Origin: Candidatus Thorarchaeota archaeon
GTDB lineage: Archaea; Asgardarchaeota; Thorarchaeia; Thorarchaeales; Thorarchaeaceae
Assembly: GCA_003345545.1 (NCBI GenBank)
Contig: PRDH01000038.1
Coordinates: 1-36,222, forward strand
Direction of reading: 5' to 3'
Length of the DNA: 36,222 nt
This document shows, piece by piece, positions 1 through 36,222 of this stretch. Under the pieces are notes generated by a model that searched no databases, was not told the origin of the DNA, and saw nothing but the letters and a program-made list of their open reading frames with translations. The translations under genes were made by a program, and so were the position numbers. Numbering within the stretch: the stretch's first letter is position 1; each line of letters starts with the position of its first letter.

Positions 1-1
1 T

Positions 2-262
2 ATTCTGGCAGTATCTCCAATCCTGTATTGTGGTGCAGTTGGTCGAGATTTACGAAAGAAGGTCCCAAGAGACTCACGGAGAGATGATGTTACTTCAGAC
101 TTGGCACTGTTGAAGGCAATCTCATCTGGAGTCTCATGCCCGAAATGCAGCGCAAACATAGACGTCAGGAAGATCGGAACGGACAGAGTCTACAACTGCG
201 AGTACTGTGGCGCCTCTGGGACGGTCGAGGTCGTCAAGACTTCTACGACAACCACGGCATGA
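2..262 (+). CDS. Zinc-ribbon membrane protein, 3' part (5' end outside window)
   Basis: The open frame runs from the window edge to a TGA at 260-262, giving about 86 residues. It starts in a hydrophobic stretch (ILAVSPILYCGAVG) that looks like the end of a membrane segment. A basic/polar linker follows, then a C-terminal zinc ribbon with CPKC and CEYCGASGT knuckles. The tail closely matches the C-terminus of the next gene (336-836), so the two are tandem paralogues. The zinc ribbon probably faces the cytoplasm and may bind nucleic acid or protein. No specific function is recognised. The start codon is outside the window. Confidence 0.7.
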   Translation: MLAVSPILYCGAVGRDLRKKVPRDSRRDDVTSDLALLKAISSGVSCPKCSANIDVRKIGTDRVYNCEYCGASGTVEVVKTSTTTTA

Positions 263-335
263 GCCGCACGAAACGAGATCGATGAAGAGGGGAATGAATA
301 TATCCCTTCGAGTCTAAGCTGACCTGAGAGGGGAA

Positions 336-836
336 ATGACAGAGAACAGAGAGCCGCTCCGGGTATATGTCGCAGTAGACCCTGCGAAGATTCTCAGATG
401 CATGTGGTGTGGGTTGGCCGAGAGCGAGACGTGGAAGAGGACCAAGTATGGGACTTACTGCTCAACGGAGTGCTTCTATGCGGCTGAGGCAAGTGGATTC
501 CTTTGCGTTTTTATTTTGGAAGTCGTACTGACTTCTGTCATGATTGGAGTAGCGACTCCATTTCCTTTGTTCATTGGTTTGCCATTTGCCATGCTGATTT
601 TTTCCCCATGCCTGGTCTGGGCTCGAGTTGGGTGGAGTCGCCAAAAGAGCGTGCCAAGAAATTCACGAAGAAATGAAACCTCTTCAGACATTGCCCTGTT
701 GAAAGCCATATCATCTGGAGTCTTGTGTCCGAGATGCAACGCGAACATAGACGTCAGGACGATCGGAGAGGACAGAATCTACCGCTGCGAGTACTGCGGT
801 GCCTCTGGAACCATCGAAGTCGTCAAGACTCACTGA
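336..836 (+). CDS. Zinc-finger / two-TM / zinc-ribbon protein, paralogue of the upstream gene
   Basis: The 166-residue protein has three parts. The N-terminal part has four cysteines (C22, C25, C42, C46) spaced like a treble-clef or MYM-type zinc finger. The middle has two hydrophobic segments at about residues 55-72 and 75-98. The C-terminus is a zinc ribbon (C131, C134, C151, C154). A GAGGGG Shine-Dalgarno (SD) sequence lies just before the ATG. The stop is 2 bases from the stop of the convergent methyltransferase. A third, decayed copy of the zinc ribbon lies at 5380-5496, so this is a small expanded local family. A membrane-anchored zinc protein is all that can be said safely. The function is unknown. 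Confidence 0.75.
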   Translation: MTENREPLRVYVAVDPAKILRCMWCGLAESETWKRTKYGTYCSTECFYAAEASGFLCVFILEVVLTSVMIGVATPFPLFIGLPFAMLIFSPCLVWARVGWSRQKSVPRNSRRNETSSDIALLKAISSGVLCPRCNANIDVRTIGEDRIYRCEYCGASGTIEVVKTH

Positions 837-838
837 AT

Positions 839-1495
839 CTATGGTTGAACACGCCGATAGACAGCGATTTGCCACATACCATCTTCCCGATAGAACCGCC
901 GCTCAAAGCCCTCTGCACGGACGACCTCCTCGACCACCTCGGGAGGATGTACAAAGATACGAAAAGGACTTCCGTGAAGACGATAGGAGGCATTCTCCAG
1001 AGCAGTGGCAATCCTGGCATGCCAATTGTCCAGAGGATAGACTAGGCCGTACAGTCTTCTGGCATGTGCCACGGACTTCTCCACGAGCCCCCTCACATCA
1101 CGGTAGCAGCAGATCACTCTGTCCAGCGTCACAATATCACACTGAGGGATGTCTTCGGCCAGGTCAACGAAGTCACCGTGCAGATGATTTGTGCGGTCTG
1201 CGTGTCCCTGACGTTTTGCCTCCTCCTTTGCCGCTTCGATGTATGCTTGTGAAGCTTCCACATCGATGCAGCTGCTCGCTCCTGCTTTCAGCAGTTCATG
1301 TTGGATGGCACCTATTCCCCCTCCGATGTCCAGAAGCGTCATCTCGGAGATGCCCCCTGCCAGTAGCGCATCAATCAATATCCGGGTTGTCTTCACCGGG
1401 CCCTCCTTTCGATACGCCAGAAGTTCTTTAGTTGCCGTCTTCTGGTCGAATTCGGACTCGATACCTGCGCATTGGCTGCAGTGGCTGCAACTCAT
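839..1495 (-). CDS. SAM-dependent methyltransferase with N-terminal CxxCxxC
   Basis: A 218-residue class I methyltransferase. Motif I is LLDIGGGIGAI at residues 54-64, followed by an acidic strand end (CIDVE, about 76-80). HGDFVDLA and VTLDRVICCY match later SAM-fold strands. The N-terminus begins MSCSHCSQC, with C3, C6 and C9 in a possible metal-binding cluster ahead of a conserved-looking helix. From memory this resembles an uncharacterised methyltransferase family widespread in bacteria and scattered in archaea. The substrate is unknown. The ATG at 1495 is preceded by GAAGGT, a plausible SD. The gene stands alone and converges on the zinc-ribbon gene. Horizontal acquisition is possible but not shown. 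Confidence 0.8.
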   Translation of the reverse strand: MSCSHCSQCAGIESEFDQKTATKELLAYRKEGPVKTTRILIDALLAGGISEMTLLDIGGGIGAIQHELLKAGASSCIDVEASQAYIEAAKEEAKRQGHADRTNHLHGDFVDLAEDIPQCDIVTLDRVICCYRDVRGLVEKSVAHARRLYGLVYPLDNWHARIATALENASYRLHGSPFRIFVHPPEVVEEVVRAEGFERRFYREDGMWQIAVYRRVQP

Positions 1496-1622
1496 GATTA
1501 TACCTTCTCACGTACGATAGACTCCAGTCTAGGAAAGAATCTGTCGGTCTACGGAGTTCAAGACACCTCTGGTGTTTAGAATGCAGCCAGAGAATTGGCT
1601 GTTAGGACACAAGAGTCCGAAT

Positions 1623-1949
1623 TCACTTCAGCTTTCCAAGAATAGCCTCTTGTACTTCTTTCATCGCGGCATCCTGCCGCTCGTTCAGGCGCGCGGCTTG
1701 TCTTCGGATGTCATCGAACAGATCTTCTCTCGATGATATTGCTCCCTCCACAAGAGCTGCTGCCGCCTCTGACCTGCTCTTGAAGACACCGATGGCCACA
1801 AGCGAATCAAGGGTCTCCACGACCTGCTTGTTCATTCTAGCGACTACAGGGATATCTCGTCCTTCTTCCCCGAATCCCTCTGCTGCGATGTTCTTCAAGA
1901 CCCTTTCGCGGAGAGAGGTCCGCTCTGGTTTCTCTTTCTTTTCAGACAC
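1623..1949 (-). CDS. Ribbon-helix-helix transcriptional regulator-like protein
   Basis: A 108-residue protein starting at GTG (1949). After a charged N-terminus it has a strand-helix-helix segment, IPVVARMNKQVVETLDSL followed by FKSRSEAAAALVEGAI. This is the archaeal RHH (CopG/MetJ/Arc-like) pattern, in which the strand pair of a dimer enters the DNA major groove. The rest is a charged helical tail (about 70-108) suited to oligomerisation. An AT-rich promoter (TTTTAAAA, 1983-1991) lies just upstream, next to two GTATC heptads at 1997-2010. Similar heptads occur upstream of the next gene to the right. Self-regulation and control of that neighbour are inferred. Confidence 0.75.
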   Translation of the reverse strand: MSEKKEKPERTSLRERVLKNIAAEGFGEEGRDIPVVARMNKQVVETLDSLVAIGVFKSRSEAAAALVEGAISSREDLFDDIRRQAARLNERQDAAMKEVQEAILGKLK

Positions 1950-1982
1950 TGTAACTGACCCAGTCCGTATTGCAGACAGACT

Positions 1983-1991
1983 CCTTTTAAA
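1983..1991 (-). promoter_or_regulatory. TATA-like box of the RHH gene
   Basis: On the minus strand the sequence reads GTTTTAAAAG, about 35 bases before the GTG at 1949. This leaves a very short leader. The box is directly next to the GTAT heptads at 1997-2010, which fall at the BRE side of the promoter. Confidence 0.5.
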
Positions 1992-1996
1992 ACTAC

Positions 1997-2010
1997 GTAT
2001 CGTGTATCTT
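1997..2010. promoter_or_regulatory. Two tandem GTAT heptads (putative RHH operator)
   Basis: The plus strand reads GTATCGT GTATCTT, two unspaced 7-bp direct repeats preceded by TAC. A 15-base core (1994-2008) matches the core at 2448-2462 at 14 of 15 positions. The pair lies immediately upstream of the RHH gene's TATA-like box. The RHH repressor omega of plasmid pSM19035 is known to bind unspaced 7-bp heptads, so an RHH operator is a reasonable inference. Confidence 0.55.
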
Positions 2011-2035
2011 CCTTACGCAGTCATTGACTGCTGTC

Positions 2036-2419
2036 TTATTTTACGAACTGATCTTTGGGCCCTGTCCTCGTCACCTTCCGGTCGACCTCATCCTCTGGCC
2101 TCTTCCCAGCAGGCTCGCTTGAAGCAGATGACGTGGGATTACGTAATAGACTGAATTTCGAATATGTCCAATCAAGGAGATAGACTTCTGCAATCAGCAC
2201 TGGGATGACCATAGCAGGTAGGGTGACCAACGGGACACTGAGAAGGGCAATGATGGCTGCCAGACCGCCAAGAGACTTGGCGTAGAGATGCTTCTCGACT
2301 CGAGCTCGGAATATTCTCTTTGCCCTCTTTCTCGATTCAGTGACCGTTACCTCTTCTTGAATGTCAGGTACGACATCAAACTCAATTCCTAGACTTTCAG
2401 TTTCAACAGTTTTTTCCAT
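2036..2419 (-). CDS. Small membrane protein with hydrophobic hairpin
   Basis: A 127-residue protein read from the ATG at 2419, which has GAGGT 7 bases upstream. A GTG start at 2443 would add eight residues. The acidic N-terminus (about 1-35) is followed by a basic RKRAKRIFRARVEKH stretch, then a hydrophobic hairpin (about 55-85, GGLAAIIALLSVPLVTLPAM and VIPVLIAEVYLL). The tail is polar and charged. Two membrane passes with both ends in the cytoplasm is the simplest topology. No family is recognised. Its upstream region carries four GTAT heptads like those before the RHH gene, which suggests shared control. Confidence 0.65.
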   Translation of the reverse strand: MEKTVETESLGIEFDVVPDIQEEVTVTESRKRAKRIFRARVEKHLYAKSLGGLAAIIALLSVPLVTLPAMVIPVLIAEVYLLDWTYSKFSLLRNPTSSASSEPAGKRPEDEVDRKVTRTGPKDQFVK

Positions 2420-2447
2420 TTTCCAGACCTCGTTCTGCAACACGTTT

Positions 2448-2478
2448 TACGTATCATGTATCGCGTATATTGTATAGC
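2448..2478. promoter_or_regulatory. Four tandem GTAT heptads in a divergent promoter (putative operator)
   Basis: From 2451 the plus strand reads GTATCAT, GTATCGC, GTATATT, GTATAGC: four direct repeats in exact 7-base register with GTAT invariant. TAC precedes the first, as at 1994. The array lies between the leftward membrane protein gene (ATG 2419) and a TATATA box at about 2488-2494. That box is palindromic and could serve both directions. On the leftward side the array would cover the likely transcription start, suggesting repression. On the rightward side it would lie upstream of the promoter of the TPR gene. Confidence 0.6.
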
Positions 2479-2485
2479 CGATATC

Positions 2486-2496
2486 GCTATATATGT
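2486..2496. promoter_or_regulatory. TATATA element between divergent genes
   Basis: GCTATATATGT sits 62 bases before the TPR gene ATG and about 67 bases before the leftward ATG. The core is self-complementary, so it could act as a TATA box in either direction. Confidence 0.45.
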
Positions 2497-2557
2497 TTTG
2501 TCTCTTTAGTTAGCCAACCATTTGATAGGCTGACATCTCTGGAGGGCGAGCTGTCTG

Positions 2558-4099
2558 ATGGAATCCATGGGGACTATAACGAAGTACTACCCGTTCATCG
2601 ATGAAGAGAGTAAAGCGATGCTCAACGTTCTCATGGAGGGGTCGAGCAGCTACTATGACTTTGTGAAACGATTGAGTGCTTTCGTTCTCGATAATGATGT
2701 TTCAGTCAATCTGGCCTATCTTGCGGCAGTTCAAGCATGGTGGGCCAGAACAGAAGACACAATGAAGCAGATCCAAGAGAGGTACAGAGAGGTTCCCTGT
2801 GTAAGGCCATGGGGGCATCTTCATGCAACCACCGGGACCGATCAGGCAGCCCACCATGATGCAGTTGTTAAAGCTATCGAAGAAGCGATGGACTGCTCCT
2901 TGGAAGACTGGATGAAGGCTGAGCTCTACCTTCTTCACGCCTTCTACCATTGGCCCTCACACGGTGATATTCCAAGTCTAGTAGAGCCCCTTGAAAAAGC
3001 AAAGGACCTGATAGAGGCCAATCCTGTTCTGAACTGTTTTGAACCTCTGGTCTGCACCTTTGAAGCGATGGTCAAACGGCGTGAGAGTGATAAGATGGGC
3101 GCGATTCCTGACTATCAGAGAGGTCAGCAGATTGCAGAAGCACGTGATGATTCACTATACAGGTACATGAATCTGATTGGTTTAGCAAATACCCTCAGGG
3201 ACCTCAATACTCAGGAGTCACTGACATTGTTCGAAGAACTCTACGATCTGGCTCTCGACCTCCAAGTGCCCTATTTTGTGGCTGAAGTCTTGAACGATTC
3301 AGCCCTCACATTTGAAACAGCTGGTGAATACGATCTTGCGATATCGTGCCACCAAGAGGGCATCAAGGTCTTTGGCGGGGGTGACGGGCCATCTCTCATA
3401 CTCTCAAGGATCTATTCAGCGTTGGGTGAGGGTCGGCTAGCTCTTGAATGGGCAAATGATGCCTTCCAGTATGCTGAGAATCGTGAGATTCCGTCATTGT
3501 ACCTTCGAAAGGCTTGGGCATTAGCAGTATCAGATATGTTAGAAGAAGCTGAAGACAATCTGGATATTGCCCATCCACTCATAATGAGGACTGGTGGGGT
3601 GGGCGAGTTGGCTTACTACTACCACATCTTAGGCATAATTGAGTTCAAGAGAGGAAATCTCTTGGCAGCACTTGACTTCCTCGAACAGGCTCACGAGATC
3701 ACAGAACAAGTGACTAGAGGAATAAGTCAGAGCAACGTGCTTCTCGATCTGGCACGGGTAGAGATAGCGATTGACAGTCACTCGAAGGACGGCACGAGTG
3801 GTGCAACACCCGGAGTGTGGCTCTCCAAGCTTGAAGAACATGCAAGGGAGTGTGACTATCCTGGCGTCAGAATGCTGGCTGCACTACTCCGGTCTGAGTT
3901 CTATCAGAACCACGGGCAACTCGGAGATGCACATGCAACGCTTGTAGATGCATTGGATATCACCGATTCTCTAGGTGTCAAGACCATCAGAAAGAGGATC
4001 TCTGACAGAATCCAGGAGCTGGACCTACTTCTGAGCGAGGGAGCGGTCCCCTCCAAGAGCGAGACGGTTCATCGCAGGCGTTCATCGCGCTCTTCCTAG
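2558..4099 (+). CDS. TPR-repeat protein
   Basis: A 513-residue, largely helical soluble protein. Repeated helix pairs of the TPR type are visible from about residue 190 onward, for example an AEVLNDSALTFETAGEYDLAISCHQEG unit near 245 and an AYYYHILGIIEFKRGNLLAALDFLEQAHE unit near 350. Alanine and glycine fall at the usual TPR packing positions. The N-terminal third is helical but less regular. The C-terminal tail is basic and Ser-rich (HRRRSSRSS). GGAGGG lies 12 bases upstream of the ATG. TPR arrays bind partner proteins; no enzyme domain is present and the partner is unknown. It diverges from the heptad-controlled membrane protein gene. Confidence 0.8.
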   Translation: MESMGTITKYYPFIDEESKAMLNVLMEGSSSYYDFVKRLSAFVLDNDVSVNLAYLAAVQAWWARTEDTMKQIQERYREVPCVRPWGHLHATTGTDQAAHHDAVVKAIEEAMDCSLEDWMKAELYLLHAFYHWPSHGDIPSLVEPLEKAKDLIEANPVLNCFEPLVCTFEAMVKRRESDKMGAIPDYQRGQQIAEARDDSLYRYMNLIGLANTLRDLNTQESLTLFEELYDLALDLQVPYFVAEVLNDSALTFETAGEYDLAISCHQEGIKVFGGGDGPSLILSRIYSALGEGRLALEWANDAFQYAENREIPSLYLRKAWALAVSDMLEEAEDNLDIAHPLIMRTGGVGELAYYYHILGIIEFKRGNLLAALDFLEQAHEITEQVTRGISQSNVLLDLARVEIAIDSHSKDGTSGATPGVWLSKLEEHARECDYPGVRMLAALLRSEFYQNHGQLGDAHATLVDALDITDSLGVKTIRKRISDRIQELDLLLSEGAVPSKSETVHRRRSSRSS

Positions 4100-4202
4100 G
4101 TGGTCTTCGCTCGCATCCGAATCACAATCATGAAATGTGCGATCACGTAGAAGCTCTATCCTGTCATCATGATTTCAGAGGGGGAACTGGTATCATTCGG
4201 AC

Positions 4203-4667
4203 ATGCCAGACTATCGGCTGATGCTCAAAGGGCAGCGCATAAATGCGCGCGTCGCCTCGTCCCCGGCCATGGGAGCCAAGCGTGCGGAGGAAGTGTCAGG
4301 ACATATATGCGGTGTGCTTGTCGCTACAATGCCATCGGCTGAAGAGGCCTGCAAGACGGCAAGAGCTATGAGCGGATGTCCCTATGTCATTGCAACGGGG
4401 ACGACCGGGAACAAGTTCTGTAACGTGCTCGTCGTTCCTGAGAGCAAACGGTGGTGGCTGGAGTACCCTCAGAGAAGGCCTGATATTATCGGCGCTAAGA
4501 GAGTCAGTCTGACTGTGATCGATGAGTTGCTGGTCCCTGAGCTATTCGAGGAGAGAGTCAGCGGCAAGAAACTCGACACGGCGCCATGTGGAGCAGACTG
4601 CCTTGAGTGTCCGCTGAGGGAGGAATTCGACTGTCATGGATGCCCCGCTACGACACGTTATGTCTGA
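4203..4667 (+). CDS. Uncharacterised protein with C-terminal Cys cluster
   Basis: 154 residues. The first 110 form an alpha/beta-looking domain with no recognised motif. The C-terminus carries CGADCLECPLREEFDCHGCPA, five cysteines spaced C-x3-C-x2-C-x7-C-x2-C. This resembles the DUF3795-type cysteine pattern (CG.DC..CP...C.GC), so a metal or Fe-S site is likely. The gene stands alone. A GGGGGAA stretch lies about 20 bases before the ATG, further than an ideal SD. The function is unknown; the DUF3795 likeness is from memory and covers only the tail. Confidence 0.65.
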   Translation: MPDYRLMLKGQRINARVASSPAMGAKRAEEVSGHICGVLVATMPSAEEACKTARAMSGCPYVIATGTTGNKFCNVLVVPESKRWWLEYPQRRPDIIGAKRVSLTVIDELLVPELFEERVSGKKLDTAPCGADCLECPLREEFDCHGCPATTRYV

Positions 4668-4760
4668 GGCAGCACAGAATCCGGAACGTGTCATGCTGAT
4701 CTTTCCTCTTGTACTGTCATATTCGCTCTCTCATGATGGAACCGAAAGGTTTACTAGGCT

Positions 4761-4794
4761 ATGTTAGAAATATATAACGTTAGAAATACCTAAC
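4761..4794. promoter_or_regulatory. GTTAG direct/inverted repeats in the DUF3796-XRE promoter
   Basis: GTTAGAAATA occurs at 4763-4772 and again at 4779-4788, 16 bases apart. The second copy forms an inverted repeat with CTAAC at 4790-4794. A TATA-like AAATATATAAC lies between the repeats. The array ends 13 bases before the ATG at 4808. This arrangement fits an operator for the XRE-family regulator encoded as the second gene of the operon. Confidence 0.55.
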
Positions 4795-4807
4795 ATGGGT
4801 GAGAGTC

Positions 4808-5143
4808 ATGCGGAAGAACGTTGTCAGTTACGTGGGGCTCTTGGGTTTCATAGGCCTTCTCGGGCTTCCCACGGGCAATTATGGGTTCTATGGCTTTTTT
4901 GGATTCTTCGGGTTCTTCGGTGCGCTCGAAGGAAGAGGCAGCGACGAGAGAGTGGACCAGAATGTCAATCGTGCGTGCAGGAACTCCTTCTTCCTGTACA
5001 TCGTCGTGATGGCGTTCTCTCTCACATGTATCGTGGCCCTCAGGGCAATAGATATCCTGCCACTTGCATTTGCTCTGCTCTTTGTCGGCAGCATGGTGAC
5101 TTTCGTTCTCTCGTACATCTTCTACGATAGAAGAGGGGACTGA
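4808..5143 (+). CDS. DUF3796-like membrane protein with FGFF repeats
   Basis: 111 residues from the ATG at 4808, which has GGTGAG 5 bases upstream; a GTG three codons earlier is also in frame. The N-terminus is a hydrophobic [20 protein letters not shown] run, then [11 protein letters not shown] repeats. A charged linker and two further membrane segments (about 55-75 and 80-100) follow. This matches my memory of DUF3796, a family mostly of Firmicutes that is often beside a small XRE regulator, as here. The next gene starts 7 bases downstream. The function is unknown. Acquisition from bacteria is likely. Confidence 0.75.
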
Positions 5144-5150
5144 GTCGCTG

Positions 5151-5345
5151 ATGAGGACCAGGATGAAGGAGCTGAGAAAGGAGCATGGTCTGACACAGGA
5201 GGAGCTTGCGGCCATGGTGGGTGTAAGAAGGGAGACCATTGTGTTCCTAGAGAAGGGGAAGTACAACCCGTCGCTTCGACTGGCACGCGCTGTTGCAAGG
5301 GCGCTCAAGTGCACAATTGAGGATGTCTTCCTGTTCGACGATTAG
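5151..5345 (+). CDS. XRE-family HTH regulator (small, YgzD/YozG-like)
   Basis: A 64-residue one-domain regulator. A helix-turn-helix is clear: [20 protein letters not shown] followed by [21 protein letters not shown], then [16 protein letters not shown]. Its length and nearly every position match the compact bacterial XRE proteins that accompany DUF3796. It is co-transcribed with the membrane protein just upstream (7-base gap). It probably binds the GTTAG repeats at 4761-4794 and represses its own operon. The repressor role is inferred. Confidence 0.9.
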
Positions 5346-5379
5346 GAACGCTATGTCCATACGAAGGGGGAATCTTGAA

Positions 5380-5496
5380 GCATCGAGTCCAAGGTGTGAC
5401 GCAGACATAGACAGCGGAAAGACTAGGGAGGACAGAGTCCAGACCTGTTAGTATTGCGGTGCCTCCGGAACCAGTGAAATAGTCAAGAACCAGTGA
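5380..5496 (+). pseudogene. Remnant of the zinc-ribbon family (third local copy)
   Basis: In one frame this reads SPRCDADIDSGKTREDRVQTC, a TAG stop at 5449-5451, then YCGASGTSEIVKNQ and a TGA at 5494-5496. It aligns along its length with the C-terminal zinc ribbon of the genes at 2-262 and 336-836. The TAG replaces the glutamate codon between the second pair of cysteines, and the first CxxC is damaged (SPRC). No membrane segments precede it. It is therefore a truncated, decayed copy, separated from its paralogues by 4.5 kb. Confidence 0.75.
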
Positions 5497-5728
5497 ATCC
5501 GGCTTCTTCCATCCTTCTCCAGATGACTGGATTTCATTATGTCAGAGATGTCATCGTGAAACCCATTGGGCCATGGATACGCTATCGATGAGCTGGGATG
5601 AACTTGAGCAAATGAGATTATCAAGACAGTCTAGCTAAGAGATTCCACTTGTTGATCTAGGCTTGACAAATGTGATTGTGTGAATTGTCGATATTCATGA
5701 AATAAGATGCCGAGAATGATGATTAGAA

Positions 5729-5837
5729 TGGTGGGCCGGCCCGGATTTGAACCGGGGAACCTTCGCCGTGTGAAGGCGACGTATGTTAGAAGGTCAAGAA
5801 GTCTGACCCAATCATAACCGGGCTAGACCACCGGCCC
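5729..5837 (-). tRNA. tRNA-Val(CAC) with a non-canonical intron of about 30 nt
   Basis: Reading down from 5837: acceptor GGGCCGG, a D-arm beginning GTCTAGCCCGGTTA, then extra sequence, then the anticodon arm TCGCC-TTCACAC-GGCGA (anticodon CAC, 5763-5779). The T-arm is CCCGG-TTCAAAT-CCGGG and the 3' acceptor strand is CCGGCCC-A with CCA encoded (5729-5731). About 30 bases (5781-5810) between the D-arm and the anticodon stem do not fit a tRNA. They contain a 5-bp hairpin, GGTCA/TGACC. Removing them leaves a normal 76-base tRNA plus CCA. The position, near nucleotide 25/26, is not the usual 37/38 site. Confidence 0.85.
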
Positions 5838-5913
5838 ATACACTGCGTTCTGGAGCCTGATAGTTATAAGAATGACGCTGTGAGGTGGCTCTGCTGATTT
5901 GAGCAAGGAGGTA

Positions 5914-5936
5914 TGCAAGTCGGCCCCGGCCCACCA
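5914..5936 (+). repeat. tRNA 3'-end-like fragment 1 (Val-type acceptor + CCA)
   Basis: This reads TGCAAGT-CGGCC-CCGGCCC-A-CCA, in the order T-loop, T-stem 3' strand, acceptor 3' strand, discriminator, CCA. With the next three bases it matches the tRNA-Val 3' end and its flank at 21 of 26 positions. It is on the opposite strand to the tRNA-Val gene. No matching 5' half (GGGCCGG) or T-stem 5' strand precedes it, so it is a fragment and not a gene. Confidence 0.5.
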
Positions 5937-6057
5937 TTCCTCCATAATCGCGTTGTCTTCCCCTCTCCGCAGTTGACAGATTGGAAGGACATCATAATTC
6001 CTATCGTTACAGTTATAACCCAAGCAAAAGACCTCCGAATTAGCTGCACCGGATTGT

Positions 6058-6080
6058 TTCGAATCTCGTCCGGCCCACCA
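6058..6080 (+). repeat. tRNA 3'-end-like fragment 2 (Val-type acceptor + CCA)
   Basis: This reads TTCGAAT-CTCGT-CCGGCCC-A-CCA: an exact T-loop consensus, T-stem 3' strand, acceptor strand, discriminator A and CCA. The bases before it (GATTGT) cannot pair with CTCGT, and no tRNA body is present. It ends 25 bases before the eL38 start codon. Like fragment 1 it lies opposite in strand to the tRNA-Val gene. Confidence 0.5.
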
Positions 6081-6105
6081 CCAAACAGCACAATGGGGCG
6101 TTGCA

Positions 6106-6327
6106 ATGCCAAGAATAATCACCGATGTTGACAAGTTCCTCAAGATGACCGAGGACGCAAAAGAGTGTCGTGTCAAGAGAGGCACTGATTCGGTCAAACT
6201 CAAGTTGCGTACGAATAGATACCTCTATACTATCATCCTTGAGCCCCAGAAAGCTGAAGAGATTCTCCAGCAGGTGAAGTGCCAGATCATCGAGGCCAGA
6301 ACAGAGCCCGAACCCAAAGAGGCCTAG
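6106..6327 (+). CDS. rpl38e: Ribosomal protein eL38
   Basis: 73 residues. MPRIITDVDKFLKM, a lysine/arginine-rich strand (VKRGTDSVKLKLRTNRYLYT) and the final helix (EKAEEILQQVK-type) match eL38 of the large ribosomal subunit from start to end. The family is about 65-75 residues. Among archaea eL38 is known from TACK and Asgard lineages and is absent from most Euryarchaeota, so it helps place the organism. The C-terminus (ARTEPEPKEA) is slightly extended. The stop overlaps the 3' end of the convergent nuclease gene by 4 bases. No strong SD is visible. Confidence 0.88.
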   Translation: MPRIITDVDKFLKMTEDAKECRVKRGTDSVKLKLRTNRYLYTIILEPQKAEEILQQVKCQIIEARTEPEPKEA

Positions 6328-7589
6328 AACACTATCTTCTGGTTGAGCTCTGCAACATGAGCCTTCTTTCCTCGTTTTTCCAGTTTCTCAGCAAGTGCAT
6401 CACAGGACTCAGACTCACCGTGGACCAAGTAGAATTCAGGCTCACCGGGTATCATCGTGAGCATATCGAGCAGACCCCTGGAGTCAGAGTGTGATGATAG
6501 ATGGTGTTGACGGACATCTGCAGACACCTTGATCTCACGATTCCCCGCTGTGACCTTTCCTGTCCGGAGAAGCTCTTCCCCAGGAGTGCCTGGAATCTGA
6601 AAACTCACGAACACAATCGCGTTCTTAGGGTTATCATGAAGCATCTTGAAATAGAGAGTTGATGCGCCGCCCTTGAGCATGCCTGCAGGCGAAACGATCA
6701 CGCTGCCCGGTTTTACCGCATTCTTTCGGTCGCGGTCGTCGTTGATGATGAGCGCACGTCCTGCAGCCCTCTGAAGTGCCTGAGGGCTCTGCAGATATTG
6801 AGGATGGCGTACAAGTATCTCGTTGACATCCCGTGCCATTCCGTCGATATAGATCGGGTATTTCTTGGGGAGATTCGCTCCTTCTAGGATGCACAAAATC
6901 TCTTGACTTCTGCCCACACCAAAGGCGGGAATGAGAACAGTGCCCCCACGTTCGACAGTTTCAATCACCGTCTGAATTAGGGCCTCTTCGGTGGCCTGCC
7001 GAGGAGGGTTGATACGACGAGCATAGGTGCTCTCTGCCACAACAATATCATGTTTCGGAAGATTCTTTCTGGCACCGGGATTGAGATGAGTTTCGGTTGC
7101 ATTGAAGTCTCCAGTGAATAGAATTCGTTTGCCATTCACTCTGATAGAGACCATAGCACTGCCAGGTATGTGACCCGCATTGAAGAGGGTCATCTCGAAG
7201 TGACGACCAATAGGCATGGTTTCCTCGTATGATGTGGACTGACATTGTTTGCGCATAGCGGCAATATCCTTGAGAGTGAACGGCAGTCTACCATGTGATA
7301 TCTTGTACATATCGCGAAGAAGGAGGATACTAAGGTCACGGGTCGCCGGCGTGCAGAAGAGAGATGCCTCGGTCTGCTTGAGGACTAATGGAATACCTCC
7401 AGAGTGGTCAAGATGAGCATGAGTAAGAGCGACTCCCTGAAGGCCTTCTGTTGGTATCATATCGGGGAAACTTGGGGGTTCTGTGAACTTGACACCAAAG
7501 TCTACAAGAAAGCTCTCATCCCCTTCTTCGAGGAAGAAACCGGAACGGCCAACCTCTCTACAGGAACCAAGAAATGTTAGTTTCGCCAT
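6324..7589 (-). CDS. Beta-CASP ribonuclease, aCPSF2 type
   Basis: 421 residues from the ATG at 7589 (MAKLTFLGSCREVGRSG); upstream in-frame codons lack conserved sequence. It is a metallo-beta-lactamase fold with the zinc motif HAHLDHSG (H57, H59, D61, H62), a later histidine in FNAGHIPGSAM, and the metal aspartate in LFTGDFN. A beta-CASP insert follows (GGTVLIPAFGVGRSQEIL, then SPAGMLKGG), then the C-terminal histidine motif LSSHSDSRG. It lacks the N-terminal KH domains of aCPSF1, so it belongs with the shorter archaeal aCPSF2 group known for exonuclease action on RNA. It probably trims or degrades RNA in the cytoplasm. Confidence 0.9.
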   Translation of the reverse strand: MAKLTFLGSCREVGRSGFFLEEGDESFLVDFGVKFTEPPSFPDMIPTEGLQGVALTHAHLDHSGGIPLVLKQTEASLFCTPATRDLSILLLRDMYKISHGRLPFTLKDIAAMRKQCQSTSYEETMPIGRHFEMTLFNAGHIPGSAMVSIRVNGKRILFTGDFNATETHLNPGARKNLPKHDIVVAESTYARRINPPRQATEEALIQTVIETVERGGTVLIPAFGVGRSQEILCILEGANLPKKYPIYIDGMARDVNEILVRHPQYLQSPQALQRAAGRALIINDDRDRKNAVKPGSVIVSPAGMLKGGASTLYFKMLHDNPKNAIVFVSFQIPGTPGEELLRTGKVTAGNREIKVSADVRQHHLSSHSDSRGLLDMLTMIPGEPEFYLVHGESESCDALAEKLEKRGKKAHVAELNQKIVF

Positions 7590-7781
7590 CTGCAGACAAC
7601 ATCCAGCTGCACGCCACTGTCTGGCCAAGAAAAAGGTTTGCAAAGGTGTTGTTGTGAGGACCAAAACACCTTTTGCTTGGTTTACACATTCCTTTGAAGC
7701 CTATAGCATTACGAAATCTACATCAGTGAGGTACAACTCGTAGCTAAAAGTAGGTCCCAGTAGTAGGCGGAGAGACTTCGT

Positions 7782-8120
7782 GTGACGGAGGAAAACAATG
7801 GTAAGAAACCCAGCAGTAAGAAGACTGAGAAGAAAGAACTGCGGGAAAACAACAACATGGACTGCATCTTAGTGGGTAACAAGAATGTCATGTCCTATGT
7901 ACTGGCTTGTGTAACACTGTTCAATAAAGGCGCAAAGGAAGTCGTAATAAAGGCAAGAGGACGGCTCATCAGTCGCGCTGTCGATGTCGCAGAGATCACT
8001 AGACACAGATTCATAGAGGGTCTCTTAGTCAAGCATATTGAAATTGGCACTACCCAGGTCCAGACTGATAAGGGCAGTGACCTGAATGTTTCAACCATAG
8101 ACATCACACTTGCAAAATAG
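7782..8120 (+). CDS. albA: Alba-family nucleic-acid-binding protein
   Basis: 112 residues from the GTG at 7782, with GGCGGAGAG about 10 bases upstream; an in-frame ATG at 7857 would remove the lysine-rich tail. From residue 27 the sequence is a typical Alba domain: [20 protein letters not shown], then [20 protein letters not shown] and a C-terminal strand STIDITLAK. The AGKAI-like loop that binds nucleic acid is [11 protein letters not shown]. Alba dimers coat DNA and RNA in archaea. The 25-residue hydrophilic N-terminal extension is unusual, or the true start is at 7857. Confidence 0.9.
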
Positions 8121-8186
8121 ATGACTTTATGTTCTCGCCCGAAGTGCAGTCTCTAGTGAGCCTTTGACACTGGCGAGGAAGAACAA

Positions 8187-8774
8187 ATGCGACTGCCGGT
8201 CTGCAACTTTGATATAGAATCGGATATGTTGTGCGCAAATTGCCAAGCTAGGCTTGAACGAGGGGAGATTACAAAATTCGACATTGAGTTCAGCAAATGG
8301 TTGCTGGACAGGGAAACGGAACATCCCAATCTTGAGAACCTGGTTGTCTTGAAAGCTGCCAAGGCAGGAGACCGCCTAATCCTCGTGGTGAAGAAGAAAA
8401 ACAAGGAGCTCTTACTCTCAGAGGAATCCTTGATTCATGAGATGACTGAGCGATTCGGAGAGCTCATTGTGATAGAGGGACCTGCAAAACTACGGACTGT
8501 GGTCAAGGAGTTCATTTCTCCAGCAAATGAAGTGGGTGTCAATAGTCTCTACTCACCAGATGGAACCAAGGAGAGCATTGTCATACTCCGAGAAGCAGAC
8601 AAGGAGAGAATCAAGTACAGTAAGGAGGAGCTTCGTTTCATCATCTCAGCTATTATGAACGAGTCCGTTCTCTTCGAATTCCAAGATGACCGAAGGAAAC
8701 TAGTGAAGGACAAAGAGAGTAAGGATGAGTTTGAACAGCGCATGAAAGAGCTAGAGAATCAGCATTCTAGGTAG
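8187..8774 (+). CDS. Archaeal KH-domain (NusA-related) RNA-binding protein
   Basis: 195 residues. The N-terminus has a short metal-type motif (MLCANCQARLERGEIT) followed by a helix. A KH-like domain occupies about residues 55-115 (RLILVVKKKNKELLLSEESL, then RFGELIVIEGPAKLRTVV). A charged, helical C-terminal part follows. This fits the archaeal family of small KH proteins annotated as NusA-like, thought to act in RNA metabolism. GAGGAAG precedes the ATG at good spacing. It lies 66 bases after alba in the same direction, and the two may be co-transcribed. Confidence 0.75.
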   Translation: MRLPVCNFDIESDMLCANCQARLERGEITKFDIEFSKWLLDRETEHPNLENLVVLKAAKAGDRLILVVKKKNKELLLSEESLIHEMTERFGELIVIEGPAKLRTVVKEFISPANEVGVNSLYSPDGTKESIVILREADKERIKYSKEELRFIISAIMNESVLFEFQDDRRKLVKDKESKDEFEQRMKELENQHSR

Positions 8775-8781
8775 CTACGAG

Positions 8782-10122
8782 TCACACTCGGTTGATTGGA
8801 TGGTTCTTCATTAATTCACGTAGAACTACTGTCGCGTATGACCCCTTTCTCAGGCTGAATACGACTCGGAGACCCTCATCTATAGGCGATACATCAAGAT
8901 CATCTATCACAATCGCTGCGAGGTGGAGTCCTCCTGGTGAGTCGAGAGACCTTATGTTTGGGTTTCTGAAGTCCCGGAGTATGATGTCTTCTTCTCTCAT
9001 GAGCGCCCTGAGTGAGTCTGTCTGTGGTGTTGGCGGAAGTCGAGTCGTGTACCCAGGTACTGGTAGCGCTAGTCCATACTTCCCCTCTTCTGTCTGCTTG
9101 ATTCGTTCCTCAAATGACCGCTCAGTCACAAAGAGCCACGAATCGCGCCCTGAGTGGGGTGTGTCCAGTTCAATCATGAAGTCACCAGGTATAGGCCGGA
9201 GCAGAGATAGTCCCGCCGCAGCTCGCTGGCTGAGAAGACGGTTGAAGAGATAGGATTGGTAGGCATGCACCATCAATGTGAGAACACGTGGTGGCACCCT
9301 CTGCAGAGCACGCTCGAATTCACCAGGATGCTTGATTAGTTCAGTCAAGATGGTCCGTTCATAGTTCAGGTCTCTTGGAAAGGCGTGAATCATATTCTCC
9401 GTGGGCATGAGATCTTCAGTCAGTTTCAGTCGAACCTGCTTCAGCTCCTCTGACTCAAATGCACTCTCAGTACAAAGCATGGTTCGAACTGCATCCTCGA
9501 AGTTGCGTCTGATGAGAGATTTCCCAGCAAGATGAGTGTTGGGCCTAGTAAGTCCGAACCGTTGAACCCCAAAGTAGTTGAGCAGAGGAGTTCCTCGAAC
9601 TGCTTCCACTGCTTGAATTGCTGTGGCAGGGTCCACTTCCAGATCCTTAAGGATGATTGTGAATCTATTCCCCCAGAGGTCACCTATCTGAAGAGGATGG
9701 CGAGTGTAACAAAAATCACGAAGATCTATCCGTGAGAGTTCTAGCTTTGTCAGCTCACCTGCTGCTTGAGAGGAAACTGACATCTGTTGGACTGTAATCG
9801 CACGCTTGTCTTTCAATCCAGCATATGAAACAAGATTGCGAGGAAGCTTCAATGACGATGCGAGTATGTTTGAAACATCCATAGTCGAGATGCCCATCTT
9901 TTGAACTGTGAAGATGACATACCTCTCTTTCTCCCCTGCAATGATCCGCTCCTCGACCGGTTTCTCTTGCCAGTCTCTGAAACTGATTACTTTGCCATCA
10001 GAAGCAATCTCCTCTACTAGAAAGTCCTCATATCTCCTCTTGAGTCTGCCACCAATTCCGATGGTGTCTGTGGAATAGAGCTCCATGCCAAACGGCTTCT
10101 CAAAAGGGTGACCTTCCTTCAC
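8782..10122 (-). CDS. truD: tRNA pseudouridine synthase TruD
   Basis: TruD isomerises U13 of tRNA to pseudouridine. The catalytic motif is SYAGLKDKRA, with Asp at about 105. FVVEE-like RRYEDFLVEEI and the TRUD-domain segments NYFGVQRFG and VPG are also present. I choose the GTG at 10122: AGAGGGA lies 6 bases upstream, overlapping the pth2 stop, and the protein then begins VKEGHPFEKPFGMELYST, keeping the conserved N-terminal HP..EK..G segment. That gives 446 residues. The first in-frame ATG (10086) would cut this segment off. It is co-transcribed with pth2, 10 bases apart. Confidence 0.92.
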   Translation of the reverse strand: MKEGHPFEKPFGMELYSTDTIGIGGRLKRRYEDFLVEEIASDGKVISFRDWQEKPVEERIIAGEKERYVIFTVQKMGISTMDVSNILASSLKLPRNLVSYAGLKDKRAITVQQMSVSSQAAGELTKLELSRIDLRDFCYTRHPLQIGDLWGNRFTIILKDLEVDPATAIQAVEAVRGTPLLNYFGVQRFGLTRPNTHLAGKSLIRRNFEDAVRTMLCTESAFESEELKQVRLKLTEDLMPTENMIHAFPRDLNYERTILTELIKHPGEFERALQRVPPRVLTLMVHAYQSYLFNRLLSQRAAAGLSLLRPIPGDFMIELDTPHSGRDSWLFVTERSFEERIKQTEEGKYGLALPVPGYTTRLPPTPQTDSLRALMREEDIILRDFRNPNIRSLDSPGGLHLAAIVIDDLDVSPIDEGLRVVFSLRKGSYATVVLRELMKNHPINRV

Positions 10123-10132
10123 CAAAATCCCT

Positions 10133-10501
10133 CTATAATAGCTTGAGATCTCCGGTGACTTTGTCCATGATTTCAGACTTTGCAGGACCAATACCCAAGA
10201 CTGTTATTGTCCCAGGAGGTAGCTCAGTCATTCCGGCATCGCGAATCAAAGCATGCGACAGTCTGTGGTTTATGGCCTCTCTTCTGAGTTCTAGGAGCTC
10301 CTCCTCAGAGGCCACCTTGACTGCAACCTTTTTCTGACCCTCTCTATACCAGGCTTGCCAGATATCTTGGTGTGCAACACGGGCATTCTCCGAGGCACTC
10401 AGCGACCCATGTGCCACTTGTACTGCCATCTTCCCTCTGCTCATGCCAAGGTCAGTTCTGACAGCAATGACCTGTTTATACTGGAATTTCCCTGTTATCA
10501 T
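10133..10501 (-). CDS. pth2: Peptidyl-tRNA hydrolase, Pth2 family
   Basis: 122 residues, the normal length for archaeal/eukaryotic Pth2. It releases tRNA from stalled peptidyl-tRNA. Conserved motifs are VIAVRTDLGMSRGKMAVQVAHG at the N-terminus, KVAVKVASEEEL in the middle, and RDAGMTELPPGTITVLGIGP at the C-terminus, including the usual active-site region around the N-terminal helix. It is the first gene of a leftward operon with truD. Its promoter is shared back to back with the geranylgeranyl reductase gene. Confidence 0.95.
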   Translation of the reverse strand: MITGKFQYKQVIAVRTDLGMSRGKMAVQVAHGSLSASENARVAHQDIWQAWYREGQKKVAVKVASEEELLELRREAINHRLSHALIRDAGMTELPPGTITVLGIGPAKSEIMDKVTGDLKLL

Positions 10502-10533
10502 CGTGGGAGCTCCGAAGCTCTTCTGAGGGGAGA

Positions 10534-10542
10534 GTTAAAAAC
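10534..10542. promoter_or_regulatory. TATA-like element between pth2 and geranylgeranyl reductase
   Basis: GTTAAAAAC lies 32 bases before the rightward ATG (10574) and 33 bases before the leftward ATG (10501). It is the only AT-rich element in this 72-base divergent gap. Confidence 0.45.
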
Positions 10543-10573
10543 GTGCCCTCGGCATGTCTGAACGGGTACAACA

Positions 10574-11767
10574 ATGGATCATGATGCTATTGTCATTGGC
10601 GCTGGACCAGCAGGTCTCTTTGCAGCGACAGAGATAGCCAAGAGAGGATTCCATGTTCGTGTGCTAGAGGAACATGAGCGTGTTGGGGAGCCTGACCATT
10701 GTGCAGGACTTCTCAGCAGGTCAGGACTCGCACGCTTAGGACTGCGAATGCCAGAAGGCATCATACAGAACACCGTATCGGGTGCGAGAATCTATTCTCC
10801 CTCGGGCAACTCCGTGACCATTGAGCGGGGAGAAAGAGAGGCCTGTGTCATCGATCGAAGACGTTTTGATGCATGGCTCGCAGATAGAGCGATAGACTTA
10901 GGAGTAGACGTCACAACCAATGTCAAGGCAACAGGATTCACTAGAGAAGGATCCTTGGTCCGGACGATTCGGCTCAAGGACAAGAATGAGTTGAGATCTA
11001 GGTGTTTTATCGTTGCCGAGGGGTCTCGTTGTCGCTTGTCAGGAAGTGTGGGACTCCCTACTGTGGAGAAGTCCAGCATGTATCCGGCATTCCAGTATGA
11101 AGTTTCAGGCGCCGATCTTGAGGGCGATATGGTGGAGATGTTCTATGGACGAAATGTTGCGCCGGGATTCTTTGCTTGGATTATACCGCTAGGAGAGAAC
11201 AGAGCTAGAGTAGGATTGGCAGCTCGAAACAAGTCAAGGACACGTCTCGATGCACTCATTGTCCATCACAAGATTCTTGCAAGGAGGTTAGAGGGAGCAA
11301 AGATTGACCGATCACTTGGGGGTATTGTACTAGTCGGGATGCCCATTGCGAAGCTAACGCATCAGAATGTCCTGGCCGTTGGTGATACTGCGGGCATAGT
11401 GAAGGCGACGACTGGTGGAGGCGTAATCCTGGGGGGAATCACGGCAAGAATAGCAGGCAAGACAGTTGCTGAAGCTCTCTCTCAAGACGCCAAAGTAGCA
11501 AGCATCAAACAATATGAGAAACAATGTAAGTCCATGGTCTTCAATGAACTACGTGCCATGTACCTGACACAGAGAGCTCTATCATCCCTGAGCGATAAGG
11601 GATTGGACTCCATCATCAAGGATGCAGCAGTACTGGGACTTCTTGATGTTGTGAAGAGCGATGGGGATATGGACCTTCAGGGGAAAGTCATAAAGAGACT
11701 AGTGACAGACCCTCGGATGATCCTAATGGGACTTAGAGCTATTAGATACATCAATCCGTTTTTATGA
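10574..11767 (+). CDS. Geranylgeranyl reductase family FAD enzyme
   Basis: 397 residues. It opens with a Rossmann FAD motif, DAIVIGAGPAGLFAATEIAK, then EEHERVGEPDHCAGLLS, whose Cys and GL are typical of this family. Near residue 270 comes LAVGDTAGIVKATTGGGVILGG, the second FAD motif. The family saturates geranylgeranyl chains of archaeal membrane lipids (digeranylgeranylglycerophospholipid reductase), with reduced FAD as hydride donor at the membrane surface. Several paralogues usually exist per genome, so the exact substrate is not certain. The downstream pus10 gene follows within 40 bases in the same direction. Confidence 0.88.
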   Translation: MDHDAIVIGAGPAGLFAATEIAKRGFHVRVLEEHERVGEPDHCAGLLSRSGLARLGLRMPEGIIQNTVSGARIYSPSGNSVTIERGEREACVIDRRRFDAWLADRAIDLGVDVTTNVKATGFTREGSLVRTIRLKDKNELRSRCFIVAEGSRCRLSGSVGLPTVEKSSMYPAFQYEVSGADLEGDMVEMFYGRNVAPGFFAWIIPLGENRARVGLAARNKSRTRLDALIVHHKILARRLEGAKIDRSLGGIVLVGMPIAKLTHQNVLAVGDTAGIVKATTGGGVILGGITARIAGKTVAEALSQDAKVASIKQYEKQCKSMVFNELRAMYLTQRALSSLSDKGLDSIIKDAAVLGLLDVVKSDGDMDLQGKVIKRLVTDPRMILMGLRAIRYINPFL

Positions 11768-11804
11768 ATAGGTGTCCGTCAGGAGCGGCAAGAGGTCAAG
11801 GCCT

Positions 11805-13169
11805 ATGACTAGTGTCGAAGAGTATAGCATGCTGAAAACTGCACAAGAGATGCTCAATCAGCACACTCTCTGTGACGGATGTCTAGGCCGGCAATTTGCC
11901 TGGCTGGGTACTGCAACATCGAATGAGGACCGAGGTCATTCCATCAAACTGACCCTATGCATGATTGCCGATGACCAGCTAGAGTCTGGGAACAAGGACA
12001 CAGGAAGGCATTCCATTGAAACCCTCGCTGGCAATGGTATGTTTGCTCCCGCACAGGCCATAGCGGCTCAGAACTCAATTGACTATATAGCGAGAAGCAG
12101 TTGCTATCTGTGTTCCGTTGACGGTATCTCAGTATTTGACAGAATCCCGATGATTGCTCGACGGATGGCTGAATGTGCAGACCAGATTGAGTTTGAAACT
12201 ATTCTCGCCGGATCAGTACCTTCGCCTCACTTGGTGGAGCGGCAAGATGAGATGAGTGCGACCTACTCAACTCTGCATTCGGAGACCTTGAAATCGCATT
12301 TCAACCGTCTGACAGGCATCCAAATACATGAGCTTCTGGGGAAGGAGGTGGATTTTGAGAGGCCGGATGTCGTGTTCATCTATGACATGGACAATGATGG
12401 CGTGCGGCTTCAGATCAATCCAATATTCATCTATGGGAGATACCGAAAGCTGGTCCGAGGCTTGCCTCAGAGTAGGTGGGACTGCAGGAAGTGCAAGGGA
12501 AAAGGTTGTGGTTATTGCGGAGGAACTGGAAGAAAGTACCCAGACTCGATATCTGAATATGTCGGGATACATGCGCAACGCCTTGCATCTGGCACTCACT
12601 TCAAATTCCATGCTGCGGGCAGAGAGGATGTAGATGTCCTCATGCTGGGGAACGGAAGACCCTTTGTGGTCGAGGTGACAGAGCCGCGAGTTCGGACGCC
12701 AGACCTCCAGGCGCTCGCCCAGACTATTAACAGTGAAGCGGGTGGCAGAATCGAAGTTCAGGACTTGGAGCTTACTGACAGACATCGCCTGCAGAAATTG
12801 AAAGAGAATGCATCATCGAATGTCAAGGAATATGCTGCAATCATCCAGACTGAGAATCCTGTGACTGATGATGCGATTCAGAGGGTAGTTCAGTCGTTTC
12901 AGGCTGTTGTGATTGAACAGAGAACTCCCAATCGAGTCTCTCATCGTAGAAGTGACTTGGTGAGAAAGAAACGGATTCACCAGATTCACATGACACGTGA
13001 GAGCGATGGTACTCTTCAAGCATTCTTCAAGGTCCAAGGTGGTACTTACATCAAGGAGCTCATCTCGGGAGATGCAGGAAGGACCAAGCCATCTATCGCC
13101 GAAGTACTCGGCACAGGCTGTGTGTGCAAGGAACTTAACGTCACTGCGATATACAGTGACGAGCGCTGA
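11805..13169 (+). CDS. pus10: tRNA pseudouridine synthase Pus10
   Basis: 454 residues from the ATG at 11805, with AGAGGT upstream; a GTG at 11772 is the alternative. Pus10 makes pseudouridine 54 and 55 in the archaeal tRNA T-loop. An N-terminal zinc module uses CDGC and CYLC (about residues 23-26 and 100-103). A second Cys set, CRKCKGKGCGYCGGTGR, precedes the catalytic domain, as in the family. The catalytic aspartate lies in AGREDVDVLMLGNGRPF. The C-terminal FFKVQGGTYIKELISGDAGRTKPS is typical. It is probably transcribed together with the upstream reductase gene. Confidence 0.92.
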   Translation: MTSVEEYSMLKTAQEMLNQHTLCDGCLGRQFAWLGTATSNEDRGHSIKLTLCMIADDQLESGNKDTGRHSIETLAGNGMFAPAQAIAAQNSIDYIARSSCYLCSVDGISVFDRIPMIARRMAECADQIEFETILAGSVPSPHLVERQDEMSATYSTLHSETLKSHFNRLTGIQIHELLGKEVDFERPDVVFIYDMDNDGVRLQINPIFIYGRYRKLVRGLPQSRWDCRKCKGKGCGYCGGTGRKYPDSISEYVGIHAQRLASGTHFKFHAAGREDVDVLMLGNGRPFVVEVTEPRVRTPDLQALAQTINSEAGGRIEVQDLELTDRHRLQKLKENASSNVKEYAAIIQTENPVTDDAIQRVVQSFQAVVIEQRTPNRVSHRRSDLVRKKRIHQIHMTRESDGTLQAFFKVQGGTYIKELISGDAGRTKPSIAEVLGTGCVCKELNVTAIYSDER

Positions 13170-13201
13170 TGGCACTTCTCGAAAAGAGTGACTGTTGCGA
13201 A

Positions 13202-13212
13202 ATCCTTAAGTG
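13202..13212 (+). promoter_or_regulatory. TATA-like box ahead of eL21
   Basis: ATCCTTAAGTG lies 84 bases before the eL21 ATG, in the 126-base gap after pus10. It suggests that the eL21-rpoF unit has its own promoter. Confidence 0.35.
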
Positions 13213-13295
13213 GTGACCCAAGAGGTCATGCTGGACCTCAAGTGCAATTCAGCTCAGGCCGAGCACCGAGAGACAATAGTTCGTAGTGATGACTT

Positions 13296-13592
13296 ATGGT
13301 AAAGAAGAGTCATGGATACCGAGTCCGTACACGTGGCCTCATGACCAAGAGAGTGCGTGAGAAGGGTGTGAGTTCACCAGACAATGTACTCGTTCAATAT
13401 GAACCAGGCCAGCGTGTGAATATCGTCATTGATTCAGCTTTCCATAAGGGTATGCCTCACAAGAGGTATCAAGGAAAGACAGGGATTGCCACTGGAGTTC
13501 GTGGGCGAGCAGTTCTTGTCGATGTTGATATAGGGAAAGCCAAGAGAAGCCTCATCATTAGACCTGAGCATCTCCGAGTCAATAAGAATTGA
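13296..13592 (+). CDS. rpl21e: Ribosomal protein eL21
   Basis: 98 residues, the normal archaeal length. MVKKSHGYRVRTRGLMTKRVREKG and GMPHKRYQGKTGIATGVRGRAVLVDV match eL21 of the large subunit throughout. A GTGAT stretch 6 bases before the ATG may serve as SD. It is followed 3 bases later by rpoF, the order conserved in many archaea (eL21, rpoF, DUF655, ksgA, HemK-like). Confidence 0.97.
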   Translation: MVKKSHGYRVRTRGLMTKRVREKGVSSPDNVLVQYEPGQRVNIVIDSAFHKGMPHKRYQGKTGIATGVRGRAVLVDVDIGKAKRSLIIRPEHLRVNKN

Positions 13593-13595
13593 GGG

Positions 13596-13937
13596 ATGGG
13601 AATGCCCAAGGAGATAATCAGTGAGGAAGAGATTACTCTTCCACAGGTCAAGAAAGTCTTGGCCCAGCGAGCAAAAGAGGGAGAACTATCTTTTCAGCAG
13701 TCGATAACTCTCGAACATGCTACAACGTTTTCCAGGATGGCGCCTGCAGTAGCTACAAAGGCTGTTGAAAAACTAATGGATAGCTATGGCGTCACAAGGT
13801 CCCAGGCAGTCCAGATCGTGAATATTGCTCCTACTACAGTGGAGGAATTGAAGTCTATCTTCGATACCAGACTGACGAATCTCACCGATGAGAAACTTAT
13901 CGAGATTGTAGACCTGATGGTCAAGAGCCGATCTTAG
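13596..13937 (+). CDS. rpoF: RNA polymerase subunit Rpo4 (RpoF)
   Basis: 113 residues. The archaeal homologue of eukaryotic Rpb4, it pairs with Rpo7 to form the stalk of RNA polymerase. The C-terminal HRDC-like helical domain (YGVTRSQAVQIVNIAPTTVEEL, then LTDEKLIEIVDLM) and the helix EHATTFSRM are characteristic. It starts 3 bases after the eL21 stop, so it is surely in that operon. Two ATG codons lie at positions 1 and 3; either may be used. Confidence 0.93.
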   Translation: MGMPKEIISEEEITLPQVKKVLAQRAKEGELSFQQSITLEHATTFSRMAPAVATKAVEKLMDSYGVTRSQAVQIVNIAPTTVEELKSIFDTRLTNLTDEKLIEIVDLMVKSRS

Positions 13938-14072
13938 ATAGTACAGACAGGTCTTGATTGCTCTCACAGTGGAGCCAGAAGGCGGAGGATTGCTTCTCGG
14001 TCCGATTAGTTTTTATCCGTTGCCGGAAACCTATACCACAATGTACTCTAGTATAGCCGGATGTGGTGATGG

Positions 14073-14684
14073 ATGGAAGGACAACAAAACAGGATGTTTG
14101 AGACACATGCATATATCCTGTCAGTCATTCCTCCAAAAGAGTACCTGAGGGACTCCAGACCTCGCGGCGAGCCAATAGCACAGGGTATAGGCGAGTCTCA
14201 TTTTACACTCCTCGAGATGATACCCGAGAGAGGTGTCAAGCTGAACCCCCAGGAGAGAGTCTCAATCCAACAGAACGCAAAGGGTAGGATTGACCATGTC
14301 AAGAGGCGAATACTCTACGAGGATCTTACTCCCGAGAGCGCCACCGAGCTACCTCTTGTCGTGGAGATGATTGTGACAAAACACGAGCATAGGTTTGTGC
14401 AGTTCTTCAATGAGGCAGCTCCGCTGACCACAAGGAAGCACTCACTTCAGCTGCTTCCTGGAATAGGCCAAACGCTGATGTGGGCAATTCTGGAAGAACG
14501 AAAGCGAGAACCCTTCAAGACATTTGATGACATCGCAGCAAGGACGAAACTTCAGAATCCCAAGAAGGCCGTAACAGCCAGGATAGTTGAAGAACTCCGG
14601 GAGGACGTGAAGCGCTGGCTCTTTGTGAGGCCTCCAAAACGGGACGAAGAAGAGCATGAACGAGAACGTCCACTACGGCGATAG
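14073..14684 (+). CDS. DUF655 protein with helix-hairpin-helix
   Basis: 203 residues. It starts with the DUF655 core (FETHAYILSVIPP, then FTLLEMIPERGVKLNPQERV), an OB-like RNA-binding region. A helix-hairpin-helix follows near residue 130 (LQLLPGIGQTLMWAILEERK). The tail is rich in Arg and Glu. The family is archaeal, almost always between rpoF and ksgA, and is presumed to act in RNA or ribosome metabolism. The ATG at 14073 is used here. The ATG at 14094, with AAGGA upstream, would remove seven non-conserved residues. The ksgA start overlaps its end. Confidence 0.87.
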   Translation: MEGQQNRMFETHAYILSVIPPKEYLRDSRPRGEPIAQGIGESHFTLLEMIPERGVKLNPQERVSIQQNAKGRIDHVKRRILYEDLTPESATELPLVVEMIVTKHEHRFVQFFNEAAPLTTRKHSLQLLPGIGQTLMWAILEERKREPFKTFDDIAARTKLQNPKKAVTARIVEELREDVKRWLFVRPPKRDEEEHERERPLRR

Positions 14685-15591
14685 AACTGTGAACATGCAG
14701 GTGAAGTCCCTGTCTGACAATGAGATTCAATCGCTACTCAGGAAATATGGGGTGAGACCAAGCAAGAAACTCGGGCAGAGCTTTCTAAAGAGTAGAGCTG
14801 TTGCACGAGACATAGTGGCTGCTGCAGATGTCACGAAAGACGACACGGTATTAGAAATCGGAGGAGGACTCGGCATTCTCACAGAAGAGATTGCGCATAG
14901 AGCAGGTCATGTACATGTGATTGAGCTGGAGGCGGGACTTGCAAGAGCTCTCCGCGATTTGCTGAGGGAGCATGAGAATGTCACCATCGTCGAGGGTGAT
15001 GCTCTGGTGGTTGCCCTCCCGGAAACGACCAAGGTGGTTTCCAATCTCCCCTACAGCATCTCTTCAGAGATAACATTCAGGCTGTTGCGCGAGCACACAT
15101 TCAATCAGGCAGTACTCATGTATCAGAAAGAGTTTGCACTGCGGCTGCGTGCAGACCCAGGAACACAGGACTACTCACGGCTCACAATCAATATCGGGTA
15201 CCAAGCAGAAGTGGACTCTCTCATGGAGGTTCCAGCGACTATGTTCTTCCCCATGCCGGAGGTTGACTCCGTTGTAGTGAGGATGAAGCGTAGAACACAA
15301 GGGCCTCGTGCGAAGCGTGATGACGTGTTCCATTGGATGGTGACAGGCCTGTACTCATATCCGAACAAGACTCTCAGGAAGGCCCTTAGAATATGGTTTC
15401 GAAACATAGGAGTGGAAAAGAGCCTCGCTGAGGAGATTGTTCGTAGTTGTCTTGGACACCTCAAGGGTGACGACCGCTTGAGAAATATCAGTATTGAAGA
15501 CCTCGTGGTCCTTGCTGACTCGATACTTGGTTCGATAGAGGAAGGAAATATACCGGATCCAGGAGGGCTGAGAAGTGAGAGAGTATCCTGA
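14656..15591 (+). CDS. ksgA: 16S rRNA dimethyladenosine transferase KsgA/Dim1
   Basis: 311 residues. It dimethylates two adjacent adenines in the 3' hairpin of 16S rRNA during small-subunit assembly. The SAM motif is VLEIGGGLGILTEEIA, acidic residue in VIELEAGLA, and the catalytic NLPYSISS motif follows. YGVRPSKKLGQSFL is the usual N-terminal helix. The ATG at 14656 overlaps DUF655 by 29 bases; the ATG at 14695 would start 10 bases after that stop and still keep the conserved region. It is slightly longer than average at the C-terminus. The next gene starts inside its last codons. Confidence 0.95.
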   Translation: MNENVHYGDRTVNMQVKSLSDNEIQSLLRKYGVRPSKKLGQSFLKSRAVARDIVAAADVTKDDTVLEIGGGLGILTEEIAHRAGHVHVIELEAGLARALRDLLREHENVTIVEGDALVVALPETTKVVSNLPYSISSEITFRLLREHTFNQAVLMYQKEFALRLRADPGTQDYSRLTINIGYQAEVDSLMEVPATMFFPMPEVDSVVVRMKRRTQGPRAKRDDVFHWMVTGLYSYPNKTLRKALRIWFRNIGVEKSLAEEIVRSCLGHLKGDDRLRNISIEDLVVLADSILGSIEEGNIPDPGGLRSERVS

Positions 15592-16180
15592 AATCGATGT
15601 TTCTGATGGTGTGTACCCTCCATCAGACGACACCTACCTCCTCCTTGACGCCATCAATTTCAAGGCTGAAGACAGTGTGTTAGATGTAGGGTGTGGCGCA
15701 GGACTAGGAACCGTCATTGCTGCATGCAAGGCAAGTAGTGTTGTGGGGATTGACATATCCCTTGATGCAGCAAAGAATACAGCTGCTAACCTCAAGAGGA
15801 ACAACATGGAGCGAACTGCAGGGGTTGTTCAATCTGATCTTCTCTCTGCTATTTCCAGCAGAAGCAAGTTCTCGATTATTCTCTTCAATCCGCCTTATCT
15901 GCCTGCAGATGACAATTCCACCATGATGGACCATGCACACATAGGAGGAAAACTTGGGAGTGAACTCACACAGAAGTTCATCGGTCAGGCCTCTCGACAC
16001 CTCATCGATGGAGGAGAACTCTTTGTAGTCGTTTCAACTCTTGCAGACACGAGCACCGTGATGAAGGCATTCAGGAACTACGGATTTCAGATCGAGCGCG
16101 TCGCAGAGAAATCCTTGTTCTTCGAGAAGATACAAGTACTGAGAGGCATCTTCCGAGGACAAAAGGAAACCGTTTTATAA
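15575..16180 (+). CDS. HemK/PrmC-like N5-glutamine methyltransferase
   Basis: 201 residues from a GTG at 15575, inside the end of ksgA (17-base overlap). AGGAGG at 15561-15566 supports this start. Motif I is VLDVGCGAGLGTVIAA, and the substrate motif is FNPPYLP (N about 105), diagnostic for amino-group methylation of glutamine or adenine. It lacks the N-terminal domain of bacterial PrmC, as in the archaeal/eukaryotic Mtq2 group that methylates the GGQ glutamine of release factor aRF1/eRF1. The position after ksgA is conserved in archaea. Confidence 0.88.
   Translation: MREYPEIDVSDGVYPPSDDTYLLLDAINFKAEDSVLDVGCGAGLGTVIAACKASSVVGIDISLDAAKNTAANLKRNNMERTAGVVQSDLLSAISSRSKFSIILFNPPYLPADDNSTMMDHAHIGGKLGSELTQKFIGQASRHLIDGGELFVVVSTLADTSTVMKAFRNYGFQIERVAEKSLFFEKIQVLRGIFRGQKETVL
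16170..16180 (+). promoter_or_regulatory. TATA-like box of the FKBP gene
   Basis: CGTTTTATAAC overlaps the end of the HemK-like gene and lies about 52 bases before the FKBP ATG, suggesting a separate promoter. Confidence 0.45.
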
Positions 16181-16231
16181 CACTCCAGTGGAGGACCTTA
16201 GACAGTCTGGAAACCTGAGAGAGAACTGGCC

Positions 16232-17062
16232 ATGACAGAGAAAGAAGCAACCGAAGAGACCGCCGAGAAAGCGGCAGCAGAAGAACCAGCCGCTAAGAAG
16301 ACAACAAAGAAGACGACCAAGACTCAGAAGGAGGACTCAGCTAAGGTTGAAACTGTCGTGAGCGACAAGAGCATGGTCTATCTTGATTTCGTTGCGAAGA
16401 CAAAGGATAATGGTATTGTATACGATACGACGCTTCTCGAGGTTGCCAAGAAAGAGGGACTGTTTAGAGAGAATGACCGTTACGAACCAGCCCTTGTTGT
16501 AGTTGGTTGGAACTGGCTCCTCTCGGCAGTTGAAGAACAGCTCATTGGTATGAAGGTCGGCGAATCGAAGACTATCGAGGTCCCTCCAGAAAAAGGTGCA
16601 GGGCCCAGAGACCCCAATAAGATTAAACTGATTGCAAAAGTAAAACTTGCAAAGCAGGGTGCAAAAGGCTACAAGGGCGAAGAGATCAAGTTCGGTAATG
16701 AACGGGGCTTTGTCACTGCGGACCTTGGTCGGCGAGCCAGAGTCGATTTCAACAGCCCATTCGCTGGAAAGACCCTGATTTACGATGTCACTATCCGAGA
16801 GATTGTATCGGACGAAATCAAGAAGCTTCAGGCAGTCCTAAGACGCAGAATCCCAGGAATACCTGAGGACAGATACAGTATCACCCACAGCAAGAAGGTT
16901 GTGACCGTAGAGCTTCCGCAGGAAACTCGATATATTGAGAACATTCAGTACGGAGAGATAGGTATAGCTGCAGATATTCTGAAGGCCGCTGAAGACATTG
17001 ATGAAGTAAAGATCGTCACAACATTCAAGCGTCCAGAACGAAAGGCAGAAAATCAGACCTGA
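16232..17062 (+). CDS. FKBP-type peptidyl-prolyl isomerase, SlyD-like with extensions
   Basis: 276 residues. The first 45 are a disordered, Ala/Lys/Glu/Thr-rich tail. An FKBP domain follows (VYLDFVAKTKDNGIVYDTT, then VVVGWNWLLSAVEEQLIGMKVGESKTIEVPPEKGAG). The flap region carries the inserted chaperone domain of the archaeal long FKBP group (about 130-185), before the FKBP strand RVDFNSPFAGKTLIYDVTIREI. About 75 further residues form a C-terminal alpha/beta module. The family speeds proline isomerisation and holds unfolded chains in the cytoplasm. The low-complexity N-terminus is unusual. Confidence 0.88.
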   Translation: MTEKEATEETAEKAAAEEPAAKKTTKKTTKTQKEDSAKVETVVSDKSMVYLDFVAKTKDNGIVYDTTLLEVAKKEGLFRENDRYEPALVVVGWNWLLSAVEEQLIGMKVGESKTIEVPPEKGAGPRDPNKIKLIAKVKLAKQGAKGYKGEEIKFGNERGFVTADLGRRARVDFNSPFAGKTLIYDVTIREIVSDEIKKLQAVLRRRIPGIPEDRYSITHSKKVVTVELPQETRYIENIQYGEIGIAADILKAAEDIDEVKIVTTFKRPERKAENQT

Positions 17063-17112
17063 GTAGCAGGTTGACCGTTCTGTCTATCGATGGCAGGAAT
17101 GTTCACTGAGAA

Positions 17113-17123
17113 AACCTTAATAA
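17113..17123 (+). promoter_or_regulatory. TATA-like box of the proteasome beta gene
   Basis: AACCTTAATAA lies 68 bases before the chosen ATG at 17191, in the gap after the FKBP gene. A TTG at 17143 is closer, but its extra residues look unlike a propeptide. Confidence 0.4.
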
Positions 17124-17190
17124 TGCTCCAAAGAACGGGTGCTTGTCACTTGTTCTCTATAACTCTTCTTCTAGATGGAGTTTGTTAGCC

Positions 17191-17829
17191 ATGGAACCTG
17201 ACGTACATCCCCCGGCTGAGTTAAGCACGGGCACTACAACAATAGGCATGATTGCAAAAGACTGCGTAGTCTTGGCAAGTGATCAGAGAGCCACAATGGG
17301 TTATCTAATCGCATCCAAGACAGCAAAGAAGATCTACAAGATCACGGACCGTATTGGTGCAACCATTGCAGGATCCGTCGCAGATGCTCAGTCAATCATG
17401 GAACTATTAGCTGCGGAGGCCAAGCTCTTTGAGATTCAGAGGGGACGACCGATTCGTGTCAAAGCATTGACACGTCTCCTAAGCAACATCATGTTCCAAG
17501 CTCGTGGAACCTACATGCTGGGAAGCCTTGTCGGAGGTTTCGATGATGAAGGACCACAGGTCTACTACACGGACTTTGTAGGATCAGTGATTCCTGACAA
17601 GTACGTGGCCAATGGTTCTGGTTCACCGGTGGCACTTGGTGTTCTGGAGGCCGAGTACAAAGAGGATCTTACAAAGAAAAAGGCCATTGAGCTGGCTGTT
17701 CGTGCCATTGCAGTTGCCATCGAGCGAGACGCCGCTACGGGCAACTCAATCTTGGTCAGCGTGATCGACAAGGATGGCTATCAAGAGATTCCAAAAGACA
17801 CCATCATGAAGATTTGGAAAGGACCATAG
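17191..17829 (+). CDS. psmB: Proteasome subunit beta
   Basis: 212 residues from the ATG at 17191. A 14-residue propeptide ends in STG, and cleavage before TTTIG gives the N-terminal threonine nucleophile (residue 15). In mature numbering Thr1, Asp17 (SDQRA) and Lys33 (KTAKKIY) are all present, so the subunit should be active. GSGSPVALGVLE and AIAVAIERDAATG are typical later motifs. With alpha subunits it forms the 20S core that degrades unfolded proteins in the cytoplasm. A TTG at 17143 would give a 30-residue propeptide and is less likely. Confidence 0.94.
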   Translation: MEPDVHPPAELSTGTTTIGMIAKDCVVLASDQRATMGYLIASKTAKKIYKITDRIGATIAGSVADAQSIMELLAAEAKLFEIQRGRPIRVKALTRLLSNIMFQARGTYMLGSLVGGFDDEGPQVYYTDFVGSVIPDKYVANGSGSPVALGVLEAEYKEDLTKKKAIELAVRAIAVAIERDAATGNSILVSVIDKDGYQEIPKDTIMKIWKGP

Positions 17830-17915
17830 TGACAGTACTTGTTGCAATCGTAGTTCACTAGTTTGCGCTACATCTCACCCGACGAAGAGTTGGGTGCAAT
17901 ATCAGGCAATATGGG

Positions 17916-17928
17916 GCATAAATAGGCC
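17916..17928 (+). promoter_or_regulatory. TATA-like box of aCPSF1
   Basis: GCATAAATAGGCC lies about 30 bases before the aCPSF1 ATG at 17951. The spacing would give a leaderless or nearly leaderless transcript. Confidence 0.5.
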
Positions 17929-17950
17929 TAAAGTTGTGATGTGATTATCC

Positions 17951-19864
17951 ATGCAGTCCAATGATGAACAAGAATATGTAGATATCAGAGAGGAAATCAA
18001 GAAGGCACTCCCTCGTTCAGCCGCGATCACCTCAGTCGAATATGAGGGACCTGAGATAGCCATATACTCCAAGGCCCCCAAGATACTGCTGGATGACGGT
18101 GATAGCATAAAGGCACTTGCTCGCAAGATGCGAACACGCATTGTCGTCAGATCAGATCCTGATGTCAGGTTGACACATGAAGAAACAGAGAAGGCAGTTC
18201 GTGAGTTGGTACCAGCTGAGGCTGAGATAACCACGATAGACTTTGACATCTCTCGAGGTGAGGTGATTATTGAAGCACAGAAGCCAGGCCTTGTAATCGG
18301 ACGAAGTGGGACCACACTCAGAGAGATCACTCGTCAGACATTCTGGCGGCCAAATGTCATGCGAACCCCTCCTATTGAGAGCAAGCTGATAAAACAGGTT
18401 CGCTACATCATTCAATCAGAGGCTGCAACAAGAAACAAGTCATTCCGTGAGATTGGCCGGCGAATACACAGACCTATGCTCTTCAATAATGGCTGGATTA
18501 GACTTGCAGCCCTGGGAGGGTTCAGAGAGGTCGGAAGGTCGTGCATGTTCCTGCAGACCTCTGAGAGCAATATCCTCATTGACTGTGGCGTGAACGTAGG
18601 AGCGCCCAACAAGGCATTTCCAAGGCTCGATATTCCCGAGTTCAATGTTGAAAATCTAGATGCGGTAGTGATCACGCATGCGCATCTGGACCACTCAGGG
18701 ATGGTCCCATTCCTCTTCAAGTATGGGTACCGTGGACCAGTCTACATGACTGCGCCAACTCTGAATCTGGCCACTCTACTACAGCTGGACTACATTGATG
18801 TGGCAGAGCGAGAGGGCAAGCTCAGGCCATACCGCGACCGTGATGTGAAAGAGACAATCCTTCACACAATCCCCCTCAACTATGGAGAAGTGACCGATAT
18901 CGCCCCCGATGTACGACTCACCATGCACAATGCAGGCCACATACTTGGCTCAGCAATTGTCCACTTCCATATCGGAGATGGACAGTACAATATGGCATAC
19001 ACTGGGGACTTTAAGTTCGGAAGAACCAGACTACTTGAACCAGCCACCTTCACATTCCCGAGACTTGAGACACTCATTATAGAGAGCACTTACGGACATC
19101 CTACTGATAAGATGCCTCCTAGGCAAGAAGTGGAGAGGAAGTTCGCCACGATATTGAAGAGAGCCCTAGAACGTGGTGGCAAGGTCCTCATCCCGGTTCT
19201 TGCAGTCGGTCGTGCACAGGAGATCATTCTTGTCATTGAGGACTTGGTATCCAAGGGGCGCATTCCCAAGGTTCCTGTATATATTGAAGGAATGATTGCG
19301 CAAGCCACTGCAATCCATACTACACATCCAGAGGCGCTCAGCAAGAAGATTCGCGAAATGATATTCCATCAGGGTATCAATCCATTCCTAGCAGATATAT
19401 TCGTGCAGGTCGACAACCCTGATCAGCGTGAGGAGATTGCAGAGGGTGAGCCATGTATCATCATGGCGACCTCAGGCATGCTCGCTGGCGGTCCCAGTGT
19501 CGACTACTTCAGACTACTCGCCCCGGATGAGAAGAACCTGCTAGTCTTTGTTAGCTATCAGGGAGAGAATACGATGGGAAGACGTATCCAGAAGGGATGG
19601 AAAGAGGCCAACATGAAGAACAGAGAAGGACAGACAACAGTTGTCCAGGTCAATCTAGAAGTCGCAACTGTGGAGGGATTCTCAGGACACTCTGATAGGA
19701 AGCAGATTCTCAGCTTTGTGAAACGGGTGAGTCCGGCTCCGGAGCGAATTCTTGTTGCTCATGGTGAGGCATCAAAGACACTCGGACTGGCATCCACCAT
19801 CCACAAAGCATTGAACATAGAGACAAGAGCACCAATGGTGACCGAAACAATAAAGCTGAGATAG
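17951..19864 (+). CDS. aCPSF1: KH-KH-MBL-beta-CASP ribonuclease
   Basis: 637 residues, full length for the family. Two N-terminal KH-type domains (about 1-150; GRSG in LVIGRSGTTLREITRQ) precede a metallo-beta-lactamase domain with HAHLDHSG (about 242-249), a later NAGHILGSA and the metal aspartate in YTGDFKFG. The beta-CASP insert has GGKVLIPVLAVGRAQEI and TSGMLAGG. The C-terminal histidine motif is FSGHSDRKQ. This is the archaeal relative of CPSF73, known as the transcription-termination nuclease that cuts mRNA 3' ends at U-rich sites. It stops 6 bases from the convergent sepF-like gene. Confidence 0.96.
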   Translation: MQSNDEQEYVDIREEIKKALPRSAAITSVEYEGPEIAIYSKAPKILLDDGDSIKALARKMRTRIVVRSDPDVRLTHEETEKAVRELVPAEAEITTIDFDISRGEVIIEAQKPGLVIGRSGTTLREITRQTFWRPNVMRTPPIESKLIKQVRYIIQSEAATRNKSFREIGRRIHRPMLFNNGWIRLAALGGFREVGRSCMFLQTSESNILIDCGVNVGAPNKAFPRLDIPEFNVENLDAVVITHAHLDHSGMVPFLFKYGYRGPVYMTAPTLNLATLLQLDYIDVAEREGKLRPYRDRDVKETILHTIPLNYGEVTDIAPDVRLTMHNAGHILGSAIVHFHIGDGQYNMAYTGDFKFGRTRLLEPATFTFPRLETLIIESTYGHPTDKMPPRQEVERKFATILKRALERGGKVLIPVLAVGRAQEIILVIEDLVSKGRIPKVPVYIEGMIAQATAIHTTHPEALSKKIREMIFHQGINPFLADIFVQVDNPDQREEIAEGEPCIIMATSGMLAGGPSVDYFRLLAPDEKNLLVFVSYQGENTMGRRIQKGWKEANMKNREGQTTVVQVNLEVATVEGFSGHSDRKQILSFVKRVSPAPERILVAHGEASKTLGLASTIHKALNIETRAPMVTETIKLR

Positions 19865-19870
19865 TGAAGG

Positions 19871-20269
19871 TCATAGCTTCACGAAGTTGGGTGTGACAAT
19901 CATGCACGCATCATTGACAAGAGCGATGTCAGCCTCATAGCCTCTTGTGGCACTTCTGATTCTCTCGATGATACGACGCAGTTCAAGATGAGTCTGCTCA
20001 TTTCCGTCATTCAGACCGGAGATATCAAGCAAGACAATATTGCCACCCTTGATCTCATCGACCACGAAGGGAACATCAGCAAGTGACTCCAGTTTCTTTG
20101 ATCTGACAAAGATCGTTTCCAGTTCATTTAGCTTCTTGAGTTCCTTGCGAGGATCAGATTGGGAGGTCTCAACAACGGGAGAGAAGACCCCTAGACTTGG
20201 ATATGTCCGTCTAGTGCTCTTTTCCTGGGAGACTTCATCATTTTGTTTTCGTCTGAAGAGAAACCTCAC
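19871..20269 (-). CDS. sepF: SepF-like cell division protein
   Basis: 132 residues from a GTG at 20269, with GAGGTGG 8 bases upstream. An N-terminal basic, partly hydrophobic segment (MRFLFRRK) could be the membrane-targeting helix of archaeal SepF. The SepF core (about 50-130) has FVRSKKLESLADVPFVVDEI, KGGNIVLLDISGL, an alpha-helix RRIIERIRSATRGYEADIAL, and the end DACMIVTPNFVKL. In archaea SepF anchors FtsZ to the membrane. The core is complete, including a glycine near the dimer interface (ATRGYEADI). No ftsZ is in this window. Confidence 0.85.
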   Translation of the reverse strand: MRFLFRRKQNDEVSQEKSTRRTYPSLGVFSPVVETSQSDPRKELKKLNELETIFVRSKKLESLADVPFVVDEIKGGNIVLLDISGLNDGNEQTHLELRRIIERIRSATRGYEADIALVNDACMIVTPNFVKL

Positions 20270-20392
20270 TGTTATGCCACCTCAGTTCTTCAAGACAAGA
20301 GTCCCGTCGAATAAAGAAAAGACCGAGTATTATGGGGCTAAAACAAGGAGCTAATCCTTATCACCGTGACAACATATGATGCACTGAGCTAG

Positions 20393-23059
20393 ATGTCCAT
20401 GCACATAGAGGAGGAAAATGACCCGCTATCTCGACTCCGAGGACAATTGAAGGCGCTCAGTAATAGGCATGCAATTGAGATTCTTCAGGTGTTGAGTCCT
20501 CAGACTGGAGAGATGGTACCCACACTTGGATGGGACTCGATTGTGGAAGGTCTCTTAGCCCTTGATGGAATCAGTAGACCTAAGTCAAATCCAAGAGGAG
20601 AGAAATCCCAGGAAGAGGTAGAGTATGAACTCGCACGCCGGGGGCTAATCTCTGGCGGAACAGTCTATGAGACCATGAACAAACTTGTGAGGGTCGGTTT
20701 TGTAGTGACCTCTGGCGACAGGGGTCGAAAACAGAGAGGGTTCATGATAACTCATGACGGAAGGCTTGCACTGGCATCTGTCGGACGACTTGAAGAGCCG
20801 ATAGGAACAGGGACAGAGGTCCAGAGAGCTGCAAGAATACTTCTGAAACACAAGAACTTCGTTGCCCTTCTTCCAGCACAGGAGAAATTCCTCCGCGAGA
20901 TTGGCGACATCAATGACAACCTCGTGATCCAGATGCCTCCTGGCTCAGGAAAGACATTTCTCGCAATGATTGTGATTCTCCTGCGGTTGCAGAGAGGTGT
21001 TAGGTGTCTCTATCTCAGCCCCTATACGTCACTCAGCAGGCAAATCATGGATGAATACGGAGCCCTGTTAGAAGAGCTTGGATATGCTGTCGTCCGATAT
21101 GATGGGCTATCGCCTGTCACCGACAGCGAACTGGAAGAGACCAATCTTATTGTTGCAATGTATGAAACCTTTGCCTCTGCGGCACTTCAGAAGAAGAAGT
21201 GGACATCGAAGTTGGGTCTTGCTGTCGTCGATGAATTGACAGAACTTGATTCCTCACAGCCTGAGATGCAGTCCCAAGACCTTGGTACCGATAGAAGTGT
21301 AAAACTAGACTGTATCATCACCCTGCTAAAAGGCCAGATGCAGATTCTGACACTCTCCTCGAGATTCGGTGAGACTGAGAAGATCACAGAATGGCTCAAC
21401 GCAACGGCATTTCGACCTGACTTTAGATTGACCCCCGACGAATTCATTGTGAGCAAGAGCGGTCAGGGAATCAAGATTGTGAGCAGTGATGGAACTCAGA
21501 GAAGTACATCTCAGCAGGAAGACGTGCTTGACGCAGTCATGGAGCATATAGAGGACTACAAGAAGAAGTCGATACTCTTCGTTGTCGGATCGAGATACAG
21601 AGCCCAAGGAATCGCCAGAAGGCTCGCAAGAAGTCACCCAAGAGAGATAGGCTCAGAGATAGTGAATCAGATAATAGGGACAGGGGAGAGCCTCCCTCTG
21701 AGTAGCAGACTGTCAAACACGTTGAGATACGGAGTCGCATTTCATCATTCAGGTCTAGATGCAGGTGTACGAGAGCGACTTGAGAATGCAATCAGAAGTA
21801 GAGTCGTAAGAACGGTCGTTTCGACAACTGGCATCACATCAGGAATGAGTTTCCCGTTTGACTGTGTTGTCATCTTGCTTGATTCCAACATGTATTTCCT
21901 TTCCGCCAGGTCGCGCTATCTACAGATTGCCGGGAGAATTGGTGAGTACCATCTCAGACAACATGGGGGCAGAGTGTATCTCGTCTTTGAGGGGCCCACA
22001 CAGGAGTTCCCAACTCCAGAAGCAATGGAAGAGATCCTCCTTCATAGGCCCCTTGAGGCTCTTAAGCCAGGTGTGATGTACCCGAGCCTAGCAGTCAGTG
22101 TGTTAGTCAGGACGCTCATCAACGGACGCCCAGCAATTCTGGAAGATGTCCGGAGGATGTTCGTGGAGTTTGTCAGAGGATCGTTCAGAGGAACAATTGA
22201 TCAAGACTACAGCTCGAGGATGGACAGGTTCTTTGATGCCTTAGTCCAATGGCTGATTGATGAAGGGGTGCTTGAGAGCGGCAAGAGCGGCCTCGTCTTG
22301 ACCAAGGAGGCTCGCGATGCAGTACTCTCAGGAATAGATCCTGTTGATTACATGCAGAGAAGAGAGGATTTCTCCGAAGTCAAGGCAGACACCGCAGTTA
22401 GCGATCTTGTTGACTTGCTGTTGAGGTTTCGACTGCCGCAGTCGGTCAGACCGAGAACTCTGGCACCGTCACAGACAGAGATTGAGATGATGGGACTAAG
22501 GACCCCTGAAGACTGGTACATGAAACTGATACCTACACGGCTGAGAATCAAGAAATCAGTGCTCACTAGATGGTTAGATGAACAGAACATTGCCTCGATA
22601 ATCAATGAAACTGGAGAGATGGTCAAGGGTATCAGTCTCGATGAAGGAGACCTGGATTCGCTCCTTGGTATCTGCAGCAGTGTAGCAGAGAGTCTGAACA
22701 GGTTTTACCTGACTCAGAAGAAGAGAAGCATTGCTGAACGATTCCGTATCTTGGGCAGGCAGTTGCAGTACGGTGTTCGGCCGGACTTGGCAAACTCGGA
22801 CTTGCTTGAACTCCTTCTCATCCAGAGTGACAACTCGCCATCAAGCAGACTGTCACGAAACGCTGCACGAGTCCTGTACGAACATGGATACAAGTCAATC
22901 TCAGATGTTGTGAGGAAGGACATTGATGCAAGTCTGAAGGGATTAGCAAGGGATAGATTCTCCAGGAACTGTGGTCTGGAGCCGGAGCGGGCAAAAGAGG
23001 TCTACAAAGCTGCCATGATGCATATTCGCTCGAAGATCATCGGAGATGATGATGAGTGA
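20393..23059 (+). CDS. SF2 (Ski2/Hel308-like) helicase with wHTH and altered motifs
   Basis: 888 residues. Residues 12-140 look like a winged helix-turn-helix (LKALSNRHAIEILQVL, then a wing near GDRGRKQRG). The SF2 core follows: motif I MPPGSGKT (about 181-188), motif II VVDELT (D280, E281) where DExH is usual, motif III LTLSSR in place of SAT, motif V TTGITSGMSFP, and motif VI QIAGRIGE (511-518) where QxxGRxGR is usual. The C-terminal part is helical with a Hel308-like helix-hairpin-helix near the end. Walker A and the DE pair remain, so ATP binding is likely. The last motif VI arginine is replaced by Glu. Function is uncertain. Confidence 0.8.
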   Translation: MSMHIEEENDPLSRLRGQLKALSNRHAIEILQVLSPQTGEMVPTLGWDSIVEGLLALDGISRPKSNPRGEKSQEEVEYELARRGLISGGTVYETMNKLVRVGFVVTSGDRGRKQRGFMITHDGRLALASVGRLEEPIGTGTEVQRAARILLKHKNFVALLPAQEKFLREIGDINDNLVIQMPPGSGKTFLAMIVILLRLQRGVRCLYLSPYTSLSRQIMDEYGALLEELGYAVVRYDGLSPVTDSELEETNLIVAMYETFASAALQKKKWTSKLGLAVVDELTELDSSQPEMQSQDLGTDRSVKLDCIITLLKGQMQILTLSSRFGETEKITEWLNATAFRPDFRLTPDEFIVSKSGQGIKIVSSDGTQRSTSQQEDVLDAVMEHIEDYKKKSILFVVGSRYRAQGIARRLARSHPREIGSEIVNQIIGTGESLPLSSRLSNTLRYGVAFHHSGLDAGVRERLENAIRSRVVRTVVSTTGITSGMSFPFDCVVILLDSNMYFLSARSRYLQIAGRIGEYHLRQHGGRVYLVFEGPTQEFPTPEAMEEILLHRPLEALKPGVMYPSLAVSVLVRTLINGRPAILEDVRRMFVEFVRGSFRGTIDQDYSSRMDRFFDALVQWLIDEGVLESGKSGLVLTKEARDAVLSGIDPVDYMQRREDFSEVKADTAVSDLVDLLLRFRLPQSVRPRTLAPSQTEIEMMGLRTPEDWYMKLIPTRLRIKKSVLTRWLDEQNIASIINETGEMVKGISLDEGDLDSLLGICSSVAESLNRFYLTQKKRSIAERFRILGRQLQYGVRPDLANSDLLELLLIQSDNSPSSRLSRNAARVLYEHGYKSISDVVRKDIDASLKGLARDRFSRNCGLEPERAKEVYKAAMMHIRSKIIGDDDE

Positions 23060-23062
23060 GTT

Positions 23063-23566
23063 CTACTGCTTGCTGAAGTCCCAGAGCTCATCGTTGATGT
23101 GATGCACTGACCGCACTACTTTTCCACTGCTAGCAGCTCGAAGGTCAGCTGCTGAGAAACTCGATATTCCCACAGCCAGAGGCTTGCCATGCCGCTCATC
23201 AACGACTGAAACAATGCCATTTGCTTTGACCTCATCATCCACTTGCGTAATTCCGGGCCTCATGATATCAGCGCCATTCACAACAAACTTCACTGCACCC
23301 ATATCGACTGTGACCTTTGGGATGTGTATTATGCCAGTGAGAAGAGCATTGAGAGTGGGAAAGAATCGACCTTCTGATTCAAAGAAGACGATATCACCAT
23401 TCAAAAGCAGAATCCTTGAGCCATCATCAAGAATACCGCTCTCAAGCTGCACGTCTGAACCCAGGCCTATGGATGAGCCGACGTCGTTCTCTAGCCTCTC
23501 GAGCTCAAGCTTCTGTTCACGCTTCTTCAAGAGATGACGTTTCTTTATACGTTCAATCTTAGGCAT
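23063..23566 (-). CDS. PUA-domain RNA-binding protein, MCT-1-like
   Basis: 167 residues. The N-terminal half contains a lysine-rich start (IKKRHLLKKREQKLELERLE) and a pre-PUA region. A PUA domain occupies about 80-155: VTVDMGAVKFVVNGADIMRPGI, then KANGIVSVVDERHGKPLAVGIS and the G-rich end. This is the archaeal family related to the MCTS1 half of the eukaryotic MCTS1-DENR ribosome factor. It probably binds RNA or the small ribosomal subunit. It converges on the helicase gene with a 3-base gap. Confidence 0.85.
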   Translation of the reverse strand: MPKIERIKKRHLLKKREQKLELERLENDVGSSIGLGSDVQLESGILDDGSRILLLNGDIVFFESEGRFFPTLNALLTGIIHIPKVTVDMGAVKFVVNGADIMRPGITQVDDEVKANGIVSVVDERHGKPLAVGISSFSAADLRAASSGKVVRSVHHINDELWDFSKQ

Positions 23567-23648
23567 CTTGTTTGGACTGGCGCACTCTAGCCTTTTGAAG
23601 CCTGCGAAAGTACTGTTTGAAGAAACCAGGGGGCGTCGCCATCGTCAT

Positions 23649-23657
23649 GTTTTTAAG
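23649..23657 (+). promoter_or_regulatory. TATA-like box of the LSm-eL37 operon
   Basis: GTTTTTAAG lies 70 bases before the LSm ATG, in the divergent gap after the PUA gene. Confidence 0.4.
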
Positions 23658-23726
23658 CCGTGCCCAAGGACTAGCGGAAACGTCGTATGACCTAGGTCAT
23701 AGACAGTCTTCTGTGTTGGTGAATCT

Positions 23727-23972
23727 ATGAACGCAGGTAAACCCATGGAACTACTTCAAACCTCGATTGGCTCACAAGTTCTGGTCGAACTAAAGGGCAG
23801 AAAGAAGATCAAGGGAAAACTGCGAGGCTTTGACCAACACCTCAACCTCATCCTTGAGGATGCTGAGGAGATCTCAGTCGACCCAGAAACAAATGAGCAG
23901 ACCGTCGTTCAGGTAGATACGGTCATCGTACGAGGCGACAACGTAATCCTCGTTTCACCTCCGCCAAAATAG
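23727..23972 (+). CDS. Sm-like (LSm) protein
   Basis: 81 residues, complete LSm. Sm1 is IGSQVLVELKGRKKIKGKLRGFDQHLNLILEDAEE, with the FD.HLN loop that binds uridine in RNA. Sm2 is VIVRGDNVILVSP, with the RG motif. Archaeal LSm proteins form heptameric rings on U-rich RNA. It is followed 17 bases later by eL37, a pairing kept from archaea to some Asgard genomes. Confidence 0.95.
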   Translation: MNAGKPMELLQTSIGSQVLVELKGRKKIKGKLRGFDQHLNLILEDAEEISVDPETNEQTVVQVDTVIVRGDNVILVSPPPK

Positions 23973-23989
23973 TATAGGAGAAGGGACCC

Positions 23990-24178
23990 ATGGGAAAAGG
24001 AACTCCAGCAAAGGGAAAGAAAAACAATCCAAAGATGATTCGCTGTAGAAGGTGCGGCCGGAGGTCCTACCACGTCAGACACAAGAGATGCGCCTACTGT
24101 GGTTATGGAGCCTCTGCAAAGCTCCGTCAGTACAACTGGACACACAAGAACCGTCACGGTATCCGTATTCGCGGGTGA
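23990..24178 (+). CDS. rpl37e: Ribosomal protein eL37
   Basis: 62 residues, normal length. A zinc ribbon is clear: CRRCGRRSYHVRHKRCAYCGYG, with four cysteines. MGKGTPAKGKKNNPK and the end RQYNWTHKNRHGIRIRG match eL37. GGAGAAGGG lies just before the ATG. It is co-transcribed with the LSm gene. Confidence 0.96.
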   Translation: MGKGTPAKGKKNNPKMIRCRRCGRRSYHVRHKRCAYCGYGASAKLRQYNWTHKNRHGIRIRG

Positions 24179-24340
24179 GTCTTATTCCTTCCTGTGGACT
24201 CGGTAGTCCCAATTCAGTTCTTTTAGCAGTGAAAGAGAAGGCCACTCGTACTGTATAGTCGCATTTCAGACATGCGCGTGCGGGATTTGAGTAATAGCAG
24301 CTTCTTCAGTTGGGCAGTGCCACAGATGAGTCCATCGGAC

Positions 24341-24664
24341 CTATTTCTCATGTTTGTGCTCCTGTGATTTCGTTCTGGGATTGGTGTAGCTCGAGAATGA
24401 TCTTGTGGGCGGTCGTTCAATCTTCCCTCCAAGCGGTAGAGGGCCCGCTGATGATGCACGAATCCCGGGCGAATAGGAGGTTTCGAAACCATACGAAGCC
24501 TGTATGACAGTCAAATCCTCGGTCCGTGGCGTTCCACCTTGTCGTTCGGTCCTGACCTGAGCACCGCTTATACAGGTCTTTACAAACAAATATAGTGTAA
24601 AGAGAAGGCAACCTCCAACAAGAGCACCCATCAATATGGTCTGAGTAACAAGTTCTATCTGCAT
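24341..24664 (-). CDS. Small single-pass membrane protein, hypothetical
   Basis: 107 residues. A hydrophobic N-terminal segment (about 8-30, TILMGALVGGCLLFTLYLFV) is followed by a hydrophilic tail rich in Arg, Ser, Thr and Lys. On the minus strand GGGGGA lies 7 bases before the ATG, a good SD. No family is recognised. The convincing start and membrane segment support it, while its tail is low in complexity. Moderate confidence. Confidence 0.5.
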   Translation of the reverse strand: MQIELVTQTILMGALVGGCLLFTLYLFVKTCISGAQVRTERQGGTPRTEDLTVIQASYGFETSYSPGIRASSAGPLPLGGKIERPPTRSFSSYTNPRTKSQEHKHEK

Positions 24665-24862
24665 CTCGTTTCCCCCAAGTCATCACAGTATCGGAACCAC
24701 TTAAGGATTCCTCACAAATAACGAGTAGCGCGAGAGTGGAGCAGACCATCATAGGTTATTTAGAATGACAGCCTCATGGAACTCAAGGAGAGAGCCCTCT
24801 AAAGGCAAAAGTCAACCTCATGGAGTAACGGAAATAAGTTACCCTAGGCACAGTAGCAATCG

Positions 24863-25075
24863 GTGGGAATACGATTGAAGAGGCAGCATAGAGAGAAGAA
24901 AATCCCAACTCCATGCACTGATGAGGAAACCGAGATAGGTATGAAGGTCGTAGCAATTATGCAGACCATTACTGAGGATCTAGACGACGCTGGAAAGAGA
25001 GCGTGGCGCAAGATACTTGGCATGAATGGAGCGGTATCTAGGGGTAGCAAGCGCGTTGATGAAACTGATGAATAA
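24863..25075 (+). CDS. Small charged hypothetical protein
   Basis: 70 residues from a GTG at 24863, basic at the start (LKRQHREKKI) and acidic at the end (VDETDE), with a predicted helix ETEIGMKVVAIMQTITEDLDDAGKRAWRKILG in the middle. No motif or homologue is recognised. The helix has sensible amphipathic spacing, but the start codon has no clear SD. The opposite strand is also open here with a less protein-like composition. Low confidence. Confidence 0.3.
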   Translation: MGIRLKRQHREKKIPTPCTDEETEIGMKVVAIMQTITEDLDDAGKRAWRKILGMNGAVSRGSKRVDETDE

Positions 25076-25156
25076 GGTGGTTTGAACTCGATGAAACTCA
25101 TTGACATACTAAACCAGATAACAGATAGAAAACTCGCGAGATTCTGAATAGCATCT

Positions 25157-26098
25157 CTATATCTTTATGATGCTATTCGGAATTCTGGGGAACAGCGTAA
25201 TCTCACAGATGTTTGAACGTTTTGTCAGAAATCGAATCAGTCGTTCAATTCCAAGCCCGCCTCCAGCACTTGGCCCCAGCATTCCAGCTCTGGCGAGTTC
25301 AAGATACGGAGCAAAATCATCCAGTTTCTGTCCGCGTTCTCGTATCTTTCTGACTAGAACATAATACTCGTAATCGCGTTCCCCGCCTGAGAGTGCTTCC
25401 TGATATCCTTCTGGGTAAACTAGGTCATAGTTGACATAGTGTCCGTGATGTTCCGGGTCTTCTCTGTCGTAAAACTCTCTCTGAAAGTCAGTAATCCAGA
25501 ACAAGTCATCTTCGGAACGTGATATCTCTGATTCGTAATGAGGGCCGTATTCTTCCAATAATGACCAGCTGGTGTGAGTGCGAAATGGTCTTCGTGGAAT
25601 CCTGAGAGTAGCATTCAGTTTCTCGAGTTCATCAGCACATGTTGCCTTGACCTGGGATATGATATAGATCATTAGATCCTCGATGAGTGTCATGAACTCG
25701 CTTGCTGTCGCGGTCTTAAGCTCAATATCAAGCTGGGAGAACTCTAGGAGATGTCTGTCGCTACTTTGAACTCGCTCTAATCGAACATTAGGTGAAACAA
25801 TGTATATACCTCTAGTATCAAGAGCTGACACAGCAATCTGCTTGTGAAGGATCATGCTCTTTGTGAGCTGTAGCTTTTGCCCGTTATACGTGATATATGC
25901 GTCGTCAACTGAATGATTGAGAGGATCTGTGATGGGAGAGAGAATGACGGGCATCAACTGAATGAGTCCTCTGCCACTCAGAAAGTCATGCATGGCTCTC
26001 AGTGCCTCAGTCTGTACTCTGAATATCTGAGAATAACTCCCGTTTCCGTTTTGAGGATGCGTTGTTGTTTTCATTAAAGGCTCAGTCGTCATAGTCAT
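25157..26098 (-). CDS. Archaeal asparagine synthetase (AsnRS-like)
   Basis: 313 residues from the ATG at 26098; GTG 26101 and ATG 26092 are alternatives. It is the catalytic core of a class II aminoacyl-tRNA synthetase without an anticodon-binding domain. Motif 2 is seen around IYIVSPNVRLERVQSSDRHLLEFSQLD. Motif 3 is GGGLGIERLIRFL. This matches the archaeal asparagine synthetase derived from AspRS/AsnRS, which makes asparagine from aspartate, ammonia and ATP. It is divergent from an AsnC/Lrp-type regulator, which fits that role. The first 15 residues are not conserved. Confidence 0.85.
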   Translation of the reverse strand: MTMTTEPLMKTTTHPQNGNGSYSQIFRVQTEALRAMHDFLSGRGLIQLMPVILSPITDPLNHSVDDAYITYNGQKLQLTKSMILHKQIAVSALDTRGIYIVSPNVRLERVQSSDRHLLEFSQLDIELKTATASEFMTLIEDLMIYIISQVKATCADELEKLNATLRIPRRPFRTHTSWSLLEEYGPHYESEISRSEDDLFWITDFQREFYDREDPEHHGHYVNYDLVYPEGYQEALSGGERDYEYYVLVRKIRERGQKLDDFAPYLELARAGMLGPSAGGGLGIERLIRFLTKRSNICEITLFPRIPNSIIKI

Positions 26099-26162
26099 CA
26101 CAGGTTAGGCTACTCTATAGAAACACAGACAATGAACTTCTCTACATAAGAATTTGCAGAGA

Positions 26163-26222
26163 AAAATGGAATGATTGTCAAGAAGGACAGGTTTAAGTCT
26201 GAAAGATGGAATAATTTTCCAT
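26163..26222. promoter_or_regulatory. Lrp/AsnC-type operator pair and TATA box
   Basis: ATGGAATGATT (26166-26176) and ATGGAATAATT (26206-26216) are 40 bases apart, about four DNA turns, and differ at one position. The second extends to a perfect inverted repeat, ATGGAA-N5-TTCCAT, at 26206-26222, which ends 1 base before the Lrp ATG. A TATA-like GGTTTAAGTC lies at 26190-26199, so the palindrome covers the likely transcription start. This fits autorepression by the Lrp protein, with the far copy reaching toward the divergent synthetase promoter. Confidence 0.6.
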
Positions 26223-26223
26223 T

Positions 26224-26673
26224 ATGATCCAGCTTGATGATAAGGATTACAGGATACTGGCCCTCTTACGAGAGAATGCCAGACTTACGACAGGTGAGAT
26301 GGCGAAAGAACTCGGTATCGCTCAGACTACAATTCACAATCGCATAAAGAGGATGAGAGAGAGCGGAATCATCAAACGCTTCACTGTGGATTTGGATAGA
26401 AAGAAGATTGGCAGAGGCCTTGTAGCATATATTCTGTGCACTGTTTCATATCACACTTCTCGCGGGCAGAAGATCGACCAGTATGAAGTAGCTCGACTAG
26501 TCAAAACATTGCCTGAGGTAGAGGAAGTCTCGATAGTGACCGGAGAGAATGACATTATTGTCAAGGTAGCGCTGAGAGATGTGGATGAACTGAACGATTT
26601 CATTATTTACAAACTACGAAATACGGAAGGCATAGAAAAAACCAGGACAAGTGTTGTACTATCAGAGGTGTAG
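26224..26673 (+). CDS. Lrp/AsnC-family transcriptional regulator
   Basis: 149 residues. The N-terminal HTH is DDKDYRILALLRENARLTTGEMAKELGIAQTTIHNRIKRM; the C-terminal RAM/AsnC ligand-binding domain runs from about 60 to 149 (VAYILCTVSYH, then VARLVKTLPEVEEVSIVTGENDIIVKV). Such proteins form dimers and octamers and sense amino acids. It is divergent from the asparagine synthetase gene. The bacterial asnC-asnA pair has the same arrangement with an unrelated synthetase, so regulation by asparagine is a good guess. The ATG follows the palindrome by 1 base, so the mRNA is probably leaderless. Confidence 0.92.
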   Translation: MIQLDDKDYRILALLRENARLTTGEMAKELGIAQTTIHNRIKRMRESGIIKRFTVDLDRKKIGRGLVAYILCTVSYHTSRGQKIDQYEVARLVKTLPEVEEVSIVTGENDIIVKVALRDVDELNDFIIYKLRNTEGIEKTRTSVVLSEV

Positions 26674-26910
26674 AGGTTTCTTGGAGACCAGTCTCGGAAT
26701 CATTCACTTGATTCTCAATCTCCTAGATAGTGGAACTGTGCTCATCCGTCCCTAGCGTGCTGAGTACCCTTTGATGACTAGAGAGAGAAGTTGCGGACAG
26801 GTCGAGATTTCTCAAGGATGAGCTGATGGACATGCAATAACCCAGCTGACTTATATCCATCTAGCTAATCATCTGATTTCAAATAGACCTGCAACGTGGT
26901 TTCCGTGTCG

Positions 26911-27372
26911 ATGGAAGACAAGATTCAGATGAATCCAGTTGGGTTTGTGCAACGTGAGAAACCTGATGAGGATGTCAAAGATAGGAGAATCATATCGAGA
27001 GTGGTTCTTGATGCCAAGTTCTCTGAGGGCCTGTCGGGAGTCGATGAGTTCTCACATATCTATATCATATTTTGGTTGAATAAGGTCAAGCAAGCCGATA
27101 TCGGCACGCTAGAGCGCCATGTCTTTGACGATCCAAAACTGCCGCTCGTTGGTATCTTTGCCACAAGGTCGCCCACTCGACCAAACCCCATAGGTCAGAC
27201 CTTGGTCGAGCTAGTCAGACGGGAGGATAATGTACTCTGGGTCCGGGGTCTTGATGCCTATGATGGCACACCCGTCTTGGATATCAAACCATATCCAGAT
27301 TGGGAGCGAGGACAATGGATAGTTGTCAAGGATTTTAGAGCTCCAGATTGGTTGAGGAGTATCAACAAGTAG
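26911..27372 (+). CDS. TrmO/TsaA-like tRNA methyltransferase
   Basis: 153 residues from the ATG at 26911; a GTG at 26896 adds five residues. The beta-barrel TrmO fold is recognised by IQMNPVGFVQ, DEFSHIYIIFW, and the signature FATRSPTRPNPIGQTLVELV, followed by LDAYDGTPVLDIKPY. TrmO methylates N6 of t6A37 in tRNA-Thr using SAM. A TATA-like CTTATATCC lies about 55 bases upstream. It stands alone here. Confidence 0.9.
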   Translation: MEDKIQMNPVGFVQREKPDEDVKDRRIISRVVLDAKFSEGLSGVDEFSHIYIIFWLNKVKQADIGTLERHVFDDPKLPLVGIFATRSPTRPNPIGQTLVELVRREDNVLWVRGLDAYDGTPVLDIKPYPDWERGQWIVVKDFRAPDWLRSINK

Positions 27373-27548
27373 TGCCATCTGATATGACAGACTCTAATCG
27401 CAAATCAAGCAGTCGCCAAACGGAGTGAAGTCTATTAGGGTCTTCAATGTGAAGTGCCCTTCAGCAAAATTCAATTGCCAATGGTAGAAATCGCTAAGGG
27501 TACTCTCAAGCATGTTGCCTTCGTTTATTGACAAGAAAAGAGAGGATC

Positions 27549-29960
27549 ATGAGTTCCATGAAGACAAAGGCTTTTGCTGATATGACTGTCGAACAGGCAT
27601 GTTCCCAGGTGGGTTCAGATTTAACTGGACTCTCACAGTCAGAGGCGGAGTCGCGGCTTCAGAAGTATGGGTACAATGAGATATCAGAGGACAGGAGAAG
27701 CCCCCTGATTGATCTGCTTTCTCGGTACTGGGGACCGATGCCATGGTTGCTCGAACTGACAATAATCCTCTCATTATTGCTGAACCATTTAATTGACGCT
27801 ATCGTAGTCTTTGTTCTCTTGACAATCAACGTTGTAGTGGGCTTCATCAACTCCGATCACTCACAGAAGGCGTTGGAGCTTCTGAAGAGCAAGCTCGCTA
27901 CTAAGGCCAGGGTGAAGCGAAATGGTTCATGGACTAGAGTCGACGCTCGTCAACTCGTCCTTGGTGATGTCATATACTTGAATCTGGGAGATGTTGTTCC
28001 TGCAGATGCCAAGGTGACTAAGGGAGAACTGCTTGTTGACCAGAGCTCTCTAACGGGCGAGTCGCTACCAGTTCATCTTCATGACTCAGATGTTATCTTC
28101 TCAGGGACTGTGGTGACTCAGGGGGAAGGAATGGGACTTGTTGTCAATACAGGAGAGGCTACGTATTTTGGCGCAACTGCAGGTCTCGTCAAGCTCGCCA
28201 AGCCCCAATCGCATCAGATGGATATCGTGATAGGCGTATCAAGGTACTTGCTTTACGCGAGTCTATCTGTATTGGCTGTAACTGCGCTGTATGTATGGCT
28301 TACTAGCGGCGACATGGTTCTGATTGTCACATTTGCAGTTCTCTTTCTCATGGGCTCTATTCCAGTCGCATTACCAGCAGTCACTGCTATTGTTGAGGCG
28401 AGAGGCGCAATGGAATTATCTCGAGAAGGGATTCTTGTGTCTAGGTTGGACTCCATAGAAGATGCTGCATCTATCGATGTCCTCTGTTTCGACAAGACAG
28501 GAACGCTTACTCAGAATCGCATCTCCGTAGTGGATGTCCTCCCTCAGCGTGGTCATGATACATTTGAGGTGGGGATGCTCGCGGCACTGGCATCAAGCGA
28601 GAACAGCAAGGACCTGATTGATTCTGCAATCATAGATTACGCCAAGACCAGGGCGATCGACTATTTCAGTTTCAAGCAGACAGTATTCACGCCATTCACA
28701 CCAAATACAAAGATTGCCGAGGCTATCGTTGAAAGGGGCGACTCACGTTTGAGAGTCATCAAGGGCGCTCCTAGAGAAGTCCTGTCCCGATGCAAGGACG
28801 ATCCGGATAAAGTACAAGGCGTGGAAGACCAGATTTCTCAGATAGCTACTCTGGGTTATAGGACATTGGCTGTTGCACGGTCTATTACGCATGAAAACTC
28901 AAACCTAAGCTACTGCGGGCTGATAGTCATGTCTGATCCGATACGACCAGAATCGAAGGAGATGATTGAACGAATCAGGTCTCTCGGAGTCAGACCATTA
29001 ATGCTCACCGGAGATAGTCTCAGCATCGCCAAGGAGGTGGCCATTCAGACTGGAATCGGTGAGAAGATTGGACTAGCATCAATGCTCAGAAAGGAAAGCC
29101 ACAATCTTCGCTTCGAAATCCTGGACTATGATGGATTTGCTGAAGTGTATCCTGAAGATAAGTATCTAATTGTGAAATCGCTCCAGTCTCAGGGCCACAT
29201 GCTTGGTATGACAGGCGACGGTGTTAACGATGCTCCCGCTCTGAAACAGGCCGAGATGGGCATTGCAGTGAAAGATGCTACTGATGTGTCAAAGGCTTCA
29301 GCAAGCGTTGTCCTCACTAGGGATGGCATCGATGTGATCACACAGGCTCTGATCACAAGCAGAAAGATATACCAACGAATGCTCAGCTGGGTCATCAACA
29401 AGATTGCCAAAGTGATCCAGTTCGTAGGACTGCTCTCATTGGGTTACTTCTGGCTTCACGGACTCGTTTTCCCAGTGATTGGAATGGTTCTACTAATCTT
29501 CTCAAATGATTTCGCCACCATGTCTCTTGCCACAGATAATGCTGCGGGGTCGACCAGTCCCAATCAATGGAACCTGAAGAATATCAGCATCCTAGGCGGC
29601 GTAGTTGGCCTTCTCTTGGTTGCCCAGGGTGCTCTCACAGTATATATTGGCATGACCGTGTTCGAGATGGATTTGAACCAGGTTGGAAGCCTTATTACAT
29701 TCACATTAATCTTCACGAGCCAGTTCAGGATATTGGTCGTTCGAGAGAGGCGGCGATTCTGGGCCTCTCGCCCCGGAAGAGAACTAATGCTCTCTGTAGT
29801 GGGAGTGCTCTTCAGTTTCTCAGTTCTGGCGTTCATTGGTGGTCTCTTGGCTCCTTTGACACTCGTCGAGATTGTTTTTGCAGTGCTATTCTCGGGAGCT
29901 TTCACTTTCATAGTTGTAGATCCTGTCAAGTTCTCTCTCGCAAAACGCTTCGGTCTGTAG
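27549..29960 (+). CDS. P-type H+-ATPase (plasma-membrane type)
   Basis: 803 residues from the ATG at 27549, with GAGAGGA upstream. The cation-ATPase N-terminal domain (MTVEQACSQV) precedes two membrane segments. The actuator loop has LTGES; M4 has the IPVALP proton/cation motif; the phosphorylation site is DKTGTLT (D about 315). KGAPREVL, MLTGDS, and TGDGVNDAPALKQAEMG complete the ATP-binding and hinge motifs. The C-terminal membrane part includes FSNDFATMSLATDN, typical of the PMA (P3A) group. It should pump protons out of the cell using ATP. No C-terminal regulatory tail of the fungal type is present. Confidence 0.93.
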   Translation: MSSMKTKAFADMTVEQACSQVGSDLTGLSQSEAESRLQKYGYNEISEDRRSPLIDLLSRYWGPMPWLLELTIILSLLLNHLIDAIVVFVLLTINVVVGFINSDHSQKALELLKSKLATKARVKRNGSWTRVDARQLVLGDVIYLNLGDVVPADAKVTKGELLVDQSSLTGESLPVHLHDSDVIFSGTVVTQGEGMGLVVNTGEATYFGATAGLVKLAKPQSHQMDIVIGVSRYLLYASLSVLAVTALYVWLTSGDMVLIVTFAVLFLMGSIPVALPAVTAIVEARGAMELSREGILVSRLDSIEDAASIDVLCFDKTGTLTQNRISVVDVLPQRGHDTFEVGMLAALASSENSKDLIDSAIIDYAKTRAIDYFSFKQTVFTPFTPNTKIAEAIVERGDSRLRVIKGAPREVLSRCKDDPDKVQGVEDQISQIATLGYRTLAVARSITHENSNLSYCGLIVMSDPIRPESKEMIERIRSLGVRPLMLTGDSLSIAKEVAIQTGIGEKIGLASMLRKESHNLRFEILDYDGFAEVYPEDKYLIVKSLQSQGHMLGMTGDGVNDAPALKQAEMGIAVKDATDVSKASASVVLTRDGIDVITQALITSRKIYQRMLSWVINKIAKVIQFVGLLSLGYFWLHGLVFPVIGMVLLIFSNDFATMSLATDNAAGSTSPNQWNLKNISILGGVVGLLLVAQGALTVYIGMTVFEMDLNQVGSLITFTLIFTSQFRILVVRERRRFWASRPGRELMLSVVGVLFSFSVLAFIGGLLAPLTLVEIVFAVLFSGAFTFIVVDPVKFSLAKRFGL

Positions 29961-30142
29961 AGTGAAACGAAGCTACACTGGTATGGGGAATCCTATGGCA
30001 TCATCATTTGGGCAGCCCACATACGACATTTTCAAAAGAGCCAAGGCAGGCCAACCGAGATTTGAGCTCAGGACCGCCTCCTCTTTGTTCATCTGGAATC
30101 TGACATCTAGAGATAAAAGAGGAATTATCATGGATAATCGTA

Positions 30143-30832
30143 ATGTCTTCACGCGACTCATCCAGTTTTCATGATAAGAGAGGTGGAAAGTTCATCTATG
30201 TCAGTAGCTGTCTTCTCAATCAGAATCGCCGATTTCCAGGTATCGCAGTCAGTGAAGGTGCAATACCGGGTCTTTTTGAGGAAATCATGAGAAACGGAAT
30301 TGGTATTGAACAGCTTCCATGTCCAGAATGTCTCGGATGGGGAGGAATATCTCGTGACTCTGTCTTTAGATTCATTCCTATCTTTTATCGATATAGTGGT
30401 TCAAGATTGTACCCTCTGATTAAGGCCATGGGAAGAGTATGGTTGTACAAGTACAGAAGGCTGTGCAAGAGGAGAGCACATGAGATTGTCAGAGATATCA
30501 AGAGTGCCCGGTCAAGCGGGTATCGTATTCTCTCCATAATCGCTATGAATGACAGTCCTACATGTGGCGCGACCCGGAAATTGAGCATTCTGGATATGGT
30601 TGCCAATCTCAAAGAGAGAGGTCTGCGAGTCAAGGATATCGAGTGTCCGCAGTTTGACATGATGAGAAAGCACTTGCCGAATCTGCTGGTGGCAGGACAG
30701 GGGCATTTCATGAGTGAACTGATCAATGGGCTTAAGCAGAATGGCATAGTAATACCAGTCTTGGCGTACGACCCTTGGAGTGACCCTCAGAAAGAAACGG
30801 ATAGACTAACTGAAGCACTTCTGGAATTGTGA
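30143..30832 (+). CDS. TudS/DUF523-like Fe-S protein
   Basis: 229 residues. The family motifs are SSCLLNQNRRFPG, then PCPECLGWGG, and NDSPTCGATR. Their cysteines match the three that hold the [4Fe-4S] cluster in TudS/DUF523 desulfidases (thiouracil desulfurase relatives). An insertion rich in Arg, Lys and Tyr (about 75-110) is longer than in standard DUF523, closer to a divergent TudS-related branch. The C-terminal part (VIPVLAYDPWSDPQ) is not standard. A desulfurase role is only suggested. The tRNA-like repeat at 30838 begins 5 bases after its stop. Confidence 0.75.
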   Translation: MSSRDSSSFHDKRGGKFIYVSSCLLNQNRRFPGIAVSEGAIPGLFEEIMRNGIGIEQLPCPECLGWGGISRDSVFRFIPIFYRYSGSRLYPLIKAMGRVWLYKYRRLCKRRAHEIVRDIKSARSSGYRILSIIAMNDSPTCGATRKLSILDMVANLKERGLRVKDIECPQFDMMRKHLPNLLVAGQGHFMSELINGLKQNGIVIPVLAYDPWSDPQKETDRLTEALLEL

Positions 30833-30837
30833 AGAGT

Positions 30838-30867
30838 GAAGGAGTGGTGGACCGGGCGTGATTTGGC
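30838..30867 (-). repeat. tRNA-Ala 3'-end direct repeat, copy 1
   Basis: On the minus strand: T-loop GCCAAAT, T-stem CACGC, acceptor CCGGTCC, A, CCA, then CTCCTTC. The acceptor, discriminator and CCA match the real tRNA-Ala 3' end at 33423-33433 exactly. Copies 1 and 2 are identical over 28 bases (30838-30865 and 32230-32257), including the flank beyond CCA. No tRNA body is attached. The copy marks the left end of a 1.39 kb segment holding the OYE gene. Confidence 0.75.
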
Positions 30868-30932
30868 ATATGAGCTCTCTTGGCCCTCATCTGAGTTTGA
30901 TTTCAATAGTCATGCTTGTTAGAATATCCTAG

Positions 30933-30946
30933 TTCCCTGAAGGGAA
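30933..30946 (-). terminator. Stem-loop downstream of the OYE gene
   Basis: TTCCCT-GA-AGGGAA is a perfect 6-bp inverted repeat about 26 bases beyond the OYE stop codon. A terminator or mRNA end is plausible but archaeal termination does not require a hairpin. Confidence 0.3.
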
Positions 30947-30971
30947 TCTTGTTCTCCGCTAGCTCGGAATA

Positions 30972-32099
30972 TCACTCTCCCTCAAACTGAACGCATTCTA
31001 CCTTTCCTCTAAGCCCTGCTACAAGGCAACGGTTACAAGAAATGCATCGAGCTGGTTCCTGTTTACTGATCTTCGCTTCTTCAGTCCAACGCTGCAAAAG
31101 CGCGGGTTCACTAATCAACGGGCGACTAAGCTGAATCACATCGAAAGCAGCCTTTGGATTTCCGTTCCCTGTCAGTAGCTCAACAACAGTTTCCGGCGAC
31201 CGGATTCCACCTACCAATCCGAACAAGAGACCACTGTCATGAGCTATCGAACGGATAATCGTTGCGTCATCCAAGAAATAAGCCTCACCTACATCCTTCG
31301 GATTCTGACTTGGGTTGGGCCCACTGAATATGACGCAATATGCTCCCGCTTCAGCGAGCCTCTTCGTCAACTCACCTACTTCCTCAGGTCCGACCATTTT
31401 CGAGCTTGAGTCCACCTTCACCTGAATGGGAATATCAACCGCATTCTTCACAGCTCTCACAGCATCCACCATCGCCTTACAACGTCCTTCGATTGTTGCT
31501 CCGGTATATGGGTCATCCACTGGGCGTCTATTGAACGATGGGTCAAAGAATTGCCAAAGCCCATAGTTGTGAGCTCCATGTAGTTCAATCACATCAAATC
31601 CGGCTTTAACTGCACGTTTGGCTGCGTCAGCATACGCCTGAGTGACTCTCTCTACATGGTCCACTGTCATAGCCTTGACTCGAACAACATCCCCCCTAGG
31701 TTGAGGGACCTCCATATCACTGGGTCCAAATGCTATATCGTTGCCAGTGTATTTTGGCAAGCTCCTGCTCCCGCAATGAACCAATTGAGCTGCTGCCAGA
31801 CCACCTGAAGCATGAATCGCCCCAGCAAGGCGTTTCAGGCCTTCAACATCGCTTGCCTTTGAATTAGAGATCATGCGCTTAATCGTCTGTCCTTCATACA
31901 TTACATATTGAAAACCGGTTACCACGACGCCTGCTCTGATCTTGCCATAAGTTTCGATGATGGCCTCCCCGCATATTCCATTCTCTTCCGCCTGACTCAT
32001 CCAGGTAGCGGCCCGCATGATTCGGCTTGATGCAATCATGCCATTTGGCAATTCGAGTTTCTGGAACACAACACGCTCCCAAGTTTCTTGGTCTACCAT
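30972..32099 (-). CDS. Old-yellow-enzyme family NADH:flavin oxidoreductase with Cys cluster
   Basis: 375 residues. The (beta/alpha)8 barrel has LVHCGSRS, ELHGAHNYGLWQFFDPSFNRR, the substrate and flavin region typical of this family, then IPIQVKVDSS, GGIRSPETV and FDVIQLSRPLISEP for phosphate binding. The C-terminus has CISCNRC-x10-C, a likely Fe-S site as in 2-enoate and dienoyl-CoA reductases. The FAD/NAD domains that follow in those enzymes are absent; the protein ends just after the cluster. It lies between tRNA-Ala 3'-end repeats with no other gene. Substrate unknown; ene-reductase chemistry is inferred. Confidence 0.88.
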   Translation of the reverse strand: MVDQETWERVVFQKLELPNGMIASSRIMRAATWMSQAEENGICGEAIIETYGKIRAGVVVTGFQYVMYEGQTIKRMISNSKASDVEGLKRLAGAIHASGGLAAAQLVHCGSRSLPKYTGNDIAFGPSDMEVPQPRGDVVRVKAMTVDHVERVTQAYADAAKRAVKAGFDVIELHGAHNYGLWQFFDPSFNRRPVDDPYTGATIEGRCKAMVDAVRAVKNAVDIPIQVKVDSSSKMVGPEEVGELTKRLAEAGAYCVIFSGPNPSQNPKDVGEAYFLDDATIIRSIAHDSGLLFGLVGGIRSPETVVELLTGNGNPKAAFDVIQLSRPLISEPALLQRWTEEAKISKQEPARCISCNRCLVAGLRGKVECVQFEGE

Positions 32100-32229
32100 C
32101 GAATCAGCTCACATTTTCTAATCCCTCGTGCTCGAAACACAGACTTTTCCACTTTCTTTCATTCGAGTATGAAGGAGCTTCTGATAGAATGATATTCGAT
32201 TAGCATATAGGCTTGGTGTGATGACACGA

Positions 32230-32259
32230 GAAGGAGTGGTGGACCGGGCGTGATTTGAC
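32230..32259 (-). repeat. tRNA-Ala 3'-end direct repeat, copy 2
   Basis: On the minus strand: T-loop GTCAAAT, T-stem CACGC, acceptor CCGGTCC, A, CCA, then CTCCTTC. It is identical to copy 1 over 28 bases and differs from the real tRNA-Ala in the T-stem (CACGC against TTCGC). It stands between the OYE gene and the NosD-like gene, dividing the region into two single-gene segments. Confidence 0.75.
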
Positions 32260-32372
32260 CCTGTTGTCTTATTCGTGCCCAACGCCTCTTGCAGATTAGA
32301 GTGCAGGCGGGAGATAGATCGAGTTTGATTCTTTTCCGTACATCCAAGAGTAACTATCTAATAATCATGGAA

Positions 32373-33350
32373 TCATTTATGCACTACTCGAAATCCAACC
32401 ACCAGCAGAACTACGACGATGGCTGATAGTGATCCTATCAAGATGATTGCCAACACGACATCGCCGTTATTCTGAGATGATTGGCTATGATTAGGATACG
32501 GATCAGTATTGTCTGCAGGTCCATCAATTGCATATGATCCCAATCCGGAGTAGTCGCTCCACCAGTTGCCAGTATTGGTATTCATGTCGTACCAGTGATT
32601 ATTATCGCCCTCATCATATCCTTGACTGGTCAGGGTGCCAGTTCGCTCATTATCAATAACGTATTCGTCAACATTCCCATTATCGATGAAAGTGTTGTCG
32701 TAGGCTACGTTGTTACTTGAAGTCCCTACAAATACAAGCCCATGTTGAGTGCTATTGGTTATTCGATTGCTGGTAATGATGTTATTATTAGAATAGCGAA
32801 TGTTGATTCCCTGATAGGTGGAATCTGAGATGTTGTTTCCTGAGATTAGACACTGAGATGCTTCATTGAGATGGATGCCCTGAGCCCAGTTCTCACATCT
32901 ATTCTCTAAAACTGTTAAGTTGTCAGTTCCAATGACAATTCCCCCGCCACCTCCCGAACTGGAGATACATGTGTTATTGATTATGGATCCTGTTCCAACA
33001 GCAATGTCAGCTACAAGAATTCCGATATACCTTGACATTATGTGGCAATCACGAATGATGAAGTATGCACTAGTATCTCTAATCGAAATTGCGTTACCAC
33101 GGAGGATACTCGACGTGACATTCAATTGTTCAAGAATGAAGGGATTTCCCTTACTTCCATTTCCAGCAAAACCACCGTCTATGAAGTCTTGATCAGATTC
33201 AATACTGATCGGTTCGTGTAGAATATAGTACTCCGAACTCGGTGTGGAGAGAGCGACAGCTATGGTTGAGGAATTCATTTCGACAGGGATTTGTAAACCC
33301 CAGAAGCAGAGAATCCCAACTAGAAGATAACTGGCCCATCGCAAGTTCAT
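32373..33350 (-). CDS. Secreted NosD-like parallel beta-helix protein, membrane-anchored
   Basis: 325 residues. A signal-like N-terminus (MNLRWASYLLVGILCFWGL) is followed by an extracellular domain with Asn/Ser/Ile-rich parallel beta-helix rungs (about 80-220; for example LENRCENWAQGIHLNEASQC, then LISGNNISDSTYQGINIRYS and NNIITSNRITNSTQHGL). These match NosD/CASH repeats that bind carbohydrate. A C-terminal membrane helix (about 298-320) ends with a short basic tail. NNHWYD and NTGNWWSDYSG are typical of archaeal surface versions. GAGAGG precedes the ATG. The region looks AT-richer than its neighbours. It lies in a tRNA-repeat-bounded segment. Confidence 0.85.
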   Translation of the reverse strand: MNLRWASYLLVGILCFWGLQIPVEMNSSTIAVALSTPSSEYYILHEPISIESDQDFIDGGFAGNGSKGNPFILEQLNVTSSILRGNAISIRDTSAYFIIRDCHIMSRYIGILVADIAVGTGSIINNTCISSSGGGGGIVIGTDNLTVLENRCENWAQGIHLNEASQCLISGNNISDSTYQGINIRYSNNNIITSNRITNSTQHGLVFVGTSSNNVAYDNTFIDNGNVDEYVIDNERTGTLTSQGYDEGDNNHWYDMNTNTGNWWSDYSGLGSYAIDGPADNTDPYPNHSQSSQNNGDVVLAIILIGSLSAIVVVLLVVGFRVVHK

Positions 33351-33380
33351 GGTTCCTCTCCCAAAGGGTCGAATGATTCT

Positions 33381-33395
33381 ATTATTTATTTAAGG
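33381..33395 (-). promoter_or_regulatory. AT-rich promoter of the NosD-like gene
   Basis: On the minus strand CCTTAAATAAATAAT lies 31-45 bases before the ATG at 33350, a clear TATA-like element. It sits between the gene and the 3' end of tRNA-Ala. Confidence 0.5.
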
Positions 33396-33422
33396 TATGA
33401 TTTACGCAATGGTTCCAAGAAG

Positions 33423-33562
33423 TGGTGGACCGGGCGAAATTTGAACTCGCGCCCCGTGAAAACTAGATTCACAGAGTTTCGCGACCTCTTCCATGCCAAG
33501 GAAGCGATCTTTGCCGGCCGCTGCGACAGTTCGCAGCGACTACCGGGCTAATCTACCGGCCC
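33423..33562 (-). tRNA. tRNA-Ala(GGC) with two non-canonical introns
   Basis: Reading down from 33562: acceptor GGGCCGG, TA, GATT, AGCCCGGTA, extra sequence 1 (33510-33540, 31 bases), GATC, the anticodon arm CTTCC-TTGGCAT-GGAAG (anticodon GGC), AGGTC, extra sequence 2 (33451-33482, 32 bases), T-arm GCGAG-TTCAAAT-TTCGC, CCGGTCC, A and CCA. Extra sequence 1 has a perfect 8-bp hairpin (CGCTGCGA/TCGCAGCG); extra sequence 2 has a 5-bp one (GTGAA/TTCAC). Removing both leaves a 74-base tRNA in which every stem pairs. One intron falls in the D-loop, the other before or in the T-stem (its ends can slide 3 bases). Confidence 0.85.
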
Positions 33563-33737
33563 ACAGTCCGTTATGCTGGATGAAGTGGTTAAAAGAATTG
33601 TGGAGCGTTGACAGGATATTCACTTAGAAAACCAAACTTAATCCATTGGGTGTTCCCGGTCTATGAGTACTTTCGCAAGACCGCTACTTTGAAGGGACAA
33701 GAGACTACAAGATTTGCATCAAAATGAGAAAGAGTGA

Positions 33738-33759
33738 GGCTCTAACCTAGGTCAGAGCC
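33738..33759 (-). terminator. Near-perfect 22-base palindrome after the small-protein operon
   Basis: GGCTCT-A-ACCTAGGT-C-AGAGCC is symmetric except for one A/C position. It lies 30 bases past the stop of the 67-residue gene. On the minus strand it is followed by a T-rich tract (TCTTTCTCATTTTG), like a hairpin terminator. A protein-binding palindrome is the alternative. Confidence 0.4.
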
Positions 33760-33788
33760 CGCATTGTGAATCCATGCACGGCAACATC

Positions 33789-33992
33789 TTAGTTACTGTT
33801 CCGTTTTGCGATTCTATCTCTGCTGTACGAACACGCTATTACACCTACGAGTACGAAGACCAAGATTCCGAGTACGGCGACCCAAATCAGGTCAATCGTG
33901 TAGGTGCTGTAGTACGTACATGCTACTCCACCTATGGCCACGAAAATCAAGATCCCGAGTACTACGACCAGAAGTTTCTCCTTCAGATTCAT
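33789..33992 (-). CDS. Two-TM protein made of an internal duplication
   Basis: 67 residues with two near-identical hydrophobic units: VVLGILIFVAIGGVACTYYS and AVLGILVFVLVGVIACSYSR, 29 residues apart. At DNA level the units at 33835-33882 and 33922-33969 agree at 37 of 48 positions, 87 bases apart, so the gene arose by tandem in-frame duplication. Each unit is a membrane helix ending in a conserved AC.YS. The start ATGA overlaps the stop of the upstream 88-residue gene by 4 bases, so the two are translated together. Function unknown. Confidence 0.7.
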   Translation of the reverse strand: MNLKEKLLVVVLGILIFVAIGGVACTYYSTYTIDLIWVAVLGILVFVLVGVIACSYSRDRIAKRNSN

Positions 33993-34255
33993 TCAGACTC
34001 ACCTCCCGCACATTTCTTGACTGCATCTACGACTGTGATTTCGCTCATCCTCAGGTTTACCCTCAGGACGCCGCAATTGCCCTTCACTTCAAGTATCTCA
34101 GGTTCGACAAATGAAGCACGTTGCAGTCTTCCAAGCGTTCCTTCGATCAAGACGCCGCCATTCGCGCCGTTTGAGGAACTTAAGAACCGGTGCTCGCTAG
34201 AATTGAGTTCAATTGAGAAGTCGCGTTCACCGTTTTCATTTTCCCGGGAATTCAT
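33989..34255 (-). CDS. Uncharacterised soluble protein, first gene of the small operon
   Basis: 88 residues from the ATG at 34255, with GAGGGG 7 bases upstream. The N-terminus is polar and charged; the core looks like beta strands (GGVLIEGTLGRL, then FVEPEILEVKGNCGVLRVNLRMSEITVVDAVKKC), reminiscent of small bactofilin-like or polymer-forming folds, though no family is assigned. It overlaps the duplicated two-TM gene by 4 bases. It is divergent from the FilR1-like regulator, which probably controls it. Confidence 0.6.
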   Translation of the reverse strand: MNSRENENGERDFSIELNSSEHRFLSSSNGANGGVLIEGTLGRLQRASFVEPEILEVKGNCGVLRVNLRMSEITVVDAVKKCAGGESE

Positions 34256-34272
34256 CTTTTGCCCCTCGTGAC

Positions 34273-34329
34273 CGTCAATCGCGGGTATTTGTGATAAGTT
34301 TTAATTGACGTGGATACGAAACGTTTTGT
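34273..34329. promoter_or_regulatory. Inverted repeats in the promoter between the small operon and the FilR1-like gene
   Basis: CGTCAAT (34273-34279) and ATTGACG (34304-34310) form a 7-bp inverted repeat around a TATA-like element (minus strand AATTAAAACTTATC) of the leftward operon. A second dyad, ACGAAACGTTTTGT (34316-34329, core AAACGTTT), lies 20 bases before the rightward ATG. Both are plausible sites for the winged-helix regulator encoded next door. Confidence 0.45.
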
Positions 34330-34349
34330 AAGGATGCGAAAACACTACT

Positions 34350-35123
34350 ATGTCAAGCAAGGAAGAAGACGGGGACATCTCGAAGGTTCTTTTTGAGCTT
34401 GCCAGCAACCGAAGAGCGAGCATTCTTTTTGAAGTGCAAAAGCAGAGTCTCAAGATGCAGCAAATAGCAAAATCTCTTGAAATGAATGTCACCGAAACTT
34501 TCAGGCACTTACAAAGACTTTGTGATGCGAAACTTGTAGAGAAGAGAATTGACAGTACCTATGCAGTGACCTCTCTGGGCAGCCTCGCGATTGGCCATCT
34601 CTCAAGTTTGAATTTCATTTTGAAAAACGGGAATTATTTCCTAGAACATGATCTTTCTTGTCTGCCTTATGAGTTTGTCAATAGGCTTGGTGAGTTATCA
34701 AATGGAGAGTTTTGTGGTGACACTGTAACTCATTTTAATCGAGTCAGAAACATGGTATATGAAGCAGAGGAGTACATCTGGGCTATGTCTGAGCAAGTTG
34801 AATCGAGTCATATTCAAGCAACAAACGAGAAAGTATCTAGAGGGCTCAAATTCAGATTCATTATGCAACAGGACCTTGCTAAAACAGTCAAAATTGCTCC
34901 AGAAGTCGAGCACTTGAAAGAAAGAAAGTATCTCGAACGAATCTGTGTCACGTTCTTGATCAATGAAAAAGAATCAGTTGTTAATCTTCGCAGACGTAAC
35001 GGAGAAATGGATTACATTGGCTTTTTTGGAAAAGATGAGACATTCCACAAATGGACCCGAGACCTCTTCATGTATTACTGGGAAAGAGCTGAACGATGGT
35101 ATCCAAGCATCCAGAAACCATAG
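34350..35123 (+). CDS. Winged-helix regulator, FilR1/DUF1724-like
   Basis: 257 residues. The N-terminal winged helix (about 10-75) is of ArsR type: LFELASNRRASILFEVQKQSLKMQQIAKSLEMNVTETFRHLQRLCDAKLVEKR. The C-terminal domain (about 125-250; RVRNMVYEAEEYIWAMSEQ, then GLKFRFIMQQDLAK and IGFFGKDETFHKWTRDLFMYYWERA) matches the archaeal FilR1/DUF1724 type, first known from a methanogen regulator. It probably senses a small molecule or cell state. It is divergent from the small-protein operon, with inverted repeats between. The methyltransferase follows in the same direction. Confidence 0.88.
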   Translation: MSSKEEDGDISKVLFELASNRRASILFEVQKQSLKMQQIAKSLEMNVTETFRHLQRLCDAKLVEKRIDSTYAVTSLGSLAIGHLSSLNFILKNGNYFLEHDLSCLPYEFVNRLGELSNGEFCGDTVTHFNRVRNMVYEAEEYIWAMSEQVESSHIQATNEKVSRGLKFRFIMQQDLAKTVKIAPEVEHLKERKYLERICVTFLINEKESVVNLRRRNGEMDYIGFFGKDETFHKWTRDLFMYYWERAERWYPSIQKP

Positions 35124-35150
35124 AAGGCAAATAGGAAGCTGTCAGCGCCA

Positions 35151-35723
35151 ATGGAAGATTGTCCTAGCATCGCATCATCACCTGTCCAAACGATACACTT
35201 AGACGAGTTACCGAAAGACGGGCGCATCCTTGACATAGGCGGCGGCGGTGAGGGCTTGGTATCCCGGATTGGTGGGAGGCGCGTCTGTGCCGTTGACTAC
35301 AGAATGAGTGAGATTCTTGAGGCCAAGATACATGATCCGCCTGCGAACTGGTTCGTTGCAGATGCCAGGAGTCTGCCCTTTCGAAACCGTTCTTTTGACA
35401 TGGTGACACTATGGTTCTCTCTGGAGTACGTGGCTGACCGGCATACCAAAGAACGCATCCTGGCGCAGTCATTTTCAGTCCTCAAGACAGGCGGCGATTT
35501 GTCCATCTATGCCGGCCGAATTGACTGCAGGGAGGACTGCTTCATATTCAATGCTCTGTTCATCCTGCCTGATGGAGCAGTCTCAAAGGTCGGATATGGA
35601 GTGCGGGGGAATCAAGGACAGACGATAGATCGCGTGTGCCCACTACTGAGGAGGGTGGGCTATGATGACCTTCAGATTGAAGACAACGATTGGTGGTTCA
35701 AGATTCACGCACACAAGGCGTAG
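35151..35723 (+). CDS. SAM-dependent methyltransferase
   Basis: 190 residues, short class I methyltransferase. Motif I is ILDIGGGGEGLVSRIG (about 26-41), then AVDYRMSEI for the acidic strand, VADARSLPFRNRSFDMVTLWFSLEYV for motifs II-III, and LKTGGDLSIYAGRI for the later strand, the layout of the UbiE/Methyltransf_11 group. The C-terminus (YDDLQIEDNDWWFKIHAHK) completes the fold. Its ATG is 27 bases after the regulator stop, so it is probably in the same transcript. Substrate unknown. Confidence 0.82.
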   Translation: MEDCPSIASSPVQTIHLDELPKDGRILDIGGGGEGLVSRIGGRRVCAVDYRMSEILEAKIHDPPANWFVADARSLPFRNRSFDMVTLWFSLEYVADRHTKERILAQSFSVLKTGGDLSIYAGRIDCREDCFIFNALFILPDGAVSKVGYGVRGNQGQTIDRVCPLLRRVGYDDLQIEDNDWWFKIHAHKA

Positions 35724-35741
35724 CAATATTCACTTGTTCCA

Positions 35742-35752
35742 AAACCTTAAAG
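35742..35752 (+). promoter_or_regulatory. TATA-like box of the last gene
   Basis: AAACCTTAAAG lies about 50 bases before the ATG at 35799. Confidence 0.4.
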
Positions 35753-35798
35753 TGCAGACCGATGTCCGCTCTGGCATTCACACACCTGGTGAGAAGCA

Positions 35799-36222
35799 AT
35801 GAGCCTAGCAGTCTGGTGGAGACGTGGCAGTAAGCCCGGACTCATAATCATATTTCTGGCAATAGCCGGTTTCGTACAGATTCCGATTCTATGGCATGCT
35901 CAAGTCTATGTGAACGTTCTGAGTGCAGAGTTGCAGATCATGGTCTCACTGGGAGCGATGGCTGTTCTTGGGGGAGGATATGTTCTCATGGCAGAGGCAA
36001 TGTACCGCTGGGCACATATCGTATCCAAGAGAAGGCAACGACGGCGTCAGAGAGCACAGTTCTCGTGGATTGGTAAGCTCTCAGCATTCGCACGTTCCTG
36101 GTCAGATATGCCAGCGTTTGTTGGGGTTGGCCTGCTGACCTGTCTGTTCTTCCTATTCTATTTCATCCCGTTTGGCGTGGCAGACTTGGGTAGTCTTCCA
36201 TCATGGATTGCAACGGCAGCTT
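35799..36222 (+). CDS. Multi-pass membrane protein, 5' part (cut by window end)
   Basis: An open frame starts at the ATG at 35799, with GGTGAG 10 bases before, and stays open to the window edge (141 residues so far). It begins MSLAVWWRRGSKPG and has at least three hydrophobic segments: LIIIFLAIAGFVQIPIL (about 15-31), MVSLGAMAVLGGGYVLMAEA (about 50-69), and FVGVGLLTCLFFLFYFIPFG (about 107-126). A basic loop (KRRQRRRQR) separates the second and third. The positive-inside rule would put that loop in the cytoplasm. No family is recognised. Confidence 0.7.
   Translation, partial: MSLAVWWRRGSKPGLIIIFLAIAGFVQIPILWHAQVYVNVLSAELQIMVSLGAMAVLGGGYVLMAEAMYRWAHIVSKRRQRRRQRAQFSWIGKLSAFARSWSDMPAFVGVGLLTCLFFLFYFIPFGVADLGSLPSWIATAA

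Follow-up and report, generated by a model that had tools for sequence, protein, structure and literature searches.

Copies of the tRNA-Ala 3' end delimit mostly one-gene, probably mobile cassettes in Thorarchaeota

The window analyzed here is the whole 36,222-nt Thorarchaeota contig PRDH01000038.1, which belongs to a genome (G000) that is 93% complete. Its tRNA-Ala(GGC) gene lies beside copies of a tRNA-Ala 3' end and the genes that they separate (Table 1). Compared with intron-less orthologues, this tRNA gene carries insertions of 31 and 32 nt, and ARAGORN missed it when run on the window. ARAGORN misses intron-bearing tRNAs, and we therefore also searched for tRNAs with a simple pattern of acceptor and T arm. 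Neither the window as a whole nor 29.9-34.0 kb gave a match in Rfam scans.

Table 1. Features of the tRNA-Ala(GGC) locus in the window
Feature	Position	Strand	Basis or remark
tRNA-Ala(GGC), two insertions (introns), array anchor	33423..33562	-	folded; comparison with intron-less orthologues
Resident site copy (3' end of tRNA-Ala(GGC))	33415-33445	-	
att-like copy 1, T-loop to CCA plus pyrimidine tail	32229..32259	-	0/30 mismatches to consensus
att-like copy 2	30837..30867	-	2/30 mismatches to consensus
Worn att-like copy 3, between AsnC-type regulator and TrmO	26783..26812	-	8/30 mismatches
NosD/beta-helix cassette, ORF 32373-33350	32260..33422	-	related ORF in G047
Old-yellow-enzyme-type (OYE) cassette, ORF 30972-32099	30868..32236	-	seven other genomes carry homologous units
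Segment between copies 2 and 3: TrmO, P-type ATPase, DUF523-like ORFs	26813..30836	+	
Two-gene unit: class II tRNA-synthetase-like (minus), AsnC-type regulator (plus)	25157..26673	.	
Helicase gene, conserved flank of the locus	20393..23059	+	
Methyltransferase gene, other conserved flank	35151..35723	+	

A first-pass annotation had reported pieces of the tRNA-Ala 3' end beside the tRNA, and these proved real. Copies 1 and 2 are identical over 28 bases (30838-30865 and 32230-32257), and the corresponding end of the tRNA (33416-33443) is 86% like them. All three run in the direction of the tRNA, and both copies lie on its 3' side. A 30-base core-plus-tail motif, allowed up to 9 mismatches, had no match in the reversed or complemented window. 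Likewise, a 23-base core with up to 5 mismatches gave 114 matches (tRNA genes counted) in 293 kb from 24 array loci and none in the same 293 kb reversed. Since these controls gave no matches, chance is excluded as the source of the copies. Their derivation from tRNA-Ala, as annotated, holds; the adjoining GGC gene is not, however, the best match. Agreement with tRNA-Ala(TGC), encoded on another contig, is complete at 21 of 21 bases, two of which differ in the adjoining gene; the copies also match the T-stem letters of tRNA-Ala(GGC) in a relative, G003.

As had been proposed, these att-like sites bracket single-gene segments, the OYE and NosD cassettes, and no integrase was found among the two cassette ORFs of the window. 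The relative of the NosD/beta-helix ORF in G047 is itself placed between two copies. Beyond copy 2, the DUF523-like ORF resembles a 2-thiouracil desulfurase in a match below the cut-off, and no relatives of its segment were found among the array loci. Relatives of the two-gene unit lie between copies in G007 and G017. The best reading sees in the window a short array, worn in part, with the NosD and OYE cassettes followed by older segments to at least 26.8 kb.

The helicase and methyltransferase flanks were each found in 40 of 47 genomes. Cassette-free relatives, which the first pass had predicted, do exist: in G019, G039, G040 and G045 the tRNA and the methyltransferase are only 88-142 bp apart. 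The junction expected there, of the tRNA with the sequence at 30.83 kb, was not seen; a relative of the methyltransferase of the window follows the tRNA instead. In the window the tRNA is inverted between its conserved flanks. The two genes do not occur together in every relative, and the copies form clusters of fixed polarity; the universal presence of the genes or random dispersal of the fragments, either of which would have told against insertion, was not what we found. In 12 other genomes 1.2-34 kb separates the tRNA from the methyltransferase, and copies are still recognizable in this interval in only four. The eight filled loci with no recognizable copy require other insertions or heavy wear, and they make the best reading, as well as the bolder form of it described below, slightly weaker and an origin by decay slightly stronger.

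The copies in the window are one case of a family-wide feature. Same-strand clusters of at least two exact-pattern matches, one of which may be the tRNA itself, were counted by hand in 19 of the 47 family genomes; a control pattern gave no match in the family-wide scan and at most one per genome in related scans. Wherever the contig includes the tRNA, the clusters are anchored at tRNA-Ala. Full tRNAs accounted for 17 of 93 sites and were removed. The profile of the other 76, a few of them still of tRNA-Phe or tRNA-Val type, shows conservation from T55 through CCA and a pyrimidine tail, with near-random sequence outside. The repeat is thus sharply bounded (T-loop to CCA plus about 9 pyrimidines), and its conserved core starts TCRAATC. 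When 18 further sites were set aside as longer fragments by a simple pattern, 58 short copies were left. The 5' T-stem arm, which is expected of a symmetric core site, is retained in only 15 of them (0-3 of 58 in offset controls).

Polarity was assessed at 41 loci that were chosen partly for their clusters, 20 of which have copies. Fifty-three copies lay on the 3' side of the tRNA on the same strand and eight on the 5' side on the opposite strand, while the two other classes held none of the 61 counted copies. This final count used a stricter acceptor filter that removes tRNA-Phe genes and also drops the sole 5'-side same-strand match (L076, 5 mismatches); L151, L077, the duplicate L063 and two tRNA-Val-side pieces of the window were left out, and sites with a tRNA-like 5' end and more than one core mismatch were placed in neither class. 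A looser count over 59 loci, 15 of them without exactly one recognizable tRNA-Ala, gave 66 copies 3' on the same strand, 2 3' opposite, 1 5' on the same strand and 13 5' opposite.

The copies lie mostly between genes, at a median interval of 1071 bp, and 57 of 88 intervals hold one ORF. The cargo varies across arrays, and the one-ORF cassettes (34 co-oriented, 23 anti) display no clear co-orientation. OYE units occur in eight genomes, including that of the window, with differing immediate neighbors, and in all eight at least one end has a clear copy. Together with F1, the most widespread cassette protein (nine loci), they provide related repeat-bounded units of similar length. Among 215 ends of homology blocks between arrays, which are not independent of each other, 85 fell within 40 bp of a copy; in 300 shifted controls this number averaged 25.6 and never exceeded 48. 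The OYE loci L111 and L112 also have gene family F14 in common on the same side, and some of the shared cassettes may reflect old vertical inheritance.

We consider it probable that tRNA-Ala 3'-end copies delimit mostly one-gene Thorarchaeota cassettes that are inserted, excised and reshuffled there by site-specific recombination. The arrays are likely integron-like, with the tRNA-Ala 3' end as the recombination site and the recombinase acting in trans. Counting against this reading are the lack of clear ORF co-orientation, the scarcity of the 5' T-stem arm, the filled loci without copies and the outcome of the enzyme and viral-contig searches given below. Because related cassettes have differing neighbors in different genomes, Thorarchaeota likely acquire, lose and rearrange genes there in a manner similar to bacteria with their integrons. 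Each cassette would move as a circle with one repeat, and a crossover within the T-loop would rebuild an intact tRNA and push the old end outward to become the next copy. A tyrosine-type enzyme of the kind directed at tRNA 3' ends is the probable recombinase; it could come in trans from visiting elements or have diverged beyond recognition.

In G000, searches for a tyrosine recombinase, a serine recombinase and Cas1 found none. Across the 47 genomes, profiles matched PF00589 in 18, PF00239 in 14 and Cas1 in 11. Of the 19 array-bearing genomes, which are incomplete, 11 had no PF00589 match, G000 included; nine had none of the three families searched and one had Cas1. A family-specific integrase profile (19 rows, E up to 0.01) matched in 44 of 47 genomes. 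It gave four matches in G000, the three listed being weak (E 4e-4 to 4e-3) and covering model positions 278-326 only. In G010, an array-bearing genome lacking a PF00589 match, it detected an N-terminal integrase piece (E 8e-11) at the edge of a contig. The repeat, at up to 4 mismatches, was not found within about 1.5 kb of any of 30 integrase loci examined out of 36 matches, and the exact repeat had no match in viral contigs. None of 30 array ORFs scanned, a subset of the total, was an integrase. F1 was considered as a candidate and rejected, as its alignment, judged by eye, is that of a small membrane protein.

The first pass had offered decayed elements and in-trans mobilized cassettes as two options, and the data favor the latter. 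It is unlikely that separate larger insertions of viruses or plasmids at tRNA-Ala were each worn down to one gene. Worn copies do exist, as do the eight filled loci lacking copies and the integrases in 18 of 47 family genomes, and PMC9897764 describes tRNA 3' ends as classical targets and partial copies as known archaeal remnants. However, independent decay would not yield recurrent units of similar length such as OYE and F1, bounded by copies in several genomes, and the scanned array ORFs include no integrase. General repair or homologous recombination between the 22-31 bp repeats would need no dedicated recombinase, in keeping with the nine array-bearing genomes in which none of the three recombinase families searched was found and with the near-identical repeats within some arrays. 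This is quite unlikely, as it leaves unexplained both the common 5' edge of new copies at the T-loop and their strict polarity.

A Cas1-type, casposase-like insertion that duplicates the tRNA end is highly improbable. According to PMC6614799, a casposase recognizes TCAAATC, 8 bp before a 14-bp target duplication at a tRNA gene, and the start of the core resembles this sequence. On the other hand, the copy includes the recognition part, which a duplication would not. Terminal inverted repeats in 64 cassettes showed no excess over shuffled pairs, and Cas1, present in 11 of 47 genomes, occurs in only one that bears arrays and not in G000. Equally improbable are functional RNA signals for tRNA-like 3' processing or termination at gene ends, with ordinary rearrangement of gene order: the copies lie mostly between genes and their pyrimidine tail resembles an archaeal terminator, but ORFs run both ways relative to them, the core sequence lacks the 5' acceptor strand required for a tRNA-like fold, and the clusters are anchored at tRNA-Ala.

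A bolder form of the cassette reading is more tentative, and we regard it as possible rather than likely. Here the arrays would be an archaeal counterpart of integrons, in which an essential tRNA gene is the platform, its 3' end is the cassette site and an unrecognized recombinase circulates a one-gene pool among Thorarchaeota genera. Recombination between inverted copies would flip the tRNA, and cassettes would thereby accumulate on either side.

Tandem islands of tRNA ends are already known in bacteria; what is new is the one-gene, shuffled, archaeal form. In the additive flexible genomic islands Methylopumilus fGI-2 and Alteromonas fGI1, as described in PMC10872708 and PMC4119200, a tRNA is the cassette target, repeats of its last 20 nt recur and length varies between strains. 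The Thorarchaeota locus likewise has recurring tRNA 3'-end repeats and variable content (0.1-34 kb from tRNA to methyltransferase) between conserved flanks. It differs in its Asgard host, the use of tRNA-Ala, units of mostly one gene and about 1 kb, the shuffling of related units between genomes and genera, polarity at 20 loci, and the many genomes in which no known recombinase was found. With integrons, archaeal integrons and CALINs, as described in PMC9668308, the arrays share tandem short-ORF cassettes split by recombination sites, varied cargo and often no integrase nearby. Single-ORF cassettes (57 of 88 intervals) recur in new order as families are shuffled; in contrast to integrons, the ORFs are not generally in one orientation, the site is by sequence a tRNA 3' end, a tRNA gene serves as platform, and searches with PF00589 gave no intI in 11 of the 19 array-bearing, incomplete genomes, G000 among them. 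The words "tRNA" and "Thorarchaeota" are absent from the main text of PMC9668308. Tycheposons span 4-200 kb and carry a tyrosine recombinase, whereas the Thorarchaeota units measure about 1 kb and have no such enzyme; a tRNA at the border and cargo genes are features in common (PMC10872708). Asgard elements integrated at tRNA genes include aloposons and a Heimdallarchaeum virus (PMC8813620, a text that does not use the word "cassette"); the former are large with giant genes and the latter has an integrase, unlike these cassettes. As in tRNA-integrating elements generally, there are att direct repeats, one of which completes the tRNA, but neither the window's two cassette ORFs nor the 30 scanned array ORFs supply an integrase of their own.

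No group known is closer to eukaryotes than the Asgard archaea, whose genomes combine genes from many sources. A well-defined site at which the arrival and departure of one-gene units can be counted is a direct handle on Asgard gene flow, and it provides a simple motif for mining any Asgard genome and a concrete target in the hunt for the recombinase.

In some copies, including part of those in G003 and G006, the T-stem letters equal those of the host tRNA; in other copies they differ. Among the F1 homologues listed, every name that states an organism says Thorarchaeota.

The window, one of the 82 contigs of a 2.69-Mb assembly (completeness 93%), carries two identical 28-base copies of a tRNA-Ala 3' end. 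The neighboring tRNA-Ala(GGC) is 86% like these copies at its 3' end and differs from them at 2 of 21 bases, and the tRNA-Ala(TGC) on another contig of the same genome matches them at 21 of 21. The copies also have T-stem letters in common with the intron-less tRNA-Ala(GGC) of a relative, G003. The window's tRNA-Ala(GGC) is interrupted by one insertion of 31 nt and one of 32 nt; one of them lies directly before the T-arm, where introns could affect the att-like site. Searching the window with a 30-base motif revealed a third, worn copy; at up to 9 mismatches the motif had no match in the reversed or complemented window sequence.

Window features around tRNA genes and tRNA 3'-end copies
Feature	Position	Strand	Remark
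tRNA-Val(CAC), with insertion	5729-5840	-	read by hand
tRNA 3'-end-like piece	5915-5944	opposite	beyond tRNA-Val 5' side
tRNA 3'-end-like piece	6059-6088	opposite	beyond tRNA-Val 5' side
Helicase gene	20393-23059		relatives in 40/47 genomes
Worn copy	26783-26812	as other copies	
Copy	30838-30865		
OYE (old-yellow-enzyme-type) cassette	30868-32236		
Copy	32230-32257		
NosD cassette	32260-33422		
tRNA-Ala(GGC)	33423-33562	-	
HTH regulator gene	34350-35123		tRNA-Ala 5' side
Methyltransferase gene	35151-35723		relatives in 40/47 genomes

An exact tRNA-Ala 3'-end pattern matched in 45 of the 47 genomes of the family. By hand count, 19 of the 47, among them 12 of the 16 members of the window's genus, have a contig with at least two same-strand matches, neighbors being at most 15 kb apart and the tRNA itself counted in some; the largest such cluster held six matches. 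In the fetched arrays the repeat has a sharp 5' edge at T55 of the T-loop and extends through CCA into about 9 pyrimidines; outside it, the flanks are near-random (76 sites). At up to 5 mismatches we found 114 sites in 293 kb, tRNA genes included, versus none in the reversed control; 18 of 93 sites resembled longer tRNA pieces by a simple pattern. Outside the family, 65 of 148 sampled genomes of the phylum had a match. The layout was examined in one of these, G113 from another family, where five same-strand copies span 24 kb (L186/L187, contig C110) and ARAGORN found no tRNA.

The pieces beside tRNA-Val(CAC) suggest that other tRNAs may have similar sites. At another locus (L059:924-1562, G009:C124), tRNA-Phe(GAA) is followed by a 115-aa ORF and then by a 3'-end-like copy on the tRNA's strand.

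Same-strand neighboring copies have a median spacing of 1071 bp. Counting ORFs of at least 80 aa, 57 of 88 intervals contained exactly one and 28 at least two, and the other 3 had no such ORF; the 57 single ORFs were oriented with the copies in 34 cases and against them in 23. Clustering of ORFs from the fetched loci, flanking genes included, gave 50 families present in at least two genomes. Every named relative carrying the window's OYE cassette is a Candidatus Thorarchaeota (7/7 loci). The OYE family has different immediate neighbors in each of seven loci, with one further-out family (F14) shared on the same side by L111 and L112. Counting an eighth, truncated locus, 7 of the 8 OYE loci have a clear copy (at most 6/31 mismatches; background 10-15) 59-132 bp upstream of them in the same orientation, and the remaining locus has a worn one. 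Downstream, a recognizable copy (3-8 mismatches) lies at 22-105 bp in 4 of the 7 loci reaching that far. Family F1 (145 aa) likewise has varied neighbors in nine loci, and related ORFs (family F33) occur by tRNA-Ala(TGC) in G010 and in an array of another genus (G047). When arrays of different genomes were compared, 85 of 215 homology-block ends fell within 40 bp of a copy, versus a mean of 25.6 and a maximum of 48 in 300 shifted controls. Pfam matches among 30 array ORFs included FMN reductase, aldehyde ferredoxin oxidoreductase, luciferase-like monooxygenase, APH-type phosphotransferase, a DNA methylase piece, AMP-binding enzyme, amidohydrolase, NosD, LVIVD, and acetyltransferase, TIR, PLD and CAAX-protease-like domains. 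Ten of these ORFs matched no Pfam model.

The tRNA-Ala(GGC) locus lies between the helicase and methyltransferase genes. Cassette-free relatives were found: in G019, G039, G040 and G045 the methyltransferase match begins 88-142 bp past the tRNA, the helicase of G019 being on a different contig. In 12 other genomes this distance is 1.2-34 kb (G024, 1.2 kb; G023, 2.9; G020, 3.5; G022, 3.6; G008, 5.5; G013, 5.6; G017, 5.8; G005, 6.1; G049, 6.9; G003, 13; G018, 18; G058, 34). Recognizable copies lie in the interval in four of them (G003, G017, G018 and G058) and in none of the other eight, for which wear or other insertions must therefore be assumed. The window, G001, G016 and G054 carry the tRNA in inverted orientation between these flanks, and so does G042 on the basis of a 3'-end match only. 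The helicase-tRNA gap, again on the tRNA's 3' side, is 5-11 kb in the window, G001 and G016; in G042 and G054 it is about 1.3-1.4 kb, not above that of uninverted genomes. A G006 relative of the HTH regulator gene sits between two copies (L067 7220-8683).

Among 41 chosen loci with one recognizable full tRNA-Ala, 20 have copies: 53 on the 3' side and the tRNA's strand and 8 on the 5' side and the opposite strand. The two remaining combinations of side and strand did not occur. Outward-pointing opposite-strand copies 5' of tRNA-Ala(GGC) were seen in L125 (G013), L126 (G008) and L152 (G005); a flip of the tRNA segment between two inverted copies would give this layout. A review of archaeal tyrosine recombinases reports integration in tandem at a single locus, as well as inversion of DNA between opposed sites (PMC8371274).

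We propose that a recombinase targeting tRNA 3' ends integrates the cassettes, each of which would bring or leave one repeat. The common T-loop 5' edge, the intact tRNA and the outward polarity fit such an enzyme. Transposition with inverted ends was not supported. Bacteria are known to have additive islands in which 20-nt tRNA ends recur (PMC10872708) and a tRNA that receives cassettes (PMC4119200). Integrons exist in Asgard archaea (PMC9668308); the main text of that paper deals with attC sites and makes no mention of tRNA, whereas the Thorarchaeota repeat is a tRNA-Ala 3' end. Among the matches listed, we found no report of tRNA-end cassette arrays in Thorarchaeota in the openly licensed literature.

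A tyrosine recombinase search (PF00589) was positive in 8 of the 19 array-bearing genomes and negative in 11, including the window's own. Serine recombinases occurred in 5 of the 19 and Cas1 in 1, and all three families were absent from 9. Because these genomes are incomplete, such absences are provisional. With an integrase profile of higher sensitivity, the matches listed for the window's genome were weak and partial, and G010 yielded an integrase piece. A recombinase acting in trans from visiting elements, or an unrecognized one, remains a candidate. Cas1 was found in 1 of 16 genomes of the array-rich genus versus 10 of 31 others in the family.
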